From positions 310,001 to 374,000 of the forward strand of contig NC_009712.1 of assembly GCF_000017625.1 (NCBI RefSeq): a stretch of 64,000 nucleotides of DNA, given 5' to 3'. Every line of letters starts with the position of its first letter. The stretch's first letter is position 1. This DNA is from Methanoregula boonei 6A8. GTDB taxonomy: Archaea; Halobacteriota; Methanomicrobia; Methanomicrobiales; Methanospirillaceae. A program made the position numbers and the translations under genes. Shown piece by piece: positions 1 to 64,000 of the stretch. Below the pieces are notes generated by a model. It worked only from the letters and a program-made list of their open reading frames with translations. It was not told where the DNA came from and searched no databases.

Positions 1-1108
1 TCTTTGGGTTTTTGCACCCGGAAATCCGCGTGATCTCCATATCGTTGTCCTCTTCGACGACCTCTGCATGGCCGAGATCCTTTGCGGTGAGGTCTTCGGG
101 CTTGTTGACAATATTTCCGGAGAGTGCACGTGCTGCATACTTGAGATCTTTTTCCGGGACATCCTCGATTGCAAAAATGCCATGCTTTGCAAGGAAGAAC
201 TGGACCGGGTCGGCAATGCCCTTCTGGCAAAGCACGACATTTGCACCGGCGTTGATAATGGCATCAGCCAGTTTCTTTAACGTATCCCTCTCCTGCTGGG
301 AGAATGCAGCCATCTGCTCAGCGCTTGTAATCTTTATCTTGGCCTTTACCTGGGTTTTTGCGATCTCCATGGGCATGGCGATGAGTGCGACTTTTGCCCC
401 GGCAATTTTCTTTGGCATATCTTCGCTTACCCGTTTTTTGTCAAGGATAACCCCGCGGACAAGTTCGGAGTCATCCATGGACCTGCCCTTCTGCTTCTTG
501 ATGAGCACGTCGTCTTCATTCGCACTGTATTTCCCGCCGGTCTTTTCTGTAATGGCCACCACGGCCTCCACGATAATGCCGCCCAGTTTTTCCCGGATCA
601 GTTCTATGGACTTGCCGGTGATCGCTGTGCCGGCGATCTTTTTAAGGGTCTTTTTGTCCGCCGGGTCGACCTTGAACGAGAGGGATTCGGTAATGTTGAG
701 GGCTTTTTCCATACCCATGCGGTACCCTTCGGAGATAACGGTCGGGTGGAGTCCCATGGCGAGCAGTTTTTCCGCCTGATCCATTAAAGCCCCGGCAATG
801 ACCACGGCAGTCGTGGTCCCGTCCCCGACCTCGTCGTCCTGGGTCATGGCCACTTCGACTACCATCTTTGCGCCGGGGTGCTGGACCGAGATCTCACTTA
901 AGATGGTGGCACCGTCGTTTGTGATCACGATATCCCCGGTTGAGCTGACAAGCATCTTGTCCATGCCCCGGGGGCCAAGGGTGGTCCGGACCGCGTTTGC
1001 GATTGCCTTTGCGGCCATGATATTCGAATGCTGGGCTTCCTCGCCGCGGTTCCGTGTTGTCCCCTGCCTGAGAATAATTATTGGCTGTCCGCCAAGCTGT
1101 TGTGACAT
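1..1108 (-). CDS. thsA: Thermosome (group II chaperonin) subunit, C-terminus cut by window edge
   Basis: ATP-driven group II chaperonin subunit that folds cytosolic proteins in a double-ring complex. Reading the minus strand from the ATG at 1108 gives [20 protein letters not shown], followed by the family landmarks [11 protein letters not shown], a nucleotide-binding stretch reading TNDGATIL, and VGDGTTTAV. About 369 codons are present. The reading frame stays open to base 1, so the intermediate and C-terminal parts of a roughly 550-residue protein lie outside. No neighbour shares its strand closely enough to be an operon partner. The assignment is very safe; which thermosome paralogue it is cannot be told. 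Confidence 0.97.
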
Positions 1109-1389
1109 TGTATAAACCTCACTTTTTTATTTTGTTCCGGGAAGTTCCGGCAGAGCCGATCGCAATGTTGGCCCGGCTCCCCCGGGTACTCCTGTACCGG
1201 GGATTCCCCGTTCTTGTGCATCACGGTGTATCCGGGAGGGTTGTTGTGCCCGCGGACACCGGTTCCCCTGCAACACCCGTAATGGGCAGGAGTTGCTCTG
1301 TTACCTCATATGCCTGTCGGTGATCCGGGTTTTTTGTCCGGAGCAAAAAAAACCGGCCACAGGGCATCGTGCAGCCACGACAGGTTCGA

Positions 1390-1866
1390 TCAGGCGGGAC
1401 CGGGTTTGCCTTTCAATGCAGTGGCCCGGTTCTGTTTTGCCACGGTGTACCCCGGGTCGATGTCAAGTGCCCGGTTAAACGATGCGACCGCGTAGTCCCG
1501 CTGGCCGAGCCGGGCATACGCGTTCCCGCGGTTGTTCCATGCATTCGCGTATCCCGGGCTGAGGGCAATTGCCTTATCAAACGAGACCACCGCTTCAGAA
1601 TGCCGGCCAAGATGCCCGAGCGCGACTCCCCGGTTGTTCCATGTATTTGCGTACTCCGGGTTGATCGCAATCGCCTTGTCAAACGATGCCAGCGCGTCTG
1701 AATACCTGTCGAGACTGATAAGGGCGCTCCCTCGTTTTCTCCAGGCCTCGGCACAGTCCGGGCGGGCAAAAATTGCCTTGTCAAACGAGGTTACCGCATC
1801 TGAATACAGGCCGAGGTTGGCAAAATCGAGGCCTTCGTTGTAGTAGTGAACTTTCGGATTTTCCAT
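1390..1866 (-). CDS. TPR-repeat protein
   Basis: A 158-residue protein made almost entirely of tetratricopeptide repeats. Four to five 34-residue units are visible, each with the pattern A-W-x-N-R-G ... L-G-R-x-x-E-A-V-x-S-F-D-K-A-I. TPR arrays are protein-protein docking scaffolds, so a soluble adaptor role is likely; the partner is unknown. I prefer the ATG at 1866 (MENPKVHYY), which has AGGA six bases upstream; another ATG four codons earlier (1878) is possible. It has no signal peptide or membrane segment. Confidence 0.85.
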   Translation of the reverse strand: MENPKVHYYNEGLDFANLGLYSDAVTSFDKAIFARPDCAEAWRKRGSALISLDRYSDALASFDKAIAINPEYANTWNNRGVALGHLGRHSEAVVSFDKAIALSPGYANAWNNRGNAYARLGQRDYAVASFNRALDIDPGYTVAKQNRATALKGKPGPA

Positions 1867-1893
1867 GGAGTTCCTCATTGTTATGCAAACTCC

Positions 1894-2370
1894 TCACTGT
1901 CCGGAGGGCTTTTTTTCAAAGGTACCGGTAATCCTGCTCTGCCCGGGCCGGGTTGGCATGCTTTTTGTGTACCTGCCAGAGCCTCCCGAGGCGCCATAGC
2001 CAACCGGGGCAAAGGTGCAGTCCCGGTTCCCGCGCCGGACCTCGGGCTTCATTGTCCCGTCGGTCTGCATGATCATGACCATGAGCGGCTCATCCGGGGC
2101 CGGGGGCACGGGAATCTCTCCTGCCCCGGTCCTGCTTCCCTCATGCGACTGCGGGATGCCTGCGGCTTCAGGCTCACGGGCCCCTGCTTCCTGCATGGGT
2201 CCGGGTTCCTGCAGCCGGTGTTCTTTGTTTTTTTGGGACATTTCCCGGGTAATGGCCTTGAGATCCAGAAGTTCCTGTGTGAATTCCCCCACAAGCACTC
2301 CCACCCCGCTGACCTTTTTTTCCAGTGCTGCAACGCGTTCCTCGCCGGCATCACGAAGAGAATTTTCCAT
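1894..2370 (-). CDS. Hypothetical protein with N-terminal coiled coil
   Basis: I do not recognise the family. About 158 residues if it starts at the ATG at 2370, which has AAGGAG upstream; the frame stays open a little further via a TTG. Residues 8-50 form a likely amphipathic coiled coil (AALEKKVSGVGVLVGEFTQE and following). The middle is rich in Pro, Glu and Gly and looks disordered. The tail is basic with aromatic residues (RYTKSMPTRPGQ). It sits 27 bp upstream of the TPR gene on the same strand, so the two may be cotranscribed. Confidence 0.6.
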   Translation of the reverse strand: MENSLRDAGEERVAALEKKVSGVGVLVGEFTQELLDLKAITREMSQKNKEHRLQEPGPMQEAGAREPEAAGIPQSHEGSRTGAGEIPVPPAPDEPLMVMIMQTDGTMKPEVRRGNRDCTFAPVGYGASGGSGRYTKSMPTRPGQSRITGTFEKKPSGQ

Positions 2371-2604
2371 AAGTGTGAGTATCTTCTCCTTTTTTTTCAG
2401 GTTCAAATCCGGGATATCTGATCGTATGTATCCGGTGGCAACGCGATTTGCCTGTGATACCTGTTGGTACGGCCCACCCCATATAGTACCCGGTGATATT
2501 TTTTGCCTGGTTTTCGTATGGCGTATCTCTCTTTTACTGCGGCAATAACCCGGGCAGGGCCAGTAAAAACGTTTTTTTTAAGGGGCAATACAAAAAAATA
2601 TTTT

Positions 2605-3159
2605 TTACATAATGCTTTCGAGTTTCTTGGTGAGGACATCAAGGCCCTTTTTGATGTCTTCCATATTTTTGCCCCCGGTGAGAATAAGTTTTCCCGAAGA
2701 GAAGATCAAAACAACGATCCGGGGGTCGTTGATCCGGTACACGAGGCCCGGGAACTGTTCGGGTTCATATTCAATATTTTCCAGGTTGAGCGTGACAACA
2801 ACCTTGTTGAGATTGATATACCGGGCAAGATCATAGGAACAGACCATGTTGGTGATTGCAACCCGGGGCTCTTTGAGGGTCTCAACCCCCGCGTCATTGA
2901 GTGATTTTACAATAACTGCAAGCCCTTTTTTGAGCCCTTCGCTGTTCCGGATACCGGTCAGTACGATCTTTCCCGAAGAAAAGAGGAGGGATGCAATCTT
3001 TGGGTCCTCTATACGATAGACCGCACCCGGGAACCGTTTCTTGTTGAGTTCGCAATTCGTTGTCTTCTCTGAAAACGCAACAATATCGATGGAATCTGCA
3101 ATGGCACCGGATGCAACGATGTTTTCAATTTTCAGGGATTCGTACTTCTGACCAGCCAT
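2605..3159 (-). CDS. tbp: TATA-box-binding protein (TBP)
   Basis: General archaeal transcription factor that binds the TATA box and recruits TFB and RNA polymerase. The 184 residues show the two direct repeats of the TBP saddle: residues about 8-95 contain FPGAVYRIEDPKIASLLFSS and about 96-180 contain FPGLVYRINDPRIVVLIFSS, each followed by GKIVLTG or GKLILTG. Full length for the family. The start has GAGGAG just upstream, and the leader holds a perfect 8-bp hairpin (separate entry). Confidence 0.98.
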   Translation of the reverse strand: MAGQKYESLKIENIVASGAIADSIDIVAFSEKTTNCELNKKRFPGAVYRIEDPKIASLLFSSGKIVLTGIRNSEGLKKGLAVIVKSLNDAGVETLKEPRVAITNMVCSYDLARYINLNKVVVTLNLENIEYEPEQFPGLVYRINDPRIVVLIFSSGKLILTGGKNMEDIKKGLDVLTKKLESIM

Positions 3160-3167
3160 CTTCTCCT

Positions 3168-3192
3168 CTTATGCTGTTCGTTGGAGCATAAG
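3168..3192 (-). promoter_or_regulatory. Perfect hairpin in the TBP leader
   Basis: Arms CTTATGCT (3168-3175) and AGCATAAG (3185-3192) are perfectly complementary with a 9-base loop. In mRNA orientation the stem ends immediately before the GAGGAG ribosome-binding site of the TBP gene (start 3159). It could act on translation or be an operator; no function is shown by sequence alone. Confidence 0.5.
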
Positions 3193-3467
3193 GCTAATGG
3201 ATAACATCTATCATGGGTTCGTGTTGCCCGGTCCGGCATTTTCAAATGCGCTAAAAAAACAAAACAAAACGCCCTCCCCTTGTACGCGGGGAAGAAGCGG
3301 CCGCACCTGCATCGTTTACCGGAGTGCTGCAGAGGTGCACCCCGGCATGCGCCCGGTGTATGTACGGGGCAACGCAAAAGCAGGCAGGGATCCGGCCAGA
3401 TATGTTTACCATAGCATTATCCCCTCTTACCGCATTTAAGTGACCAGCAATCCGGAGGAATGTTGTT

Positions 3468-3659
3468 ATGGGAATCAAACCGTCGTACATCAAAAATCTC
3501 GGTACCTCGCTTCTTGCCAAGCAGCGGGAGTACTTTACCAAAAATTTCGATGAGAACAAGAAACAGCTGGAAGTATCAGCAAGTATCCCAAGCAAGCGTG
3601 TCCGGAACCGCGTTGCCGGGTACATCACCCGAAGAATGAATGCCAAGAAACGCACATAA
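3468..3659 (+). CDS. rps17e: Ribosomal protein S17e
   Basis: Small-subunit ribosomal protein shared by archaea and eukaryotes. The 63 residues start MGIKPSYIKNLGTSLLAKQ and end in a basic helix (KRVRNRVAGYITRRMNAKKR), the usual archaeal S17e size and pattern. GGAGG stands shortly before the ATG. It is monocistronic here: a T-run (AAAAGTTTTTTTTA, about 3667-3680) follows and may terminate transcription. Confidence 0.96.
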   Translation: MGIKPSYIKNLGTSLLAKQREYFTKNFDENKKQLEVSASIPSKRVRNRVAGYITRRMNAKKRT

Positions 3660-3772
3660 ACACCCCAAAAGTTTTTTTTAGGCCATACAAACCCGTTGGT
3701 CGGGTGCAGATCGTTTATGGGAAGTAAAACTATTTTTGTGACCTGAGGGGTAAGTTTATCGCTGGAGGTATC

Positions 3773-4081
3773 ATGGTGCGGACTATGTTAAAAAAAGATG
3801 AGAGGGTGCTTATCGTCCCGGCATCCGGCGACAATGAGGGAGTACGCCTTGTTCCGGTGAAAAAAGGGGACCGGGTTGTGCCTGTTCCCACCCGTGACGG
3901 GAGATGGATTACGGTAAAATTATCCCCCTTGAACCGTGGCGATAAGATTGCGGTCGTGACCTTAAGGAACGGGAGAAAAGTGGCCCTGAAACTGGAAGAA
4001 TTTTCTGACGCCGACCTTGAACGCCGGGTTGAACTCGCCGGCGATCTAACCATTGAATACAGGGAAGGCGGAGTTCCCTAA
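3773..4081 (+). CDS. Hypothetical small basic beta-rich protein
   Basis: A 102-residue protein I do not recognise. Alternating hydrophobic and charged residues suggest mainly beta strands (ERVLIVPASG, DRVVPVPTRDGRWITVKLSP, DKIAVVTLRNGRKVALKLEE), in the style of an OB- or SH3-like barrel, with an acidic end. GGAGGT precedes the ATG by about seven bases, which supports translation. It has no signal peptide or cysteines. It stands alone between S17e and a gene-free stretch. Confidence 0.7.
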   Translation: MVRTMLKKDERVLIVPASGDNEGVRLVPVKKGDRVVPVPTRDGRWITVKLSPLNRGDKIAVVTLRNGRKVALKLEEFSDADLERRVELAGDLTIEYREGGVP

Positions 4082-4794
4082 AGGGGATACGTTCACCTCA
4101 CGTGATACGTACGGCGTGCCGGGATTATCCTCTTATCCCGGTGTGATTGTCCGCACAAAACTGTTTTCTCGCTGTTACCGGGTCCATGGCCCGGGCATGC
4201 CCGATCCCGGCCGGAACCCCGGGGCCCTTTCTGGTGTACGTAACCTGATCCAAAAAGAACGATAAGTCCGGCAAAAATCCTAACACGGGATCCCGCCCCG
4301 GGTGGATTTTTAGGCCACAAAATACGAAAAAAGATTTCCTGATGCACGTATGCCCCTGCCGGCATGGAAAAAAAAGAAAACGGCAGCCGGGACCACAGAT
4401 ATTGCCGGCTGAGAATGGGCATCTCACCCGCACCGGCCTTTCTTTTTGCCCCCGGCAGAACCGGACCTCTGGCGATTTCGCACTCCGCGCCGCTTTTCCC
4501 CTTTTGCGATCCCTTGTGCCCCCGGTCTTTCCCGGAACGGATCGTCTTAACCCTTCTCGTAATCATTAAGACCGTTTACCGCCATTCATCAACTACGGTA
4601 GTCCGGATCAACAAAACAGACTGCACGTCCGGACGCTTAAAGCAAAAAGGAGCAACAAAAAGCGCGGGAGCCACCGGAATCATGGCAGTATTTTCCGGGA
4701 AGACTGGAATGCCACCCATAAGGCATGAACGGGATGTGAAAAAGAACAAAAAACGTGTATGCGCCTGTCATCAGGATATGCGCAGACGATGTGA
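4082..4794. other. Intergenic stretch without a supportable gene
   Basis: About 710 bases before the CheB-CheR gene. Several open frames cross it on both strands, but none has a good ribosome-binding site together with a protein-like composition, and they overlap each other. I see no tRNA-like fold, repeat copy or strong inverted repeat. It may hold the promoter of the sensory block. Confidence 0.5.
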
Positions 4795-7700
4795 ATGATG
4801 ACAAAACCAAAACCAAAATCCGGCCCGGTAAAAAAGAATGTACCGGAGAGAAAATCCTCTCCTGATAATGGGGCAGTCCCGGAAAAGGGTGAGGCACTGT
4901 TCCCTATTGTCGGGATCGGCGCTTCGGCGGGCGGGCTCGAAGCCTTTGAACTCTTTTTCAAGACCATGCCGGCCGACAGCGGCATGGCGTTTGTGCTCAT
5001 CCCCCACCTCGATCCCGGGCATGCGAGCATGCTTTCCGAGATCCTCCAGCGCAACACCACGATGCCGGTCCATGAAGCAGAAGACCAGACGAGTATCCGG
5101 CCGGACCACGTGTACATCATCCCGCCCAATAAGGACATGGCGATCTTCCACGGGGTGCTCCAGCTCAGCACTCCCGAACAGGTCCGGGGGATGCGGCTCC
5201 CGATCGATTCGTTTTTCCGGTCGCTTGCCGAGGACCAGGGCGAGCGGGCGATCTGCGTGATTCTTTCCGGCAGCGGGTCTGACGGCACCCTTGGCCTGCG
5301 TGCAGTCCACGGGGCGGGCGGGGTCTCGTTTGTGCAGGATCCTTCCACGGCAAAGTACGACGGCATGCCCACAAGCGCGTCCCAGAGCGGTCTTGCCACC
5401 TACATCCTGCCGGTGGAAAAGATAACCGGACAACTGGTCAGTTATGTAAAGAACCTTGCCCAGACCGGCGTCCACCCGGTTCCTATGGCGTCAAAAGCGG
5501 TGAATGCCACACGAAGGATCCTGATGCTCATGCGGTCAAAGACCGGGAACGATTTCTCCCAGTACAAGCAGAGCACGATCCAGCGCAGGATCGAACGGCG
5601 GATGGTGGTACATAATCTCAGCGACATGGACACGTATGCACGCTACCTCCAGGAAAATCCTGCCGAGGTCGCCATCCTCTTTAAGGAGCTGCTCATCAAC
5701 GTGACCAGCTTTTTCAGGGACAAGGAAGCGTTCGAAGCGCTGGAAACAGAAGCCCTGCCCCTGCTTTTTGAGGAAAAACCGGAGAACTATATCTTCCGGA
5801 TCTGGGTGCCGGGGTGCGCTTCGGGCGAAGAAGCTTATTCGCTTGCCATGCTTTTTAAGGAGAAGATAGATGAATTCCGGCAGGATTTCAGGGTCCAGAT
5901 CTATGCAACCGATATCGATGACGATGCGATCGCAACAGCCCGGGCGGGGATGTACCCGTCCAACATCTCCCTTGATGTCTCCCCCGAACGGCTCCGGCGG
6001 TTTTTCACTAAAGAGGAGACCGGGTTCCGGATCAAAAAAGAGATCCGGGAGATGGTGGTCTTTGCCGTCCAGAACGTAATAAAAGACCCGCCGTTTACCA
6101 AGATGAACCTTATTTCCTGCCGGAACCTGCTGATTTATTTTGAAAGCGAGCTCCAGGCCCGGGTGATCCCGGCCTTCCATTACGCGCTCAGCACCGGGGG
6201 GATACTCTTTTTGAGCCCCTCGGAAGGGATCGGGAATTTTACCGATCTCTTTAGTCCCGTCAACAAGAAGTGGAAGATCTACCGGGCCAAACCCTCGGGT
6301 CTGTCCGCCCGGGCGCTTGTGGCCCAGCGCTTTGCATGGACCACCGAACCGTCAAAAAAGGAACCGGGCGAGGTTTTCCTCCCCTCCGACAAGACAAATT
6401 TTGCCGAACTCACCCGGCGCGTGCTCCTTGCGTCCTTTGCCCCGCCGTCGGTCATAACCGATGAGAACGGGAGCATCATCTATGTGCACGGGGACACCGG
6501 CAAGTATCTCCAGCCGGCACCGGGACAGATCAGCACCAGTGTCATCGACATGGCCCGCGAGGGACTGCAGTTGGATGTGAGGAGTGCGATCCAGAAAGCA
6601 TCTGCAAAGAAGACTACGGTTGTCGTAAAAGGCCTGCGAGTCAGGACGAACGACGGTATCAGGGGAGTGGACCTCACGGTACGCCCGCTTACCGACCTTG
6701 AGCCGGCACGGGAACTGCTGCTCATCAGTTTTGAAGAGACAAAGCAGCCTCCCGCAAAAAAACGCCGGTCGGGCAAATCCTCCGGGACCGGGGAGCAGGG
6801 ATCGCAGCGCATCGAGCAGCTGGAGCAGGACCTTGCCTATACAAAAGAAAACCTGCAGGCCACTATCGAGGAGATGCAGGCAGCAAACGAGGAACTCAAG
6901 TCCTCAAACGAGGAACTCCAGTCTACAAACGAAGAACTCCAGTCCACAAACGAGGAGCTGGAAACCTCAAAGGAAGAACTCCAGTCGGTTAACGAAGAGA
7001 TCGTGACGGTTAACGCAGAGCTGCAGGCAAAGATCGAGCAGCTCACGGCAGTCCAGAACGATATGAAAAACCTTCTCGAAAACGTCAACATCGGTACTAT
7101 CTTCCTTGACACAAGCCTTGCCATCAGGAGGTTCACCCGCGAGGCAAAGCGGGTATTCCGGCTTGCTGCCGCCGATACGGGAAGGCCGCTTGCGGATATC
7201 CGGTCGAACATCCCGGATACGGACCTTATTGCCGATGCACAAGGAGTACTTGACTCGCTCATACCCCGGGAAAAACCGGTTCGCACGGCAGGTGGCGAGT
7301 GGTTCCTTGTCCGCATTATGCCGTACCGCACGCTGGAGAACGTAATCGACGGCGTAGTAATGACGTTTTCCGATATCTCCGCGTTAAAAGCAGTGGAAGC
7401 CGAGGCCCGGGCAGCCTGCGACTATGCACAGAACATTGTCGATACGATCCGGGAGCCGCTCGTGGTCCTGGATTCTGCCTTTGAAGTGGTTTCGGCAAGC
7501 GGGGCATTTTACCGGACCTTTGGCGTGACACCGGAAAAGACCCTGGGGAAATCCCTTTTTGCGCTTGGCAACCGGCAATGGGATATACCGGAACTCCACG
7601 AGCTGCTGGAGACAGTCCTGCCAAAGAGTACGACCTTTGAAAATTTCGAAGTCCGGCATGATTTCCCCGGTATCGGGCAGCGGGTCATGGTCTTAAATGG

Positions 7701-7821
7701 CCGAAAGGTTATTGACGACACGGGGAGTATTCACCATATCCTGCTTGTAATGGAAGATATTACTCCCCAAAGAAGGGGAGCGGATAAAAAACCTGTCCGG
7801 GGGAGCCGGGGAAGGGCCTGA
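4795..7821 (+). CDS. CheB-CheR fusion with coiled coil and PAS domains
   Basis: A 1008-residue signalling protein. Residues about 38-225 are a CheB-type methylesterase with the expected triad: Ser44 (VGIGASAGG), His71 (IPHLDPG) and Asp163 (SGSGSDGTLGL). Residues about 255-510 are a CheR methyltransferase with SAM loop VPGCASGEEAYSLAM and the motif LISCRNLLIYF. Next come a long coiled coil built on repeated NEELQS units (about 675-765) and two PAS domains. It has no receiver and no kinase domain. No chemoreceptor or cheA is in the window, so it probably serves sensory signalling other than flagellar taxis. The next gene, a PAS-kinase, overlaps its stop codon by one base, so the two are probably one operon. 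Confidence 0.93.
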   Translation: MMTKPKPKSGPVKKNVPERKSSPDNGAVPEKGEALFPIVGIGASAGGLEAFELFFKTMPADSGMAFVLIPHLDPGHASMLSEILQRNTTMPVHEAEDQTSIRPDHVYIIPPNKDMAIFHGVLQLSTPEQVRGMRLPIDSFFRSLAEDQGERAICVILSGSGSDGTLGLRAVHGAGGVSFVQDPSTAKYDGMPTSASQSGLATYILPVEKITGQLVSYVKNLAQTGVHPVPMASKAVNATRRILMLMRSKTGNDFSQYKQSTIQRRIERRMVVHNLSDMDTYARYLQENPAEVAILFKELLINVTSFFRDKEAFEALETEALPLLFEEKPENYIFRIWVPGCASGEEAYSLAMLFKEKIDEFRQDFRVQIYATDIDDDAIATARAGMYPSNISLDVSPERLRRFFTKEETGFRIKKEIREMVVFAVQNVIKDPPFTKMNLISCRNLLIYFESELQARVIPAFHYALSTGGILFLSPSEGIGNFTDLFSPVNKKWKIYRAKPSGLSARALVAQRFAWTTEPSKKEPGEVFLPSDKTNFAELTRRVLLASFAPPSVITDENGSIIYVHGDTGKYLQPAPGQISTSVIDMAREGLQLDVRSAIQKASAKKTTVVVKGLRVRTNDGIRGVDLTVRPLTDLEPARELLLISFEETKQPPAKKRRSGKSSGTGEQGSQRIEQLEQDLAYTKENLQATIEEMQAANEELKSSNEELQSTNEELQSTNEELETSKEELQSVNEEIVTVNAELQAKIEQLTAVQNDMKNLLENVNIGTIFLDTSLAIRRFTREAKRVFRLAAADTGRPLADIRSNIPDTDLIADAQGVLDSLIPREKPVRTAGGEWFLVRIMPYRTLENVIDGVVMTFSDISALKAVEAEARAACDYAQNIVDTIREPLVVLDSAFEVVSASGAFYRTFGVTPEKTLGKSLFALGNRQWDIPELHELLETVLPKSTTFENFEVRHDFPGIGQRVMVLNGRKVIDDTGSIHHILLVMEDITPQRRGADKKPVRGSRGRA

Positions 7822-9068
7822 TGGCTTTTGGAAAAAAAGACAAAAACGAGAATGAACCCGATACCAATAACGTTGATCCGTCACTAAGAACGCATGCTGA
7901 AGAGCAGCTTGCACGCACAAAAACGAATGCTCCTGATTTTGCCGGGCATACTCCCGAAGAGCTCATCCACGAGTTGCAGGTCCACCAGATCGAACTCGAG
8001 ACGCAGGCAGAAGAACTCCGACAGGCCTACCGGGCGCTTGAAGAATCCCGGGACAAGTACCTCGACCTGTACGAATTTGCCCCGCTGGGGTACCTCACCC
8101 TTTCCGATAAGGGGATTATTTGCGAAGTCAACCTTACGGGTGCTGCTCTTCTTGGTTTTGTGCGCAAGGACCTGATCCGGGCCCGGTTCAGTACATTTGT
8201 CACTGAATCCGACGGTGACACATGGTACCGTTATTTCAAAAAAGTCCAGGATCTTGAAGGAAAACAGGTCTGTGCCCTCAGTCTCATGCGGGGCGACGGC
8301 TCTGTCTTCCCGGCCCGTCTTGAATGTATCCGGATTCCCGGTACCCGTGACGGACCCCCGACCGTCCGCGTGGCGGTCAATGACATAACGGATCTCAGGC
8401 GTGCAGGGGATGCACTCCGGATATCCAATAAAAAACTCAACCTTCTTTCGGGCATCACCCGGCACGACATCAACAACCAGCTCTTTACCATAAATGCGTA
8501 CCTGGAAATTATCCGGAAAAATATCAGCGATCCCTCTGTGCAGAAAGACTTTGCCCGCATTACTGCGGCAAGTGACCGGATGGCCAAAATAATCCTGTTC
8601 ACCAAGGAATACGAACAGGTAGGCGCCAAAGATCCCGCATGGCAGAATTGTCATTTCCTTGTTGACCGTGCAGCCCGACAGGCTGATCCGGGGAACGTGC
8701 TGGTGAAAAACGATCTTCCGGCCGGACTGGAGATTTTTGCGGATCCGCTGGTTGCAAAGGTTTTTTACAACCTGATCGATAATGCTGCACGTCACGGAGG
8801 GAAGATCACGACCATCCGGTTTTTCTTCCAGGAAGCCGGGGAACTGTGCATCATTGTCTGCGAGGATGATGGCGACGGCGTGGCTGCAGACGAGAAGGAG
8901 CTGATCTTTGAGCGGTGATTCGGGAAGAATACCGGCCTTGGGCTAACCCTCTCGCGCGAGATCCTGGCAATAACCGGTATCACCATCCGGGAAACGGGCG
9001 AGCCGGGAAAGGGAGCCCGGTTCGAAATTACGGTAATGCAGGGTGCTTCCCGCATTGTTCATGCGTAA
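7821..9068 (+). pseudogene. PAS histidine kinase interrupted by an in-frame TGA
   Basis: The frame starts at ATG 7821 and stops at TGA 8916-8918 after 365 residues, in the middle of the ATP-binding domain (ELIFER*). The same frame continues without a shift to TAA 9066-9068 and encodes the missing end (FGKNTGLGLTLSREILAITG, then IRETGEPGKGARFE). The three paralogues in this window read IFE/FLQ-x-GFGKNTG at this place, so TGA replaces a conserved Gly codon; a single G-to-T change from GGA explains it. Domains: coiled region (45-80), PAS (about 80-195), H-box GITRHDINNQ with His215, then HATPase. It is either a decayed gene, a sequencing error, or a protein in two pieces. TGA decoding as selenocysteine is not supported. 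Confidence 0.85.
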
Positions 9069-9109
9069 CGGGAAAAAAGGGGACCCGTGGCCTGCTTGCC
9101 GGGCCCGGG

Positions 9110-9337
9110 TTATTTTTTGGTAATATGAAGCTCCCATGTTCCGGGAGCTGTCGTTTTGGTCTCCACCGACATCCCGTTCTCCTTTGCGTACAGCGGGATG
9201 TTCTTTGTTGCTGCCGGCGGGTGATCGCAGGTAACCACCAGGTCGTCGCCGGGCTTCATGGTGTCGGTCTCTTTTTTTACTGCAATCAGGCAGTGCGGGC
9301 AGACTTTCCCGCGGATATCGAGGGTTCTTCTGGTCAT
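9110..9337 (-). CDS. TusA/SirA-like sulfur-carrier family protein
   Basis: A 75-residue protein starting MTRRTLDIRGKVCPHCLIAV. The N-terminal motif, a cysteine after a short strand followed by Pro, is the TusA-family signature; here it is C-P-H-C rather than the usual C-P-x-P. Family members relay sulfur as a cysteine persulfide or take part in redox and selenium metabolism; which applies here is unknown. The upstream frame extension to 9463 overlaps the next gene and is rich in Arg/Pro, so I chose the ATG at 9337. Confidence 0.85.
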   Translation of the reverse strand: MTRRTLDIRGKVCPHCLIAVKKETDTMKPGDDLVVTCDHPPAATKNIPLYAKENGMSVETKTTAPGTWELHITKK

Positions 9338-9459
9338 AGGTACACCGTTTCCTGCCCGGGTGCCGGGCAATAAACGATCAATAGGTAAAGGTGACTGATG
9401 AAGGTAATGGAACCGGCCGGGTATGCCTCGTGCCCGGGAATGGACACCTGTCCGCACGC

Positions 9460-11286
9460 TCACACGGCGTGAGGAATTGTCGCTGCCCGGAATGCGCCCG
9501 GCGGCAGGATAATCTCGAACCGCGCTCCCCGGCCGGGTTCCCCGGTCTCTTTTATGGTAATACCGGTGATGTCAAGGATTTCCCGGGAAAGAAAGAGGCC
9601 CATGCCGGTATTCTTCCCAAATCCCTGTTCGAAGATAACCTCTTTTTCCTCTGCCGGGACCCCTACGCCGTCATCCTCGCAGACAATTACCCGGCTTCCC
9701 GCACGGTCGGCAACAGAAAAACGCAGCGTGGTGATCGTTTTCCCGTGCCGCATTGCGTTGTCGATGAGGTTGCAAAAGACCCTGAAGATGAGGGGATCGG
9801 CAAACACCTCGCAATGGGGGGGAAGATCGTTTTTTACAATCGTGTCTCCCATCAGGATCTGTTTTGCGGCGATATCGACAAGGGAATGGCAGTTCTGCCA
9901 GACCGGCGCTGCGACCCCGACCTTTTCATATTCCCGGGAAAACCCGATCATGTCGTTCATGCGGGTGAGGGAGCGGTCCATCTTCCCGAGGTATTCCCCG
10001 GCTGCGGGATCCGGCTGCTGGTCATTGAGGAGAGAAACATAAGCACTCATGACAAGGAGCTGGTTTGCTATGTCGTGCCGGGTGATGCCCGAGAGAAGGT
10101 TGAGTTTCTTGTTTGTTGTGCGGAGCGCCTCGGCGGTCAGCCTCCTCTCAGTGATATCCTCGATCTGGGCCGCGTAATATTTCAGGGCGGCATGGTCGTC
10201 AAGGATGCTTGTGACCCTCACCGACCCCCACATGACGCTGCCGTCTTTGCGGATATAGCGTTTTTCTGTTGTGTAGGCCGGGATCTTTCCTGCAGTGAGA
10301 TCCTCAAGGCTCTGCCGGTCACTGGTGAGATGGTCCGGGTGCGTGATATCTGCAAAGGACATACCCGGCAGTTCCTCTTCTGAATATCCGGTCATGGCTG
10401 CCAATGCCGGGTTGACCCGGAAAAACCGCAGGTCGGGGGTGAGCAGGATCATGCCAAGGGGACTGTTCTCGAATATCTTCCGGTACCGCTCCTCGCTTTC
10501 CTGCAATGCCACCTCTGCCTGTTTTCTTTCGGTGACATCCCGGACAATCCCGATCACCCCTTTGATTGCGCCGGAAAGATCGTAGTTGGGCGAAAAGACA
10601 CTCTTTACCCAGCCCCGTTTCCCTGTTGACGGGATCACAAACGCAAAGTCCTGTGTCTCTGTGGTGATGCCGGTAAGCGCCTGTTTCATGAGGATGTCGT
10701 TTCCGTTCTCAGTGTGGAAAGGAAAGAGTTCAAGCGTGTTTTTCCCGAGGACTTCTGCTGCCGGAAGGCCGGTGAGATCTTCCATGAACCGGTTCCAGAG
10801 CATGATCCTGAGGTCCCGGTCATACACGATGATCCCTTCTTTTGCGTCGGCGATCACGTTTTTGAGAAACTCCTTGGATTCTGCGGTCTGCGATTCGGCC
10901 ACCCGTCTTTTTACCGCCATCCGGATCTTGTGGGCCAGCTCGGCAAACTGCGATTTTGTCTCCCCGCCTTTCTGGACATACGAGTCTGCGCCCCGGTCAA
11001 TGGCGAGGATGACGATCTCTTCTCTTCCGCGCCCGGTAAACAGGATAAAGGGGATCTGCCCAAAGTGCCTGCGCACTTCGGTAAGAAACTCGATGCCGTC
11101 CATGACCGGCATCTGGTAGTCGGAGACAATGACATCGAAGCGTTCCCGTTCAAGCAGCTGCATTGCCTCGGGAGCGCCAAGAACGGTTTTTACCGTGATA
11201 TCCCCGGAGCTTTCCAAAAAGAGCGCACTGACCTCAAGAAGAGCGGATTCATCATCAACCAGCAGGACGCGGATTGGCTCGGACAT
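9460..11286 (-). CDS. Receiver-PAS-PAS histidine kinase
   Basis: A 608-residue soluble signalling protein with receiver first. Receiver residues 1-125 have acidic pocket DD at 11-12, phospho-acceptor Asp56 (VIVSDYQMP) and the conserved lysine in YVQKGG. Two PAS domains follow (about 135-260 and 265-385), then a kinase core with H-box GITRHDIANQL and an HATPase reading VCEDDGVGVPAEEKEVIFEQ, GFGKNTGMGLF. The reversed order suggests it is itself regulated by phosphorylation. It is a close paralogue of the proteins at 17706-19667 and 19792-22107 and of the interrupted one at 7821. No DNA-binding output is present. Confidence 0.93.
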   Translation of the reverse strand: MSEPIRVLLVDDESALLEVSALFLESSGDITVKTVLGAPEAMQLLERERFDVIVSDYQMPVMDGIEFLTEVRRHFGQIPFILFTGRGREEIVILAIDRGADSYVQKGGETKSQFAELAHKIRMAVKRRVAESQTAESKEFLKNVIADAKEGIIVYDRDLRIMLWNRFMEDLTGLPAAEVLGKNTLELFPFHTENGNDILMKQALTGITTETQDFAFVIPSTGKRGWVKSVFSPNYDLSGAIKGVIGIVRDVTERKQAEVALQESEERYRKIFENSPLGMILLTPDLRFFRVNPALAAMTGYSEEELPGMSFADITHPDHLTSDRQSLEDLTAGKIPAYTTEKRYIRKDGSVMWGSVRVTSILDDHAALKYYAAQIEDITERRLTAEALRTTNKKLNLLSGITRHDIANQLLVMSAYVSLLNDQQPDPAAGEYLGKMDRSLTRMNDMIGFSREYEKVGVAAPVWQNCHSLVDIAAKQILMGDTIVKNDLPPHCEVFADPLIFRVFCNLIDNAMRHGKTITTLRFSVADRAGSRVIVCEDDGVGVPAEEKEVIFEQGFGKNTGMGLFLSREILDITGITIKETGEPGRGARFEIILPPGAFRAATIPHAV

Positions 11287-12055
11287 CGTACACCTTTTTT
11301 TTCCGGGGGAATTTTTTTAATACGGGTCCGGATCTGCCCGGCCCGGGAACGGGATTTATTTCCGGTACATCTCCCGGACCCGGGAAAGGTTTTCCCTTAT
11401 GTTTTTTTTCACCCGGATCATGGCTGCTGCCCGGCACCCTGGATGTATTTAGAAAAAAGGCTGTTTGTAACAATAAGCGTTTTTATATAGAGAAGAATGG
11501 AGGAGAACGGGGACATCAGTCCCGCCGGATACCCTGCAGGCTCAAGGGTAGATGGGATCCTGTACAAAAGGGGAATTTATGCCGGGGCATTTCCCGGCGT
11601 CGCGCCGGTCGCCGGATGATCCCGGTTTTCTTGCAAATCTCCCCGGTATTTATAATCGTGTTTCACGATCCGGGCTTTTGTTATTCCGCCATTTATTGTC
11701 TTATGGCGGGATTTTGTGAAACATAATCGAACATCGGACTATTAAGACGTAAGGGCGGGAAGTGTGAAAGTACCCGGTGGCAGATCTTGCCCTCCCGGAA
11801 ATAAATTATCCCCGGCGGACCTCTTGCCCGAACCGGGATCTGTACCATGAAAATTCACCCCCGGGATCCGGACTGAAGATTGCCGTATCCCTCCCCGGGA
11901 TCGTCGTTTTTTCAGCATGTATCTTAAAAGAAAATGTAAGACCTGTGAAGGTGGATGAGAGGGCAAACGAAATGCACGCGTTTTAGCCATTTCCATCTCT
12001 GTCAGGATTTTTTGCAAACTTCATTTTCTTCACTGCTGCCGGTATCCCCGGAGAT
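11287..12055. other. Intergenic stretch with nested hairpin and TATA boxes
   Basis: About 770 bases without a convincing gene. It holds a strong TATA box (TTTTTATATAG near 11480-11490), a second one (TATTTATAATC near 11647-11657) and a nested inverted repeat (separate entry). A 40-codon frame from ATG 11497 lies too close to the first TATA box to have a normal leader. A 91-codon minus-strand frame (11742-12017) has no ribosome-binding site and unusual composition; I do not call it. Confidence 0.5.
11660..11722 (+). ncRNA. Possible structured RNA: nested inverted repeat
   Basis: Outer arms GTTTCAC (11660-11666) and GTGAAAC (11716-11722) enclose inner arms CCGCCAT (11686-11692) and ATGGCGG (11703-11709); the inner stem extends by a few more pairs. 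The TATA-like TATTTATAATC ends only a few bases upstream of the outer arm. This may be a small RNA or a regulatory site; the evidence is fold only. Confidence 0.35.
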
Positions 12056-12499
12056 TCATGGGTCTGGTGTTTCATGTACCACTTTTTTTCCCGGGTTTTG
12101 TCTTTTCCCCGGTTCCGGGGATGTACGGGCCACCGCCCAGCCGACGGCCCTGATGAGCTGGTAGATTGGGATTTTCCCTGAGGGGGTCTTGCAGATAAAA
12201 CTGAATGCGCCTTCCCGGTAAGCCTCTTTTTTTACCTCCAGGTCCTCTGTTGCAGAGAAGAAAATAAACGGGGTTGTATTGCCACGGGAACGCAGTTCCT
12301 CAAGGAACCTCATCCCGTTCATCCCCCCGGGCATACTGTAATCAGAGACAATGACATCGGGCGACGCCGTTCTCAGCCAGTCAAGGGCAGCTTCCCCTGA
12401 GTTAAGGCTCTTCACGGAAAACGCCCCGATCCGTTCGCAGAACGTGGCAATGATCGTACAGATATCCTGATCGTCATCCCCATACAGGAGGTGAATCAT
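12056..12499 (-). CDS. Stand-alone response-regulator receiver
   Basis: A 147-residue receiver domain with no output domain. Acidic pocket DDD at 8-10, phospho-acceptor Asp53 (VIVSDYSMP), conserved Ser/Thr in FFSATED, and Lys in FICKTPSG. The C-terminal 25 residues are basic and probably unstructured. It starts 31 bp after the end of the HTH-PAS gene on the same strand, so the two are likely an operon, and it may accept phosphate from the receiver-kinases nearby. Confidence 0.92.
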   Translation of the reverse strand: MIHLLYGDDDQDICTIIATFCERIGAFSVKSLNSGEAALDWLRTASPDVIVSDYSMPGGMNGMRFLEELRSRGNTTPFIFFSATEDLEVKKEAYREGAFSFICKTPSGKIPIYQLIRAVGWAVARTSPEPGKRQNPGKKVVHETPDP

Positions 12500-12530
12500 C
12501 GGCGGGTCTCACTCCTTTTTCAAACCCCGG

Positions 12531-13964
12531 TTATTTCTGTCCCGGAAATCCTGGTGCCGCGTCAGGATGGGGAGGAGATATGCAACCCCCTCCCTGTTCG
12601 AGTCCGGCTATCCGGTCCATAAGGTCCTGCTCGTGTTCTGCAAAGGCCGTTACATCAGTCAGCGTAATGTACGTACTTATTGCATCGCTGTGGCGCACCG
12701 AATTCATCTGCCCGTATATGCACCGCTTCTCCCCGTTTTTGCAGAGGATCCAGCTCTGGAATTTTATCGCGGGCTCTCCGGGCGCGAGGGATTTTTTGTA
12801 GGTTTCACCCATAACCCTCCGCGCCTCCAGAGGTATGATCTCTCTCGAATGCAGGCTGTACATCTCCTCCGCCGAATATCCTGAGATTTCGCAGGCCCTC
12901 CGGTTTGCGTAGGTGATCCGGCCGGATTCTATGATAAGGAGGGCATCCTGGACATTCTCTGCCATCATCCGGAACCGTTGCTCGCTCCTTGCAAGTGCCA
13001 TATCTTTTGAGAGGAGGTCGGTGACATCTGTCAAAATGACAAAATGATACTGTGCCTCTCCGCGGTTCAAGCTGCTAATCCGGATATACATCTGCCGGTT
13101 CACACCGTCTTTCCTCTGGATCCTGCACTGGAATTCCACCGGTCCAAGTACGGACTTCTCCCGGATATCTACGAGTGGTTCTATTTTTTTTCGATCCTCC
13201 GGCACGATGATTTTCATGGGGTCCATGTCCCACAATTCCTCAAACGTATATCCGGTGATCTCGGCCAACCGCCGGTTCGCAAAAGTACATTTTTCATTCT
13301 CGACGATAAACAGCGCATCCTGGATATTCTCTGCCATCATCCGGAACCGTTCCTCCCGGATCTGGATCTCCCGTTCCTGCAGGATCTCCTCAGTAGTGTC
13401 AGAAAGTATGACCGTGATCCCCCGGGCTCCGTCGTCGAAAACCGTGGGAATAGATTTCTGCTTGAAGATGCGTTCTTTTGTTCCAAGCCGGGTGGACACG
13501 ATCCGCTCCGTTTCTTCAGAGCGGGTGGAGGGGGGCGGAGTAAGAAGATTATGGAGATCAATATCGGTAGAGGTGATTGAGGCAAAGTCCTTTCCGATGA
13601 TTTCTTTTCGCGTGAGACGCAGGAGGGTAAGGAAATTATCGTTGATCTGGACGATGCGGGATTCCCGGTCAAGGACCACGATCAGGTCCTTTGAATAACT
13701 GAGCATGGCCGAGAGTGGGACTCGCTGGGAGAGGGTATAGACCTTGGCCATACCATAAGTCCGCATATCCACCTGGCCGGAGATCAGAAGGATATCAAGG
13801 TAACGGCCGGTGGTATTTTTGTTTTTCCGGAGGGCCCGTGCAATTTCTGAGACGCTCATCCCTTCCGGGCTCTGCTTGAGAATGCTCTTTATCAGGTGAA
13901 GGTCCTGTCCGTTGGGGTGCACCATGTCCGTATCCACTGTCTGTAAAGTCCCTCTTTGTATCAT
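12531..13964 (-). CDS. HTH-PAS-PAS-PAS sensory protein
   Basis: A 477-residue cytosolic protein. Residues about 18-80 look like a winged helix (LHLIKSILKQSPEGMSVSEI, then ARALRKNKNTTGRYLDIL). Three PAS domains follow at about 88-205, 206-325 and 330-445; the second and third are near copies of each other (RFRMMAENIQDALFI versus RFRMMAENVQDALLI). There is no kinase domain, so it probably senses a ligand or redox state and acts as a transcription regulator. It is transcribed divergently from the membrane protein at 14078, and the spacer between them contains a direct repeat. Confidence 0.85.
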   Translation of the reverse strand: MIQRGTLQTVDTDMVHPNGQDLHLIKSILKQSPEGMSVSEIARALRKNKNTTGRYLDILLISGQVDMRTYGMAKVYTLSQRVPLSAMLSYSKDLIVVLDRESRIVQINDNFLTLLRLTRKEIIGKDFASITSTDIDLHNLLTPPPSTRSEETERIVSTRLGTKERIFKQKSIPTVFDDGARGITVILSDTTEEILQEREIQIREERFRMMAENIQDALFIVENEKCTFANRRLAEITGYTFEELWDMDPMKIIVPEDRKKIEPLVDIREKSVLGPVEFQCRIQRKDGVNRQMYIRISSLNRGEAQYHFVILTDVTDLLSKDMALARSEQRFRMMAENVQDALLIIESGRITYANRRACEISGYSAEEMYSLHSREIIPLEARRVMGETYKKSLAPGEPAIKFQSWILCKNGEKRCIYGQMNSVRHSDAISTYITLTDVTAFAEHEQDLMDRIAGLEQGGGCISPPHPDAAPGFPGQK

Positions 13965-13996
13965 TAGAATTTATAATTGTTGATAATCATCGATAT

Positions 13997-14072
13997 GTAT
14001 CGTAAATAAGAGAAATAATTATATGGATAAAGATTTAATATCTTTTTGTAATACGTATCGCAAATGAGGAAA
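13997..14072. promoter_or_regulatory. Direct repeat around the promoter of the MscS-type gene
   Basis: GTATCGTAAATAAGAGAAA (13997-14015) is repeated imperfectly as GTATCGCAAATGAGGAAA (14055-14072). The two copies flank a TATA box (TTATAT at about 14019-14024) that could serve the gene at 14078. The divergent HTH-PAS gene starts at 13964, so these may be its binding sites; that is an inference. Confidence 0.4.
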
Positions 14073-14077
14073 GTTAC

Positions 14078-14764
14078 ATGAACCCTGTATTTGGTAGTCT
14101 GTTAGATCAATGGAACAGTACTGTGATTACGTATGTTCCCGGCATTGTGGGTGCACTCGTTGTTCTGCTTATCGGCTGGATCGTTGGCCGCCTTCTTGGC
14201 AGGGCAGTACGGATTGTCCTTGACAAGATCAGCGAACAGCATATCGTGGAAGAAGGCGCCGATGTGGTATCGATCCGCGGATCGTTCAAGAATGCCGGGG
14301 TTACCGTCGGATATATCGGAGATGTTGCGGTCCGCATCGTAGTATACCTGGTTGCCATCCTTGCGGCGGTAAATATCCTGAACCTGGATTATCTCAGCCA
14401 ACTGATGATGATGATTGTTGAGTACATCCCGCACATTGTTGCATTCGTGATCATCTTCGTTGTAGGTTTCCTGCTTATCGACGCGTTTATCGATTTCCTC
14501 AACCGCTACTACGCCCAGAAGAATGTCCAGTTCATCACACCGGTCCTTGTCCTGGTCCGCGTATTTTTGTATTTTGTAACGGCAGTACTTGCTCTCTCCC
14601 AGCTGCAGCTTGATCTCACCATCATCTACACGTTTGTTACGCCGATTGCATGGGGTATTGGTATCGGCCTTGGCGCCGCAATCGCAATTATTGTGGGATT
14701 CGGGCTGAAAAACCGCAGCGAGGCAATTATGGACCAGGTCCTTTCCTCAATCGTAAAGAAATAA
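14078..14764 (+). CDS. MscS-like conserved transmembrane-helix protein
   Basis: A 228-residue membrane protein with about five hydrophobic helices: VPGIVGALVVLLIGWIVGRL (20-40), VRIVVYLVAILAAVNIL, YIPHIVAFVIIFVVGFLLI, VLVRVFLYFVTAVLALS and a Gly/Ala-rich final helix (IGIGLGAAIAIIVGFGLK). Such helix sets occur in mechanosensitive-channel relatives that lack the large cytosolic beta domain. GAGGAAAG precedes the ATG. It probably acts as an osmotic or mechanosensitive channel-type protein, though transport activity cannot be inferred with certainty. Confidence 0.85.
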   Translation: MNPVFGSLLDQWNSTVITYVPGIVGALVVLLIGWIVGRLLGRAVRIVLDKISEQHIVEEGADVVSIRGSFKNAGVTVGYIGDVAVRIVVYLVAILAAVNILNLDYLSQLMMMIVEYIPHIVAFVIIFVVGFLLIDAFIDFLNRYYAQKNVQFITPVLVLVRVFLYFVTAVLALSQLQLDLTIIYTFVTPIAWGIGIGLGAAIAIIVGFGLKNRSEAIMDQVLSSIVKK

Positions 14765-15055
14765 CCTGACGGCAATTCCTGCCCGCAATCGACATAAAAG
14801 AAGGAAAAAGAAGAGGGCATGTCCGGGACGATTTCATCGGAACGGATATGCCCGGGCTGTCCCTGTCTCATATCTTTAGGCAAGGAGGCGGTCCCGCCCC
14901 TGGCAGGTAATATCCGCAAAAAAGGAAAAACAACCCTCCCCGACAGGAAAACCGCTCTTCTGTAAGTCCCCCGGCAAAAGCAACCCTGTTGCACGGGGGA
15001 GATCGGTGTTCCCGGGGATCATGAAGTAAAAAAAAGATCAGAGGAGATCTTAATT

Positions 15056-15736
15056 GTGAAAAAGATCTGTGTGCCGCTTATTGTATTCCAGCTAGTACTC
15101 CTGATGGTGACTCCCGTATTCGCGGACGGTGCCAATGGAACAAACATAACGACTATAACGGCCACCCCGGCAACAATCGTAACAACGATTCCTGCATACC
15201 CGGTAAATACGACCGCAACCCCGGTTTTTGCAAATGCAACTGCCGTGCCGGTAGCAACGAATACCACCGTTCCCACGGAGACTGCCGCAGTACCCACAGG
15301 AAATACGGGTGCCCCGTCGACCGGTAACCTGAGCGTGGCCTCGTCTCCCCTGGGGGCAGACATCCTCATTGACGGAGTCCTCTACGGGTCCACTCCGCGG
15401 AATGTAACCGGCATCTCCTCGGGAAACCATATCATCCGGCTGACCCTGAGCGGTTACTATGACTACGAGGGAACCGTGTATGTCATTCCCGATCAGGTAA
15501 CCGATGTTTTCGGGACGCTCCCGCCATTAAGTGCTTCAGTGTCATCCCCATCGGCAAGCCTGTCACCGGCCGTGACGAGTGTCCCGGCAACAACGGTCCC
15601 GGTGCAGACAACGACGACCTCATCCGGGGACCTGCTGAGTAATCCGACCATTCTTGCCGCACTGATCGGGATAGTAACCGCAGGCATTGGTGCGTTTGCA
15701 GCAATTTTCCCGCATCTTGCGAAATCCAAAAAATGA
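15056..15736 (+). CDS. Exported PEGA-domain surface protein
   Basis: A 226-residue protein with a signal peptide (MKKICVPLIVFQLVLLMVTP, cleavage near VFA-DG), a Thr/Ala/Pro-rich spacer (25-90) likely to be glycosylated, one PEGA domain at about 95-165 (LSVASSPLGADILIDGVLYG, then TPRNVTGISSGNHIIRL), a second Ser/Thr-rich spacer, and a C-terminal membrane anchor followed by KSKK. PEGA domains are surface beta folds whose role is not known in detail. The start is GTG at 15056 with GAGGAGAT upstream. Confidence 0.88.
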   Translation: MKKICVPLIVFQLVLLMVTPVFADGANGTNITTITATPATIVTTIPAYPVNTTATPVFANATAVPVATNTTVPTETAAVPTGNTGAPSTGNLSVASSPLGADILIDGVLYGSTPRNVTGISSGNHIIRLTLSGYYDYEGTVYVIPDQVTDVFGTLPPLSASVSSPSASLSPAVTSVPATTVPVQTTTTSSGDLLSNPTILAALIGIVTAGIGAFAAIFPHLAKSKK

Positions 15737-16085
15737 ACAACTCCTTCCGAAAAAAATCTGTCATATCCTGAGTAATCCCGGGGACGCCGGGTTTATCCTC
15801 CCACCCCCGTGATCCTCCCCCCACCTCTGCCCTTGGGGGAATTCCCGGCGTTCCCTGATCTCGCCCTCCTCAAGACTCCCCGGGATTACGGTTCAGGCAG
15901 GATGTACCGGTACCCGAATCCTGCACCGGCAACCCTGCCGTCATCCCATAACCCGCCCTGCCCCTCCCCGAGTATTTCCCGCTGCCGTTAACATAAAGTA
16001 TATAATACAAAATGTAACATATACTTTACAACATGCGGGGACACAGGTTCCCGCACGAGAACCCTATCCCAGGGGATGATACAGG
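15737..16085. other. Intergenic stretch with inverted repeat over a TATA box
   Basis: About 350 bases. No gene is supported. The only clear structure is the inverted repeat at 15994-16028, described separately, just before the next exported-protein gene. Confidence 0.5.
15994..16028. promoter_or_regulatory. 10-bp inverted repeat overlapping a TATA box
   Basis: Perfect arms TAAAGTATAT (15994-16003) and ATATACTTTA (16019-16028) with a 15-bp spacer. The left arm runs into the TATA box (AGTATATAATAC), and the right arm falls where transcription should start. This is a typical layout for a repressor operator controlling the exported protein at 16086. Confidence 0.55.
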
Positions 16086-16733
16086 ATGAAATTACCTACC
16101 ATAAGTTACCGGGCAGTTGCCCTCATTGCAATCGCCGTATCGGTGATGGGGCTTGTCATGGGCCCGGCAAGCGCGACTCCCGCCACAACCTCCCTGACGG
16201 GGGGATGGACAGGCGGCTTTGCCGGTCACCACGCGTTCAACACAACACAGGCGACCACACGGCTCCAGGCAGTACTTGCAAACCTCACCGCACAGGGAGT
16301 GGATGTAAGCCCGGCACAGGCCGATCTTTCAGCAGGCAATGTCAGTGCAGCAATGCAGTGGCTTTCCGCCTACCACAAGGATAACCCGGGCACCCGGGCA
16401 ACCGGTTCCCGCCAGCATGCGTTCAACAGCACAAGGACGACCGGCCGGATCCAGTCGTTTGTCACAAAACTCGGGCAGACCGGTGTTGACGTGAGCCAGG
16501 TACAGGCAGATCTTGCTTCCGGTAATACAAACGCAGCCCTGCAGTGGATGGCGGCGTACCACGCGGCACACCCCACGACGAATGCTACGGGCCAGACCGG
16601 CAACAGGACCGCGTGGCATGGAAATACTACCGGCATCCCGGGCCATCAGGGCAGCTGGTCTGGCGCCCGCCACGCAGGTTTTGGTAACCAGACCACATGG
16701 CACAGAGGTTCCGGGACCCGGAGATCCTCATAA
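16086..16733 (+). CDS. Exported protein with two internal repeats
   Basis: A 215-residue protein with a signal peptide (core VALIAIAVSVMGLVMGPASA). The mature part contains a duplicated unit of about 55 residues: HAFNTTQATTRLQAVLANLT, then GVDVSPAQADLSAGNVSAAM, and again HAFNSTRTTGRIQSFVTKLG with GVDVSQVQADLASGNTNAAL, each ending in W-x-x-A-Y-H. The tail is rich in His, Gly, Thr and Arg. I do not recognise the family; the His-rich tail could bind metal. There is no anchor, so it is probably secreted or held in the wall layer. GATACAGG precedes the ATG. Confidence 0.8.
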   Translation: MKLPTISYRAVALIAIAVSVMGLVMGPASATPATTSLTGGWTGGFAGHHAFNTTQATTRLQAVLANLTAQGVDVSPAQADLSAGNVSAAMQWLSAYHKDNPGTRATGSRQHAFNSTRTTGRIQSFVTKLGQTGVDVSQVQADLASGNTNAALQWMAAYHAAHPTTNATGQTGNRTAWHGNTTGIPGHQGSWSGARHAGFGNQTTWHRGSGTRRSS

Positions 16734-16881
16734 AAACCCATGTACATGGTGCCATCCTTGCCGCCGGAATAACTCCCGATGAAAACCAGGGAGGCGGCCG
16801 GAGTCCCGGCAGCGCTCCCGTAGCAGTGACCGGAATGGTTCAACTAAAAAAGGCAATGACATGCACCAGCAGGGAGATGAA

Positions 16882-17043
16882 ATGGCGGACGAGTCAGCAG
16901 TATTCAGATATTACGTTCGTAAAGTCATAACAAGGGTCACATCGCCGAAAATTTCGGAGATGCACGATAGCCGGGCACGAAAAGCCCGAAGGCAGGAAAA
17001 GTATAATCCGGATCCCACAAAACACAGCGAATCCGGAGGATAA
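16882..17043 (+). CDS. Possible small basic protein
   Basis: A 53-codon frame (MADESAVFRYYVRKVITRVT...) with GGGAGATG just before the ATG and a basic C-terminus. It lies 23 bp upstream of the gene at 17067 on the same strand. I recognise no family. It could be a real small gene or chance. Confidence 0.3.
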   Translation: MADESAVFRYYVRKVITRVTSPKISEMHDSRARKARRQEKYNPDPTKHSESGG

Positions 17044-17066
17044 CCAAAAAAAGAGAGAAACCGATT

Positions 17067-17447
17067 ATGGCTGAGTCAAAAACCCTTCTTTTTATCTATA
17101 ATACCAACAACGGCGTGTTAAAATCCTTCATGGATTATTGTGCAGGCACGGCGTCTGCGCCGGTAACCCCGGCTTGTCCCCTCAATGCGATCACCACCAC
17201 ACCGGGGGGAATGAAGGAAGAGTGGAAACGTTTCTTAAAAGATCTCAAAATCCCGTCAAGGCTCCTTGACCGGAACGAGTTCTCCTGGGAGTTCCACGAC
17301 CTGCACACCACATTCCCGGTGGTACTTATCCAGAGCGGAGCAGATATCGCGGTCCTTGTGGGCACAGAAGCACTCAACCAGTGCAGGGACCTCAATGACC
17401 TGATTCATCTTATGCAGGAACGACTTTCCCACGGTATGATGGGTTGA
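17067..17447 (+). CDS. Conserved small hypothetical protein
   Basis: A 126-residue soluble protein starting MAESKTLLFIYNTNNGVLKS. Opening LLFIYN, a pair of cysteines (CAGTASAP...ACPLNAIT) and MKEEWKRFL are reminiscent of a widespread uncharacterised family of 120-150 residues found in bacteria and archaea. The N-terminal strand plus the cysteines suggest a thioredoxin-like or redox-related fold, but this is a guess. No signal peptide. Confidence 0.65.
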   Translation: MAESKTLLFIYNTNNGVLKSFMDYCAGTASAPVTPACPLNAITTTPGGMKEEWKRFLKDLKIPSRLLDRNEFSWEFHDLHTTFPVVLIQSGADIAVLVGTEALNQCRDLNDLIHLMQERLSHGMMG

Positions 17448-17651
17448 TCTTTTTCCCTGCTGCTTTTTGCAGGTACCAGCCGGATCTCCTGACAAGGTGC
17501 TGCCGGTAAATGCAGGGAAGACCCGGTAATGCCGGGATTATCCCCTGTTCCCGGTCATTCCTCCTGTCACCTGCGGCATTGTTGCCGGATTTGTGACCCG
17601 GGCAGGCACCCGCCCGGCCACCGGGGCAGACCGGCACCGGGTCATTTCCTC

Positions 17652-17665
17652 AAATATATAAATAG
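17652..17665 (+). promoter_or_regulatory. TATA box of the receiver-GAF-PAS kinase gene
   Basis: AAATATATAAATAG is a strong archaeal TATA box about 45 bp before ATG 17706, leaving a leader of roughly 20 bases. It lies in an otherwise GC-rich spacer. Confidence 0.55.
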
Positions 17666-17705
17666 GGACTCCCAGACAGTGTCCTAGTGCCATTGACCCA
17701 TAATC

Positions 17706-19667
17706 ATGTATACCGTCCTTTATGTCGATGATGAACCCGATCTGCTTGAGATAAGCAAACTTTTCCTTGAGCAGAGCGGGCAGTTTTCCGTTGACATTCT
17801 GCCTTCTGCTCCCGAGGCGCTTGCCGCAATGAAGGTAAAGACCTATGATGCCATTGTCTCGGATTACCAGATGCCCGGGATGGACGGCATCGATTTTTTA
17901 AAAAATGTCCGGGCTTTGGGGGATACTATCCCGTTTATCCTTTTTACCGGGAGGGGGCGGGAAGAGGTTGTCATCCAGGCCTTAAATGAAGGGGCCGATT
18001 TCTATCTCCAGAAAGGCGGGGATCCGACAGCGCAGTTTGCGGAACTGACCCACAAGGTTCTCCTTGCGATAGAACATCGCAGTAATGCTGAAAAAATACA
18101 GTCCTTAAACCGGCTGTACCTGGTTATTTCCGCGATTGACCGGGCAATTGTCCAGCTTCGCACAAAGAGTGAATTCTTATCGGAGGTCTGCAGGATCCTG
18201 GTGGAAACCGGAGGATTCCGCATGGCCTGGATCGGCATTCCTGATCCCGGAGAGGGGATAATCAGACCGGTAGCCTCCGCCGGGCAGGTTGAAGGTTACC
18301 TTGAGATCGTCAGGGTAGCCCTGGATGATTCAACACGCGGATGCGGGCCCACAGGGAAAGCGTACCGGGAAGGGAAAAATTGTATTTGTAACGATATTGT
18401 AAGCGATCCCTGCATGGAACCATGGCGGAAGGAAGCCCTGAAACGGGGTTACAACACCTGTGCTGCATTCCCGTTCGGCCGTGGATCCAACAACCCCGGG
18501 GTCCTGGTGCTCTATGCGTCAGAACTCGGGTTTTTCAACGACCAGATCATCTCCCTGACAAACGATCTGGTTGCCGATATCGCCTTTGCGCTCGCAACGC
18601 TGGATCACCAGAAAGAGCGGGAATCTGCGATTGCTGCCCTCAGGGAGAGTGAAGAAAAATACCGGCTTGTTGTTGAAGACAGCAGGGATGCGATCTACAT
18701 CCACCAGTCCGATCGGCTCCTCTTTGTAAACCGGCAGGCCTCCGTTCTTACCGGGTACTCCCATGAAGAACTCTTAACCATCCGGCTCTGGGACCTCGTG
18801 CACCCCGATGACCGGGAGATCCTTATCCGGAATAACCGGGACCGGTTGGCCGGCAATCCGCCACCCCATGAGTTTACCGCCCGGCTCCTGACCAAAGACG
18901 GCACGTCGCGGACCTGTGAATTTGTTGTGGACATGGTCATGTACCAGGGCTCGCCTGCAATCATGGGGATTGCACGCGATATAACTGAACGCAGGAAGAC
19001 TGAAGAGGCGCTCGCTTCGGCAAACATGAAACTCAAACTTCTTTCGGGGATTACCCGTCATGATATCAGGAACCAGCTCACTATCCTTGAAGGCCGCCTG
19101 GCATTCATGAAAAAGAAGGAGCCCGACTCTCCCTTCCTTGAACATTTTGAGAAGATGTCTGCTGCTGCCCGGCGTATTGCCTCGATCATCCAGTTCACCA
19201 AGGAATACGAGGATATCGGCATCCGTGCCCCGGCCTGGCAGGACTGCCGCACCCTTGTCGATACTGCCGCACAACAGGTCCATTCAGGGCAGGTCCCGGT
19301 AAAAAACGATCTCCCCCCCGGGACGGAGGTGTTTGCCGACCCGCTCATTGTCAGGGTGTTTTACAACTTGATGGATAATGCAGCCCGGTACGGGGGAAAG
19401 ATTACCTTTATCCGGTTCTCTCTTGAGGGATCCGGTAACGATTACCGGATCGTGTGCGAAGACGATGGCGAAGGAATACCGGCAGAAGATAAAGAAAAAA
19501 TCTTCCTGCAGGGTTTTGGCAAAAATACCGGCCTTGGCCTGTTTTTGTCTGCCGCCATTCTCCATATTACCGGGATTACGATCCGCGAGACCGGCGAGCC
19601 GGGGAAAGGGGCACGTTTTGAGATCATCGTGCCAAAAGGGGCATACCGGTTCAGCGGCGGGGAGTAG
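17706..19667 (+). CDS. Receiver-GAF-PAS histidine kinase
   Basis: A 653-residue soluble protein. Receiver 1-125 with Asp53 (AIVSDYQMPGMD) and YLQKGGDP. A GAF-type domain spans about 140-300 (GGFRMAWIGIPDPGEGIIRP; TCAAFPFGRG), a PAS domain about 305-435 (RLVVEDSRDAIYIHQSDRLL), and the kinase about 440-650 with H-box GITRHDIRNQL and HATPase DDGEGIPAEDKEKIF, GFGKNTGLGLF. It is a paralogue of the 608- and 771-residue kinases but has a GAF in place of the first PAS, so it probably senses a different signal. No DNA-binding output. Confidence 0.93.
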   Translation: MYTVLYVDDEPDLLEISKLFLEQSGQFSVDILPSAPEALAAMKVKTYDAIVSDYQMPGMDGIDFLKNVRALGDTIPFILFTGRGREEVVIQALNEGADFYLQKGGDPTAQFAELTHKVLLAIEHRSNAEKIQSLNRLYLVISAIDRAIVQLRTKSEFLSEVCRILVETGGFRMAWIGIPDPGEGIIRPVASAGQVEGYLEIVRVALDDSTRGCGPTGKAYREGKNCICNDIVSDPCMEPWRKEALKRGYNTCAAFPFGRGSNNPGVLVLYASELGFFNDQIISLTNDLVADIAFALATLDHQKERESAIAALRESEEKYRLVVEDSRDAIYIHQSDRLLFVNRQASVLTGYSHEELLTIRLWDLVHPDDREILIRNNRDRLAGNPPPHEFTARLLTKDGTSRTCEFVVDMVMYQGSPAIMGIARDITERRKTEEALASANMKLKLLSGITRHDIRNQLTILEGRLAFMKKKEPDSPFLEHFEKMSAAARRIASIIQFTKEYEDIGIRAPAWQDCRTLVDTAAQQVHSGQVPVKNDLPPGTEVFADPLIVRVFYNLMDNAARYGGKITFIRFSLEGSGNDYRIVCEDDGEGIPAEDKEKIFLQGFGKNTGLGLFLSAAILHITGITIRETGEPGKGARFEIIVPKGAYRFSGGE

Positions 19668-19791
19668 GAGCCTGAGAAGTCCCTGCCCTGCATGCGGCTT
19701 CTCCACATCAGGGCCTTTCCTTGGTAACCGCTCCCATTCCTAAAAAAAAGAGCTACAGCGTAACACCGGATTTGCCGGCCCGGTACTTTTT

Positions 19792-22107
19792 TTATGATCC
19801 TGCCCGCTGCTTCCGCCATCCCCCGGGCGGCACAAGGATCTCGAAGCGTGCGCCTTTTCCCGGCATTCCGGTCTCTCTGATTGTGATGCCGTTGAGAGAG
19901 AGGATATCCCGGACCAAAAAGAGCCCAAGGCCAGTATTCTTCCCAAAACCCCGTTCAAAGATCTTCTCCTTCTCGTCAGCAGCCACGCCATCACCGTCAT
20001 CCTCGCAGACGATCAGCAGGGCATTTTCAGACTTTTCGGCTGAAAGGGTAATACGCGTCATCTTTGTACCCCGGTACCGCAGGGCATTGTCAAAGAGGTT
20101 AAAAAACACTTTTGGGAACAGGGAATCGGCGTAGATCTCAAGGCCGGAAACCCTGGAAACCTCCAGGCTGATCCCGGAAAAGTCAAGCTCCCGGGCGGAC
20201 GACCGGGCACAGGCCAATACGTCCTGCCAGGTGGCTGTATGACTCCCGAGGCTCTCGTACTCCCTCAAAAACCCGACCTGGTACCGGATCCGCTCAACAG
20301 CTTTTTGTGCCTTTTGCAGGTACTCCCCTGTGGTTTTTGGGTTTTCCCCCTCTGCTTTTGCAAGCTCCAGGAATCCATCGAGTGCCGTGAGCTGGTTATT
20401 GATATCATGGCTGGTGACACTGGCAAGGATACTGAGTTTCCCGTTAGCCTCCCGGTATGCACCCTCTGCCTTTCTGAGCCCGGAAACATCACGCGCCTCT
20501 GCAATGAGCCGGATGATGCTCCCCTCAGCAGAAAGGATCGGCTTGAGGGAAAAATCGGTCACGATCCAGGCGCCGGAAACACTCTCGAACCCTGCTTCGT
20601 ACCGTACAAACTTCCCTCCGGCTGCATCGCGGACAGCCTGCCGGAGCTGCTGCACTCTTTTTTCATCTCCCTGCCACCACGGGGTTTCCCAGAACGGGCG
20701 GCCGACAACCTCATGGTAGGACAGGCCGACGAATTCGAGCGCAGTGCGGTTTGCATCAAGGAGGATTCCTTCCGGGGAGAGAAGGCCGGTGAACTGGAAG
20801 GTGGAGTCAAAGACGGCCCGGATCATCCGGTCGCTCTCCTTTACCTTCTCTTCTGCCTCTTTGCGCTCCGTGATATCGCGGACAATTGCATGTAAATAGT
20901 AGTGTCCCTGGAACGAAAAGCGGTTCAGGCTTACCTCGGCAAAGAATGGCGTCCCGTTGCAGCGCAGGTGAACCCATTCAAAAACCTGCGGTTTCCCGGA
21001 AATGGCAGCATCGATCATTTCGCCGGCCTTTTCTGCCGACGGTCTTTTATCCGGCTGGAACTCGGGAGAAAATTCCCGGGGCGAATGCCCGATCAACCGG
21101 TCCCGGGAGCACCCGAATATCTCCAGGGTACGCTGGTTGCACTCCAGGAATTTCCCGCGGTCCATGATGAAGATGGCAGCGTTTGCTCCCTCAAAGAGCG
21201 TCCGGAACTTTTCCTCGCTCTCGCGAACGTGCTCATTACTTTTTGCAAGTTCGTCATACTGTCCCCGGAGTTCTTCCTCGGCTGCTGCTATCTGTTCATA
21301 GGCCGCCTGTAACTCCCTCCTTTCTTTCTGCAATGCCCCGTACGCCAGGTGCAATGCTTCTTCGCTCTGTTTTCTCTCGGAATTATCGATGAATGTTTCA
21401 AGGAGGGCCGGCTTACCCGACAGCATGACAGAGGTGACGTATTTTATGATGGGCACCTGCTTTTTATCCGAGGTGATAAGGACGCGTTCGGAATTATCCA
21501 CAGGATGGCCGAGATCCGTAGCCGGGCATTTTCCTCTTTCTGCGGGGCAGACATACCGGTGACATTCTTTCCCGATGATATTTTCCCGGGAATCGTGCAT
21601 CAATTCAGCGGCAGTCGGATTGACGTCAAGGATCCGGTGAGTGTCTGCGTCTATCACGAGAATGCCGGCTTTTACCGAGGAAAATATCTGGTTGAGATAA
21701 TCCCGGTTTTCAGCAAGGGCGTTTTCTGCTTTTCTCCGGCGAATGGCCTGGCGGATTTTATGGGCGAGCTCAACAAATTGTACCTTTGGCTCGCCGCCTT
21801 TCTGGATGTAAAAATCGGCACCGTTATTGATTGCCTCAACAACGATCTCCTCCCTCCCTTTCCCGGTAAAGAGGATGAAGGGGAGGTCTTTTGTTTTCTC
21901 CCGGATTGTTTTTAAGAATGCGATCCCGTCCATGCCCGGCATCTGGTAATCCGATACGATCACATCAAACAAGAGTACATCCGGAGATTTTACGGCCTCC
22001 CCGACGGATGTCATGGTCGTGACATCAAATTCTCCTGACCTCTCCAGGAAGAGCTTTGCTATCTCAAGGAGTCCGGGTTCATCGTCAACATAGAGGATTC
22101 GGTACAT
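19792..22107 (-). CDS. Receiver-PAS-PAS-PAS histidine kinase
   Basis: A 771-residue protein when started at ATG 22107 (MYRILYVDDEPGLLEIAKLF), which has AGAGG upstream; the frame runs further to 22314 but without receiver-like sequence. Receiver with Asp53 (VSDYQMPGMD). The first PAS carries a cysteine cluster (ECHRYVCPAERGKCP), as in PAS domains that may hold a metal or sense redox state. A coiled coil (QAAYEQIAAAEEELRGQYDE) and two further PAS domains lead to the kinase core (SVTSHDINNQLTALDGFLEL) and HATPase (GFGKNTGLGLF). The H-box sequence differs slightly from its paralogues. Confidence 0.92.
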   Translation of the reverse strand: MYRILYVDDEPGLLEIAKLFLERSGEFDVTTMTSVGEAVKSPDVLLFDVIVSDYQMPGMDGIAFLKTIREKTKDLPFILFTGKGREEIVVEAINNGADFYIQKGGEPKVQFVELAHKIRQAIRRRKAENALAENRDYLNQIFSSVKAGILVIDADTHRILDVNPTAAELMHDSRENIIGKECHRYVCPAERGKCPATDLGHPVDNSERVLITSDKKQVPIIKYVTSVMLSGKPALLETFIDNSERKQSEEALHLAYGALQKERRELQAAYEQIAAAEEELRGQYDELAKSNEHVRESEEKFRTLFEGANAAIFIMDRGKFLECNQRTLEIFGCSRDRLIGHSPREFSPEFQPDKRPSAEKAGEMIDAAISGKPQVFEWVHLRCNGTPFFAEVSLNRFSFQGHYYLHAIVRDITERKEAEEKVKESDRMIRAVFDSTFQFTGLLSPEGILLDANRTALEFVGLSYHEVVGRPFWETPWWQGDEKRVQQLRQAVRDAAGGKFVRYEAGFESVSGAWIVTDFSLKPILSAEGSIIRLIAEARDVSGLRKAEGAYREANGKLSILASVTSHDINNQLTALDGFLELAKAEGENPKTTGEYLQKAQKAVERIRYQVGFLREYESLGSHTATWQDVLACARSSARELDFSGISLEVSRVSGLEIYADSLFPKVFFNLFDNALRYRGTKMTRITLSAEKSENALLIVCEDDGDGVAADEKEKIFERGFGKNTGLGLFLVRDILSLNGITIRETGMPGKGARFEILVPPGGWRKQRAGS

Positions 22108-22387
22108 CAGGCCTCTTTGGTAAAAATCTATAGTATTTTTCGCGAACTCTATTGATATACCTTTATATCCCGTGCAGCTCCCCCTGCCTGCGGAGAAAAA
22201 ACTGCCGGTAAAAAGGAGGCCTGTCCCCGCAAAAAAAGTCCGTATGCTGCTGCCAGGCCCAAAAAATGATTTACGATTTAAGCCCGACGGGATCGTTCGG
22301 GCATTCTGCCACAAGAAAAATACCCCATCCCCCGGTAAGGGCGAGGCAAAAGGATAGGGTTTTTAAAAAATAGGAACGTTTCTGTTT

Positions 22388-22801
22388 TTAGCGTTTCCAG
22401 ACGTCCACGCTTGACATGTTCTTCCCGTGATACGTGATCTCGCTTGCGGTAAAGACGAGCACCACGAAATCGGGATTCTCGGGGGTTTTGAAGAACTGTT
22501 CGAACATGGGGTTCCAGTACTTCTTTTTTGTGGCAACATCTTCGTGAATTTCGCCTTTTGCCTTGATCTCCACGTAGGGATCGGAGAATTCCTTTCCCGA
22601 CCAGATAGCAAGGGCCGTGTCATGGCTTTTTTTGAGCTGCCCGACTTTCTTTGAGGACTTCATGGTTGCCCCGACAAACGTCATGTCGGGAAAACCGGCA
22701 AGCACCATGAACCGGACTACCGGGTGTTTGCCGTCCAGCGTTGCAACAGCGGTGGGATGAGGGCCGCTAATCACTTCCAGGATCTGCTCTTTGAGTGGCA
22801 T
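22388..22801 (-). CDS. Pyridoxamine-phosphate-oxidase-like flavin protein
   Basis: A 137-residue protein of the PPOX/general-stress-26-like split-barrel type. Signs are HPTAVATLDGKHPVVRFM at the start, MKSSKKVGQLKKSH in the middle and DPYVEIKAKGEIHED. Family members bind FMN or F420 and carry out redox reactions; the substrate here is unknown. I chose ATG 22801 over the TTG three codons upstream. Stand-alone gene. Confidence 0.82.
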   Translation of the reverse strand: MPLKEQILEVISGPHPTAVATLDGKHPVVRFMVLAGFPDMTFVGATMKSSKKVGQLKKSHDTALAIWSGKEFSDPYVEIKAKGEIHEDVATKKKYWNPMFEQFFKTPENPDFVVLVFTASEITYHGKNMSSVDVWKR

Positions 22802-23232
22802 GCTGGTCAATCACCCTCCCGATCCCATAAAGATACGGATTGAGGAAGCGGGGATATGGCCGATCGGATACCTGCGGGAACGGTGGCCACCGGGACCGGA
22901 TCCCGGTGAATCCGTGATGAGGATCGGTTTTTGGATTATTTTTTTTAAATTCCTGTCCGCCACCACCCCGTTCTCTCATCCTGCCGTTCTCTCCTGTAAC
23001 ACTTCCTGCACCGCATCCCTCCCGCCCCGTTTCCGGAAAGAATGGATAAAAAAAGGAAAATGAGAAGCAGATTTTGTAAACAACAGGCAGGTCTCTATAC
23101 TCACAAGCCATGTATTCCCTTTGTCTGGTATGAAATAACACGCAAAACCGGCTGTCAGGATGGTTATTTCCTAAAAAAGCCTTTAAAAAATCCTCATATC
23201 AGCATTTGAGTTATGAAAGGAGTTGAATACTT
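22802..23232. other. Intergenic stretch, nothing clear
   Basis: About 430 bases with no frame that combines a ribosome-binding site and protein-like composition, and no strong repeats. The promoter of the small gene at 23233 probably lies near its right end. Confidence 0.5.
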
Positions 23233-23472
23233 ATGCCGAATACTACGACACACGATACAAAGATGACCGATACAAAACTGCAGGAAACCGCATCCAAAAA
23301 ATCCGGGCCGGGTATGAGTGCGCACCCGTCTGCGGTGGCACCAAAAGTGATCTCCTCCCCGGCAAAACACGTAAAATCGTCAGTACGTCCGTCACACAAG
23401 GGCGAGTATAAGAAGGACCATCCAAAGGCAGGGGCCGGTATGACCACCCCGCCGGAACATGTCCCAAAATAA
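23233..23472 (+). CDS. Small Lys/Pro/Ser-rich protein
   Basis: A 79-codon frame with AAAGGAG about ten bases before the ATG. The product is hydrophilic and low in complexity (KSGPGMSAHPSAVAPKVISS; HKGEYKKDHPKAGAGMTTPP) and probably disordered. I recognise no family; a nucleic-acid- or wall-associated role is conceivable but not shown. A competing frame from 23223 is a shadow. Confidence 0.45.
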   Translation: MPNTTTHDTKMTDTKLQETASKKSGPGMSAHPSAVAPKVISSPAKHVKSSVRPSHKGEYKKDHPKAGAGMTTPPEHVPK

Positions 23473-23808
23473 CCTGTTTCTCCCTGTCCATCATACATCC
23501 ACCCCATAATTTTTTCGTGCAGGACTCACAACGCAGGCGGTCCTGTGGATCTTTACCGGGATTTGCGGGGGCTGTTCGGGAGCCCGGTGTATCTTTCCCG
23601 AATCCCTGTGGATCTCCCTTCTTCTCAGGGAAATCCCCGTTTTTTTTGAGGAATCTAACCCGATGACGGAGTTTATCCTCAGGCAGGGTCGATGATACGT
23701 TTTTTGGTACTCCGGGGCGTGAACCGGGCGGGGAAACTGAGCGGGACATTTTTTACATGGGGCGCGAAAAACAGGAACAACCCATGGCCGGGTAAACGGT
23801 GATGTACC
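23473..23808. other. Intergenic stretch, nothing clear
   Basis: About 335 bases. A long minus-strand frame crosses it (to 23749) but has no start signal and runs over the 23233 gene, so I regard it as a shadow. Confidence 0.45.
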
Positions 23809-24114
23809 ATGTCCAGTACCCTTGAAGGCTTAATCGAACGGCTCTCGGATGACAATGAGGGGATGCGGTGGAATGCAGCAGAAGCACTGGGACGGCTGGG
23901 AGATCCCCGTGCCGTGGATCCGCTGATCGATACCTTGTGGGATGACGATGCACGGGTCCGGCAAAAAGCTGCGTATGCACTGGGCCTGCTCGGGGATCCC
24001 CGGGCCCTTGGTCCCTTGCAGAAACTCTACCGGATCGAGCGGGAGGATGCCCGGGACATCATCCAGGAAGCAATGGAGATGATCAAACGGGTTATGGCCC
24101 GTGATCTGCAATGA
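23809..24114 (+). CDS. HEAT-repeat (PBS-lyase type) protein
   Basis: A 101-residue protein with three short helical repeats: NEGMRWNAAEALGRLGDPRA, DARVRQKAAYALGLLGDPRA and a less regular last unit. These are PBS-lyase/HEAT-like repeats, which bind proteins. The pattern R-x-x-A-A-x-A-L-G-x-L-G-D-P-R-A is diagnostic. The gene is convergent with the metallophosphoesterase. Confidence 0.88.
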   Translation: MSSTLEGLIERLSDDNEGMRWNAAEALGRLGDPRAVDPLIDTLWDDDARVRQKAAYALGLLGDPRALGPLQKLYRIEREDARDIIQEAMEMIKRVMARDLQ

Positions 24115-24142
24115 AAACGTGTGCCCCTCCCCCGGCACCCCC

Positions 24143-25528
24143 TCATGGTGCAAAGGTATGCAGCCGTTCGTGGGGAGCATGGAAAAGGCAGTTTATTTTT
24201 CCGGGCCCTTTCCATTCCAGCAGGTACAGCCCGGTCCGGTTGATGTACACAAAGGTATCGACCGGCCGGGTGTCGCCCGTGTCTGCCCAGCACCCGGTAT
24301 TGACAAAGAGTTTTTCCGGCGACCGTTCCTGTGCGGGATTGCCCGGGGGTGCAAAGGTCTTTTTTGCGTACCCGGCCCGGTGGGTATGCCCGAATACGAT
24401 CACTTCGGCCCTGATGGTGTCGCGTTCGTCCACAAACCCGTCATCGAGAACGTCTTCAACGGTTTTGTCCCGGGATGCAAAAAGGCCGTACACTTTCCGC
24501 TGTGCACAGCCGATGAGCCGGGGTACAACGATAATAAGGGCAAAGAGGGTAAGGATTACCGCATAGGCCGGGAGGAGGAAGGATGCCGGTGCGGGAAGGA
24601 TGCCCGGCCCTGCGGCAAAGGCCGCACCATAGATGACGAGCGCTACAAACGGACCAAGGAACAATCCCCCGATGAGGGCCCGTTCCCACACTTTGGGTTT
24701 TCTCTCCCCGAGCACCGCTTGTGCCGCGGGAAATTTCAAGAGGAGCGGGACGGCGACTGCAAGGGAGAGCACGAGCACAAAGGCATTTTTTACCACGGCA
24801 TCGTACGGGACCGTCCAGGTCACCAGGACAAGCGAGAGGACCCACAGGCAGAACACCAGGATATCTGCGGGGATCCGGAAGATTTTACTTACGGACATGT
24901 TGGCCAGGTCCATGAGAGTGTCGATGGGATCAAAGGGCTCCTTTAGGATCTCGCTGATGACATAGGTGACCTGCTCGCCGTCGAACTGGTGGCCGTGGAG
25001 GAAGGTGTAATGCGTCCGGTTTACCGGGACGCCCCGGTTTACTTTTGCTGCGGTTTTTTCCGAGGGCGGGTAATGGCGGGGGTAGATCGAAAAATCGTAT
25101 CCGTCTTTCCAGGGAAAACTCCGTTTGTCCGGGGAAGCATCGTCTTTTACCATCTCCCAGAGATCGGCGTCGTGGTTCCCGGTGACATAGACCTTGTCGC
25201 AGGGCAGGGCATGGAGAAGGGACAGGGGCCTGACTGATTCAAGGATAACGTTTTTCCGGTCCTGGTCTTTTGGATCCCAGAGGTCGATGATGTCCCCGAG
25301 CAGGACCAGTTTTGTCAGCGGGTCAAATGCGATGTCCAGCGTTGCGGGGCGGGCATCCTCCTTTTCATCGCACGGGACTGCAGGAATTTTTTGGGGGAAC
25401 GTGGTGATCCAGGCAAGGAAATCACAGAATTTGTCGTGATGGGATCCGATGTTTCCCCCGAGATGGACATCCGAGACGACAATGATGCTCTCTTTACTAT
25501 CCGCGGCTGGCGGGGAATGGCCGGGCAT
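24143..25528 (-). CDS. Membrane-associated metallophosphoesterase
   Basis: A 461-residue calcineurin-like phosphoesterase. Metal-binding motifs appear in order: VVSDVHLGG (about 17-25), LGDIIDLWD, VTGNHDADLW, HGHQFD, and far downstream FGHTHRAGY (about 375-385). Between the last two lie four to five hydrophobic helices (LVFCLWVLSLVLVTWTVPYD; PASFLLPAYAVILTLFALII), so membrane helices are inserted into the catalytic domain. Substrate unknown; phosphodiester or lipid phosphate are options. The layout appears complete. Confidence 0.85.
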   Translation of the reverse strand: MPGHSPPAADSKESIIVVSDVHLGGNIGSHHDKFCDFLAWITTFPQKIPAVPCDEKEDARPATLDIAFDPLTKLVLLGDIIDLWDPKDQDRKNVILESVRPLSLLHALPCDKVYVTGNHDADLWEMVKDDASPDKRSFPWKDGYDFSIYPRHYPPSEKTAAKVNRGVPVNRTHYTFLHGHQFDGEQVTYVISEILKEPFDPIDTLMDLANMSVSKIFRIPADILVFCLWVLSLVLVTWTVPYDAVVKNAFVLVLSLAVAVPLLLKFPAAQAVLGERKPKVWERALIGGLFLGPFVALVIYGAAFAAGPGILPAPASFLLPAYAVILTLFALIIVVPRLIGCAQRKVYGLFASRDKTVEDVLDDGFVDERDTIRAEVIVFGHTHRAGYAKKTFAPPGNPAQERSPEKLFVNTGCWADTGDTRPVDTFVYINRTGLYLLEWKGPGKINCLFHAPHERLHTFAP

Positions 25529-25603
25529 ATGCGATCAATAAGGGTGGTTGCGGAGCGGGGAGATAAGAGTTGTGGGGAGACAAAAGAAAAGGGAACGGTG
25601 CCC

Positions 25604-26407
25604 TTATCTTCCTGCCTGGACCTTCATGTCTTCCAGCGTTACGGCCGGGTGGCGGTACCGTCCCCGTCCTTTTGTGCCCCGCATGCTGTGGAGATCGATC
25701 GCCTCGACCGGGCAGAAATGGAGACAGGCACAGCAGAACTCGCAATGGTGCTGCCAGGCCGGCCTGCCCTGTTCCATTCTGATATTTCCCACCGGGCAGA
25801 CTTTTGCACAGGTACCGCAGGAGGTGCAGGCGCAAGAGACAGAAAAGTCCTTGTCCCCGGCATGGACCGACCCGGAAAAAAACCGGTAGGTGGCAGCGTG
25901 CATGAGCCACGCAAACGGCGAGAATCCGGGCGGGACCTGTTCGCCTTTTTTTATCCGGCCGGCCGCCTCTTTTAGCTGTGCATCTGCACCGGCAAGGATC
26001 CCGTCTTTCTTTTTCCCCTGCGGGGGCCGGCTTACCGGCGGGAAATTGCCGGGCATCCGTACGGAAAATGCGGCAGAAAGTCCGCGGCCGTTTTGTTGTT
26101 TTACGCTCTGGTCGAGCTGCCGCAATGCAGCGGTCCCTCCTGACCCGCCCAGGGTTACGATGCCAAAGACGTACCGGGTGCCTGCGAGGCTGAGCCGTTG
26201 TGCAAATTCCCAAACGATCACGGGAAGGCCAGCGTCATACACCGGGCAGACAATCCCGACACGTACTGCCGGCGGGACAATGTCCTCAGTGGTATCCTTA
26301 AACGATACAATGGGAACAAGTTCGCAGTCCCCAAGGTCTGCTGCGATCTTTTTTGCCGCGGCAAGCGAGTTTCCGGTGCCGGTGAAATAGTAGATAACCG
26401 TCTTCAT
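25604..26407 (-). CDS. EFR1-type flavodoxin plus 2x[4Fe-4S] ferredoxin protein
   Basis: A 267-residue redox protein. Residues 1-150 are flavodoxin-like, starting MKTVIYYFTGTGNSLAAAKK (FMN phosphate loop TGTGNS). Residues about 190-240 have two Cys clusters, SCACTSCGTCAKVCPVG and HCEFCCACLHFCPV, fitting two 4Fe-4S clusters. An electron-transfer role is likely; partners are unknown. ATG 26407 lies five bases after the DUF1700 gene stop, so they form an operon with padR. Confidence 0.9.
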   Translation of the reverse strand: MKTVIYYFTGTGNSLAAAKKIAADLGDCELVPIVSFKDTTEDIVPPAVRVGIVCPVYDAGLPVIVWEFAQRLSLAGTRYVFGIVTLGGSGGTAALRQLDQSVKQQNGRGLSAAFSVRMPGNFPPVSRPPQGKKKDGILAGADAQLKEAAGRIKKGEQVPPGFSPFAWLMHAATYRFFSGSVHAGDKDFSVSCACTSCGTCAKVCPVGNIRMEQGRPAWQHHCEFCCACLHFCPVEAIDLHSMRGTKGRGRYRHPAVTLEDMKVQAGR

Positions 26408-26412
26408 GGTGA

Positions 26413-27666
26413 TTACACCGCCTCTACGGTGATCGAGCCAACTCCCTGTTTGATCCGGCACGTGATCCGGGGTGCGTCCGGGCGTGACGAACTGGTGGTA
26501 TAGACATTCCCGTTTACCACAAAGCCCCGCACATTCGTGGCCCCGATGCCCCCGTGGATCTCTACACTCAGGTGAGCGTCTTTTGGCATACGCAGGGTCA
26601 GCTCCCCCACACCGTTTTTGATGGTGGCGTTGAAATCCCCGCCATGGTACCCGGTAAGGTCGATCTGTGTCTCGCCGACGCTGTTTTTGACGGTCAGGGA
26701 AGAGAGGTTGAGCTCCCCAAGGGCAAGACGGGTACGGCCGGCGTGGTTTTTTGCGTCAATCGCGACCGGGACATCCCGGCTTACCCGGATATCCCAGGTG
26801 TACGCCGGTTCGTTTGCGGGCCAGTCGTGTCCGGACCACCAGAAACAACCGTGGCGGTTCCAGATCCAGACTTTTTTTGTTGTGCCGTCCATAGAGGCGG
26901 AATACGCCAGGGGGCCCGTGCTGCTCCCGTTGCCGGCAGTCAGGTTCATCAGGACCGGGTCCCCGGCACCTTCTCCGAGGGTGAGCTGGCCGGCACTGAG
27001 GTGCACCTGGAGGTCGAGTGCCGATGCACCGTCCCTGCCAATCGCAATAGTTTGGGGGATTGCCTGCTGCGGCGAAAAGAATCCTGCATCTTTTTTTGCC
27101 GGGAGTTTATTCCTGAGGTGCCGGATGGTCAGGCGGCCGAAGAAATGTGCCAGCCATATGTCCAGGACCACGACGATGATACCGGCAATAAAGAGCCCAA
27201 GGGAGGTAAGAACCCCCGGTGCCGGGGAGAGGTGCCAGGGAAGAGTGAGCGAAAGTCCCAGCAGTTTGATGAGTGCCAAAAGGAGCAGGACTGCTCCTCC
27301 GCAGATCAGTGCAAGGCCGGCGATAAAGACCAGGCCAAAGACCACGGCAAAGAGGATAAACGGCACGAGCACGGCAACGAAGTTAAGGCCGTGAATGTGA
27401 GTCGTTGCCCGGGTTGCCCGCCAGATCGTGCCGGCGCTCTTGGTCTGCTCTGCCTTATGGATCAGGTACGCGGCCCGGATCTCTTTTGCAACATCTTCTG
27501 GCGAGCCCAGCGCCCGGCAGAGTTCCTCTTCGGTCCGGCCCCGGGATTTCCCGATGGCAAAATGCCCGGCATATTCTTCCAGGATTTCATCGAGGTCCTC
27601 ACCGGTGAGATACCCGGTAAGCCGGTCCCTGAGCGTGTCCAGGTATTCTTTTTCAGTTGTCACCAT
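26413..27666 (-). CDS. DUF1700-type membrane protein with adhesin-like C-terminus
   Basis: A 417-residue protein. Residues 1-80 form the cytosolic DUF1700 part ([40 protein letters not shown]). Hydrophobic helices span about 95-190, and the rest is a beta-rich domain resembling toast-rack or LiaF-like stress proteins ([40 protein letters not shown]). Start ATG 27666 overlaps the end of padR by 14 bp. PadR-DUF1700 pairs are a common envelope-stress arrangement, so PadR probably represses this operon. Confidence 0.85.
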
Positions 27667-27979
27667 GTGATCTCTCCTCAAGGAGCGCATTGACGGATTC
27701 AGCAAAGTGGACCCATTCATCGCGCTGTTCGTGTTCTTTTGTCCTTCCCGCGTCGGTCAGCCGGTAATATTTCCGTGGGGGGCCTTCACCGGATTCCTGC
27801 AGGTAGGTGGTTACCAGGCCTTCATCTTTCAGGCGGTGGAGCAGCGGGTAGATGGTGCCTTCTGCGATGTCGATCTTTTTTGAGATCTCGTCCACGAGCT
27901 CGTACCCGTAACAGTCTTTTTTTGCAAGCACACAGAGCACGCAGATCCCGAGCACTCCTTTTTTGAACTGGATATTCAT
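27653..27979 (-). CDS. PadR-family transcriptional regulator
   Basis: A 108-residue winged-helix repressor: [40 protein letters not shown], and [16 protein letters not shown] are typical of the PadR domain, with a C-terminal dimerisation helix. It is the first gene of the padR-DUF1700-flavodoxin operon and probably autoregulates it. The effector is unknown. Confidence 0.93.
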
Positions 27980-28186
27980 GGCATCCCCGTTATGATTCCC
28001 CTTTGCGCCCGGTCACCGGCCGGTGTTCTCAGTTGTGTTGCACAGTATCTTGCATTGTAAGATACATGGTAGTGTTGGTATGGGAGGTATATTAAGGCAT
28101 CGGGAAAAGGGGGAGGGTGCAGATATGATTGAGTGGGGACCGGGTGATAGGCCCCGGGAGGTGATCCGAATCTTTATCGATCCCGG

Positions 28187-28538
28187 TTACTTTCGCGATT
28201 CTTCGTTTTTGAAGATCTGCCGGATCTCTTTTTTGAGGAGGGGTAATTTGTTCGTGGCGTTATCCCACAGGATCGTGGGTTTGATCCCGAAATAGGCATG
28301 GGTGAGAACATCGCGGAAACCGGCGATCTTTTTCCAGTCGGTCTTCGGGTATTTTTCTTTAAGCCCCGCCGGCAGGTTCTTGATCGCTTCTCCAATGATC
28401 TTTTAAATTCCGGATAACGGCGTCCTTCCTCATCTCACCGGACGTGAATTCATCAAAACTGATCCCGTGGATATATTTCTCAATTTTTTCTGTTGATTCA
28501 TGGATATCATCGAGGAGCCGAAGGGCTGTCCTATGCAT
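28187..28538 (-). pseudogene. hepT: HepT-like HEPN RNase toxin, frameshifted
   Basis: Frame 1 starts at ATG 28538 (MHRTALRLLDDIHESTEKIE) and runs to DAVIRNL. An extra A in a run of four (around 28400-28404) shifts the frame; continuing in the next frame gives KIIGEAIKNLPAGLKEKYPK and IAGFRDVLTHAYFGI, ending at TAA 28187-28189. This is the full HepT fold, including the RNase motif R-x4-H-x-Y (RDVLTHAY). As written, the toxin would be truncated before its active site. A single-base homopolymer error is as likely as a true mutation. It overlaps the mntA-like gene by 8 bp. Confidence 0.82.
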
Positions 28539-28815
28539 AGACAACCTCGCCGAGGATGTAGGGCCTGAGCCGTTTTTTAATCGCACCCTTCATGACGAGA
28601 TCTACCTTGCGCGAAAAGAGGTCTTCGAGGTAGAACTTGCAGTCCATATAGTTGTCGAACGTCTCTTCCCCTTTCCGGAAGGTGACAAGCACATCCACGT
28701 CGCTTTCGGGCCGCTCCTCTCCGCGTACAAAAGAGCCGAAGATGCCGATGGTTGCAACCCCGAACCGCTTTTTTATTTCCGGTTCGTGTTCCCGGAGCAG
28801 GGCAAGGACGTCCAT
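28531..28815 (-). CDS. mntA: MntA-like nucleotidyltransferase antitoxin
   Basis: A 94-residue minimal nucleotidyltransferase with the motif GSFVRGEERPESDVDVLV (GSx10DxD type). MntA partners of HepT adenylylate the toxin on the tyrosine of its R-x4-H-x-Y motif and so silence it. Its stop overlaps the start of the HepT frame (ATGCATAG), the standard order. Fourth such pair in the window counting those at 50.9, 53.7 and 55.0 kb. Confidence 0.9.
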   Translation of the reverse strand: MDVLALLREHEPEIKKRFGVATIGIFGSFVRGEERPESDVDVLVTFRKGEETFDNYMDCKFYLEDLFSRKVDLVMKGAIKKRLRPYILGEVVYA

Positions 28816-28965
28816 ATCTCATTTCCTGTAGGCATGTACCGGTTCTTACCATTGTGGTTCATCCCTGTGATCCCTTTTTTCCGGGGACAGTTTTACCCGA
28901 TCAGTACTCATGCACCGCACCCATATCCTCCAGGAATCCCGGTCCGGCCCTCCCATACCCTCAAC

Positions 28966-29309
28966 GACCTCATCCCATCCGGGCCCAGATTGAGCCCGGA
29001 TGACCCTTTTTTGGGATACCCTCGGAGCCCGTATCGGGCTCCGTTTTAATCAGAGCCCAAATGAGCCGTATTTTTGCAATCGGACGAAATAAAACGTTCT
29101 CATAAACGCGTTTTGCGGGCCGAAACCGGGGCCGGATGGGGTTTATGTCCGATCCCGGAAAAAGAGGCCGTTTTTGGGGCTTCCATGGCCCGCTAATGGG
29201 CATTCTATGGGGCTCAAATTTGGCGTATTTTGGCGAATGGGGCGATTAAAATGGATATTTTCCAGGGGGGGCCGGAAAGGAGGGTTTTACGGGGAGATTT
29301 TGGGGGAGA
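28966..29309. repeat. ~340-bp intergenic repeat, copy 1
   Basis: Starts CTCATCCCATCCGGGCCCAG and ends ACGGGGAGATTTTGGGGG. Nearly identical over most of its length to copy 2 (30347-30689), with a more diverged copy 3 at 51622-51955. It contains a perfect 9-bp hairpin (CGGAGCCCG, loop TAT, CGGGCTCCG at 29023-29043) and conserved blocks such as GCCGTATTTTTGCAATCGG. It has no plausible coding frame. All three copies lie directly beside toxin-antitoxin genes. Confidence 0.88.
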
Positions 29310-29326
29310 GGAATTAGGATAGGGGG

Positions 29327-29386
29327 CGTGAGTGGTACATCAGGCAGACCCTCCAGAACGGATGGAGCCGGAAGGTGCTGGTGCAC
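29327..29386 (+). pseudogene. Remnant of a DUF1016 (YhcG-like) nuclease gene
   Basis: Translation of + frame gives REWYIRQTLQNGWSRKVLVH, matching the conserved core of the DUF1016 N-terminal domain (Y-I-x-Q-T-x-x-N-G-W-S-R-x-x-L). Nothing upstream or downstream continues the domain. It ends where a fragment of another gene begins (29392-29457). Confidence 0.55.
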
Positions 29387-29391
29387 CGGGA

Positions 29392-29457
29392 CCCGAGTGT
29401 TCTTAAGAGAGCGTTCATTCCTTCATCGTGAATCTCATGGAGTGTCTTTACTTTCAT
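29392..29457 (-). pseudogene. Truncated copy of the PIN-partner gene
   Basis: From ATG 29457 the frame reads MKVKTLHEIHDEGMNALLRT. This matches the N-terminus of the intact gene just upstream (MSARTLHQIQQEGLDVLVEK, 29509-29718). Similarity stops at about 29392, exactly where the DUF1016 remnant begins. So this is the broken end of a paralogous antitoxin-like gene. Confidence 0.55.
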
Positions 29458-29508
29458 TTCCCGTCACCACCTCGTACCACGCAAGCTGGGGAAAAAAGGA
29501 GTTTGTAT

Positions 29509-29718
29509 TCATGGAGCCGGGACTTTTTTTCTTCGCGCCATGATGCTTTTGATAATTCTATCCGGATCTTTTTCAAGGATCTTTTTCCGGTCTTTTGTCC
29601 AGTCACCGCTGCCTGTTTCATAGATCTGGAGGAAACGGATCGCATCGTCAGGACCAAGTTTTTCGACCAGCACGTCGAGTCCTTCCTGCTGGATCTGATG
29701 CAATGTTCTGGCGCTCAT
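29509..29718 (-). CDS. Small putative antitoxin of PIN pair
   Basis: A 69-residue, charged protein (MSARTLHQIQQEGLDVLVEK; FLQIYETGSGDWTKDRKKIL). It overlaps the PIN gene stop (ATGA), a strong sign of translational coupling. Unlike many toxin-antitoxin pairs, the toxin-like gene comes first. The function as antitoxin is inferred from position. It has a decayed second copy next door. Confidence 0.65.
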   Translation of the reverse strand: MSARTLHQIQQEGLDVLVEKLGPDDAIRFLQIYETGSGDWTKDRKKILEKDPDRIIKSIMARRKKVPAP

Positions 29719-30152
29719 TTGTTTTCCTCCTTTAACCAGGTAACCGGGTTTCCTATGTGTACCTGTATGTTCTGATGCATCTTAAAAAATGTTATCATAC
29801 CGTCATCTGTAGTGAGAAGGACTGCTCCGGCACGTTCTGCGCAGGCAATATGGAGTGAGTCCATCGCACCTCCACCCATTGCGATGATTTCATGCATACG
29901 GGCTATAATATCCTCGTCAATGAGTACCTGTTCTATTGCAACGGATACAATCTTCTCCACGCGAAGCCGTTTCCAGATATCCGGGATTTTTGAGATCTCT
30001 TCTGTTATCGCTTCACTTGTGACCAGAATATATTCTCTCGATGCGCATCGACGGATGATCTCCTGGACTGCGGTTACTTCCAGACGGATACGCCCCATCG
30101 TCTGGTCATCAAACGGCCTGCACAGGCAGCAGACATCCATGTAAATCTTCAT
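29715..30152 (-). CDS. PIN-domain protein (putative RNase toxin)
   Basis: A 145-residue PIN domain starting MKIYMDVCCLCRPFDDQTMG. The acidic active-site residues appear as D6, a central Glu-rich stretch (VTSEAITEEISK), MDSLHIACAERAGAVLLTTD with Asp, and a final DD. PIN proteins are metal-dependent RNases, often toxins. I chose ATG 30152; the extension to 30197 lacks similarity. Coupled to the 69-residue gene. Confidence 0.85.
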   Translation of the reverse strand: MKIYMDVCCLCRPFDDQTMGRIRLEVTAVQEIIRRCASREYILVTSEAITEEISKIPDIWKRLRVEKIVSVAIEQVLIDEDIIARMHEIIAMGGGAMDSLHIACAERAGAVLLTTDDGMITFFKMHQNIQVHIGNPVTWLKEENK

Positions 30153-30197
30153 TTCCCACACTCCTCCACAGATCTCCGGCCTTACGATCCCGGCCAC

Positions 30198-30784
30198 TGC
30201 CAGAGTCTCGTTAGTGTGTTTTTGGTGAGAGAAGAGGATAATCGTTTTCCCTCAAGGCCCGCCTGTAACATCCGCCTTCTTCTCCGGGGACCCTACCCTC
30301 TTCGGACATCCTCCCGATCCTGCTGTTTTCCCGCAGGTCTCTTTGCCGACCTCATCCCATCCGGGCCCAGATTGAGCCCGGATGACCCTTTTTTGGGATA
30401 TCATCGGAGCCCGTATCGGGCTCCGTTTCAATCCAAGCCTAAATAAGCCGTATTTTTGCAATCGGACGAAATAAAACGTTCTCATAAACGCGTTTTGCGG
30501 GCCGAAACCGGGGCCGGATGGGTTTATGTCCGATCCCGGAAAAAGAGGCCGTTTTTGGGGCTTCCATGGCCCGCTAAAGGGGATTATATGGGGCTCAAAT
30601 TGGGCGTATTTTGACGAATGGGGCTTGAATTGATGCGGGATTTTCGGGGGAGGGGATCGGACGGTTTTACGGGGAGATTTTGGGGGGGGATGTGAGGAAA
30701 GGGGGGTGGGCTTGGGGCCGGATAGCGTGTTTCAACTTAACAAAATAACAAAATTTTCATTCCGGCAGAAACAATCGACAGAGA
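30198..30784. other. Intergenic stretch, mostly repeat copy 2
   Basis: The stretch between the PIN gene and the exonuclease gene consists mainly of repeat copy 2 (30347-30689). The remainder shows no gene; the AT-rich end (AACAAAATAACAAAATTTTC) probably holds the promoter of the next gene. Confidence 0.6.
30347..30689. repeat. ~340-bp intergenic repeat, copy 2
   Basis: Near-identical to copy 1 across most of its length, including CCGTATTTTTGCAATCGG and AAAACGTTCTCATAAACGCG. The perfect hairpin is at 30405-30425 (CGGAGCCCG, TAT, CGGGCTCCG). Differences are scattered single bases, with the two ends diverging. Copies 1 and 2 bracket the PIN pair and the DUF1016 remnant, so recombination between them could remove 1.4 kb. 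Confidence 0.88.
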
Positions 30785-31594
30785 ATGGAAAAACTGAAAT
30801 TAATATCATGGAATGTTGACGGCCTCAGGGCCCGATGCAAAGCTGGACAGTTCATAAAATTATTACAAGTGGATTTTGACATACTCTGCCTACAGGAAAC
30901 AAAAACGCCGGAGTTAGATATTCCGCAAGAGATCAGGTCCGACAAAAAATATTATTCCCATTTTTCCGAGGTTCAGAAGGGAAGTTTTGCCGGTGTTGGT
31001 ATACTTTCAAAGATCGAGTGCAGGCAAATCAGCGATAATTTTGGAGGAACGAAGTTCGATAAAGAAGGGAGAATCCTCATCGCAGAATATGACCGGTTCA
31101 CGCTTCTCAATATTTATTTCCCTCTTGGAGCTGGAAAACCGGATACGCCGGATACGCTCTCTCACAAACTTGAGTTCTATGATACACTTCTCGGGTTTGT
31201 AAAGGAACTGTTGAGCCAAAAGAAAAATGTCATTATTTGTGGGGATTTCAATATCGCTCATAAGGATAAGGATCTTGTCAACGCAAAAACGACACCACTC
31301 ATAGTCGGTATTTATCCGGAAGAGCGAGAAAAATTGAATGAATTAGAAAGATTGGGTTTTGTTGATGCATTTCGTTATAAACACCCCAATCTCGTTCGGT
31401 ACAGTCGGTGGCCATATCAGAATAATTCCCGGGAATTGAATCTCGGTTGGCGTTTGGATTATTTCTTTGTAAGTGCTGGGCTGAAGGATTCAATTACAGA
31501 ATCAGAAATGTTGTATCATCCCGGTGAATCAGATTCTCATCCGCAGATTGCGGGGTCTGATCATTGCCCAATCACCCTTGAGTTGTCGATGTAA
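30785..31594 (+). CDS. xthA: Exodeoxyribonuclease III / AP endonuclease
   Basis: A 269-residue exonuclease-endonuclease-phosphatase protein. Visible motifs: ISWNVDGLRA, LQETK, GDFNIAHKDKDL, GWRLDYFFVS and GSDHCPITLEL, all of the class II AP endonuclease type. It cuts DNA at abasic sites and removes 3' blocks. Full length. It is the first gene of the AT-richer island. Repair of oxidised or nicked sulphur-modified DNA would fit the dnd context but is inference. Confidence 0.95.
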   Translation: MEKLKLISWNVDGLRARCKAGQFIKLLQVDFDILCLQETKTPELDIPQEIRSDKKYYSHFSEVQKGSFAGVGILSKIECRQISDNFGGTKFDKEGRILIAEYDRFTLLNIYFPLGAGKPDTPDTLSHKLEFYDTLLGFVKELLSQKKNVIICGDFNIAHKDKDLVNAKTTPLIVGIYPEEREKLNELERLGFVDAFRYKHPNLVRYSRWPYQNNSRELNLGWRLDYFFVSAGLKDSITESEMLYHPGESDSHPQIAGSDHCPITLELSM

Positions 31595-31663
31595 AAGATC
31601 ATCAGGAATCTTTATCGGTCCTGCCATTCTTTATTATTATAATAAATTTGAGATGTTGATCAG

Positions 31664-33568
31664 ATGACGTTAAACGATCCCTGCGGTTGGTCCGGATCTA
31701 TTCACACGTTTCTCTCGCTCTCTAAATCTGATTGGCTCTCGTCATTGCAGGCACATCATCAACGATGCATGAATTCTCCGGCAGATCAAAGTCAAATTCT
31801 CGCGTGGGATCATTCGTTTGACATTCTTCAACGAGAACTAAAACAGCTCGTCCAGATCAAACCTGAAATTGGAAACTACTCGATTATTTTTGAATACGAA
31901 TTGCCCCGTGAACGGGGACGACGGCCAGATGTCATTATTTTAGGCCCCTGTGTTTTCGTTTTGGAATTCAAGGATTACGCTCAACTGCTCCAAGCTCACA
32001 GCGATCAGGTTGCGGCGTATGCTCGGGATTTGAAAAATTATCATGCGGGCTCTCAACCGTATTGTGTTCTTTCATTCCTCATTCTTGCACGGGCCAAGGA
32101 TCAGATCACAGATAATGAGAACGTGATTGTGCTTTCACCGGATCATATCGTCGATGTGTTTACCCTTTCATCTGAATTGGAAGCAGGCCCGCTCATTGAT
32201 CCGCGGGTTTGGATCGCTGCAGAATATTCCCCGCTGCCCTCGCTCATCGAAGCAGCCCGGACGATCTGGAACAAGCAGCCATTGCCCCAGATCAAACGAG
32301 CGTTGAGCGCCGGCATTCCGCAGACCATTGCTGAGTTGCTTTCCATTGCACAAGCGGCGAAGGCAAACAATGAGCTGCATCTTGCGCTTGTGACCGGTGT
32401 GCCTGGGGCGGGAAAGACGCTTGTTGGGATTCAACTGGTGTATGAGAATCATCTGGAAGGTTCCGACCTCCAGAATACCGCAGTGTTTCTCTCGGGCAAT
32501 GGTCCTTTGGTGAAAGTCCTTCAACATGCCTTGAAATACAAAATTTTTGTGCAAGACGTTCATGGATTTTTGAAGGAGTATGGCGGGGAGACGGCAAAGA
32601 TTCCCCATGAACACATCTGGGTCTATGATGAAGCGCAACGGGCATGGGATGCTGAGCGGGTGAGTGAGAAGCGAGGCCATGCCACGAGTGAGCCGGAAGA
32701 TTTCTTGCGAATAGCGGAACGGATGAACTCGTGGGGTTTGATGGTCGCGCTCATTGGCGAAGGCCAGGAGATCCATCTTGGAGAAGAATCGGGATTACCG
32801 CAATGGAATGATGCACTCGCCAAAATGCAGAAGCCGTGGATCGTTCATTGCCCCAAGAAAATTGCTGGAACCTTTACCGCAGCAAAAAAATTGGCAACAA
32901 GCGATGTCCTCGATCTCTCCGTCTCTCTTCGGTCCCATCTGGCCGAAGATGTCGCCCAATGGATCTCTGCCCTACTCGAAGGCGATCTCATTCATGCGAA
33001 AACCTTGTCCGAAAGCGTCACCAGCCAAGGCTTTGACGTTTACCTCACACAGGACATCAATGTTGCAACGAATTACGTGAAGGAGCGATACAAGGATCAA
33101 GAGGACAAACGCTACGGCCTCCTCGCATCCTCAAAGGCGAAGAATCTCCCCACGTGGGGCATCCACAACGAATACAATTACACCAAGAATATGCGAGAAG
33201 GACCGTGGTACACCGATCCCCCCTCATCATTCAATTCCTGCTGTGCGTTCCGTGATGTTGCAACGGAGTTCTCGTGTCAAGGGCTGGAATTGGATTTCCC
33301 GATTGTCTGTTGGGGAGATGATTTTGTCTGGGATGGCATCTGGAAGAGTCCCCCGGCGAAACGCTCGAAGGCGAAGGACCCGCACCAGTTGCGGGTGAAT
33401 AGTTATCGGGTGGTGTTGACCCGGGGCCGGGACGGATTCATTGTGTTTGTGCCACCGGAGATTGGGATGCAGAGTACGTACGAGGCGTTGAAGGGGGCGG
33501 GAGTGAGGGAGATTACCGAGGTTAATACGAAAGATTTGATTGTGAAGGATGGGGCGGGTGTTGTATGA
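31664..33568 (+). CDS. DUF2075 helicase with PD-(D/E)xK-like N-terminus
   Basis: A 634-residue protein. Residues about 75-115 (RGRRPDVIILG ... FVLEFKDYAQ) look like a restriction-nuclease-like D...ExK motif. Residues about 220-600 form a DUF2075 / Schlafen-group-3-like P-loop helicase: Walker A TGVPGAGKTLVG, Walker B HIWVYDEAQRAWD, and a C-terminal VVLTRGRDGFIVFVP arginine motif. It probably moves on nucleic acid and cuts it in defence. A TATA-like AT-run (TTATTATAATAAAT) precedes it. It overlaps the next gene by 4 bp. Confidence 0.82.
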   Translation: MTLNDPCGWSGSIHTFLSLSKSDWLSSLQAHHQRCMNSPADQSQILAWDHSFDILQRELKQLVQIKPEIGNYSIIFEYELPRERGRRPDVIILGPCVFVLEFKDYAQLLQAHSDQVAAYARDLKNYHAGSQPYCVLSFLILARAKDQITDNENVIVLSPDHIVDVFTLSSELEAGPLIDPRVWIAAEYSPLPSLIEAARTIWNKQPLPQIKRALSAGIPQTIAELLSIAQAAKANNELHLALVTGVPGAGKTLVGIQLVYENHLEGSDLQNTAVFLSGNGPLVKVLQHALKYKIFVQDVHGFLKEYGGETAKIPHEHIWVYDEAQRAWDAERVSEKRGHATSEPEDFLRIAERMNSWGLMVALIGEGQEIHLGEESGLPQWNDALAKMQKPWIVHCPKKIAGTFTAAKKLATSDVLDLSVSLRSHLAEDVAQWISALLEGDLIHAKTLSESVTSQGFDVYLTQDINVATNYVKERYKDQEDKRYGLLASSKAKNLPTWGIHNEYNYTKNMREGPWYTDPPSSFNSCCAFRDVATEFSCQGLELDFPIVCWGDDFVWDGIWKSPPAKRSKAKDPHQLRVNSYRVVLTRGRDGFIVFVPPEIGMQSTYEALKGAGVREITEVNTKDLIVKDGAGVV

Positions 33569-34419
33569 TGGACAAACAAAATGATTACCCTCAAATAGAC
33601 ATAGGAATTAAAAATCGAAAAATACCTCGGTTAAGATATTCTATTATCGAGTCCCTTACGGATGTTGAGAATCAGGAAATATCGTTTTTGGATTTTCTCA
33701 CAAAAAATATTAAAATATACAACGGTCCAAACAAGGAACTTCAACAATATTGTCCAATATTTTTTGAACTCTTATCAAATATTATCAACGACAAATTTGT
33801 AGATTGGCACACGAAAATTATGATAAGTGCGGCATTAGGATATTTTGTTCTTGAAGAGGATGTTATTCCCGATATTGCAGAAAATGGTTATGTCGATGAT
33901 TTATATCTTGTAACCTACGTCCTTAATGAAATCAAGGTTACTCAGTCTCCTGAAATTATTCTCCGTAACTGGAGCAGAAAAGAAGATATCCTCCAATTAA
34001 TCGATGATGTTTTTATTAAAGCGAGCGAGATTGTCGGACCCCTCTCGAAAAACATACTTCAAAAAGTTGGTCTTTACAAATTCTCTCTACTCTCTCTTGA
34101 AGAATATTCTGGAGTATATCCCAAAAGATACGCAACGGTGGCAAGAGAAAAAAGGGAATTGATCGGTCTTTTGGCTTATATCATTCAACACATCAAGGGG
34201 GATGATCTGTACAGAAGTAGTTATGAAAAAATCAGGAAATATATAGAAAACGATGGAAATTTTGATGAAATTCAAAGAATAATTGAAATTTCAAAACTTT
34301 ATCATAAAATCGATGTGGAATCTATTGATAAACCTGAAGACTTTGTAAAACTATTAGAACAAAGAATGCGGGAAGCACGTTTGAAAGCATTAAAAGAAAA
34401 GAATGATAAAAATCAATAA
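33565..34419 (+). CDS. DUF1232-like protein
   Basis: A 284-residue AT-rich gene. A central stretch (DWHTKIMISAALGYFVLEED and VIPDIAENGYVDDLYLVTYV) resembles the DUF1232/YkvA motif (...YF-x-x-x-D-x-I-P-D-x-x...GY-x-D-D). The rest is helical and charged. Function unknown. It starts within the end of the DUF2075 gene (4-bp overlap), so the two work together. It converges on the dnd-associated module and overlaps the 3' end of the next gene by 7 bp. Confidence 0.7.
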   Translation: MMDKQNDYPQIDIGIKNRKIPRLRYSIIESLTDVENQEISFLDFLTKNIKIYNGPNKELQQYCPIFFELLSNIINDKFVDWHTKIMISAALGYFVLEEDVIPDIAENGYVDDLYLVTYVLNEIKVTQSPEIILRNWSRKEDILQLIDDVFIKASEIVGPLSKNILQKVGLYKFSLLSLEEYSGVYPKRYATVAREKRELIGLLAYIIQHIKGDDLYRSSYEKIRKYIENDGNFDEIQRIIEISKLYHKIDVESIDKPEDFVKLLEQRMREARLKALKEKNDKNQ

Positions 34420-35495
34420 TTCTTCAATATTTCTTCGAACCACATAAGGGTTACATCTCCTTTTTTCATTTCAAATGGGGTTAATTTGTGGTTATGTTTC
34501 AGCGCATTTCTTAGGTTAGTCAATTCTTCAAATTGTCCTTTCATGTCACTTTTTGATCTGAAAATTGGTTCAAAAATTATCCAGAATTCGGACATAATTG
34601 ATTTGTAATTATAGATAGTAAAGAAATCGAAAATATCGATATCTGATTCTTTGATCATTGGATTAGCATGTAATTTCGATCTGATTCGATTTTCTACATC
34701 CTCTTTTAATTCATGATTCATTATTTTATCCCAAAATTGAGCATCTTTGGTGGTGATTTGCGATTTAATAAGTTGTCTTAGTCGGATCTCAATGTTATCT
34801 ACGCGTCGTTCTAATTGATCAGTTATTCCAACCTTTTTCATTTCTGCAATTTTATCAATATCAATGGATTGCGCACCTTTATCGATTTCTTCAATTTTGA
34901 GATATTTCATAAATTCTTTTTGAACATTAAAAAATTCCAATGCCAGATATTCGGGAGAGAAATCGATTGGTTCATATTTTACGTATTCACTAAATTTCAA
35001 CCTATTCACAAACGATTTTTCATCGTTCGGTTCATTTGCTTTCTGGAGATAAAACGGAATCATAACCTTAGTTATGTAGCGGAGATCTTGGAGTCTATCG
35101 AGGAAACCGTATAGGCGTTGCCGATAACCGATAAGTGCGGAATATTCGTTTGGTACGGGATTTTTTTCCACCCATAATGCAAATAACAAATTATTGAATA
35201 AATCAATTTGATCTGTGGCCTTCGCCCCAAATTCTAGAGTGTACCCAAATGAGATTTCTGTGGATCTTTCTGGAGGTAGTTCTCTCGATTTGTATAATCC
35301 ATAAAACAAACAGATTAGGGGTATATCGATATATCTTTTAAACGAGGTGAGGTAACTTGTATCGTTATAGAGATCTTTTGAAAAATCATCGGGTTTTTCG
35401 GCATGCTCTCTATCCTCGTACTGATTTTTTTGACGAATTATTACGTCATACAATTCTTTTGGCATTTGGAGAATACCAATTTCCACTTCGACCAT
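34413..35495 (-). CDS. Dnd-associated protein with HEPN-like C-terminus
   Basis: A 360-residue protein with no family I can name. The N-terminal half is helical with aromatic patches (ICLFYGLYKSRELPPE). A coiled segment follows (QLERRVDNIEIRLRQLIK), then a C-terminal domain of about 90 residues, FWIIFEPIFRSKSDMKGQFE then LTNLRNALKHNHKLTPFEMK, whose R-N-A-L-K-H fits the HEPN RNase motif R-x4-H. It is the last gene of the 45.7-34.4 kb strand and abuts the SMC-like gene without a gap. It may be an RNase or nucleotide-sensing effector of the system; this is inference. Confidence 0.72.
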   Translation of the reverse strand: MVEVEIGILQMPKELYDVIIRQKNQYEDREHAEKPDDFSKDLYNDTSYLTSFKRYIDIPLICLFYGLYKSRELPPERSTEISFGYTLEFGAKATDQIDLFNNLLFALWVEKNPVPNEYSALIGYRQRLYGFLDRLQDLRYITKVMIPFYLQKANEPNDEKSFVNRLKFSEYVKYEPIDFSPEYLALEFFNVQKEFMKYLKIEEIDKGAQSIDIDKIAEMKKVGITDQLERRVDNIEIRLRQLIKSQITTKDAQFWDKIMNHELKEDVENRIRSKLHANPMIKESDIDIFDFFTIYNYKSIMSEFWIIFEPIFRSKSDMKGQFEELTNLRNALKHNHKLTPFEMKKGDVTLMWFEEILKNY

Positions 35496-37382
35496 TTACT
35501 CCCCCCGATTTTCAATTTCAATGGGATTCTTCGAAATATGGGGTGCAAAATTTAAAGTTTCATGTGGTAGGCACAAACAAATAACCTGGTTATGGTTAAC
35601 ATTCAGATGTTGACCTAAAGGATCACGATGAGTACCGACATTTCCCGAGGGTGTATCGATAATGATTGGATCTATTAAGGTCATTGCTTCTGCAAAACAA
35701 TATGCTAAGATGATTCTCCCTGACATACCTCCGATCTCTGGAGAAAATTTATTATTTTCACCTAATAGGAGACCGTGATCCTTAGAAAAATTTGCTGAAA
35801 AGGATGGCCCTAATATTGAGGAAATACTCTCTGAGAGAACTGAACTAATAATTCCAATTGTTTTTTCTTTCATTGATTCCTGAGTTGTAATGATCGTGTC
35901 CTGTGTTCTCTCGATATTTTTCAGAACATTCTGATATTCTTTGAAGAATCCCAAATTACTCTCTAACTCCTGTTTTTCACCTTCGAGTCTGATTACTTCA
36001 TTGGATAAAAATTGAATGTTCGATTCAAAATCTCTTTTTCTCGAAAGCAACGCTTCGAGAGCGTTTTTAGCTGTATTTAGATGATTGACAAGTTCGTTAT
36101 CTTCATCAGAAAGAACGATGGCATTTTTTAAAGTTTCCGTTTCCTTGAATGTCTGATATTGAGCAATTAGCAATTCATATTCTTTTTCAGGGAAAAAGAT
36201 GATATTATCCACTTTAACCTTATCTGCAAGAAACGACTGAACTTCGTGGCTCGCGACTAGATTCTCTAATTCTTTCACATGATTATAACTAGCGTCGTCG
36301 TCCAGCTCGCGTCCGCAAATCTGGCAAATAGGCGGTTTATGATTCAAACAAGCGTATATAAGATCTTTCCTGTAGGGCTCCGGTAATTTCCCAACCTCCC
36401 GAACGTGATGTTTTAACTTATTGAGATATTCAGTATCAATATGTGAAAGCCAGTTCAAGGAGTTTTCGTAATAAAATTTACGCTTATCTCTCCATTTCTG
36501 TTTGATTGAATCTATCTGTCGTTCATAATCTAGTTTTTCAGAATATTTTTCTGATTGGATTTGAATTCGTTTTTTATCCAATTCAGAAATTTCATCATTT
36601 TTAAGTCTGATTGCCTCTATAATCGGGGCAAGTTCATCCCGATTTGATCTTAACAAATCCCTCGCAGCTTTGAGTTCACCTTCCTTATCCTCAATTTTTT
36701 CAATATATTCTTTAATTTTTCTATCTGGGGCTCGCGACTTCGCTTTTGTATAGATTTTTCGTTTCAACGCTTCCAGCTGTTCATTATAATGATTCAATAT
36801 TGGATGAGTTGCCCGCGTATTGATCAAGGATGTTAAAAAGTCGAGATTATCGACATCGGATGCTTTAATTAAAAGGTCGCGGGCTCTCTCTCCGTCGAAA
36901 CAGAAATAATCAACAGATTGACCGAATCGGAATTGTTCGCGTAGATATTGGTTTACTCGATCTCCAGAGATTACATCGGCACCGGAATCAATTTCCAGTG
37001 TATCAAGGACCTCGTTAATCCGGTCGCCTATGATTTTTTTATTATCGTCGATTTCGTTAAGATATTCGCCTTTGGTCACACGCGTGAATAAGTAACGATG
37101 TTTCTTATCTGAAAAAGAAATTTTGATTGTACAGGTTTGTGGGCCATGTTTCATCATATCTAATACATGTGCAGGCTCAATCCACATGTGCCGAAATTTT
37201 CCAACAGCTTCCGATTCCTTATGCTTGAAACACCAACGAATAAGTTCGATTGTCGTGGTCTTGCCGGTATTTCCATCCATTATGAATACGGTATGCTCAC
37301 CGGGAGGGTTCATTTTCAATTCGAAATTCCTTCCTCGATATCCCTTAATGTCGATGAATTCAAAAAAAACATCTTGGGCCAT
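35496..37382 (-). CDS. SMC/Rad50-like ATPase of the dnd-associated module
   Basis: A 628-residue ATPase. Variant Walker A MDGNTGKTTTIEL at about 34-46, two long coiled-coil arms (about 190-290 and 420-500) separated by a CxxC zinc-hook-like motif (PPICQICGRELDDD), atypical signature GGMSGRIILAY, and Walker B DPIIIDTPSG. It is clearly related to but distinct from DndD upstream: the Walker A lacks the usual G-x-x-G-x-G-K-T spacing seen in DndD. It overlaps the 63-aa gene by 1 bp (TAATG). It probably powers the effector module. Confidence 0.85.
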   Translation of the reverse strand: MAQDVFFEFIDIKGYRGRNFELKMNPPGEHTVFIMDGNTGKTTTIELIRWCFKHKESEAVGKFRHMWIEPAHVLDMMKHGPQTCTIKISFSDKKHRYLFTRVTKGEYLNEIDDNKKIIGDRINEVLDTLEIDSGADVISGDRVNQYLREQFRFGQSVDYFCFDGERARDLLIKASDVDNLDFLTSLINTRATHPILNHYNEQLEALKRKIYTKAKSRAPDRKIKEYIEKIEDKEGELKAARDLLRSNRDELAPIIEAIRLKNDEISELDKKRIQIQSEKYSEKLDYERQIDSIKQKWRDKRKFYYENSLNWLSHIDTEYLNKLKHHVREVGKLPEPYRKDLIYACLNHKPPICQICGRELDDDASYNHVKELENLVASHEVQSFLADKVKVDNIIFFPEKEYELLIAQYQTFKETETLKNAIVLSDEDNELVNHLNTAKNALEALLSRKRDFESNIQFLSNEVIRLEGEKQELESNLGFFKEYQNVLKNIERTQDTIITTQESMKEKTIGIISSVLSESISSILGPSFSANFSKDHGLLLGENNKFSPEIGGMSGRIILAYCFAEAMTLIDPIIIDTPSGNVGTHRDPLGQHLNVNHNQVICLCLPHETLNFAPHISKNPIEIENRGE

Positions 37383-37573
37383 TATTTTACCTCTGGCAGA
37401 ATTTCTTTAAGTTGATCGATTGTATAATTTTTGAGTTCGTCGTTAATGAGAAATTTTAGAAGCAAATCATCCTCATTTTCCCGTAACAATTTTGTAAATT
37501 CCTCGTTTAGAACTTGATTTATTCTCTCTTGAATGACAATTGGTTTATCTGAACCCGTACTAATTCCCCCCAA
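37382..37573 (-). CDS. Small conserved-context protein of the dnd-associated module
   Basis: A 63-residue acidic, helical protein (IVIQERINQVLNEEFTKLLR; LLLKFLINDELKNYTIDQLK). It starts 12 bp after the helicase gene and its stop overlaps the ATPase start, so it is clearly translated in the operon. No family recognised; likely a small bridging subunit. Confidence 0.7.
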   Translation of the reverse strand: MGGISTGSDKPIVIQERINQVLNEEFTKLLRENEDDLLLKFLINDELKNYTIDQLKEILPEVK

Positions 37574-37585
37574 TTATATTGTAAA

Positions 37586-39376
37586 TTATTTAGAAATCGA
37601 CTTTAATGTTTCGTATCTCTCTTCTTCAATAGGTAACACTTTCCCAGTGGGATTGCAAAAAACTAAATCAATTACTTCAGCAAGGCTACTCTCATTTGTT
37701 GGATCGAATCGAATTGCCCTTCCTATTTTTTGGATCCAGTCTCTTTGTGATTTGTGCGATCCATGTAAAACAACCCGGGATATCACTGGGATGTCGAATC
37801 CTTCTGACAACATGATTTCTGAAATCAAGCAAAAACCAAGATTATTTTTGAATTGTTCTAACGCATGTTGAAGATACATATCGGATTTTTTTGAATCGTA
37901 TACATATGCAGAAGATTTTGGATTCCATCCTTTAGTATTAACTAAAAATGTTCTTAATTCTTCAGCAAATTCATGTGTTGGGACAAAAATGATTGTATTA
38001 CCGCGATTGAAGGCTTCGATATGTGTTTGAATATAACTTTTTAATATTTTGTAACTCCCTTCAAGACCCCTTACATATTGTGCCCTTCTAATCGCAGCGT
38101 CAAATGAATTATCTCCTTGGAGTGTGACATTTTGAGATTCTATCCCCACAAACCGGCTTAACTCTAGATATTTTTGCATCTCTGAAAGGCTTAAGTTATA
38201 ATACAGGGGTTGATACATGATGGGCTTCAAACAGGGTGTCTTATTGAGGTTATTCCAATAACTATAGAAACTGGGTATTGAGATAGAAAAACGATTTTGT
38301 TCGCCACCATTTAATGCAATAAATCGGTCAACATTTTCCTGAATAAAAGAATCAATGGTAGCTGATAATGAGAGGAAATAACTTTGTTTAAACGGAGTAC
38401 CAGACCTCAAAATTTGAGAATAATAGCGTTCGAGATCTTCGAGGCTGCTATAAAGATTATGGCATTCATCAGAAATAGTCAATAAGTCTGGCTTGAACAT
38501 ACTGATTTTTTGTAAAATTATCGGATATTTCTCAAAAAATCTTGAATAAAGTGTTATAATCACTTTTTCAGTGGGATTTGCAAAGTACTGACCGATATTA
38601 TTCATATCCATATCTACTTCGAACGCATCAATTCCCTCATTTTTTAAAATTTGTTTCCATTGATTGATCAAAGTAATTGTAGGGACTAAGATTATCACTG
38701 TTGTTTTTCTGTTTCGGTTAAATAAATACTGAATATATCTTATTGCTATCCGAGATTTTCCACAACCCGGGGGAATATTGACAATCCCTTTTCGTCGAAG
38801 GGCAAGCCATTCAAGGATTGCCTGCTGATGAACCCACAGCCCCTCAACAAATCGTTTATCAATTTTTCGATCCGAATCAAGTATTTGAACGATTGATTCA
38901 GGAAGTGATTTTTTCTCTTTTATTTCATATAGTTGTAACTTTTCAGCTACTCCACTTCCAAGGTCTTCGATGAAGTCTAATCTTTCGCTAATATACATTG
39001 ATTCAAAATTAAGGTTGGAATTCTCGGAAAAATTGGCTGATGTTATTGCCCCCAATGTGAAATTTCCATCTTTTTTGAAACGATATACCTTTGAATGAAT
39101 ACAAAGTTCGTTTCTTGAAATGTGATTGATCACAATTTTTTCTGATTCTATTAATTTTAAAAGTTGACCCCTTTGTTCCGTTGAAATGGAAAAATTTTGG
39201 GAATTTGCATGAAAAATGATTTTTCTAATATGTGGATATTCAGAGAAGAGACGAATAGCAAGGTTTAGATTCACATTATATGATATACATTCAAGTTCAT
39301 CGGATTTGCGAGTTTTAAATCCAAGGTCTAACAAATAATTTAACAAATTAAGACCTTGTTTAAATTCAAAATCCAT
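37586..39376 (-). CDS. PLD-like plus SF2 helicase of the dnd-associated module
   Basis: A 596-residue protein. Residues about 1-160 resemble a phospholipase-D-like nuclease (IHSKVYRFKKDGNFTLGAIT, with H-x-K and following N-F-S). Residues about 190-590 form an SF2 helicase: Walker A NIPPGCGKSRIAI, motif II ISDECHN, motif III LSLSATI, and motif VI QRDWIQKIGRAIRF. The layout recalls restriction-type helicase-nucleases such as DndH or the helicase of archaeal Pbe systems. A TATA-like TATTTAAA lies about 30 bp before the ATG, so this gene can be expressed apart from dndA. Confidence 0.85.
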   Translation of the reverse strand: MDFEFKQGLNLLNYLLDLGFKTRKSDELECISYNVNLNLAIRLFSEYPHIRKIIFHANSQNFSISTEQRGQLLKLIESEKIVINHISRNELCIHSKVYRFKKDGNFTLGAITSANFSENSNLNFESMYISERLDFIEDLGSGVAEKLQLYEIKEKKSLPESIVQILDSDRKIDKRFVEGLWVHQQAILEWLALRRKGIVNIPPGCGKSRIAIRYIQYLFNRNRKTTVIILVPTITLINQWKQILKNEGIDAFEVDMDMNNIGQYFANPTEKVIITLYSRFFEKYPIILQKISMFKPDLLTISDECHNLYSSLEDLERYYSQILRSGTPFKQSYFLSLSATIDSFIQENVDRFIALNGGEQNRFSISIPSFYSYWNNLNKTPCLKPIMYQPLYYNLSLSEMQKYLELSRFVGIESQNVTLQGDNSFDAAIRRAQYVRGLEGSYKILKSYIQTHIEAFNRGNTIIFVPTHEFAEELRTFLVNTKGWNPKSSAYVYDSKKSDMYLQHALEQFKNNLGFCLISEIMLSEGFDIPVISRVVLHGSHKSQRDWIQKIGRAIRFDPTNESSLAEVIDLVFCNPTGKVLPIEEERYETLKSISK

Positions 39377-39464
39377 ATGGATGGATTATTTCCATCTGTT
39401 TAAATAGATATTGTGATCTGTTTGATCTTAAAAGGGTAGTTAACTCAAAAATCCCGTTTTTGAC
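39377..39464 (-). promoter_or_regulatory. Possible internal promoter before the effector module
   Basis: The 88-bp gap between dndA and the helicase gene contains TATTTAAA (about 39403-39410 on the minus strand) at a distance from ATG 39376 that would give a leaderless or very short-leader message. The direct repeat TTTTGAGT also occurs twice. This could uncouple effector from modification genes. Confidence 0.4.
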
Positions 39465-40637
39465 TCAAATATCAGAAATTTTTTTTATTTTATTTAAATC
39501 GTCCTTTAGTGTGATTATCGTATATTCAATAATTTCTTCTGTATTTCCTCTCCCTAACCCAAACCGCACCGCCCAGTGCGACTCCTCTTCTGTCCGCCCA
39601 ATTGCCAACAACACATGCGACGGTTCAACACTTGTTGTCGTACACGCAGACCCGGCAGAGATCGACACGTCATCCTTCAACAGATGAATCAGCGCCTTGC
39701 TCTCAATGCCGGGGAAACATACATTCAGATTGTGAGCGAGTCTTTTCGTGGGATGTCCGTTCAGCATCACAGAGGGATACGCATCTTTGAACGCATCGAA
39801 CATCTGCGTGGTCCATTTGCGGTATTGCTTCTCCTCTTTTGCCATCTCTTTCTCGGCGACTGCAAGCGCCTTTCCGAGCCCAACAATTCCCGGCACATTC
39901 AGCGTACCTGACCGGAGCCCTTTCTCCTGCCCACCGCCAAAAACAATTGGTGCCAGTTTTACTCGGGGATTGCTGCCCCGGATATACAACCCCCCGATCC
40001 CTTTGGGGCCGTAGATCTTGTGACCGGAAAATGAGAGGAGATCGATATTCATCTCTTTAACATCTATCGAAATATGCCCGACTGCCTGCGCTGCATCGGT
40101 GTGAAAGATCACGCCATGCTCGTGTGCGATCTTTCCAATCTCTTTGATGGGAGCAATCGTACCAATCTCGTTATTGGCGGTCATGATGGAGATCAGAACA
40201 GTCTTGTCCGTGATGGCATCTTCAACCTGACCCGGATCGACAAGGCCGTATTGATCGACCGGTAAGAACGTCACAGACTTCCCAGTTTTCTGGAGATGTT
40301 TGCAGGTATCGAGAACTGCCTTGTGCTCGGTAACACAGGTGATGATGTGATCACCCTTCTCGGCGTACTGCTCAGCGGTCCCAAGGATGGCGATATTATT
40401 TGCCTCGGTCGCCCCGCTTGTGAAAATGATTTCCTCGGGATGGGCGTTCAAGGGGTGGGCACATTGTTCCCGGGCTTTCTTCACGGCCTCGGCAGCAACA
40501 GCTCCATATGCATGGTCGATGCTGCCAGCATTCCCGAAGATATCGGAAAAATAGGGAAGCATTGCTTCAAGTACACGGGGATCCACCGGTGTGGTGGCGT
40601 GAGAGTCCATGTATATTGGACGGTTAATTTTTTCCAT
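39465..40637 (-). CDS. dndA: Cysteine desulfurase DndA (IscS-like)
   Basis: A 390-residue PLP enzyme that takes sulfur from cysteine and feeds the DNA phosphorothioation machinery. It starts MEKINRPIYMDSHATTPVDP; it has the PLP-lysine motif SFSGHKIYGPKG and an active-site Cys in SAGSACTTTSVEPSHVLLAIG. Full-length class V aminotransferase fold. Start ATG 40637 overlaps the end of dndE by 14 bp; the frame extends to 40745 but without similarity. Its position inside the dnd operon makes it DndA rather than a general IscS. Confidence 0.93.
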   Translation of the reverse strand: MEKINRPIYMDSHATTPVDPRVLEAMLPYFSDIFGNAGSIDHAYGAVAAEAVKKAREQCAHPLNAHPEEIIFTSGATEANNIAILGTAEQYAEKGDHIITCVTEHKAVLDTCKHLQKTGKSVTFLPVDQYGLVDPGQVEDAITDKTVLISIMTANNEIGTIAPIKEIGKIAHEHGVIFHTDAAQAVGHISIDVKEMNIDLLSFSGHKIYGPKGIGGLYIRGSNPRVKLAPIVFGGGQEKGLRSGTLNVPGIVGLGKALAVAEKEMAKEEKQYRKWTTQMFDAFKDAYPSVMLNGHPTKRLAHNLNVCFPGIESKALIHLLKDDVSISAGSACTTTSVEPSHVLLAIGRTEEESHWAVRFGLGRGNTEEIIEYTIITLKDDLNKIKKISDI

Positions 40638-41049
40638 GCGAATGCCCCTCGGATAACATACCAGATTTGATCCCCGCAGCCTGATGTACCAGAAGGATAC
40701 GGAAATCTCCGAGACTCTTGATTTGAGGGAAGATCCCGAATACACCCCTGTTCAGGTGTGCTCGGAGCTGATCGTACAGATCTTCTTCCGGGTCAAGTTT
40801 GTCGTGAATACATCGTTCTTTTACGAGCGCAATAAAGAAGGTATCCCATTCCCCTGTCAGGGAATAACGGTTGATTTCCTGCCCTCTTTCATCGTAATCT
40901 GCAGGGTTGGGAATCGAGGGATCATTAAGTGAATAGCAAATTGCTATTCGACAGATGATATTCGGTGTTAGTCCGGTTTTTCCTTTCAACTGGCTGAGCC
41001 TGAATGTGGCTTTCTCACTGATCCGGAGACGATAGAAACTGCTTCTCAT
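40624..41049 (-). CDS. dndE: DNA phosphorothioation protein DndE
   Basis: A 141-residue protein starting MRSSFYRLRISEKATFRLSQ. Helical, with LKGKTGLTPNIICRIAICYS, the region typical of DndE, which binds nicked double-stranded DNA as a tetramer. It starts within the end of dndD (4-bp ATGA overlap) and overlaps dndA. Size fits the family. Confidence 0.9.
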   Translation of the reverse strand: MRSSFYRLRISEKATFRLSQLKGKTGLTPNIICRIAICYSLNDPSIPNPADYDERGQEINRYSLTGEWDTFFIALVKERCIHDKLDPEEDLYDQLRAHLNRGVFGIFPQIKSLGDFRILLVHQAAGIKSGMLSEGHSHGKN

Positions 41050-43067
41050 GATTCCACCTCTTGCCAGAAATAGCCCGGTGAGATTGATGTATGGCGCTCT
41101 TTCTTGGAATAGTCGAGATGATATGCCCGGGCAATCTGTGGCTGAAGGATCCGGAAATATTCCTTGTCAATCTCGGTATCCGTGGAGAAGATGATCATTT
41201 GGTCGCCAGCATGTTGGAAGAAATCCATTACAAGATTTCCTCGATGTTCGCTATCGAGCCTCCCAAGTGGAGTGTCAATGATAAATGGAAGTTGTCGTCC
41301 AGAAGTAAGGGTGAGCCCCCAAAGCAAAGATACGGCAAAGATCTCTTTCTCTCCAGCGGAGAGTAGATTTTTTGGAATAGTGTTGCCGTCGGCATCATAC
41401 AAGATAATATTGTAATTCTCGTCGATCAGAATTTTCTGGACATAATCGTCTTTCCGTATCAAGCGGTTGAAGCATGACAGGATATTATCACCGAGATAAT
41501 TGATCTTCTGTTTCTGGAGTTCTTTTGCGTATTCGTTTAGAACTGTAGTGACCTGCAGGGCAAGTTCCATCTTTATCGAGCCGCCCTTTGCTCCTTGAAT
41601 TTCTTCCTCAAATTTTTTCCGTTGGCGGTTTAGCTCATTTAGTCGTAGATCAATCTGTCGAATTGATTCGTTAATCGACCTGAGTTGCTCGGAACATTGG
41701 CCAATTTTCTGATTTAATTCATTGAGCTTAGTGATATGTGGAGCTATCACCTCATCCGAAGGGGCCTTATTGATCATTTCGGCAATCTTGAGGCGCTGTG
41801 CAGTCAATTTCTCAAGTTGTTCAGATAGCTCTTTCATCTTCTTAGGAGTTGTCTTCGTTGCCTCTTCGATCCATTGCAGGAGTTGTTTGTATTCGTGTTG
41901 AGAAAGATGATGAACTAACTTCTTTTTCTTCACGCTATCATCAGTAACCAAGTGCTGATACATTAGATCGACAAGTTTCTCCCGTACTTTTTCTTTCTGG
42001 GATGAGGGAACAGACACATCCGACCAAAAGGCGGGGGATTGAATGATTTTGTTCAATTCTTCAATATTTGCATGAATTATTTCTTGCGAAAGCGCATGAG
42101 CCTGGACTTTGTCCTCCTCAATCAGAGTTTTTTTAAGGGACTCACAGTATTTTGGTGTTATCGCGAAAGGAAACAAACCTTCACATAATTCACTTATCTC
42201 ATTCTCCGTTTTTACCACAAATTGATCAAGCCGTACCTTCTCGGCTTTCATATCATCTCGTATTCGGGCGAAGCCACCGCCCTCGCTTGCAAGGAGTTGT
42301 TCTTGTTTTCCAATTTCCAATTGAACTCTCTCACTCTGGCCCTGGACCTTGGCGCGTTCCTGTTCCAAATATTCCTTTTCTTCCTCGATTTTCCCTATTT
42401 CAGAAGTAGTTTCCTTCATCTGTTTATTGATCGCACTTATATCTGAACTCCTTAGATGACGGCTTAAATAAATTCCTAAATCAGCTTTGAGATGGTCAAC
42501 GATGTCAAGGCCAAGCAATGATTTGAAAGAATCCTGAAGATAATTATTTTCGTCATTATCATCTACGATGTTCTGGATCTTCTCCCCGTCAAACAGGAAG
42601 AGTCGAGCAAACCGGGGGGGGATGAGTTCATTGAGAAGATCCTGCCATTGGTCCTTTTCGAGCTCTGAAAGTATACTTCCTTCGCATGTGATTGTCAAAT
42701 TCTCGGAAAATTTTGGCCCGAGTGACCATTCACGTCGAACACCATAGGTGTTTCGTATTCCCGAATGAGTAAATTCAAACACAATTTCAATTGCTGGAAT
42801 AAGCTCGGCTTCTAATTTTTTACTCCGTGGAACGATCTGTCGGATGTACTGCTCATATTTTGTTTTTGACATCAAACTGCCAGGGGCATGCTGACCGTAG
42901 AGACAGAGAAGAATGGATTCGAAGAGAGTAGTTTTCCCGGCACCGTTCTTCCCTCCAATTAGAATGATAGGTTTTTTTACGTCCGAAGTAAGGATCGGTG
43001 TGAAATCTAGTCTATTTTTGCCTTTGAAAATTCGGATGTTTTCGAGTGTAAGTGAGTGTAATAACAT
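41046..43067 (-). CDS. dndD: DNA phosphorothioation ATPase DndD (SMC-like)
   Basis: A 673-residue SMC/Rad50-like ATPase of the modification complex. Walker A IGGKNGAGKTTLFESILL near residue 40, long coiled coils (about 200-290 and 390-490), ABC signature NLLSAGEKEIFAVSLLWG and Walker B LPFIIDTPLGRLD. It sits 9 bp after dndC. Typical DndD size and layout. Confidence 0.94.
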   Translation of the reverse strand: MLLHSLTLENIRIFKGKNRLDFTPILTSDVKKPIILIGGKNGAGKTTLFESILLCLYGQHAPGSLMSKTKYEQYIRQIVPRSKKLEAELIPAIEIVFEFTHSGIRNTYGVRREWSLGPKFSENLTITCEGSILSELEKDQWQDLLNELIPPRFARLFLFDGEKIQNIVDDNDENNYLQDSFKSLLGLDIVDHLKADLGIYLSRHLRSSDISAINKQMKETTSEIGKIEEEKEYLEQERAKVQGQSERVQLEIGKQEQLLASEGGGFARIRDDMKAEKVRLDQFVVKTENEISELCEGLFPFAITPKYCESLKKTLIEEDKVQAHALSQEIIHANIEELNKIIQSPAFWSDVSVPSSQKEKVREKLVDLMYQHLVTDDSVKKKKLVHHLSQHEYKQLLQWIEEATKTTPKKMKELSEQLEKLTAQRLKIAEMINKAPSDEVIAPHITKLNELNQKIGQCSEQLRSINESIRQIDLRLNELNRQRKKFEEEIQGAKGGSIKMELALQVTTVLNEYAKELQKQKINYLGDNILSCFNRLIRKDDYVQKILIDENYNIILYDADGNTIPKNLLSAGEKEIFAVSLLWGLTLTSGRQLPFIIDTPLGRLDSEHRGNLVMDFFQHAGDQMIIFSTDTEIDKEYFRILQPQIARAYHLDYSKKERHTSISPGYFWQEVES

Positions 43068-43076
43068 GACAAAACC

Positions 43077-44540
43077 TCACACATATCGGAGACTTCGGCG
43101 TTTTGTATCAACTGCTTTTGGATTTATAAGAGCCTTCTTTACTTCGTCCTCTGAAATCCAATCTTCAGACAGCACCTCACCGATTCGATTATAAATCGAT
43201 GAACGGCGGGTCATTCCCTGCATCTGCCTCTCTACATCCAGTAGTTTTGTTACGAGACGGAGGGGTAATTTTTGATCATCACAGATTTTCTTTAAGAGAT
43301 CCTGTTCAGATTGGGAAAATGAGCCGAGATCATCCTTCGTCCAGTCGAGACGTTCTCCTGTGACCTCCTCGTAGATTTTTACGACCGAATCATTCCAATC
43401 GCTCTTCTGTGTCATCCAGATACGACGTATTTCTTGGAGCTCCTCCAATAGGATCAGCGAAAAGTTTGGATTGGGACCATTTTTACGCACACTCTTCTGT
43501 GCTTCAAGCAATTTTCTTAGTAATATCTTTGAGTATTCAAGGGTATAGGGACCAGGAATAACTTTTTTGGAATCACCGGCCTGCATGAATTTTACTTTTC
43601 CATTCATCCGACGGTAATCCCGGTATTCGAGTTTCTTCTCCGGGATCTGGGTTTCAGCTAACTCATTTCGGAAATCAAGAAGGGGTTCCATCCAGTCTTC
43701 CCCACTTTCAATAAGTGCTTCCATGCTCCGGTCTTTCTGCACGACTGTACAGACCCAGCATCCAAACCGACTGTTCCCACAGGAAGCTGTTTCAGTGTCA
43801 ACAACAAGAGGGCATTCCCCATCCTGAGCACTTTTGTAGAGCGCGAGAAGATCCCGGTTGTTGTTCCCCCAGGGCGATGGTTTTTGCAGCAGGTAAGTCC
43901 AGACATCGTCAACTGAAAATTCTTCGATCGGTGTGTACACATACGACTGAGGAAATCGGGAATGATGAGAGAGTTTTGATCCTTCGATTTTATACAGGTT
44001 CATCACTTGATCACGGGTTGCACTTTCCCCTTTTCGTACGCCGAGGATCATGACGACCTCGCCGTATTTTGTGACACTTTCAAGAATGAACCGGTCTGCG
44101 GTACGGATCTTCAATCGTTCCGTGCACCACCGGAACTGGGTGCTTGGCGCTGGATATCCCTTTCCGATAAGATTCACCCAGAATGAATCAATGATGCGAG
44201 GGGTGAGTTTGAATGCCTTGAATGGCATTTTCTTTTCTGCTGCCGTCTTATTGATCCGCTCCAGAGTTGTTGTAAGATAGTCCACAATTACCGGCGTTTC
44301 AACGAGGGTGTCAGAGGAAATGACAAATACCGGTTTTGTTCTTTTTTCTTCCGGTAATTCTGCAATTGCATACCAAACGAGTTGAAGAGCAGTTGTTGAA
44401 TCTTTTCCACCACTATAACCAATAACCCACGGGCGGCTGTCACTAAGGTAAACTTCTCGAATCTCGCGATAAATGTTCTGCAAACCTTTTTTATCGAATA
44501 CTGAATCGGTCGTTCCGTTAGGAGTTTTTTTGGAGGTCAT
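43077..44540 (-). CDS. dndC: DNA phosphorothioation protein DndC
   Basis: A 487-residue PAPS-reductase-like protein that activates DNA for sulfur insertion. PP-loop SGGKDS at residues 43-48, and a cysteine cluster (CGNSRFGCWVCTVV plus upstream CPLVVD) for the known 4Fe-4S site. The start overlaps the end of dndB by 4 bp. Complete. Confidence 0.95.
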   Translation of the reverse strand: MTSKKTPNGTTDSVFDKKGLQNIYREIREVYLSDSRPWVIGYSGGKDSTTALQLVWYAIAELPEEKRTKPVFVISSDTLVETPVIVDYLTTTLERINKTAAEKKMPFKAFKLTPRIIDSFWVNLIGKGYPAPSTQFRWCTERLKIRTADRFILESVTKYGEVVMILGVRKGESATRDQVMNLYKIEGSKLSHHSRFPQSYVYTPIEEFSVDDVWTYLLQKPSPWGNNNRDLLALYKSAQDGECPLVVDTETASCGNSRFGCWVCTVVQKDRSMEALIESGEDWMEPLLDFRNELAETQIPEKKLEYRDYRRMNGKVKFMQAGDSKKVIPGPYTLEYSKILLRKLLEAQKSVRKNGPNPNFSLILLEELQEIRRIWMTQKSDWNDSVVKIYEEVTGERLDWTKDDLGSFSQSEQDLLKKICDDQKLPLRLVTKLLDVERQMQGMTRRSSIYNRIGEVLSEDWISEDEVKKALINPKAVDTKRRSLRYV

Positions 44541-45679
44541 CTTAACTTTCCACGAACTTGTGTCTGGTATTTCTTTTCATTTTTTTCTTCTTCTTTCGTA
44601 AGAGGTAAGGTTAAGATATATTTGAGGTAGTTTGTGGTTAATGCGAGATTCATCTGGGATTTGGATATAGTTCCGTTATTCATTGCACGCCCTTCCCAGA
44701 CCTCTGCATTTGAACGAGACCAGTCAATCTTATGAAGATTTTCCAATTTTTCTTCCCAAGTATCAGGATATTCTTCAATGAGGGCATGACCCGCAAGACC
44801 GAGTGCATGAAGAGCGATTCCGTGGGCGTGAATGAAATCATTACGAAGTGAACTGCTGGCAACATCTCCTCGGATCAATTGTTGCCACTCGGGAATATTA
44901 TCAGCCACTATATTCCAATATTTGGAGGCAAGTTTTTCCTCATCATTTGTTATTTTTTTTACTTTAGTCTTCTTTCCGAGAAGTGCAGCGGTCGCTTGAT
45001 AAATCGTAGAGAGCGTGAACATTTTTCTTGATCTGTTTGAGATTGATGTTTTTTCAAATTCGGTGAGATCTTTGAAAATTGGAAGTGAAGTTGCGATATC
45101 ACGTACAGATTGAGCGAATGCCTCTCGTGAATCGTAAAGAATGCTTATAGATTTTGTCGGTCTCACAGCGTGACGGTTCAGATCTGAAAACATCTGCTGG
45201 CTGCGCTTCAATCCTGTATCTATAAAAAAAACCACGGATATTGTTTCATTGCCAAGCTCTGGCCGCTCTTTAAGAGCTGATTCGATTGCCGCTCTTCGGT
45301 GTTGCCCATCATTGATGAGAACCCTCGCGCCCATGGGTATGATAATTTTTCCGACTCTGCTATTCGGGTTATCTTGTGGAGCGGGAACGAATTTTACCGG
45401 AACTTCACTTATTGACGCTGCAATTGATGAAAAAACGTAGTCGTGGGGATTGCTTATAATATAGTGTGCAATTTCTGGAATCCGTGCGTGATTCAGAACG
45501 CGTTGTGCTCTAACCTGTGCTGGAACTTCCGATTCGTTGAATCGAAAAATTGTCGGAACGAGCTTCAGCTGAACCATAGCGGAATAATATTCTCTACCCG
45601 CTTGAGTGCCGCGAATTGCAGGAAAAGAAAATACCGCAGTCTCCAGATCATCAACTTCATCTAACGCCGCAACCTTCAT
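44537..45679 (-). CDS. dndB: Dnd regulator DndB (DGQHR-domain protein)
   Basis: A 380-residue protein with the diagnostic VLINDGQHRRAAIESAL motif at about 115-130, plus FFIDTGLKRSQQMFSDLNRH. DndB is known as a negative regulator of dnd transcription. It is the first gene of the operon dndB-C-D-E-A and overlaps dndC by 4 bp. The upstream region carries an inverted repeat that could be its target. Confidence 0.93.
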   Translation of the reverse strand: MKVAALDEVDDLETAVFSFPAIRGTQAGREYYSAMVQLKLVPTIFRFNESEVPAQVRAQRVLNHARIPEIAHYIISNPHDYVFSSIAASISEVPVKFVPAPQDNPNSRVGKIIIPMGARVLINDGQHRRAAIESALKERPELGNETISVVFFIDTGLKRSQQMFSDLNRHAVRPTKSISILYDSREAFAQSVRDIATSLPIFKDLTEFEKTSISNRSRKMFTLSTIYQATAALLGKKTKVKKITNDEEKLASKYWNIVADNIPEWQQLIRGDVASSSLRNDFIHAHGIALHALGLAGHALIEEYPDTWEEKLENLHKIDWSRSNAEVWEGRAMNNGTISKSQMNLALTTNYLKYILTLPLTKEEEKNEKKYQTQVRGKLR

Positions 45680-45733
45680 GAAAATTAACTATGTGAAACA
45701 AGACATATGGAAGTTTCTATTTTAGTTTTGGAC

Positions 45734-45759
45734 GTTTACTTTTTTGAGGGAAAGTGAAC
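45734..45759 (-). promoter_or_regulatory. Inverted repeat in the dndB promoter region
   Basis: GTTTACTTT (45734-45742) and AAAGTGAAC (45751-45759), 8 of 9 pairs, spacer 8 bp. On the minus strand a TATA-like TATTAAAAAAG (about 45761-45771) precedes it, so the repeat would lie between promoter and transcript start. Candidate operator for DndB or the AbrB protein. Confidence 0.45.
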
Positions 45760-45839
45760 TTTTTTAATACCCTTCGACACTTCTCGGGTTCAATCTGCCG
45801 CAATAAAGGGCGAAGTCGTGATGTGTTTCCACCACCATC

Positions 45840-46028
45840 TTACGTTTTCGTCTTGTAGACGCGCTCGTATTGTAAAATAAGATTGCCTTTTTCTTCCTTC
45901 ACGATCAGTCGAAAGACATCGCCGGGATTAACCTTCTTGGACTTGACGATATCGGTGGGGATAGTAAGATCGAGAGAATCAGTACCGTAATGAAGGCGTG
46001 ACTTGACGGTATTTTCTTTCTCGTTCAT
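45840..46028 (-). CDS. AbrB/SpoVT-type DNA-binding protein
   Basis: A 62-residue swapped-hairpin protein: TDSLDLTIPTDIVKSKKVNP and GDVFRLIVKEEKGNLILQYE, the AbrB-type pattern. It lies 160 bp upstream of dndB on the same strand, and could regulate the dnd operon, or be an orphan antitoxin. A palindrome (GCACATTATGTGC) sits 38 bp before its ATG. Confidence 0.8.
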   Translation of the reverse strand: MNEKENTVKSRLHYGTDSLDLTIPTDIVKSKKVNPGDVFRLIVKEEKGNLILQYERVYKTKT

Positions 46029-46066
46029 TAGATTTCAATATGGGTCATGCACATTTAGGGCTTAAC

Positions 46067-46079
46067 GCACATTATGTGC
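46067..46079. promoter_or_regulatory. 13-bp palindrome upstream of the AbrB-type gene
   Basis: GCACATTATGTGC is a perfect palindrome with a central T, and a partial copy (ATGCACAT) occurs nearer the gene at about 46047. Position fits an autoregulatory operator. Confidence 0.45.
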
Positions 46080-46112
46080 ATAAGTTTATTCTCGTATCCG
46101 ACAAATACTTCC

Positions 46113-46250
46113 CCGGTGTCTGGTGACCTGAGTTCGTCAACCCGGATCAATACAACCATCCCGGGCGCTTACCCCCCGGCTCCAAAATATCATTCTGGAC
46201 AAAGGCGCCCGGGTTTTTCCGGGAAAATCTCACCAGCCACCGGAATTTTA
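46113..46250. repeat. Second repeat family, copy A left part
   Basis: CCGGTGTCTGGTGAC to CCGGAATTTTA matches 54746-54885 with few changes, including GGCGCTTACCCCCCGGCTCC and AATATCATTCTGGACAA. At 46250 the similarity breaks and resumes at 46705; the intact copy (54746-54965) is continuous across this point. Confidence 0.82.
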
Positions 46251-46263
46251 GGCCCTGCAGGAG

Positions 46264-46548
46264 ATGAAAATGATATCTGCTTACAGATTACGGGTTATGC
46301 CTGATGAGCCCCCCTCATTCCTTCTGGTCATGGGTTACACGTTGCAGATCCCGGTATGCGTTATGGCAATTGTTTTTCTGTTCGATCTCGCCGGAAAATA
46401 TGGATGTTTTCACCCGGCCGCCGTCGCGCTCATGGGGGCATTTGCAGCGATTACGATTCACGCGGGATACCGGCTCTGGCGATTGCTGTTTGCTCCGGCA
46501 TTGGCAAAAAAGAGAAGGGATTATTTTCCTGCCATTGTGGTAAAATGA
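46264..46548 (+). CDS. Small two-helix membrane protein
   Basis: A 94-residue frame with two hydrophobic segments (MGYTLQIPVCVMAIVFLFDL and AAVALMGAFAAITIHAGYRL) and a basic end. No family recognised. The start (ATG 46264 or 46270) has GGAGATG nearby. It is the only frame within the inserted segment that looks like a protein. Confidence 0.45.
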   Translation: MKMISAYRLRVMPDEPPSFLLVMGYTLQIPVCVMAIVFLFDLAGKYGCFHPAAVALMGAFAAITIHAGYRLWRLLFAPALAKKRRDYFPAIVVK

Positions 46549-46690
46549 TTTTTTCGGGGAAATCCTGAAGGTTTTTGCTATTCTCAAAAAGAAGAAAATC
46601 GGTCCACTTATGGGGATGTTCCAAATAAAATTCAATCAGACGATTGATGATAGTATCATAACTCTCCGGTTTCTTCCCAGGATCCGCTGG
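46545..46690 (-). pseudogene. Truncated antitoxin-like fragment
   Basis: One minus-strand frame reads DPGKKPESYDTIINRLIEFY followed by LEHPHKWTDFLLF. The part G-K-K-x-E-S-Y-D-x-I-I-N-R-L-I-E resembles the C-terminal half of small archaeal RHH/VapB-type antitoxins. No start or N-terminus is present because the repeat begins at 46705. Confidence 0.35.
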
Positions 46691-46704
46691 TTTATCTCAT
46701 CTCT

Positions 46705-46830
46705 CCAGCCACCGGAATTTTAAGCACAATGCATATGCTCTCTTCAATAACGCCCGGTGCCGGGAAAAAAGATCGGTTGTACCCGACCGCTTTCCAGGGT
46801 TTCCTCAAAAAAAGAACTCTCTCCCGGTAA
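46705..46830. repeat. Second repeat family, copy A right part
   Basis: Continues the repeat broken at 46250: CCACCGGAATTTTAAGCACA, then ATAACGCCCGGTGCCGGGAA and AAAGATCGG. It corresponds to about 54868-54965 of the intact copy. Confidence 0.8.
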
Positions 46831-46860
46831 CTGCGCCGGCAGCGGAAAACTTCGCGCGGC

Positions 46861-47076
46861 TCACGGCCTAGATCTTCGTATCTCATCCAAATGCCGCTCA
46901 ATCTTTTCGAGACTCTGCTGGATCGCTGACAGTTTTTCGATTACATACCAGACAAACAGAGCCAGGCAGAATAAAACGATAACGCCAACGGCCAAAAACC
47001 GCTGATAGGTGATTAGCCCGAGCAGGGCTATGACTGCGCAGATAATCGTGAAAATGATAAGCCGGTTTCTTTTCAT
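46861..47076 (-). CDS. Small membrane protein with cytosolic coiled helix
   Basis: A 71-residue protein from ATG 47076 with AGGAGG upstream. Two hydrophobic helices (LIIFTIICAVIALLGLITY; FLAVGVIVLFCLALFVWYVI) followed by an amphipathic helix (KLSAIQQSLEKIERHLDEIR). Unknown function. The strong ribosome-binding site supports it. Confidence 0.65.
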   Translation of the reverse strand: MKRNRLIIFTIICAVIALLGLITYQRFLAVGVIVLFCLALFVWYVIEKLSAIQQSLEKIERHLDEIRRSRP

Positions 47077-47279
47077 GCGTATGAACCTCCTGTACAATAA
47101 TGATCAACAAGCACTCATTTCATTATGCATTTTCTGTTGGACCCTCCTGCCTGTACGGCACGGATACTCTGAAACATCTTGCCGGAAGACGCCTGTCCAT
47201 TCATTCCCTCACGGTTGTTCCGTTCACACAAGGTTTGACCATGAGAGGGGGTGTGCCCATCTTTCCTTTGGCTATCATT

Positions 47280-49085
47280 TCAGTAACCTCTTGAAAAACC
47301 ACCATTATGCAGTAAGATTCTCTCGGTCTCTAGGCCCTGAACGGTGTATTCGAGGCTTTCCCGGAATGTGGCGTCATTGACTTCGGTTTCCGGTTGTTTC
47401 GGCATCAATTGGATACCTCCATTGGGATATCTGCTACTGTTGATCCACTGGAGAGTATTACCCGCAGTTTTTGGATATTTGTGCAGATAATCTAGTGATG
47501 AAATAGACAACCAAGTTGGCGATATGTAGGAAAAATTCGTGGACCAGTTTTCCCCACGATATCGGTATCCCCCATCTCGTGTATACCCCTGTTCTATCCA
47601 GGCGGCACACGCATCTGGATTTGAAGGTGTTGCCAAAAGCGCATCCAGCGAGCCTAAAGCATAATATGTAGTCACAAGATCCGATCTTTCTCGACCGTAA
47701 CACCCATCAGCATTCTGAATTTCGTTGATTTTTCGGATTAAACGGTCTTTCTGCACAGAGTCTAAAGAGAGATCTACCACTTTTGCCATATTTAGCAGGT
47801 AAAAAATCTGTTCCATATCTCCCGGCCCAGAAGCGGATCCGGAAATTGTTGTAATTTGCTGTTCAAGCGTGCTCCTAATGGAGGCTGCGTTGGGAACCGA
47901 TTCCCCCAATTCCCCATATGTCATCACAACATAGTACTGGTTTTCTGGAGAAAGGTGGGGACTACTAAGCTGGGTGTCAAGCCAAGGTTTGATCTCAGAA
48001 ACCGTAGGGTTGCGTGGATCCAGCAGAGTCAATGCTCGGATTGCAAACCAGGTATCTTTGGGAGATGGAGTGATCTTAAATGCAGGGTGGAAGCCTCCGT
48101 ACCGGCTCTCATGCCGCTTGATGAAATTAATCGTCCTGTTGTTTACCGGACTTCCAATGTCAGATAACAATTTTGTTGCCAGATATGTTCCCTGGGCGTC
48201 GCCATAGTTATTCAGGATCGCATTATACCCTCCATCAGGTAATTCCAGGGAGTACACGTAATCCTGTACTTTTCTTGAGATATCCGGTGTGAGCCCTCCG
48301 GATGTACGCAATTCTGTTTCAAGAGCATTAAGAGTGAACAGATCAATTTTTTTTTCGGGTAGATCCCCCAATCGGGATTTCCATATCAAGGCATGTTGTT
48401 CCTCTACACTTTTTTGTGAACTGTCGATCTCAAACTCATTTGGATCGATATTTGCCAGATGAAATGCCGGGACCAGGATTTCTGTTTCTGCTAGTAGGTA
48501 GTCCTCATCAGTGGATATCTGATCGCTTTTCCACTGCTGCATAAGCCACTCGCGGGTAATATTTGCCGTTACTACATTGTTTCCGGTAAACTCCAAGATT
48601 TTCAAAGCCCTTGCGGTGTCCAGGGAGGATCCATTAAATCCCGGCCTGTCTGCATAAGAGCCATCTGATTTCCCGAATTGTTCAACAAGGGATATGATGC
48701 CAGACTGATTTTCCGGAGGGATATCGTAGTTTTTCATGCAGCCGGTCAGGTAATATAGGTCTTTGAGAGAAACCTCAGAAGTATTCCTGAGGAAATCCTG
48801 TTCACGGGAATACAACCATTGCTCTGTCTGTTCTTTCTGCATCAAGCCAATATGCTCATTTTTCAATGCCAGAGAGAAGTAATATGTAGAATACAAATCG
48901 GGATCATCAGGAGCAAAATCCGCATATCCCCCTTCAGGTGCACGGGAGTAACCGATCTTTTCCACGGTTTTTTCATTCCAAGATTCATAAGATGTTGGTG
49001 TAGTTGTATTTATGATAAAAAAAGCACAAATCCCGACAAGGCATGTGATAATGAGCAATATTCCGATATCCCGTTTTATTGACAT
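47280..49085 (-). CDS. Membrane-anchored alpha/alpha-toroid (prenyltransferase-like) protein
   Basis: A 601-residue protein with an N-terminal hydrophobic anchor (IGILLIITCLVGICAFFI) and an outside domain of repeated helix units with the signature G-G-Y/F/S: GGYADFAPDDPDLYSTYYFS, GSYADRPGFNGSSLDTARAL, GGYNAILNNYGDAQGTYLAT, GGFHPAFKITPSPKDTWFAI, GGYRYRGENWSTNF. This is the repeat of squalene cyclases, prenyltransferase beta subunits and their secreted relatives. Catalytic residues are not evident, so it is probably a surface-binding protein. It starts 28 bp after the exported protein gene, same operon. Confidence 0.82.
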   Translation of the reverse strand: MSIKRDIGILLIITCLVGICAFFIINTTTPTSYESWNEKTVEKIGYSRAPEGGYADFAPDDPDLYSTYYFSLALKNEHIGLMQKEQTEQWLYSREQDFLRNTSEVSLKDLYYLTGCMKNYDIPPENQSGIISLVEQFGKSDGSYADRPGFNGSSLDTARALKILEFTGNNVVTANITREWLMQQWKSDQISTDEDYLLAETEILVPAFHLANIDPNEFEIDSSQKSVEEQHALIWKSRLGDLPEKKIDLFTLNALETELRTSGGLTPDISRKVQDYVYSLELPDGGYNAILNNYGDAQGTYLATKLLSDIGSPVNNRTINFIKRHESRYGGFHPAFKITPSPKDTWFAIRALTLLDPRNPTVSEIKPWLDTQLSSPHLSPENQYYVVMTYGELGESVPNAASIRSTLEQQITTISGSASGPGDMEQIFYLLNMAKVVDLSLDSVQKDRLIRKINEIQNADGCYGRERSDLVTTYYALGSLDALLATPSNPDACAAWIEQGYTRDGGYRYRGENWSTNFSYISPTWLSISSLDYLHKYPKTAGNTLQWINSSRYPNGGIQLMPKQPETEVNDATFRESLEYTVQGLETERILLHNGGFSRGY

Positions 49086-49113
49086 GGATATACCCCAAAA
49101 AAAATTTAAAAAT

Positions 49114-49824
49114 TTAGACTGACACGTATGTGTTTACCGTATAATCTGAGTAACTGAACCGGAAGGTACCCGAATCACTTTCCTGGATTGAGGGAATAGT
49201 TGCCCAGCTCTGTGCCAGGAAGTTTGTGTAGCTATGAGTGACTGCATATGCATTTGTCCAGTAGTCAGAATAGGCGAGCCTGTTACCGCCGATATCCTGG
49301 TACCCCATGCTGCCGCCCGGCATGCTAATTGAGACACCGACACCGGATGCGGATACTTGGGATGCTAGGGTAATCTTGTCCGCATAATACGGGCTTGTCC
49401 CCTGCCAATTGGAAAGGAGATTTCCACTTACGTACTTGCTGTAGGGAGATGTCCATCCCCCATCATATGATCCGGTAATAGTAGTCCTCTGGTAGATGGA
49501 ACTGCCAAAGAGCGGCAGGCTGGCGCTGTTCGCACCGGATACCGGAGTTCCGGAGCTTGCCGTAGCAACACTTTTCGTCTTTTTGTTCAGGTTTGTCATC
49601 AGGTGGTCGACGCTTGCCGTCTTGTTGTCAGTTTTTCCAGTGAAGACATAGGTATAGGGATCTGTCTGTATGACAATTCCCTTGAGAGATGAATCGATTA
49701 CAGCGTCAGATGACGCTTGATGGGCATCAGCTGCCTGTATATCCGCCGCGTTCACCATCGGTACCATCGCCATCGCCGCCAGCAGCAATGCCAGCAGCAT
49801 GACGCCAGTTTTCAATGTTTTCAT
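49114..49824 (-). CDS. Exported protein of the shared-leader family (A)
   Basis: A 236-residue protein from ATG 49824, with AAAGGAGG upstream. Signal peptide MKTLKTGVMLLALLLAAMAM then VPMVNA-AD. The mature part is Ser/Thr/Tyr-rich and probably beta (SGAN SASLPLFGSSIYQ; TITGSYDGGWTSPYSKYVSG; SYTNFLAQSWATIPSIQESD). I do not recognise the fold. The signal peptide is almost identical to those of genes B and C, although the mature parts differ. It heads an operon with the toroid protein. Confidence 0.8.
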   Translation of the reverse strand: MKTLKTGVMLLALLLAAMAMVPMVNAADIQAADAHQASSDAVIDSSLKGIVIQTDPYTYVFTGKTDNKTASVDHLMTNLNKKTKSVATASSGTPVSGANSASLPLFGSSIYQRTTITGSYDGGWTSPYSKYVSGNLLSNWQGTSPYYADKITLASQVSASGVGVSISMPGGSMGYQDIGGNRLAYSDYWTNAYAVTHSYTNFLAQSWATIPSIQESDSGTFRFSYSDYTVNTYVSV

Positions 49825-49843
49825 GTTTCCGTTCCTCCTTTTG

Positions 49844-49901
49844 CTCCGCTCGGAGGGCATGGGAAAACCTTCATAGGATCAGGGGGGAATAATCCCATGC
49901 C
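49844..49901 (-). promoter_or_regulatory. Two hairpins in the leader of gene A, one beside the RBS
   Basis: CTCCG-CT-CGGAG (49844-49855) lies just upstream of AAAGGAGG. GGCATGGGA (49856-49864) pairs perfectly with TCCCATGCC (49893-49901). Both are kept in gene B (53336-53392). They could control access of the ribosome. Confidence 0.55.
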
Positions 49902-49961
49902 TGCGGGCGGGACCGGGTCCAGCCGCAATTCGACGTGGGGCGGGCCCGACCTCTTGATTGT

Positions 49962-49983
49962 GGGACAACCCCCCGGCTGTCCA
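49962..49983 (-). promoter_or_regulatory. 5'-end hairpin of gene A transcript
   Basis: GGACAACC (49963-49970) pairs with GGCTGTCC (49975-49982). In message sense GGACAGCC-loop-GGTTGTCC, closing with one G-U pair. It starts about 26 bp after the TATA box, the expected transcript 5' end. Also seen at 53457, 57369 and 61464. Confidence 0.6.
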
Positions 49984-50007
49984 CGCTTGTGCGATTCGCG
50001 ACGGCAG

Positions 50008-50036
50008 ATATAAGGATTCTAACGCGTACGTCTACC
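50008..50036 (-). promoter_or_regulatory. Shared upstream box with TATA, copy A
   Basis: In message sense GGTAGACGTACGCGTTAGAA followed by TCC and TTATAT. The same box with the same spacing precedes five more sites in the window. The position directly before a TATA box fits a transcription-factor (activator or TFB-related) site. Confidence 0.65.
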
Positions 50037-50154
50037 GGAGTCCCGATCGGCAAATGGTGGGGTAGAGCATCGACGAGTGTTATCTAAAAAATCCCCGCCG
50101 CCCAAAGAAACGTATTTCTGGTGAAAAATCCACATAGTCATCAGGTAAGTGTCT

Positions 50155-50313
50155 ATGACATCTGTCATCCATAACCCCGCGATCATACAGGCTTCTGCGG
50201 GAGCGGCAAAGAAAAACCGGGCCAAAAGAAAGATATCCCCACAAGGGATCTTCGGGCTGCTCCCCGACTGGAAGATCGATACGCAGGAATTCCGGGACGA
50301 AATGCGCGATTAG
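50155..50313 (+). CDS. vapB: VapB-type antitoxin (short)
   Basis: A 52-codon gene from ATG 50155 to TAG 50313. The product starts MTSVIHNPAIIQASAGAAKK and ends GIFGLLPDWKIDTQEFRDEM plus RD. The ending G-x-L-x-x-W-x-I-D-T-Q-x-x-x-D-E is common in VapB antitoxins that plug PIN toxins. It stops two bases before the PIN gene start. Confidence 0.72.
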   Translation: MTSVIHNPAIIQASAGAAKKNRAKRKISPQGIFGLLPDWKIDTQEFRDEMRD

Positions 50314-50315
50314 AG

Positions 50316-50690
50316 ATGGCATCTTTTTTTGCGGATTCATACGCACTCATTGAGATTCTCAAAGGAAACGAACGTTACATTCCCTACATTAACGGGAATC
50401 TGGTAACAACAGAGTTCAACATCTGCGAAGTTACATTTGCCGTGTGCAGGGACTACCCGGACAAAACCCGGCAGGTGATGGCCCGTGTCCGAAAGATGGT
50501 CACCCTTCTGTCAACCACGGATGGAGATTATTGCGAGGGTGCGGCCATGAGAAGAAAAACAACGGGTGCCGGCAAAAAACTTTCTACGATCGATTGTGTC
50601 GGCTACGCTGTTTCCCGCCGGCAAGAAATTCCGTTCCTCACGGGGGATCGTGAATTTGAGGATATCGAAGACGTTGAATTCGTCCGGTGA
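50316..50690 (+). CDS. vapC: VapC-type PIN-domain RNase toxin
   Basis: A 124-residue PIN domain: FFADSYALIEILKGNERYIP (first Asp), NLVTTEFNICEVTFAV (Glu), STIDCVGYAVSRRQEIPFLT (Asp) and GDREFEDIEDVEF (final Asp). These match the four acidic positions of PIN RNases. It pairs with the upstream VapB gene (two-base gap). Confidence 0.85.
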   Translation: MASFFADSYALIEILKGNERYIPYINGNLVTTEFNICEVTFAVCRDYPDKTRQVMARVRKMVTLLSTTDGDYCEGAAMRRKTTGAGKKLSTIDCVGYAVSRRQEIPFLTGDREFEDIEDVEFVR

Positions 50691-50860
50691 CCGGGCCTTA
50701 TCCCCTTTCAGGCCGTGGGGGGTATGTCCCTGTTGAAACGTCCCGGAGTTCCCAAGTCTCCTGCCGGCTTCGTACCCCCTGGAGACCATGAAGATTAATA
50801 GACCGGTAGTACAAAGGTAATCATTATGCGAAGACCAGATCGGGACCACGCAGGGAAAAG

Positions 50861-51202
50861 ATGACGCAGGGATCGGCGGACCCCCGGGAGCTCGGCGAGA
50901 TTATCCGGAACATTGTTGCGTGTGCACACCCGGAAAAGATCATCCTTTTCGGCTCCGGGGCACGGGGAGAGATGGGGCCCTCAAGCGATATCGATCTCCT
51001 GGTCATAAAGGACGGGGAATTTGATCCCGGTGCGCTGACCGAAGAGATCTACATGCATCTTGTGGGAATCGGCCGGGCCGTCGATGTCATCGTTATCTCA
51101 TCCCGGGATGCCGAGCGGTACCGCAACTCGCCCTACTTTGTGGTGTACCCGGCATTCCGGCAGGGCACGGAGGTCTACCATGCAGGACAGGCTCTCACCT
51201 GA
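50861..51202 (+). CDS. Minimal nucleotidyltransferase (MNT)
   Basis: A 113-residue MNT with GSGARGEMGPSSDIDLLV (GS-x9-D-x-D). It overlaps the next HEPN gene by 23 bp, the usual MNT-HEPN arrangement. Probable toxin-modifying antitoxin. Confidence 0.88.
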   Translation: MTQGSADPRELGEIIRNIVACAHPEKIILFGSGARGEMGPSSDIDLLVIKDGEFDPGALTEEIYMHLVGIGRAVDVIVISSRDAERYRNSPYFVVYPAFRQGTEVYHAGQALT

Positions 51203-51581
51203 AGATCCGGAAGAATGGCTCAATCGGGCACGCTCCAATCTCGCGATTGCCAAAAACCGGTGTGACGCAGCCATTTACCGGGAAGATCTCTGTTTTAATG
51301 CACAACAGGCCGCCGAGAAAGGATTAAAGGCAGTCTGCATCCGGCACCGGATTGAATTTCCCTACATCCACGATATGGCCGCTCTTGTCACTCTCCTGAT
51401 GAAAAATGGCGTTGCTGTTCCGGAACCGGTAAAGGAAGCAGCAAAACTCACGCGGTTTGCCATTGCCACGCGGTATCCGCATGTTTCGGGACCGGTACGC
51501 GAAGAGGAATACCAGAGGGCTATCGCAATTTCAGGGACGGTTCTTGACTGGTGTGAAGAGGAACTCCGGCATACCGGGTGA
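51180..51581 (+). CDS. HEPN-domain protein
   Basis: A 133-residue HEPN protein of the larger type: EEWLNRARSNLAIAKNRCDA, LCFNAQQAAEKGLKAVCIRH, and HDMAALVTLL. The motif C/A-F-N-A-Q-Q-A-x-E-K-x-L-K-A is diagnostic. Unlike HepT it lacks R-x4-H-x-Y, so activity may be non-RNase. It starts inside the MNT gene. Confidence 0.85.
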   Translation: MQDRLSPEDPEEWLNRARSNLAIAKNRCDAAIYREDLCFNAQQAAEKGLKAVCIRHRIEFPYIHDMAALVTLLMKNGVAVPEPVKEAAKLTRFAIATRYPHVSGPVREEEYQRAIAISGTVLDWCEEELRHTG

Positions 51582-51621
51582 TCTCCTCCTTTCCGGATTG
51601 GATCGCGGTATCCCCTCGTAC

Positions 51622-51955
51622 CACTTCATCCCATCCGGGTTCAAATTGAGCCCGGATTGCCCTTTTCCGGGCCCGTATCGGGCTCCGTTTCCCGGAAAAT
51701 AAATCCAAGCCCAAATAGGCCGTATTTTTGCAATCGGGCGAAATAGAACGTCCTCATAGAAGCTCTTTCCTGCCCTGATCTCACCTCAAACAGGCATTTG
51801 ACCATTCCCGAAAAAAGATGCCGTAGAATCGCGTCTATGGGCCGTTTATGGGCATTATACGGGACTCAAATTTGGCGTATTTCGGCAAATGGGACATTAT
51901 ATTTGCCTTTTTTCGTTTCCTGTGGGATCGGACGGTTTTACGGGCGTATTTTGGA
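51622..51955. repeat. ~340-bp intergenic repeat, copy 3
   Basis: More diverged than copies 1 and 2 but shares TTCATCCCATCCGGG, the hairpin (CGGGCCCG TAT CGGGCTCCG), CCGTATTTTTGCAATCGG, CTCAAATTTGGCGTATTT and GATCGGACGGTTTTACGGG in the same order. It follows the MNT-HEPN pair and its right end provides the last codons of the membrane gene at 51938. Confidence 0.82.
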
Positions 51956-52363
51956 GTTCTCCTGATATCTCTTTATTAGAGCGACAATGAAGAAAGCAAT
52001 TGAAAGGATTGCGAATGCCGCGAGAACCGGTGAAAAACCCTGGTGAGTGTACGACACTTTTTGGATCGTCATAGATGAATTGACAAACAGGAATCCAAAA
52101 TAGACCGCCGTCAATCCCCCGAGTAACGGGTCCATCCGGGGGAATTTAATCAATGCGGCTGCAAGCAGGGCTGCTGCAAGCCACGTTACTCCAAGGGCGA
52201 TCCCGGCCGGAAGCCCGTCGAGTTTTCTCCCAAAAAACCAGGTTTCCCAGTTGATGACAAATGCAAACAAGGTGGCCAGCGCAAAGACTATGAGAAGTCC
52301 AAGCACGCAGTATTTCAAGATTGTTTCGGTTTGTGCGATCATATTTTTGCTCGTCATAATCAT
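51938..52363 (-). CDS. Four-helix membrane protein
   Basis: About 141 residues with four hydrophobic helices (YCVLGLLIVFALATLFAFVI; GIALGVTWLAAALLAAALI; GLTAVYFGFLFVNSS; FSPVLAAFAILSIAFFIVAL) and a basic tail. I start it at ATG 52363; a TTG four codons upstream is possible. It lies about 30 bp after exported protein B, in the same operon. The stop codon TAA lies within repeat copy 3. No family recognised. Confidence 0.68.
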   Translation of the reverse strand: MIMTSKNMIAQTETILKYCVLGLLIVFALATLFAFVINWETWFFGRKLDGLPAGIALGVTWLAAALLAAALIKFPRMDPLLGGLTAVYFGFLFVNSSMTIQKVSYTHQGFSPVLAAFAILSIAFFIVALIKRYQENSKIRP

Positions 52364-52392
52364 CACTGCCGTCAAAAAAATAAATAATATTT

Positions 52393-53316
52393 TTAGTAGG
52401 AATAGGTAATTTTCGCCATATTGGAATTTCTGTCATAGGTGTCCATAGCATGATTCCATACATTGCTTAGGTATATCCGGGTAGACGATCCAAACGGACG
52501 AGTAATACTCCCATGCTGCCCGATAATATATCCGTAGGTATAGCCATTATCCCGGTTGCTGCCAAACTCGATGGTCCCATTCGAATAGACAATAAAACTC
52601 TGAGTATCTTCGATGGTGCCGTAAACTGCCAAACGATACGCATCGTATACTGCATCACTTGAAGCAGAATCGGGTACATCTTCATCCCGAAAATGGCATT
52701 CATAGTACGTATATGACCCGGGATGGGTGTTGTAGATTATACTGTAGAGTTGATTTCCCCCATTTACCGTGTAGGCAATATTATTCCCGTCACGTCCAGT
52801 GCCTCCGTTTACATCCACAGCCACTTGGATGAGGGTGAGTGAATTCGGAAGAGCGGTAAGTTGGAGATTACCTGATTTCATTTGGACGTTATCCGGTTGA
52901 ACTTGTAGTATGCGCATTTGGGTGGCGTTCACTCCCAGTTCTTTCTTACGATTCTCTTGAACGACTTTATTCAGATCTTCTGCAACTATGATCTGTTTTA
53001 CCGTGTCCCGTTGCTTTGCCGAAAGTTGTTGCCCCGTTTTAATTTCAAGAATATCAATAATTGAATCTAGATTTGTCTGATACTTTTTTACCAAGCTACT
53101 AGACAGGTCTTTGTAGTATTGATCATGGGTTGTGATTCTTTCGTTTATGGCCGTGGAGACATTGATCTGGATTTCATTGTGAATCGGTTGATATAAGGAG
53201 ACAATATTTTGATCACTAGTATCTCCTTGTGCCGCGGAATCGTCTGCACTCACCATCGGTACCATCGCCGCCAACAGCAATGCCAGCAGCATGCCGCCAG
53301 TTTTCAATGTTTTCAT
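52393..53316 (-). CDS. Exported protein of the shared-leader family (B)
   Basis: A 307-residue protein from ATG 53316, AAAGGAGG upstream. Signal peptide MKTLKTGGMLLALLLAAMVP then MVSA-DD. A helical part (INERITTHDQYYKDLSSSLV; LSAKQRDTVKQIIVAEDLNK) precedes a beta-rich part (LQLTALPNSLTLIQVAVDVN; SIIYNTHPGSYTYYECHFRD). Family unknown. Promoter, leader and signal peptide match gene A. Confidence 0.78.
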   Translation of the reverse strand: MKTLKTGGMLLALLLAAMVPMVSADDSAAQGDTSDQNIVSLYQPIHNEIQINVSTAINERITTHDQYYKDLSSSLVKKYQTNLDSIIDILEIKTGQQLSAKQRDTVKQIIVAEDLNKVVQENRKKELGVNATQMRILQVQPDNVQMKSGNLQLTALPNSLTLIQVAVDVNGGTGRDGNNIAYTVNGGNQLYSIIYNTHPGSYTYYECHFRDEDVPDSASSDAVYDAYRLAVYGTIEDTQSFIVYSNGTIEFGSNRDNGYTYGYIIGQHGSITRPFGSSTRIYLSNVWNHAMDTYDRNSNMAKITYSY

Positions 53317-53335
53317 TTTTCCATTCCTCCTTTTG

Positions 53336-53392
53336 CTCCGCTCGGAGGGCATGGGAAAACCTTCATAGAATCAGGGGGAATAATCCCATGCC
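53336..53392 (-). promoter_or_regulatory. Two hairpins in the leader of gene B
   Basis: CTCCG-CT-CGGAG (53336-53347) next to the ribosome-binding site and GGCATGGGA/TCCCATGCC (53348-53356 approx. with 53384-53392), as in gene A. Conservation between unlinked mature genes suggests function or a recent copy. Confidence 0.55.
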
Positions 53393-53456
53393 TTCGGGCG
53401 GTCACGGGTTCATTCGGTTTCGCAAAGACTGGGGTGAACCCGAACCTTCATTTTTG

Positions 53457-53476
53457 GGACAACCCCCCGGCTGTCC
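53457..53476 (-). promoter_or_regulatory. 5'-end hairpin of gene B transcript
   Basis: GGACAACC (53457-53464) and GGCTGTCC (53469-53476), the same stem as in gene A, beginning about 26-30 bp downstream of the TATA box. Confidence 0.6.
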
Positions 53477-53501
53477 ACGCTTGTGCGATTCGCGACGGCA
53501 A

Positions 53502-53530
53502 ATATAAGGATTCTAACTCGTACGTCTACC
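53502..53530 (-). promoter_or_regulatory. Shared upstream box with TATA, copy B
   Basis: In message sense GGTAGACGTACGAGTTAGAA, then TCC and TTATAT. One base differs from copy A in the box. Confidence 0.65.
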
Positions 53531-53664
53531 TGTTTTCAGGATCGGCAGAATGCTGGGCGGGAAACAGTAAGAGACGGTTTGCCGGCAGCCCCTGGCCGGG
53601 ATATCCCCGGCAAAAATCCTTATCTCCCGTCCCTTCTTCCTGCCATATCGCTCATATAGGGGAA

Positions 53665-53982
53665 ATGCCCATATCTCCCACTAAGCATATGCAGGACACT
53701 GCCGGGATACTGGACCAGCTGCGGGGCATGAGGCACGAGCTCGAAGAGCAGTACCATGTGAAAAGGATCGGGATCTTTGGCTCGTACGCAAAAAAAGCGC
53801 AGACAGACGAGAGCGATCTCGACCTCGTAGTGGAATTCTCCCGGCCGATCGGGATGCTGGCATTTGTGCACCTCAAAGACCTGCTTTCCCAAAAGTTCAA
53901 TCTCCGGATCGACCTTGTCACACCAGACGGCCTCCACCCGCTCATCCGCGACCGGGTGATGCATGAGGTTGTGTATGCCTGA
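53665..53982 (+). CDS. mntA: MntA-like nucleotidyltransferase
   Basis: A 105-residue MNT: KRIGIFGSYAKKAQTDESDL then DLVVEF (GS-x10-D-x-D) and FNLRIDLVTPDGLHPLIRDR. ATG 53665 has GGGGA upstream; ATG 53689 is an alternative. Stop overlaps the HepT start by 8 bp. Probable antitoxin. Confidence 0.88.
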   Translation: MPISPTKHMQDTAGILDQLRGMRHELEEQYHVKRIGIFGSYAKKAQTDESDLDLVVEFSRPIGMLAFVHLKDLLSQKFNLRIDLVTPDGLHPLIRDRVMHEVVYA

Positions 53983-54319
53983 AAAACGTACTGCTGCGCT
54001 CCTGCTATACGATATTTTCCAGGCTATAGAAAAGATCGAAACATTCTGTGCCGGTTATTCTTTTGATCTGCTCATGGAGGATCAACGCACACAGGATGCC
54101 ATTCTCCGCAATATCCAGATCATTGGCGAAGCTTCTAAGAATCTGCCCCAGGAACTTATTTCCCGCCACCCGGAAGTGGACTGGAGCGGTCTTGCCGGTA
54201 TCCGGGACATTGTTACGCACCGGTATTTCCGGGTAGACTGGAATCTTTTGTGGACCAGCATCCATGAGGAACTGCCGGTGCTTAAGGCTCAGATCGGGAA
54301 ACTCATGAAGGAAGAATAA
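53975..54319 (+). CDS. hepT: HepT-like HEPN RNase toxin
   Basis: A 114-residue HEPN protein starting MPEKRTAALLLYDIFQAIEK with NIQIIGEASKNLPQELISRH and RNase motif GIRDIVTHRYF (R-x4-H-x-Y). Complete, unlike the frameshifted one at 28.2 kb. Confidence 0.9.
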   Translation: MPEKRTAALLLYDIFQAIEKIETFCAGYSFDLLMEDQRTQDAILRNIQIIGEASKNLPQELISRHPEVDWSGLAGIRDIVTHRYFRVDWNLLWTSIHEELPVLKAQIGKLMKEE

Positions 54320-54401
54320 CGGGCCGATGGATGGTACCTTGCTGCAACAAAAGGGAGTCACCGCCAGTACAGGCACCAGGCAAAACCCGGGTGGATCAGC
54401 G

Positions 54402-54677
54402 TTACTTCCCCCGTTTCCTGACGTGGTAATCCGGATCCTTCTTCTCGTAAATCGAGAAGAGTTCAGAAGGATCGATTTCAATGGCCGAACAAATCTTCAA
54501 AATCGTGGAGAAGGTGGGGCTTCGCTTGCCGTTTTCAATGAGACTAATGAATGTCCGATCGAGACCGGTGAGTCTGGCAAGTCTTTCCTGGGATATCTCT
54601 TTGGCTTTTCGTTCTTCCCGGATAATTTTGCCAAAGATCTCTTCTCGTTCCGATGTCACTAGTGAAATCGTTGCCAA
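54402..54677 (-). CDS. XRE-family HTH regulator
   Basis: A 91-residue single-domain regulator: FGKIIREERKAKEISQERLA, LTGLDRTFISLIENGKRSPT, and FSTILKICSAIEIDPSELFS. Typical HTH_3 fold. It lies between two MNT-HEPN pairs. The upstream region holds a perfect 10-bp palindrome over a TATA-like stretch, so it probably represses itself. Confidence 0.9.
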   Translation of the reverse strand: MATISLVTSEREEIFGKIIREERKAKEISQERLARLTGLDRTFISLIENGKRSPTFSTILKICSAIEIDPSELFSIYEKKDPDYHVRKRGK

Positions 54678-54700
54678 GAATGGGGGATGTGTTTATCGCA

Positions 54701-54710
54701 GACTATAGTC
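54701..54710. promoter_or_regulatory. Palindrome upstream of the XRE gene
   Basis: GACTATAGTC is a perfect palindrome 24 bp before the ATG, next to ATAAATTTG (minus strand, about 54711-54720), a TATA-like box. Position suggests an autoregulatory operator. Confidence 0.45.
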
Positions 54711-54745
54711 GACAAATTTATCCGCCCCGCCGGCATATATCTCAT

Positions 54746-54965
54746 CCGGTGTCTGGTGACTCATGTTCGTCAACCCGGATCGATACAGTAATCCCGGGCG
54801 CTTACCCCCCGGCTCCAAAATATCATTCTGGACAAGGGCGCCCGGGTTTTTCCGGAAAAATCTCACCAGCCACCGGAATTTTAAGCACAATGCAAATTCT
54901 CTCTTCAATAACGCCCGGTGCCAGGAAAAAAGATCGGCTGTATCCACCCGCTTTTTAAAGGGTAT
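54746..54965. repeat. Second repeat family, intact copy
   Basis: The continuous version of the element that is split at 46113-46830. It lies 69 bp upstream of a small DNA-binding gene, just as the other lies 85 bp upstream of the AbrB-type gene. An overlapping minus-strand frame (54693-54977) is not credible as a protein. Confidence 0.82.
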
Positions 54966-54992
54966 CCTAAAAAACATCAGAACCGGTAAGGA

Positions 54993-55343
54993 TTAATCCA
55001 CATCCGGCCCCATTGCATCGCAAAGGGATTGGATCTCAGGTTCAAGTTCGGGCAGTTTGTTCTTGATCACATCCCATACAATTTCATAATTGATTGCAAA
55101 ATAGCCGTGGATGACCTTATCGCGGAGCCCGGCCATGAACTTCCATGGGATCTTCGGATTCTCTTTACGGATCCTGTCCGGGACATTCTTTGCAGCTTCA
55201 CCAATGATCTCCAGTGAACGGGTTACCGCGTGTTCAGTTGTTTTATTATTCAGGAGAGATTCATAGGTTATCGTCGGCCGGAGAGAATCCAGATATTCGA
55301 TCTCATCCAGGATATGCTGGAGATATACCCGGTCATCCTTCAA
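54993..55343 (-). CDS. hepT: HepT-like HEPN RNase toxin
   Basis: A 116-residue HEPN protein: MKDDRVYLQHILDEIEYLDS, RSLEIIGEAAKNVPDRIRKE, and motif GLRDKVIHGYF (R-x4-H-x-Y). Overlaps the MNT gene by 11 bp. Complete. Confidence 0.9.
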   Translation of the reverse strand: MKDDRVYLQHILDEIEYLDSLRPTITYESLLNNKTTEHAVTRSLEIIGEAAKNVPDRIRKENPKIPWKFMAGLRDKVIHGYFAINYEIVWDVIKNKLPELEPEIQSLCDAMGPDVD

Positions 55344-55659
55344 TCCAGATCACCTCGCGTTCAACCCGGGACCGGATATATTTGTCAATACTTCCCACCG
55401 TCAGGAGATCCACTTTTCTGCCCAGGAGATCTTCAAGAAAATAAACCAACTGCATGAAATTATCAAAGGTTGCCTGCCCGTCGGCAAACTCCACCAGTAT
55501 ATCGACATCGCTGGTACGCTTCTCCTCACTGCGGGCAAAGGATCCGAATATCCCGATTCTTTTTACGCCGAAACGTGAACGGAGTGAGGGTACCGCATGA
55601 CCGAGTCTCATAAATACCGGACTCTTCAGTTTCTTTTGCGGGATTACCTGCGGCACCAT
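55333..55659 (-). CDS. mntA: MntA-like nucleotidyltransferase
   Basis: A 108-residue MNT: RIGIFGSFARSEEKRTSDVD then ILVEF, and FMQLVYFLEDLLGRKVDLLT. The position usually filled by Gly after GSFAR is Ser here. I chose ATG 55659; the frame extension to 55737 lacks similarity. Antitoxin partner of the HepT below it. Confidence 0.88.
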   Translation of the reverse strand: MVPQVIPQKKLKSPVFMRLGHAVPSLRSRFGVKRIGIFGSFARSEEKRTSDVDILVEFADGQATFDNFMQLVYFLEDLLGRKVDLLTVGSIDKYIRSRVEREVIWIEG

Positions 55660-55932
55660 AGTTGTTCTCTTTAGTACCTGTTGTTGGGTAATGGGTATAA
55701 AAAAGTGTATGTGTCTCAACCAAAAACCCGGCAACAATACAGCACCCGGTCATTTTTAAAAAAATCCGTTTCCCAAAAACCTGGTATCTGGAGCGCCAAA
55801 AAACCGGACATATATCTAAAAAATCAGACATTACCGGTAATGACTTGTAGGTGTTCTCCCTCTTCACGTTAGTTCCCATAATGTCCCCAAAGTAAAAACA
55901 CATAAAGAAATTTTATTGGCAGTATCACTCCC

Positions 55933-56754
55933 TCATGGGTTATGTTTAGACGATTGTTCCCGCCAGCTCATCCGGCTGTCCGCGCTCCCGGATGACGCTC
56001 CGGCACCTTCCCCGGTAAACTGCCTGAACACATTCAATCCGGCAGGACAAAAGGTATAGCGGACAGCCTTTCCCTTTTTGCTGGTGGAAATAATCCCGTC
56101 CCCAGTTAATCGCCTCGTGTGCCACGTGATCGACGGGCCGGCAATGCCCACGATCCCGGCGATATCCTTCCTTGAGACCTCGGGAGACGCGGCAAGAATT
56201 TCAAGAATCCTCCTTGTCGTCGGGTTCTGCAGGTGGAAAAAGACCTTCTTTTCAAGCTCGCTGTACCGGCCGTTATTCTCGAAATACCGTAGCGACCTGC
56301 CGCTGCCAAAGGATACAATCCTCCTTTTTGCCTCAAGGATCAGCAGGTGGTACTTCAGGGTGCCTTCCTTTATCCCGGTCATCCGTTCGAGGGCCGTAAA
56401 CCTCACGCCCGGGTTTGCCGCAATGCACGCAAAGATTTCCCGGCGGTTCCGGTTCCATAGGATGGCATTCTGCCCGACCTTCCGGTACCCGAGGGCTGCA
56501 AGAAGTTTCAGGTAAAAGAAGATCTCGACCGGGTAGGCAAGCACCGGGCAAAACGACAGCGCCACAGCAATGAGCATCTCCCGCAGGGTGAGATCGAAGA
56601 ATGATATCGGTACAGGATCCTGGGGCTGACCCTGTACGGCGCCGGCCCCGCCCGGGGCCACGCTGTATCCGCCATAACTGGCGGTAACAGCCGGCACGCA
56701 GGCAAGGGCGATAAAAATAATGAGGGCAACTGCCCTCACCGGCCAGGGTTTCAT
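55933..56754 (-). CDS. Membrane-bound winged-helix regulator
   Basis: A 273-residue protein with a signal-anchor (VALIIFIALACVPAVTASYG), a second hydrophobic helix (MLIAVALSFCPVLAYPVEIF), then two winged-helix domains: about 100-160 (RREIFACIAANPGVRFTALE; TGIKEGTLKYHLLILEAKRR) and 170-240 (TTRRILEILAASPEVSRKDI; AGPSITWHTRRLTGDGIIST). Such membrane regulators are common in methanogens. It lies 45 bp downstream of exported protein gene 56800, whose promoter has the shared box, so it is a candidate regulator of that family. Confidence 0.85.
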   Translation of the reverse strand: MKPWPVRAVALIIFIALACVPAVTASYGGYSVAPGGAGAVQGQPQDPVPISFFDLTLREMLIAVALSFCPVLAYPVEIFFYLKLLAALGYRKVGQNAILWNRNRREIFACIAANPGVRFTALERMTGIKEGTLKYHLLILEAKRRIVSFGSGRSLRYFENNGRYSELEKKVFFHLQNPTTRRILEILAASPEVSRKDIAGIVGIAGPSITWHTRRLTGDGIISTSKKGKAVRYTFCPAGLNVFRQFTGEGAGASSGSADSRMSWREQSSKHNP

Positions 56755-56799
56755 GGATGAATGGTTCTCACGGATGAATATCAGATTTATGGTTTTGTG

Positions 56800-57243
56800 T
56801 TAATACGTGACAAAATTATAACCCTGGATCCCGAGAACGGTCTCCCCGTACACCTTGAACCTCCATGTGCCGGGTGCAATTCCGCCGGTCCTGCTGAATG
56901 TAAGGAAAATTCTCCCATCCTTTACGCTGTCGGAAGCATCGTAATACGGGCCGAGCGTCCCATCCGGGGCGATAACCGAAAGCGAGAGGGAATCGGGGAC
57001 ATATCCCCAGTTGAGGTCAGCGGTAAGGGAGGACTTTCCCGAAGGGACACTGACCGAATACCAGTCCGTTTCCCCCTGGGAAATAGAACCGGCGGTCATG
57101 GGAGACACAACCGCGGGCAGGCGCAGGTTTCCGGCCGGGCTTACGGAATACCCGGCACTTTTGTCGACATCCTGTGCAGAAACTCCCGATATGAGCACGA
57201 TGGCGCAGACCAGGATTGCGAGGGTCGCTACGGATACTTTCAT
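56800..57243 (-). CDS. Exported PPC-like domain protein
   Basis: A 147-residue protein with signal peptide VATLAILVCAIVLISGVSA-QD. The mature part (GSISQGETDWYSVSVPSGKS; LTADLNWGYVPDSLSLSVIA; GIAPGTWRFKVYGETVLGIQ) resembles bacterial pre-peptidase C-terminal (PPC) beta domains. No anchor. Divergent from gene C; both carry the shared box back to back. Likely one operon with the membrane regulator. Confidence 0.82.
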   Translation of the reverse strand: MKVSVATLAILVCAIVLISGVSAQDVDKSAGYSVSPAGNLRLPAVVSPMTAGSISQGETDWYSVSVPSGKSSLTADLNWGYVPDSLSLSVIAPDGTLGPYYDASDSVKDGRIFLTFSRTGGIAPGTWRFKVYGETVLGIQGYNFVTY

Positions 57244-57285
57244 AGTATACCGTTTTAGCGGGTTTTGGAATCCGGCTCTTAACGC

Positions 57286-57346
57286 TTCTAACGCAAGCGT
57301 CTACCGATCAGGAATCCGGTAGACCCGGGCGTTAGAACCGTTATAT
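57286..57346. promoter_or_regulatory. Divergent pair of shared boxes (copies C1 and C2)
   Basis: Left copy: minus sense GGTAGACGCTTGCGTTAGAA (57286-57305), facing the gene at 57243. Right copy: plus sense GGTAGACCCGGGCGTTAGAA then CCG and TTATAT (57318-57346), facing gene C. Together they form a large imperfect inverted repeat with an 11-bp centre. The left copy has only a poor TATA (TTAAG). Confidence 0.65.
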
Positions 57347-57368
57347 CTCCTGAAATGAGATTTCCCGC

Positions 57369-57389
57369 GGGGCAGCCGGGGGTTGTCCC
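57369..57389 (+). promoter_or_regulatory. 5'-end hairpin of gene C transcript
   Basis: GGGGCAGCC (57369-57377), loop GGG, GGTTGTCCC (57381-57389), nine pairs with two G-U. It starts 26 bp after the centre of the TATA box, as in A and B. Confidence 0.6.
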
Positions 57390-57522
57390 AAAATACCGGG
57401 TCTTGCAAGACGACGGACTTTGCCGGGCCCGGCCCCGCTCTCCGTGGCATGAGCACATTATCGTGATTTATGATGATTCGCCATGTCCTTTCGAGCGGAG
57501 CGTATGTAAAAAGGAGGAAAAA

Positions 57523-58722
57523 ATGAAACCCATAAAATACGGCATCATCCTGCTGGCACTGCTGCTGGCAGCGATGGCGATGGTACCGATGGTGAGCGCA
57601 ATGGGAACAGCAATTACTCCGGATGTCGCAACGGCAATAGAGAGTAATTACGTGTCTCCTGATACTGCATTCCAGTCAGCGACCGCGGCCGTAAAAGACT
57701 TTATCGGCAGAAATGCACTTGATGAAAACTGGAATGGTGCAACGGTCAATCCGAAACCAAACATCATCTTTGATGTAAATGGGAAGAAGTTATTTTATTT
57801 ATTCTCCGTGGAGAAAAAAGGAAACCGGATTGGAGAGATCAAAATTGCCGCCAGTAAAGTACTCGGATCATCTGTTGTAACAATCGGATCGGGAGCGCCG
57901 GCAATCGATCTCAAAAATATCCGATCAAAAGCAACAGGAATTCTCAATCAGCAGTACAAGAACGCAAAAATCGATTCGATCGATCTTGTATGCTACAATT
58001 ACCCGAATATAGGGGCAATAATCAGATTCACAGCGGCAGGATCCGGAAGTACTTCCCTGGTAATCGATGCCTATGATTATTCAATTATACCCGCGGCCGG
58101 CCAGGTCTCATTCTATAATGCAATTCCTCCTGCAGATCTGGCAGGACGTGCAGCACGGTGGGATTCCGAGCAGACTGCTCTTAAAACCGTAAGTGCACAA
58201 TCTCTCTCTCCGATGGCAACAGTGACAAAAACGATTAACGGTTTCACTCTTTATCCACAGGAAAGCACAAACTGGTGTAGCTTTGCAACTGCAAAAATGA
58301 TTTCTGCATACTACGGCTATTCACGAACCCAGCGGGGCATTGCAACAACAATGGGTATAGCGAATCCTGATGATGGTGCATCGATCGAGACCACACGCTC
58401 CAACTATTATCTTAATACGATTGCAAACGGCGGGTTGGCTAAAATGGGAACCTCAATCAGCTACACCGGCATGTTCACGTATGATAATATTGTAAGTGAG
58501 ATGAACTCAAATCGCCCGATACACACTGACCGGTATGAGACGTCATCCTATCATGCAAGAGCGATCACAGGATATTCCTATACTACGACGACTCCGGTAT
58601 CACAGTATCTGTACATTTATGATCCGTGGCCAACAACCTCGGGCGCGGTATATTGGGAGAACTGGAATGTCTTCTCGGGACAGCCTAATCCTGTGCACGC
58701 AATCCTTTATGTAAGGAACTAA
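57523..58722 (+). CDS. Exported C39-like cysteine peptidase domain protein (gene C)
   Basis: A 399-residue protein from ATG 57523 with AAAAAGGAGG upstream. Signal peptide MKPIKYGIILLALLLAAMAM then VPMVSA-MG. A region of about 170 residues with pepSY-like strand pattern is followed by a papain/C39-like domain (about 235-395): Cys in ESTNWCSFATAKMISAYYGY, His in SSYHARAITGYS and Asp in IYDPWP. These fit a catalytic Cys-His-Asp set. The substrate is unknown; it may cut surface proteins. Leader differs from A and B but keeps the box, the 5' hairpin and a CTTTCGAGCGGAG block near the RBS. Confidence 0.82.
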   Translation: MKPIKYGIILLALLLAAMAMVPMVSAMGTAITPDVATAIESNYVSPDTAFQSATAAVKDFIGRNALDENWNGATVNPKPNIIFDVNGKKLFYLFSVEKKGNRIGEIKIAASKVLGSSVVTIGSGAPAIDLKNIRSKATGILNQQYKNAKIDSIDLVCYNYPNIGAIIRFTAAGSGSTSLVIDAYDYSIIPAAGQVSFYNAIPPADLAGRAARWDSEQTALKTVSAQSLSPMATVTKTINGFTLYPQESTNWCSFATAKMISAYYGYSRTQRGIATTMGIANPDDGASIETTRSNYYLNTIANGGLAKMGTSISYTGMFTYDNIVSEMNSNRPIHTDRYETSSYHARAITGYSYTTTTPVSQYLYIYDPWPTTSGAVYWENWNVFSGQPNPVHAILYVRN

Positions 58723-58752
58723 TTTATTTTTTTTATTTTTATGGTGTCACCT

Positions 58753-60075
58753 ATGAAAAAGAAAATAACCATAACCGTCCTCTTTGTGATCCTTCTTACA
58801 CTGTTTTGTTCCGCTCCGGTAGTGGGACAATCACGTACATTACAACAAACCAATGATATCCTGCTCCCATTAACCAGTCCAAGTGGTAACCAGTCTCCTC
58901 TGATCCACATCGCAGATAACGGGAACCTTGTAACCGTGAATTACCCTTATGATCCAAATTTTTTCGTATATGACGGGAACGGATCATTCCTCTGGAATGC
59001 CACCTTATCCGCCGAACAATCTCCCTGGATCTCGTCAGTCAGTGTTGCTCCTGACGGGCAGTATCTTATCGTTACCCAGCTTGTGCCTGCCTGTTGCCAT
59101 GGCTCTGTTACAAATACTTCATCAAACAAGGTAATCCTTTTTGACAGGTCCGGTGCGAGATCGTGGGAATATCCTACATACAGCCCGCCGCTCACATCAA
59201 CGATCTCCTACGATAACCAGAATATTTTTATTGGTATGAATGATGGCCGGATCATCAATCTTGATCGCGAAGGCACCGCCTGTTGGACAGCCCGGGTAGA
59301 CGCACCGGTGCTCTCACTCACGACCTCCGCCGACAGTAGCACTATCGTGGCAACAGGGGAGAGTAATTATTATTCTAACAAAATATATGGCGAACCGCTC
59401 AATCCCCATGACCTTTTTGTACTGGACAAAAATGGTACGCTGCTCTGGAATTACCAGACCAGAGGGACGAACACTGCTGCGATCAGTGACGACGGATCGG
59501 TAACCGCCGTCCTGAACGAGCGTAACGGCAACCTTTTGCTGTTTAACCGGACTGGTGGCAGACAGATCGAGCGCTCATTTGCCGGGACACCTTCGGCAAT
59601 TGTTATGTCAGGAGACGCGAATCTGATCGTTGTCCGGACCCTGGAAGGATTTGTATACGGCGTTGATCGCAACGGCTCTATCGTATGGAATGCATCCCTT
59701 GAATCCGGATCGCAGGGAATCGCGATCACCGACACGGGAAACAGTCTGGTTCTCGGGGATGGCAAGGCTATCGCTATGTTCAACATAACCGGGAATCGCC
59801 TGGATGAATATCCCGTTGACAGCGAAGTACGATCCATTGGTGTTTCTCCGGACAGAAAATCCATCATTATCGGAACTGAACAAAACCTGATCGTTATCCC
59901 GGCCATGGAACCGGTTCCCCGTACAGAAAGCACGGCACTTACGCCAATCCAGACCGTGCACGCTTCAGGTCAGGTTCCCCAAACGCCAAAGGAGAGCTCA
60001 GTCTTCCCCATCATCCTGGTCTTTGCAGTGGGTTGTGGTATCGTGATTATGTTAAATCGAAAAGGAAAATTCTGA
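58753..60075 (+). CDS. Exported beta-propeller protein with C-terminal anchor
   Basis: A 440-residue protein. Signal peptide (ITITVLFVILLTLFCSAPVV), then repeated beta units with PQQ/WD-like pattern (LFVLDKNGTLLWNYQTRG; VYGVDRNGSIVWNASLESGS; VILFDRSGARSWEYPTYS), a linker and a C-terminal membrane helix (PIILVFAVGCGIVIML) with a basic end. It is probably a membrane-anchored outside propeller. It follows gene C by 30 bp on the same strand. ATG 58741 is an alternative start. Confidence 0.82.
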   Translation: MKKKITITVLFVILLTLFCSAPVVGQSRTLQQTNDILLPLTSPSGNQSPLIHIADNGNLVTVNYPYDPNFFVYDGNGSFLWNATLSAEQSPWISSVSVAPDGQYLIVTQLVPACCHGSVTNTSSNKVILFDRSGARSWEYPTYSPPLTSTISYDNQNIFIGMNDGRIINLDREGTACWTARVDAPVLSLTTSADSSTIVATGESNYYSNKIYGEPLNPHDLFVLDKNGTLLWNYQTRGTNTAAISDDGSVTAVLNERNGNLLLFNRTGGRQIERSFAGTPSAIVMSGDANLIVVRTLEGFVYGVDRNGSIVWNASLESGSQGIAITDTGNSLVLGDGKAIAMFNITGNRLDEYPVDSEVRSIGVSPDRKSIIIGTEQNLIVIPAMEPVPRTESTALTPIQTVHASGQVPQTPKESSVFPIILVFAVGCGIVIMLNRKGKF

Positions 60076-60258
60076 TGGGTTTTCGGATAATGGAGCGTAA
60101 TTATAAGATCGTCCTGGTTACTCCCGGGTCCCTTATTGGAATTTACCCAAAAACCACACAAGCATTACTCAATATCTCCGGTACAGGACAGCATGACACT
60201 ACCTTCAGGGGCCAATTCGTACAAAATTACCACCTGGATCTAAAACCCGGAGGCTGCT

Positions 60259-60703
60259 ATGAAAAGGAAAAACCCAAAAACATTTTTTAACATAGGTGCA
60301 CTGATTGCCATCTTAATTATTTTCATGGCCGCTGCCGGTTGTGTATCAGAGAATAAAATCAGCAAAGATGAAGCGATCTGCATTGCCCTTACCGACACCA
60401 GAACCATTCAGGCAATGGATAACCGTGCCTATAATGTATGAAGTCAGCACTGCGAATCTGGGTGTTGGCACACAAACGCAGGATAAAGTATACTATATTT
60501 CGATAAAAGTGCTGGATGGCAGCAACAGAAGAGTAAATGTCTTTGTGACCTACGATGGAAAGGTAGCGCTCGTCGATATCCCGTATCCTGTGATAACGCC
60601 TCTTCATTATCCGGCAAATAGCTCCTGGAGTGGTTTTGTCAATAATAATTCTGCGGGCTGTCTGTTACGGGAGATAGCCGGGCCGGGTACGTCCGTTTTT
60701 TAA
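60259..60703 (+). pseudogene. Lipoprotein gene, frameshifted
   Basis: ATG 60259 (GGAGG upstream) encodes a lipoprotein signal: FNIGALIAILIIFMAAAGCV with lipobox A-A-G-C, then KISKDEAICIALTDTRTIQA. The frame ends at TGA 60439-60441, but frame +1 continues sensibly: YEVSTANLGVGTQTQDKVYY, ISIKVLDGSNRRVNVFVTYD, until the stop at 60703. Loss of two bases (AATGTATAT to AATGTAT) near 60436 or a base gain explains it. The whole looks like a PepSY-type lipoprotein. Confidence 0.7.
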
Positions 60704-60769
60704 GGTGGATCTTGCCGGTTGCCTTTCAATTAATCAGTCGTCGATCACGCCGGTTTTCCCGGTAAATCC

Positions 60770-60798
60770 GGTAGATGACTGCGTTAGAACCGTTATAT
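60770..60798 (+). promoter_or_regulatory. Shared upstream box with TATA, copy D
   Basis: GGTAGATGACTGCGTTAGAA, then CCG and TTATAT. It stands about 135 bp before the membrane-protein gene at 60933. Downstream, the leader starts like that of gene C (TATTCCCGCGGG) but the hairpin is decayed. Confidence 0.6.
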
Positions 60799-60932
60799 CC
60801 CCGTAAATAATATTCCCGCGGGCCAGTCAATCGGAGGTACCTGGACGAATGATCTCACATCATATGTGTGAACCGGATTAAACCATTCAATTTTTTATTT
60901 TCCTTAAACTGTACAAATTTGAGAGGAATCTG

Positions 60933-61301
60933 ATGACAAACAAAGACTTCGTAGGAATACAAAAAGAAAAGATTGCCCCTCTTATATCGGCATTGCTCTG
61001 TGCTGCAGTGGGGTCACTATTCGTGAGTATCGGTCTCCAGAATACAGGTCTCCAAAGATACTATCTCAGTTGGGACAATCCACTTTACCAGATTATGCAT
61101 ATCCTGATTTTTGAACCTCTTGTTCTAGCGAGTCTTGGAGTGGGTTTCGTATTTCTTGTATCTGCGGTTTTTTTTCTCCGGAACGCATTCGAAGGAGAAT
61201 TTTTTGTCGTGGGAAACGCGGACTGGCCAACCGGTTCAAAATTTTGTATTTTCCTTGTGTTGTTATGGATAGCAATCCATGTGATTTCAGGGTTTTTGTA
61301 G
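60933..61301 (+). CDS. Three-helix membrane protein
   Basis: A 122-residue protein with three hydrophobic helices (LISALLCAAVGSLFVSIGL; ILIFEPLVLASLGVGFVFLV; FCIFLVLLWIAIHVISGFL). GAGAGG precedes the ATG. No family recognised. It is the only gene directly downstream of box D, so may belong to the same regulon. Confidence 0.65.
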   Translation: MTNKDFVGIQKEKIAPLISALLCAAVGSLFVSIGLQNTGLQRYYLSWDNPLYQIMHILIFEPLVLASLGVGFVFLVSAVFFLRNAFEGEFFVVGNADWPTGSKFCIFLVLLWIAIHVISGFL

Positions 61302-61409
61302 TCATACTGGAATCCTTTGCACAAGAAAAATAACTGGCTGCATATTTCTTACGGTCACTATGCAAGAGAGGACTGGTCTCATTTTGCCCTTTTTAGGCAT
61401 CCTGTTTTT

Positions 61410-61482
61410 GGTAGACGCGAGCGTTAGAATCGATATATATCGCAGAATAAAATCCCCATTCGTGGACAGCCGGGGGTTGTCC
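61410..61482 (+). promoter_or_regulatory. Shared upstream box E with TATA and 5' hairpin
   Basis: GGTAGACGCGAGCGTTAGAA, then TCG and ATATATAT (61433-61440), and 27 bp further on the hairpin GGACAGCC (61464-61471), GGG, GGTTGTCC (61475-61482). This is a full promoter/hairpin set without a following exported-protein gene, so it may be an orphan left by a deletion or it may make an RNA. Confidence 0.6.
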
Positions 61483-61556
61483 CGTAAATGCATGAACGGG
61501 TTTATCCAGGTGACGAACTGGATCGGACCCGGTCCGCCCGCGGATACATGATAATT

Positions 61557-61845
61557 TCACTTACCATAGTTTTTTGAAATTTTCTCGCTTCCCGGGCCGA
61601 CAATAAAGGAAGTGATAGCATAGGATCCATGCACATAAGACAGGATGGCATTGACGTTTCCCGGAAGGATGCCATCAAGGTTAGCAAAGAAGAACAACGG
61701 TTTGCCCAGGACCGGATCGTACTCCGGAGGACGGCGATACCGGGAACCGGTGTCCGGATATCCTCCCAAAAGAGACCCGGCAGGAATGGTGATGGCAATT
61801 TTTCGGGAACTGCCGGTATATCGCCCGGTACCCGGAGGCAGGCAT
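61557..61845 (-). pseudogene. Possible remnant of an exported protein
   Basis: A minus-strand frame ends with KIAITIPAGSLLGGYPDTGS, then LGKPLFFFANLDGILPGNVN and AILSYVHGSYAITSFIVGPG. The alternating hydrophobic residues are protein-like, yet the N-terminal part is basic and cysteine-rich and overlaps the gene at 61850 on the other strand. It could be the 3' end of a lost gene; weak evidence. Confidence 0.25.
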
Positions 61846-61849
61846 AAAG

Positions 61850-62119
61850 ATGGCGAAGAGTAAATCCGTGACAGAGAGCGAAATCCCGCTCTACCTCCTG
61901 CCCCGGGCACTCGCCCACCAGATCAACAGGATAGGTGACTCCGTATATCGGATCAGCGTGAAACGCACGCACTGGCACCATTACAACATCTCGGTCCGGA
62001 CACGATCCCTGCCAAAGGAACTCGCCCCGGGGAGTGGTACGGGACCGGCACATTCCGGGCATCCCCCAAAGGAATACCGGAATGATGACGGTACACCGGA
62101 TCCGGGATGTGAGGCATGA
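61850..62119 (+). CDS. Hypothetical basic protein
   Basis: An 89-residue protein (SEIPLYLLPRALAHQINRIG; YRISVKRTHWHHYNISVRTR). GGAGG lies 12 bp before ATG 61850. Overlaps the next gene by 4 bp (ATGA), so the two are coupled. No family recognised. The last 40 residues are probably disordered. Confidence 0.55.
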   Translation: MAKSKSVTESEIPLYLLPRALAHQINRIGDSVYRISVKRTHWHHYNISVRTRSLPKELAPGSGTGPAHSGHPPKEYRNDDGTPDPGCEA

Positions 62120-62520
62120 AACGGGGCTCGCCTCCGTACCGGGCCCTCTCTGACGCTCTTCCCATTGCACGCAGGCGCGGCACAACCCAGGCCGCGGTGC
62201 GTGCCCCGGAAAACCTGTATGATTTTACGATCGTCTCGGCAATCCCTCTCGCATTTGTACGTGTCACCTATTGTTCACGGATTCATGCACCGGCCGCAGA
62301 GCTCGTAAACGAGTTCCGGGACGAGCTTTTCAGGCTCGGCCGGATCCCGGTGCATACGGACATTTCGCGTGAACTCTGGCTCCGCTCACGGCATGGCACG
62401 TGGCGGTTCTTACGCCTCACGCCAGACTCTCTTATCGAGCTCGGGCAGGACGGCATGCTCCTCTCCGGGGGAAACGCGGCAAAAAACCTGTACAGCCGGG
62501 AAAAAGTAATTTTTTCCTAA
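62116..62520 (+). CDS. Hypothetical protein, possibly nuclease-like
   Basis: A 134-residue protein: basic N-terminus (ALPIARRRGTTQAAVRAPEN), then an alternating segment (YDFTIVSAIPLAFVRVTYCS) and HTDISRELWLRSRHGTWRFL. I recall similar uncharacterised proteins in Methanomicrobiales but can give no function. The R-x-x-x-E-L-W-x-R pattern recalls nucleic-acid-binding proteins; weak. Confidence 0.65.
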   Translation: MKRGSPPYRALSDALPIARRRGTTQAAVRAPENLYDFTIVSAIPLAFVRVTYCSRIHAPAAELVNEFRDELFRLGRIPVHTDISRELWLRSRHGTWRFLRLTPDSLIELGQDGMLLSGGNAAKNLYSREKVIFS

Positions 62521-63055
62521 AAGGGGGCTATTCCCCGCACAAGGTTCACTAGCGTGATCCTCCCCTGCGGGGAGGAACCCGCCCCCTTTTCCTCGGTTTA
62601 AAACGTGTCCTTTTTTCACCGTCCCGGATTCCCCGGGGGGGTACCCTTCATCCCTTTTTTTGGAATGGCTCAAAAATACGCCCAAATCGGGCTCCGTTTA
62701 CCCCTGACCTCTCTTCCAGAGGTAATAATTCCGAAAAAAACGGTAATAATTCGGCCGGAAACACCCCTTTTTACGCTGGAGAACCAGAGGTAACAGATAG
62801 CAGCATTATAGCGGCGAAAGTTTGGGTCGATCGTGTTTTAGCCCATTCTTGAATAAACAGGGCCTGGAAACGAAGATATGCCCTTTCTGGTAAAATGACC
62901 CCTCTTACGACGTAGAACCCCCCCTTCCCATTTTTGCGAAATTGTCCGGCGAGTTTCCTGCCCCGGATTGCTCTAAAACCCTCGCAAATTGCCCTGTTTT
63001 GCCTCCCGGAAATTTATTCAGCCAGAGATATCCTCTCTTACGTCGTAGAGTAATA
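62521..63055. other. Intergenic stretch with short repeats and partial repeat copy
   Basis: About 535 bases without a gene. It contains a partial copy of the ~340-bp repeat (62647-62700), two direct copies of GGTAATAATTC (62720-62753), and CTCTTACGACGTAGAA (62903) versus CTCTTACGTCGTAGAG (63037). AT-rich patches break a GC-rich background. Confidence 0.6.
62647..62700. repeat. Partial copy of the ~340-bp repeat
   Basis: TTCATCCCTTTTTTTGGAAT followed by CAAAAATACGCCC and AAATCGGGCTCCGTTTA resembles the start and hairpin side of copies 1-3. Truncated. Confidence 0.5.
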
Positions 63056-63177
63056 TGTCAAAAGGGCCCCAGAGACCCCGGGAAAAATCCCGGGCCGGCA
63101 GGAGATGCGCGAAGACCCTGCCGGGAACCATGCCGGATCCGCGGAGCGGGTCCGGCCTAAAAAAGGAGTTGACACAC
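63056..63177 (+). promoter_or_regulatory. Structured leader of the gene at 63178
   Basis: Two hairpins: CCCGGG-AAAAAT-CCCGGG (63077-63094) and CCGGATCCGC-GGA-GCGGGTCCGG (63133-63155, ten pairs with one G-U), the second ending shortly before AAAAGGAG. Suggests translational or attenuation control. Confidence 0.45.
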
Positions 63178-63681
63178 ATGGGAGATTTCGTACAACACAC
63201 GGAAGTAAAATCCGCGATCCGCACACTCGCAGACCCGATCGAAGATATCGCAAGCTTCGACGCACTTGTCCAGTCGGTCATCGCAACGAACCCGTTCGGC
63301 TGCGTGCCCTACATCAGCGCCGGCGTGACACATGCGCCGGTCGAGAAGGCAAAAGAGAGCTACGTTGTAAAGATCCTCTACCAGGACAACGAGGCAAAGG
63401 TAGTCGGGAACGATTCCGGCAAGTTCAACACCGTTGCCGGTTTCAATGCCGGTGCCGCAGCCCTCCTTGCCGACACCGCGCTTGCCGCTGCCCACGGCGG
63501 CATCCCCGCCCGGGATATCGAATCCGAGACGTACTCGGCGACCATCAAGTGCCATGACCAGAACGGGGAGCTCTACGACCTGACGTTCACCCGGAGCAAG
63601 GTGTCCCTCACCTCGTACGAGGATGATGCAATCCGGGCAAAGGTCGAGGCCTGGGCCGATACGGTTCCCGCGCTTGCGTGA
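63178..63681 (+). CDS. Conserved hypothetical protein
   Basis: A 167-residue soluble protein starting MGDFVQHTEVKSAIRTLADP with TNPFGCVPYISAGVTHAPVE, KILYQDNEAKVVGNDSGKFN and AGFNAGAAALLADTALAAAH. Alpha-beta pattern with one Gly/Ala-rich helix. I do not recognise it. AAAAGGAG precedes ATG 63178; the longer frame from 63055 runs through the leader hairpins and is not used. A strong terminator-like hairpin follows. Confidence 0.8.
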   Translation: MGDFVQHTEVKSAIRTLADPIEDIASFDALVQSVIATNPFGCVPYISAGVTHAPVEKAKESYVVKILYQDNEAKVVGNDSGKFNTVAGFNAGAAALLADTALAAAHGGIPARDIESETYSATIKCHDQNGELYDLTFTRSKVSLTSYEDDAIRAKVEAWADTVPALA

Positions 63682-63741
63682 GGAGATCCCCGGATCACAA
63701 AAAAGCAGTCTGCCCTCTGCCCGCCAGTCCATTGCAGGGAA

Positions 63742-63769
63742 GAGAGGAGACCGGTCACGGTCTCCTCTC
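63742..63769 (+). terminator. Perfect 12-bp hairpin after the 63178 gene
   Basis: GAGAGGAGACCG (63742-63753), loop GTCA, CGGTCTCCTCTC (63758-63769). Its position between two genes fits a terminator or an RNA processing site, although no T-run follows. Confidence 0.6.
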
Positions 63770-63819
63770 CTCGCTGCCGGGCTGATTTTACAAAAAAAAC
63801 TACATGAGGAGGTTAAGCC

Positions 63820-63984
63820 ATGGAAACTGAAATACTGGGGATCGTCCTTGGAGCGGTGCTCCCGGTCTATCCCCTTCTGCTCGTCATCTACCAGAAGATT
63901 GGCAGGTACGACGAAATCGTTGAGGAGTTTAAGGAACTCCGGAACGAACACGAACAACTGTCGGGGCTGCGCCATGCCGGATAA
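63820..63984 (+). CDS. Small single-helix membrane protein
   Basis: A 54-codon gene with TGAGGAGGTT before ATG 63820. One membrane helix (ILGIVLGAVLPVYPLLLVIY) followed by a charged helix (KIGRYDEIVEEFKELRNEHE). Unknown function. Its end overlaps the start of the next frame (ATG 63974), which suggests coupled genes. Confidence 0.7.
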   Translation: METEILGIVLGAVLPVYPLLLVIYQKIGRYDEIVEEFKELRNEHEQLSGLRHAG

Positions 63985-64000
63985 CCCCGCAAGAGAACCA
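63974..64000 (+). CDS. Start of a further gene, cut by the window edge
   Basis: ATG 63974 opens a frame (MPDNPAREP) that overlaps the small membrane protein gene by 11 bp and is open to the end of the window. Nothing more can be said. Confidence 0.3.

Follow-up and report, generated by a model that had tools for sequence, protein, structure and literature searches.

In the window analysed here (a stretch of 64,000 nucleotides of the Methanoregula boonei 6A8 genome), two genes for exported proteins, A and B, lie behind nearly the same upstream DNA, and a similar arrangement recurs before a third such gene, C, and at an orphan site. The features are as follows, in order of position.

49114..49824, minus strand: gene A, 236 aa exported protein, ATG at 49824, signal peptide 49747-49824
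49834..49842, minus strand: ribosome-binding site of A, AAAGGAGG, from the sequence
49843..49986, minus strand: predicted leader RNA of A (model match 1-143, 126.4 bits, E 6.6e-38 in the genome)
49847..49909, minus strand: P3 of the A leader (CGCCCG..GGCATG / CATGCC..CGAGCG), from alignment and pair counts
49910..49951, minus strand: P2 of the A leader, long hairpin GGTCGGGCCC...GGACCCGGTCC, from alignment and pair counts
49960..49984, minus strand: P1, 5'-terminal hairpin of the A leader, from alignment and pair counts
50008..50013, minus strand: TATA box of A, from the sequence and the TATA position across 169 leaders
50017..50035, minus strand: operator GTAGACGTACGCGTTAGAA, upstream of A
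52393..53316, minus strand: gene B, 307 aa exported protein, ATG at 53316, signal peptide 53245-53316
53335..53480, minus strand: predicted leader RNA of B (110.7 bits)
53511..53529, minus strand: operator upstream of B, one mismatch
55933..56754, minus strand: R1, hydrophobic N-terminal half and two winged-helix domains (Pfam HTH_24, HTH_HVO_0163_N)
56800..57243, minus strand: s1, small secreted PPC-domain protein (Pfam PPC, E 1.5e-8)
57286..57304, minus strand: s1-R1 operator (divergent genes), lying 33 bp away from that of C
57319..57337, plus strand: operator upstream of C
57367..57501, plus strand: predicted leader RNA of C (45.2 bits, E 1.6e-11)
57523..58722, plus strand: gene C, 399 aa exported Peptidase_C39_2 protein (Pfam E 3.8e-20)
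60771..60789, plus strand: operator and TATA box with no recognisable leader behind
61411..61429, plus strand: operator of the orphan leader
61460..61602, plus strand: orphan leader without an exported ORF (52.8 bits)

The near identity upstream of A and B, reported in the first-pass annotation, is confirmed, and the observation reaches further than had been noted. The two regions align in blocks of 117 bp (96%) and 101 bp (88%), and the common block spans the operator, the TATA box and the leader and continues into the signal-peptide codons. In the alignment, DNA identity runs at 0.83-0.97 through codon 18, drops to 0.55 over codons 19-27 (the signal peptide of B is shorter by six bases) and past codon 27 is 0.45-0.51, against about 0.46 for shuffled sequence. 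This codon-wise profile agrees with the earlier observation that the signal peptides match and that identity is lost in the coding region after them. The signal peptide of C is also very similar (81% identity to the query). The search for other genes with the same cassette, suggested at that stage, yielded the C leader, the orphan leader and a further site in the genome (C1:1460538).

A conserved structured leader

At A, B, C and the orphan site the leader is about 140 nt long, with a TATA box on one side and the ribosome-binding site on the other. Matches to a covariance model are present in 33 of the 108 family genomes, where 139 places were analysed, and further ones occur in distant genomes of the order and in a Methanosarcina-like genus. 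Among 142 distinct sequences, 34 of the 35 pairs have double-sided changes, and 89.7% of the cells are paired, compared to 30.6-50.8% with the partner slid. The covariance alignment was itself fitted to the structure. When 77 leaders are aligned by sequence alone, double-sided changes are seen at 31 of the 35 pairs (shuffle maximum 26), with 121 double-changed cells (shuffle maximum 76). The excess of G-U over A-C (468 vs 195) favours the leader strand. RNAalifold recovered only P1 from the full, gappy alignment A2, and a mutual-information ranking of the sequence-only alignment returned mainly pairs at the top of P2 and noise, and was not used as proof. For the second cluster, that of genes D and E, whose leaders are no more than possible members, the best model match is at the E leader (13.0 bits, E 7.6e-4), with unrelated places in the same 4 kb at 10.7 and 10.3.

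The earlier picture of three hairpins needs to be redrawn. Two of its helices hold up and are conserved, namely the 5' hairpin and the GGCATGGG/CCCATGCC stem; P2, the longest helix of all, had been overlooked, and the third hairpin, formed at the ribosome-binding site, is not the conserved part. Its sequence, CTCCGAGCGGAG, can indeed be found in A and B; C and many relatives do not keep the CTCC part, and the hairpin was dropped for that reason. CGAGCG, previously counted as part of it, is instead the 3' strand of a conserved outer stem whose partner is the upstream CGCCCG. An apical stem, P4, is retained in most relatives and poorly formed in the A leader. An upstream ORF at the conserved TATGAAG in P3 was attractive in A, B and C, and was rejected on the absence of its ATG from several seed leaders and from distant members.

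Over 169 leaders, TATA matches are most frequent at -29 to -25 relative to the model start, and the start codon lies a median of 25 nt from the model end. By comparison, and in the absence of transcript data for this genome, the leader would thus be a conserved structured 5'UTR RNA, so that what A and B share is more than shared DNA. A mobile DNA element inserted before the genes could account for the many copies per genome, which reach 26 in one genome (G034) and include near-identical ones. The leaders, however, keep one orientation and a constant spacing to the start codon, are tied to exported genes and carry compensatory base changes, and we give a mobile element hardly any credence, terminal repeats and transposases being outside the search.

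Rfam gave no match in the window and no family at gathering score on the leader strand; it has no family for this methanogen export leader. The absence of an Rfam riboswitch match at threshold weighs against the possibility that the leader senses a small molecule, the exported proteins forming one response regulon, as do targets having a destination in common rather than a pathway and the lack of any hint of a ligand. In favour of such a riboswitch are the several conserved helices of the leader, its constant spacing to the start codon and the sequence conservation of P3 and its surroundings, and in the absence of binding data the idea stays possible, if rather doubtful. Much the same doubt attaches to a passive role, in which a stable 5' hairpin and structured leader protect the mRNA and give high, constant output without regulation. 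P1 does sit at the predicted 5' end and local folding is strong, but the base-level conservation of P3 and the order-wide compensatory changes exceed the needs of simple protection, and in distant members P1 is less conserved than any other helix, being variable or lost.

Leaders and protein parts seem to be exchanged

A signal-peptide-like ORF follows the leader at 112 of the 139 places (104 at no more than 45 nt, the other 8 at up to 130 nt), compared to a background of 201/773 ORFs, and 30 of the 31 distant matches fetched stand ahead of an ORF with a hydrophobic N-terminus. Orphan-type sites number 8, in 6 genomes, and another 19 places lack an exported ORF and do not fit the orphan pattern either, several of them resembling broken signal-peptide genes. 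The mature parts behind the leaders fall into 24 clusters, that of B being unlike the other 23; gene A has homologues 77% identical in G034 and G061.

Ordinary duplication, with A and B as recent copies whose mature domains diverged fast, was recognised from the start as the explanation to adopt should these domains prove to be diverged homologues. No homology was detected among the mature parts of A, B and C (best E 0.59 for A-B, 0.67 for B-C and 7.8 for A-C, without composition correction), and single-sequence structure predictions of A and B (mean pLDDT 31.9 and 43.8) were too poor for fold comparison. Duplication certainly occurs in such arrays, since D and E are truly homologous (29% identity, E 3e-55) and their leaders almost the same, and seven same-array pairs have homologous mature parts. 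On the other hand, several genomes have unrelated proteins behind leaders that are 91-100% identical, and all nine pairs selected for profiling from within an array lose their identity at the signal peptide, ahead of mature parts that are unrelated. The reverse mosaic also exists, with mature parts 92-94% identical behind leaders only 62-71% identical (e.g., G056_C13_73378 and G059_C42_2230, at 94% and 62%), and as duplication alone does not explain it, that account is largely refuted and we regard it as very unlikely. The occurrence of mosaics in both directions supports the cassette proposed in the first-pass annotation, a promoter-leader-signal unit ahead of different mature domains, now found in many genomes. 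The front unit, in which the leader is often joined by the same signal peptide, and the protein part seem to be swapped independently of each other.

The s-R gene pair and the Methanosarcina counterpart

A pair encoding a secreted PPC-type protein (s) and a membrane winged-helix protein (R) adjoins many arrays, and of 27 leader clusters nine have an R gene no more than 6 kb away (mean of 0.95 in the null; nine reached by none of 5000 shifts); no R gene lies near the leaders in G069 and G070, the two complete genomes. All five genomes with R1 or its close orthologues have paired operators with a spacing of exactly 33 bp. We propose that R1 is a membrane-bound regulator of the cluster.

The Methanosarcina counterparts of the s-R pair appear to be MM2440-MM2441, which adjoin MM2442. 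As at gene C, which s1-R1 adjoins, an s gene and then an ArsR-like R gene stand beside a leader gene, and s1 and R1 have homologues in locus L237. The Methanosarcina-like genome G533 has a leader match with s-type and R-type genes in the same order, and sRNA162 is antisense to the leader start there. The mapped MM2442 start, transferred from M. mazei, falls at L237 position 1814 and the leader match begins at 1813. The M. mazei study reports no ribosome-binding site in front of MM2442 and two short ORFs (PMC3510493); in G533 the ORF whose ribosome-binding site is at 1954 seems to supply the real N-terminus of the MM2442-type gene, which is an inference. The Methanosarcina-like genomes yielded a single match each rather than arrays, and a conserved leader fold, a leader family and cassettes are not described in the accessible portion of that report (PMC3510493).

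The same locus raises the question of whether the leader exists to be bound by an sRNA162-like antisense RNA. In M. mazei, sRNA162 overlaps the MM2442 leader by 65 nt and binds it in vitro (Jager 2012), and RF02792 (sRNA162) lies on the strand opposite the leader match in L237. It has no match, however, in the window or in eight of the nine loci scanned, which makes this an improbable reason for the leader family.

Proposed cassette and its function

Our favoured interpretation, which we hold as probable in spite of having no transcript or expression data for this genome, is that the common block forms a modular cassette for expressing exported proteins, with a structured 5' leader as its transcribed part. 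Sequence comparison shows the leader's position, its helices with compensatory changes, its link to export and the recombination-like breakpoints at the signal peptide. The predicted leader would run from P1 at the 5' end through P2 to P3 with its apical P4, and stop beside the ribosome-binding site, with a conserved Sec signal peptide next. It may act in cis on translation or stability; our best guess, inferred only, is translation control, with P3 folding most likely setting access to the Shine-Dalgarno, a few bases before which its 3' strand ends. Complementarity of the leader tail to its own Shine-Dalgarno averages 4.58, above shuffled tails; against permuted pairs (mean 4.35, maximum 4.63) it does not stand out, which leaves the P3 switch unproven and an anti-Shine-Dalgarno mechanism only partly supported. 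R and its secreted partner s could control array transcription through the shared operator, whose sites read GTAGAYnnnnGCGTTAGAA, and new mature domains could be plugged into an array by homologous recombination wherever leader and signal-peptide DNA are nearly identical. It is tempting to speculate, with little confidence, that the leader marks a regulon whose members share a destination, with the export or membrane side as its reader, so that synthesis of unrelated exported proteins is adjusted to the capacity for export or to a signal at the surface; candidate readers would be ribosome-bound targeting factors, the state of the translocon and the membrane-anchored R protein.

The leader resembles riboswitches and other structured 5' leaders, such as the crcB class, in being a conserved structured 5'UTR RNA near the ribosome-binding site; that class is common to bacteria and archaea (PMC2864571). 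The leader differs from them in that its targets are defined by export and not by pathway, and in that, within the genus, the RNA travels with the signal peptide. Surface-antigen expression-site and cassette systems combine one constant expression unit with exchangeable coding parts. The methanogen unit is likewise a constant front with exchangeable coding parts, but its copies are many and lie in arrays, and what stays constant is a structured RNA together with a Sec signal peptide.

To our knowledge, few cis-acting RNAs are known in archaea, and if our interpretation is correct, a large class of structured RNAs, with targets alike only in export, would be added for them. The unexplained MM2442 5'UTR gains a context, in a methanogen that is genetically tractable, so that function can be directly tested. 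The results also suggest a route by which new methanogen secretomes may arise, coding parts being plugged in behind a constant unit.

The leader unit and its places in the genome

49114-49824, minus strand, gene A (exported protein)
52393-53316, minus strand, gene B (exported protein)
57523-58722, plus strand, gene C (exported Peptidase_C39_2 protein)

Upstream, A and B have DNA in common in one block of 117 bp (96%) and another of 101 bp (88%), and their signal peptides are nearly the same, just as the first-pass annotation had it when proposing that a promoter-leader-signal unit stands before different mature domains. It also suggested looking for this cassette elsewhere in the genome (one contig, 2,542,943 bases). 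There the B leader as query hits A, B and C, an orphan site near 61410, and C1:1195961 and C1:1199598 in a second cluster, six places in all. The signal peptide is present in five genes, i.e., A, B, C and the exported genes D and E of the second cluster. In that cluster (L007 4805-11119) the mature parts of D and E are 29% identical, their leaders are near-identical to each other and diverged, and there are an own dyad, CCCAACTGGCAGTTGGG, and an own s2-R2 pair.

On the gene strand the unit reads, 5′ to 3′, operator, TATA box, leader (helices P1, P2 and P3 with apical P4), Shine-Dalgarno, signal peptide and mature part. The operator consensus is GTAGAYnnnnGCGTTAGAA, and with up to two mismatches it has six matches in the whole genome, all in the window between 50017 and 61429; since the reversed pattern gave five, their number alone is unremarkable and their clustering is what counts. 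In 169 leaders the commonest position of TATA-like matches is -29 to -25 relative to the start of the RNA model, so P1 lies at the predicted 5′ end. Operator and TATA box also occur without a recognisable leader at 60745-60830, ahead of a 122-aa membrane-type ORF. Interspersed with the exported genes are three adjacent gene pairs (50861-51581, 53676-54319 and 54993-55737), which by motif alone look to be of nucleotidyltransferase/HEPN type. Just downstream of A (47280-49085) lies a 601-aa protein whose N-terminus is hydrophobic and which carries prenyltransferase-type toroid repeats.

A structured RNA

A covariance model was built from 17 aligned family leaders, the majority belonging to the genus. 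At an E cut-off of 0.001 it hits 33 of 108 family genomes, one of them with as many as 26 matches. The model's alignment comprises 150 matches, of which 142 are distinct; these include the 17 seeds, which match by construction, and a few leaders counted again on their antisense strand. It has both-sided changes in 34 of the 35 pairs, and 89.7% of its cells are paired, against 30.6-50.8% when the partner is slid by one to three columns. Since the model itself shaped this alignment, the pairs were counted again after aligning 77 leaders, with less than 85% identity, by sequence only; here 82.9% of cells are paired (shuffle maximum 79.8), 31 of 35 pairs have double-sided changes (maximum 26) and 121 cells are double-changed (maximum 76). 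G-U cells exceed A-C cells (468 vs 195), which favours the gene strand of the leader. RNAalifold recovered P1 alone from the gappy leader alignment, which counts against the structure. By sequence comparison, the leader is shown to be a conserved structured RNA with a fixed place.

No Rfam match in the whole window reached the gathering score, and the A leader had four matches up to E 10, all far below threshold. No description of the class turned up in Rfam or in the literature searched, whose scope left out most subscription journals and the 2017 structured-RNA survey, nor in the passages of PMC2864571 consulted.

The state of P3 beside the Shine-Dalgarno would set translation or stability in cis. 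This control is inferred: complementary runs between leader tail and Shine-Dalgarno average 4.58 vs 3.86 for shuffled tails, and against the Shine-Dalgarno regions of other leaders the value is 4.35 with a maximum of 4.63, so that a tail does no better with its own region.

The MM2442 locus

L237 1690-1878, minus strand, match to sRNA162 (RF02792), partly opposite the leader match
L237 1813-1936, plus strand, leader match
L237 1954-2436, MM2442-like gene, apparent start at 1954 with an RBS

This locus belongs to genome G533, whose identification as a Methanosarcina member rests on the sRNA162 match; the leader match lies downstream of s-like and R-like genes. Jager et al. 2012 (PMC3510493), in the part available, describe MM2440-MM2441 (ArsR family), sRNA162 and MM2442, with the MM2442 start mapped by RACE, a 65-nt overlap with the 5′ end of sRNA162, binding of sRNA162 to the MM2442 5′UTR, no RBS ahead of MM2442, and short ORFs. 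Transferred to L237, the start mapped in that part of the paper falls at position 1814, against a model start at 1813. As the ORF at 1954 is preceded by AAGAGGTG, the annotated M. mazei MM2442 start may be internal, an inference that would explain the short ORFs reported there.

Targets of the leader

Once a single antisense match and those with E values above about 2e-5 had been set aside, 139 places were analysed further. In 104 of them an ORF whose N-terminus is strongly hydrophobic follows within 45 nt, and in 8 more within 130 nt; the rest are 8 orphans and 19 others, including contig ends and broken-looking genes. A similar hydrophobicity measure is satisfied by 201 of 773 other ORFs of these regions. 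The leader is matched in 47 of 232 genomes of the order (E 1e-4) and in 24 of 392 of a phylum sample, including four from one genus outside the order. Among 31 distant places, a subset of those found and not all independent (some are near-identical orthologues), 30 have an ORF with a hydrophobic N-terminus downstream (peaks 2.2 to 3.8); P2 and the P3 core (GCCCGnAGGCA ... TGCC) are kept, but signal peptides differ in most of these. The predicted targets of the leader are nearly always export-linked. Five leaders (L191, L187, L112, L175, L140) lie 121-127 nt, vs about 25 nt usually, ahead of related exported proteins with an NxYxxAGE/D-like start after the signal peptide.

The eight orphans, from six genomes (window 61460-61640, L161, L159, L178, L179, L184, L131 and L170), have a conserved stretch resembling GGAAGTGnTAGCATAGAATC at their end and lack an exported ORF; each could be an RNA in its own right or lie 5′ of a short unannotated ORF.

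Mosaic mature parts

At E 1e-5, the 103 mature parts with 80 residues or more form 24 clusters, and the 17 families listed each match one cluster representative, Peptidase C39-like, transglutaminase core, reprolysin-like metallopeptidase and Kelch among them; a Zn-dependent phospholipase C match of one representative has E 0.001 only. Leaders are at least 85% identical in 15 of 64 same-array pairs lacking mature homology, one pair reaching 100%. In nine same-array pairs chosen for profiling, identity is 0.83-1.0 over the leader and mostly 0.7-1.0 in signal-peptide bins, and after codon 27 it drops to what shuffled sequence gives (about 0.46, maximum 0.56), in keeping with the earlier claim that it ends past the signal peptide. 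Another profiled pair, G034_C1_1519619 / G041_C11_191102, was dropped for a wrong start call. The reverse mosaic is seen in G056_C13_73378, G059_C42_2230 and G034_C1_2304636, with mature parts 92-94% identical, leaders 62-71% and upstream DNA 0.53-0.57, and in the A homologues of G034 and G061 (mature part 77%, leader 60%). Other orthologue pairs, e.g., G034_C1_98916 / G061_C41_67393, retain both. As read from sequence, different mature parts appear to have been exchanged both ways, with mosaic ends at the signal peptide.

A proposed local regulator

56800-57243, minus strand, s1 (small secreted PPC-domain protein)
55933-56754, minus strand, R1 (proposed membrane-bound regulator, two winged-helix domains)

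This pair adjoins C and is divergent from it; the C and s1-R1 operators are in facing orientation, and 33 bp separate their starts. Four further genomes (G056, G057, G063, G068), whose R1 orthologues are about 65-70% identical, have this spacing too; the operator is also present without such an orthologue in G034, G061, G052, G062 and G067, so its link to R1 is not exclusive. Counting R genes among the matches listed, no leader cluster of G069 or G070 lies within 6 kb of one; over five single-contig genomes 9 of 27 clusters do (8 of 26 without D/E), against a null mean of 0.95, and the observed number was reached in none of 5000 random shifts. From this linkage and the shared operator we infer that R would control transcription of the array.

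Follow-up and report, generated by a model that had tools for sequence, protein, structure and literature searches.

The 64-kb window analysed here, bases 310001-374000 of the closed, 2,542,943-bp genome of Methanoregula boonei 6A8, raises the question of whether a promoter box and a hairpin that recur within it mark a regulon of exported-protein operons under both transcriptional and RNA-level control. Comparative genomics supports this reading, which was put forward in a first-pass annotation of the DNA and in which both control functions are still putative, because the box is unique to its promoters, recurs in other species and has a divergently encoded regulator beside it, and because the RNA to which the hairpin belongs covaries. 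The reading is refined in three respects: the hairpin is one of three stems of a leader RNA, the box is specific to one gene cluster, and one of the four operons with a leader, that of the box at 61410, encodes no exported protein. Structured cis-acting RNAs known in archaea are few, and in this domain we know of none that is the hallmark of an entire class of exported proteins.

A promoter box confined to one cluster

Searched with up to three mismatches, the box pattern GGTAGACGnnnGCGTTAGAA has exactly six matches in the window, each with zero or one mismatch, while shuffled versions of the window gave 0.05 matches on average and none of them reached six. Across the whole genome, at up to two mismatches, the same six boxes are the sole matches, all inside 11 kb, and the reversed pattern, scanned as a control, has none. 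All six boxes of the first-pass annotation are present, accounting for 6/6 of the genome matches, and the genome-wide search that it had suggested as a check places them at these six promoters only. Four of its coordinates were correct; the other two, 50008 and 53502, are those of the TATA boxes of two minus-strand sites. The possibility that the box is a dispersed repeat was rejected on its genome-wide confinement to these promoters, and the same idea for the hairpin was rejected, matches to the hairpin pattern elsewhere in the genome being weak noise.

Two minus-strand copies of this type-A box, at 50017-50036 (TATA box 50008-50013) and, with one mismatch, at 53511-53530 (TATA box 53502-53507), belong to the exported-protein genes 49114-49824 and 52393-53316, respectively. 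The third minus-strand copy, at 57286-57305, belongs to a regulator operon and is the divergent partner of the plus-strand copy at 57318-57337 (TATA box 57341-57346; 32 bp from start to start), which belongs to the gene of a C39-peptidase-like exported protein. The remaining plus-strand copies lie at 60770-60789 (one mismatch; TATA box 60793-60798) and 61410-61429 (TATA-like element 61434-61440). Box and RNA are separable, since two of the six boxes, 57286(-) and 60770(+), stand without a recognisable leader RNA. The former, which lacks the hairpin and has a weak TATA-like element (GTTAAG), probably starts an almost leaderless transcript. At 60770-60933 box and TATA box are intact and the leader is missing or decayed, leaving a box-only promoter ahead of a 122-aa membrane protein (60933-61301, plus strand). 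Interspersed between the box genes is a dense set of toxin-antitoxin-like modules, consisting of a PIN-domain ORF and three nucleotidyltransferase-HEPN/HepT pairs (50316-50690, 50861-51581, 53668-54319 and 54993-55737).

A three-stem leader RNA

At four of the six box sites a hairpin of the form GGACAGCC-loop-GGTTGTCC begins 23-25 nt past the end of the TATA box, at the predicted +1 (49963-49982 and 53457-53476 on the minus strand, 57370-57388 and 61464-61482 on the plus strand). Its presence at four sites and its position at the predicted transcript 5' end are as first described. The G-U variation reported for the stem comes down, in the window, to one A-to-G change, by which an A-U pair of the third copy becomes G-U, and which by itself is no structural evidence. 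The compensatory changes come from other genomes, through the covariance analysis that had been proposed.

This hairpin forms stem P1, the 5'-most of three stems (P1, P2 and P3) in a leader RNA that measures about 140 nt and ends near the ribosome-binding site. Our covariance model R1 recognises four copies in the window, three of which were in its training set: copy 1 at 49843-49984 on the minus strand (126.6 bits, E 1.6e-31), copy 2 at 53335-53478 on the same strand (105.3 bits) and copy 3 at 57368-57501 on the plus strand (60.9 bits, E 2.3e-14). Copy 4, at 61462-61602 on the plus strand (62.5 bits, E 8.7e-15), was outside the training set and represents a variant class that occurs at cluster ends.

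With up to two mismatches, the hairpin sequence also occurs in some ten further genomes of the genus, where many clusters contain it and a single cluster often has several copies. Among 58 such sites that were read, the position behind the TATA box is kept and the stem bases change in pairs, the paired variants including GGACAGCC/GGTTGTCC, GGACAGCC/GGCTGTCC, GGACGACC/GGTCGTTC and GGACAACC/GGTTGTCC; in more distant versions the letters differ and the hairpin remains, as in GGAGATC-GAAA-GGATCTCC. The TATA box lies at a nearly constant -30 to -24 relative to P1, and the start carries a conserved (C/T)GT|GG (92 leaders). Alignment down to the start codon revealed that P2 and P3 are common to nearly all leaders. 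When the structure was drawn by hand for 35 leaders, both-side changes were seen in 22 of 44 pairs, none of 500 shuffles came up to these figures, and a one-base shift of the partner lowered the paired cells from 85% to 40-50%. In the larger alignment A3, with 131 distinct model rows, none of the 44 pairs is without both-side changes, which fill 564 cells (205 +/- 13 when shuffled and 82-159 when slid); these counts are inflated by the fitting of the pairs to the model, which makes the 35-leader figure the safer one. A hairpin of at least 6 bp that begins no more than 3 nt from the 5' end is formed by 76 of 103 distinct sequences, as compared to 32 when shuffled, and one well-scoring leader copy gives the consensus structure when folded alone. 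The minimum-energy folds of two window copies differ from the consensus, and one of them is no more stable than its shuffles.

Judged by comparison of sequences, then, the leader has the conserved fold and the compensatory changes expected of a cis-acting structured leader RNA, and it would lie between the predicted transcript start and the start codon of one class of genes. Two other roles were considered and rejected. The hairpin is not a terminator, as it sits at the transcript start and has no U-run, and the short upstream ORF suggested by AUGAA in the P3 loop of 54 of 112 leaders has a random frame relative to the main ORF (19/16/19). At loci L102 and L109 (genomes G181 and G193) some leaders of one cluster type keep P1 with changed P2 and P3 and score 30-45 bits; these are perhaps a subclass.

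Genes behind the leaders

Copy 1 precedes a 236-aa exported protein without a Pfam family (49114-49824, minus strand), with the signal peptide MKTLKTGVMLLALLLAAMAMVPMVNA, and copy 2 a 307-aa exported protein (52393-53316, minus strand) whose signal peptide is almost identical to it. Behind copy 3 is a 399-aa exported protein with a Peptidase_C39_2 domain (57523-58722, plus strand; PF13529, E 3.8e-20), followed by the gene of an exported protein that matches PQQ_2-like beta-propeller profiles (58753-60075, plus strand) and probably belongs to the same operon. The original claim that the downstream genes encode secreted or membrane proteins holds for 49114-49824, 52393-53316 and 57523-58722, and fails for the operon of the 61410 box, where the first conserved gene (61850, 89 aa) begins about 390 nt away. 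Copy 4 stands there ahead of two conserved, non-exported genes of 89 and 134 aa (61850-62520, plus strand), an arrangement that is conserved at eight loci, all at cluster ends (the window, L049, L104, L108, L110, L112, L116 and L121). The 89-aa protein has basic stretches and the 134-aa protein a REL(W)LRSRHGTWRFFR-like motif, and neither has a Pfam family; the two are a candidate regulatory pair of the system.

Over the 128 leaders examined, an ORF with a hydrophobic N-terminus follows 99 of the 112 that have a scorable gene (16 of 18 outside the genus), as compared to 17% of ORFs at random positions in the same loci, and the median distance from P1 to the start codon is 163 nt. The signal peptides conform to the consensus LLALLLAAMAMVPxVSA. 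The mature parts, by contrast, are mostly unrelated: 81 of the 99 are different by a rough 4-mer redundancy filter, and the mean column identity over 72 proteins is 9%. A minority have Pfam matches (C39 peptidase-like, DUF6345, reprolysin-like, PKD and transglutaminase-like), and NCBIfam gave the exported proteins no names above cut-off. A shared leader and similar signal peptides before unrelated mature parts indicate that promoter, leader RNA and signal peptide form one 5' module, which has been joined to varied exported proteins.

The regulator operon and its boxes

The minus-strand operon that diverges from the leader promoter of copy 3 begins with an exported, 147-aa PPC-domain protein (56800-57243; PF04151, E 1.5e-8) and continues with a membrane-anchored regulator (55933-56754). 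The latter consists of a predicted transmembrane helix (residues 4-26), a loop, a helix (57-98) and two winged helix-turn-helix domains, both of which are mostly above pLDDT 90 in the AlphaFold model and give ArsR-like fold matches. Matches to PF13412, PF24266 and PF12840 above the curated cut-offs place these domains with the ArsR/HVO_0163 type; the NCBIfam ArsR/SmtB model stays below its own cut-off. The protein is thus predicted to unite a membrane anchor and a DNA-binding domain, and would in this be ArnR-like in kind.

An operon of the same two genes, for an exported PPC-domain protein and a two-transmembrane, double-winged-helix regulator, stands beside several clusters, divergent from a leader promoter, and the PPC-domain partner is conserved with the regulator. 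Five complete genomes contain 23 regulator homologs, of which 6 have a leader within 2.5 kb, about 0.4 being expected. None of seven is near a leader in the complete genomes G020 and G017, and some clusters have no adjacent regulator. The divergent box pair 57286(-)/57318(+) is also present, identically spaced and between the same two operons, in four further species or genomes. Clusters elsewhere carry a different box at the same position (e.g., GTAAAGTTTTGACCGACAAATCG, GTAGAGACTTTGGACAGAAATCG and TGACGAATTTTGGCACATAAATC), which abuts the A-rich BRE on its upstream side or overlaps with it, beside the TATA box. The box is specific to one cluster, while the leader RNA is common to many clusters with other boxes. 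Box similarity and regulator similarity are correlated among 16 loci (Mantel r 0.73, p 1e-4) and also after near-duplicates were thinned to ten loci (r 0.55, p 0.004). A long inverted repeat that is almost perfect, GGCGTTTGGCTAAGTGTTGTACAATACTTAGCCAAACGCC, lies in the divergent promoter of the regulator in genome G183 (locus L134, around 3710-3850).

Distribution

Model R1 has matches in 43 of 232 Methanomicrobiales genomes, including 23 of 39 within the genus, and these represent 11 genera of several families. Among the matches listed, the largest number of copies in one genome is at least 14, per-genome counts being lower bounds, since no more than 14 candidates per genome were scored. In a 295-genome sample of the phylum no leader match was found outside the order, all 11 genomes with matches falling inside it. 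The genome studied here has, in addition to the four copies in the window, a fifth, weak one at 1,460,538. Leaders of one cluster are slightly more alike in sequence than leaders of different clusters, a pattern that spread of copies by duplication would produce. No Rfam 15 family reached its gathering score in the window, and none matched up to E 1 in four leader-rich loci; no description of the RNA was found in the open-access literature searched, which leaves out most subscription papers.

A probable two-layer system and its alternatives

We consider it likely that expression of these genes is controlled in two layers, by cluster-specific membrane regulators at transcription and by the common structured leader thereafter. 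In the first layer, a membrane-anchored, one-component winged-helix regulator would bind the box of its own cluster just upstream of the BRE and TATA box, a pairing suggested by linkage and co-variation, and would control the genes for exported proteins around it as well as the divergent operon in which it is itself encoded. From a site next to the BRE/TATA it would probably act as an activator, in the manner described for EarA (PMC13286277) and, in kind, for ArnR (PMC6396743). The transcript would then start at or within 2 nt of P1. In the second layer, it would carry the P1-P2-P3 leader, ending shortly before the Shine-Dalgarno sequence, and the leader would act post-transcriptionally. Because clusters with different boxes and unrelated mature proteins use one type of RNA, its role is probably common to the exported class; our first choice is that it would protect the 5' end and keep the ribosome-binding site open, perhaps aided by a protein bound to it.

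The leader might instead be a switch, either a riboswitch or an RNA thermometer, that responds to a ligand or to temperature by altering translation and is not a constitutive stabiliser. The conserved unpaired bases of the P2 loop (CGAA), and of P1 and P3, would suit such a device, as would the competing folds seen in two window copies only, where the G-run of P1 pairs with the C-run of P3, and methanogens have been reported to use structured 5' UTRs in the cold response (PMC5378194). Even so, no conserved, mutually exclusive stem was found, and the downstream genes have a location (export) and not a pathway in common. In some copies the Shine-Dalgarno sequence might be paired by CCUCC of P3, but this CCUCC/GGAGG pairing is not conserved across leader types, for which reason sequestration as a general switch was rejected. 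All in all we regard a switch as unlikely.

An explanation that we judge improbable to a similar degree concerns the first layer, and has the boxes read by a global factor, independently of the adjacent membrane regulator. The boxes do have a common layout (GTA...GACAGAAA adjoining the TATA box), and genome G006 contains a perfect type-A box without a close type-A regulator. Against a global reader, the boxes differ by cluster and follow regulator similarity, and in several cluster types the regulator's own intergenic region carries the cluster's box as an inverted pair. Lower in our estimation, and rather doubtful, is the idea that the leader is an element for mRNA targeting or export, dedicated to one class of exported proteins, moving with the signal peptide as a module open to attachment to new mature proteins, and causing the mRNA to be delivered to, or translated at, the membrane.

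It is very improbable that P1 is a DNA operator bound by a repressor at the start site and not an RNA hairpin, although it is near-palindromic and placed exactly where archaeal repressors act: among the window copies its loop length is 3 or 4, G-U pairs are retained, its pairs change on both sides, and P2 and P3 covary as well inside the transcript. We give equally little credence to the view that the conservation is a trace of recent tandem duplication and gene conversion of the 5' module around a functionless RNA, for although copies 1 and 2 are near-identical in their promoters and signal peptides and over a large part of the leader, and copies within clusters are very similar, there are compensatory changes in all helices, diverged leaders in several families of the order, and leaders retained before unrelated mature proteins.

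Relation to known systems

The preferred two-layer reading has partial counterparts elsewhere. ArnR and ArnR1 of Sulfolobus acidocaldarius are membrane-anchored, one-component HTH regulators that act on promoter boxes of surface structures (PMC6396743), and the regulator described here, with its predicted anchor, is of this type and would likewise act on promoter boxes. ArnR, however, has an N-terminal HTH, a HAMP and sensor domain and C-terminal transmembrane helices (PMC6396743), whereas the protein studied here has an N-terminal transmembrane part, two C-terminal winged helices and a co-encoded PPC protein; this reversed domain order rules out membership in the ArnR family proper as defined in that work (PMC6396743). 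ArnR acts, moreover, on archaellum promoters, which have no shared leader RNA. EarA of Methanococcus maripaludis is a winged-helix activator that binds upstream of the archaellum promoter, and BRE changes bypass the need for it (cited in PMC13286277). The protein type and the site upstream of the promoter are similar; the differences are that EarA serves archaellum genes and that no membrane anchor is described for it there, while here the boxes are many and specific to their clusters.

Methanogen mRNAs such as those of mtaA and mtaC have long 5' UTRs, which have been reported to contribute to transcript stability (PMC5378194), and the leaders resemble them in length of 5' UTR; those UTRs belong, however, to individual genes and are not linked by a covarying RNA family that heads the transcripts of an entire protein class. 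With the cis-regulatory leaders and riboswitches of Rfam our RNA shares covarying multiple stems between transcript start and ribosome-binding site, and it differs in having no Rfam 15 match, in its link to export as opposed to one metabolic pathway, and in its many copies per genome. By analogy, the system would work as if a structured 5' UTR and a one-component regulator in the membrane had been brought together.

One RNA of about 140 nt, present in at least 14 copies in some genomes, is joined to a conserved signal peptide before many unrelated mature proteins, and transcription looks to be divided between membrane regulators that work in parallel and have a box apiece. If the reading is right, the system would provide a new RNA family, supply paralogous regulator-operator pairs in which the divergence of DNA specificity may be followed, and offer a handle on the control of secretion in methanogens.
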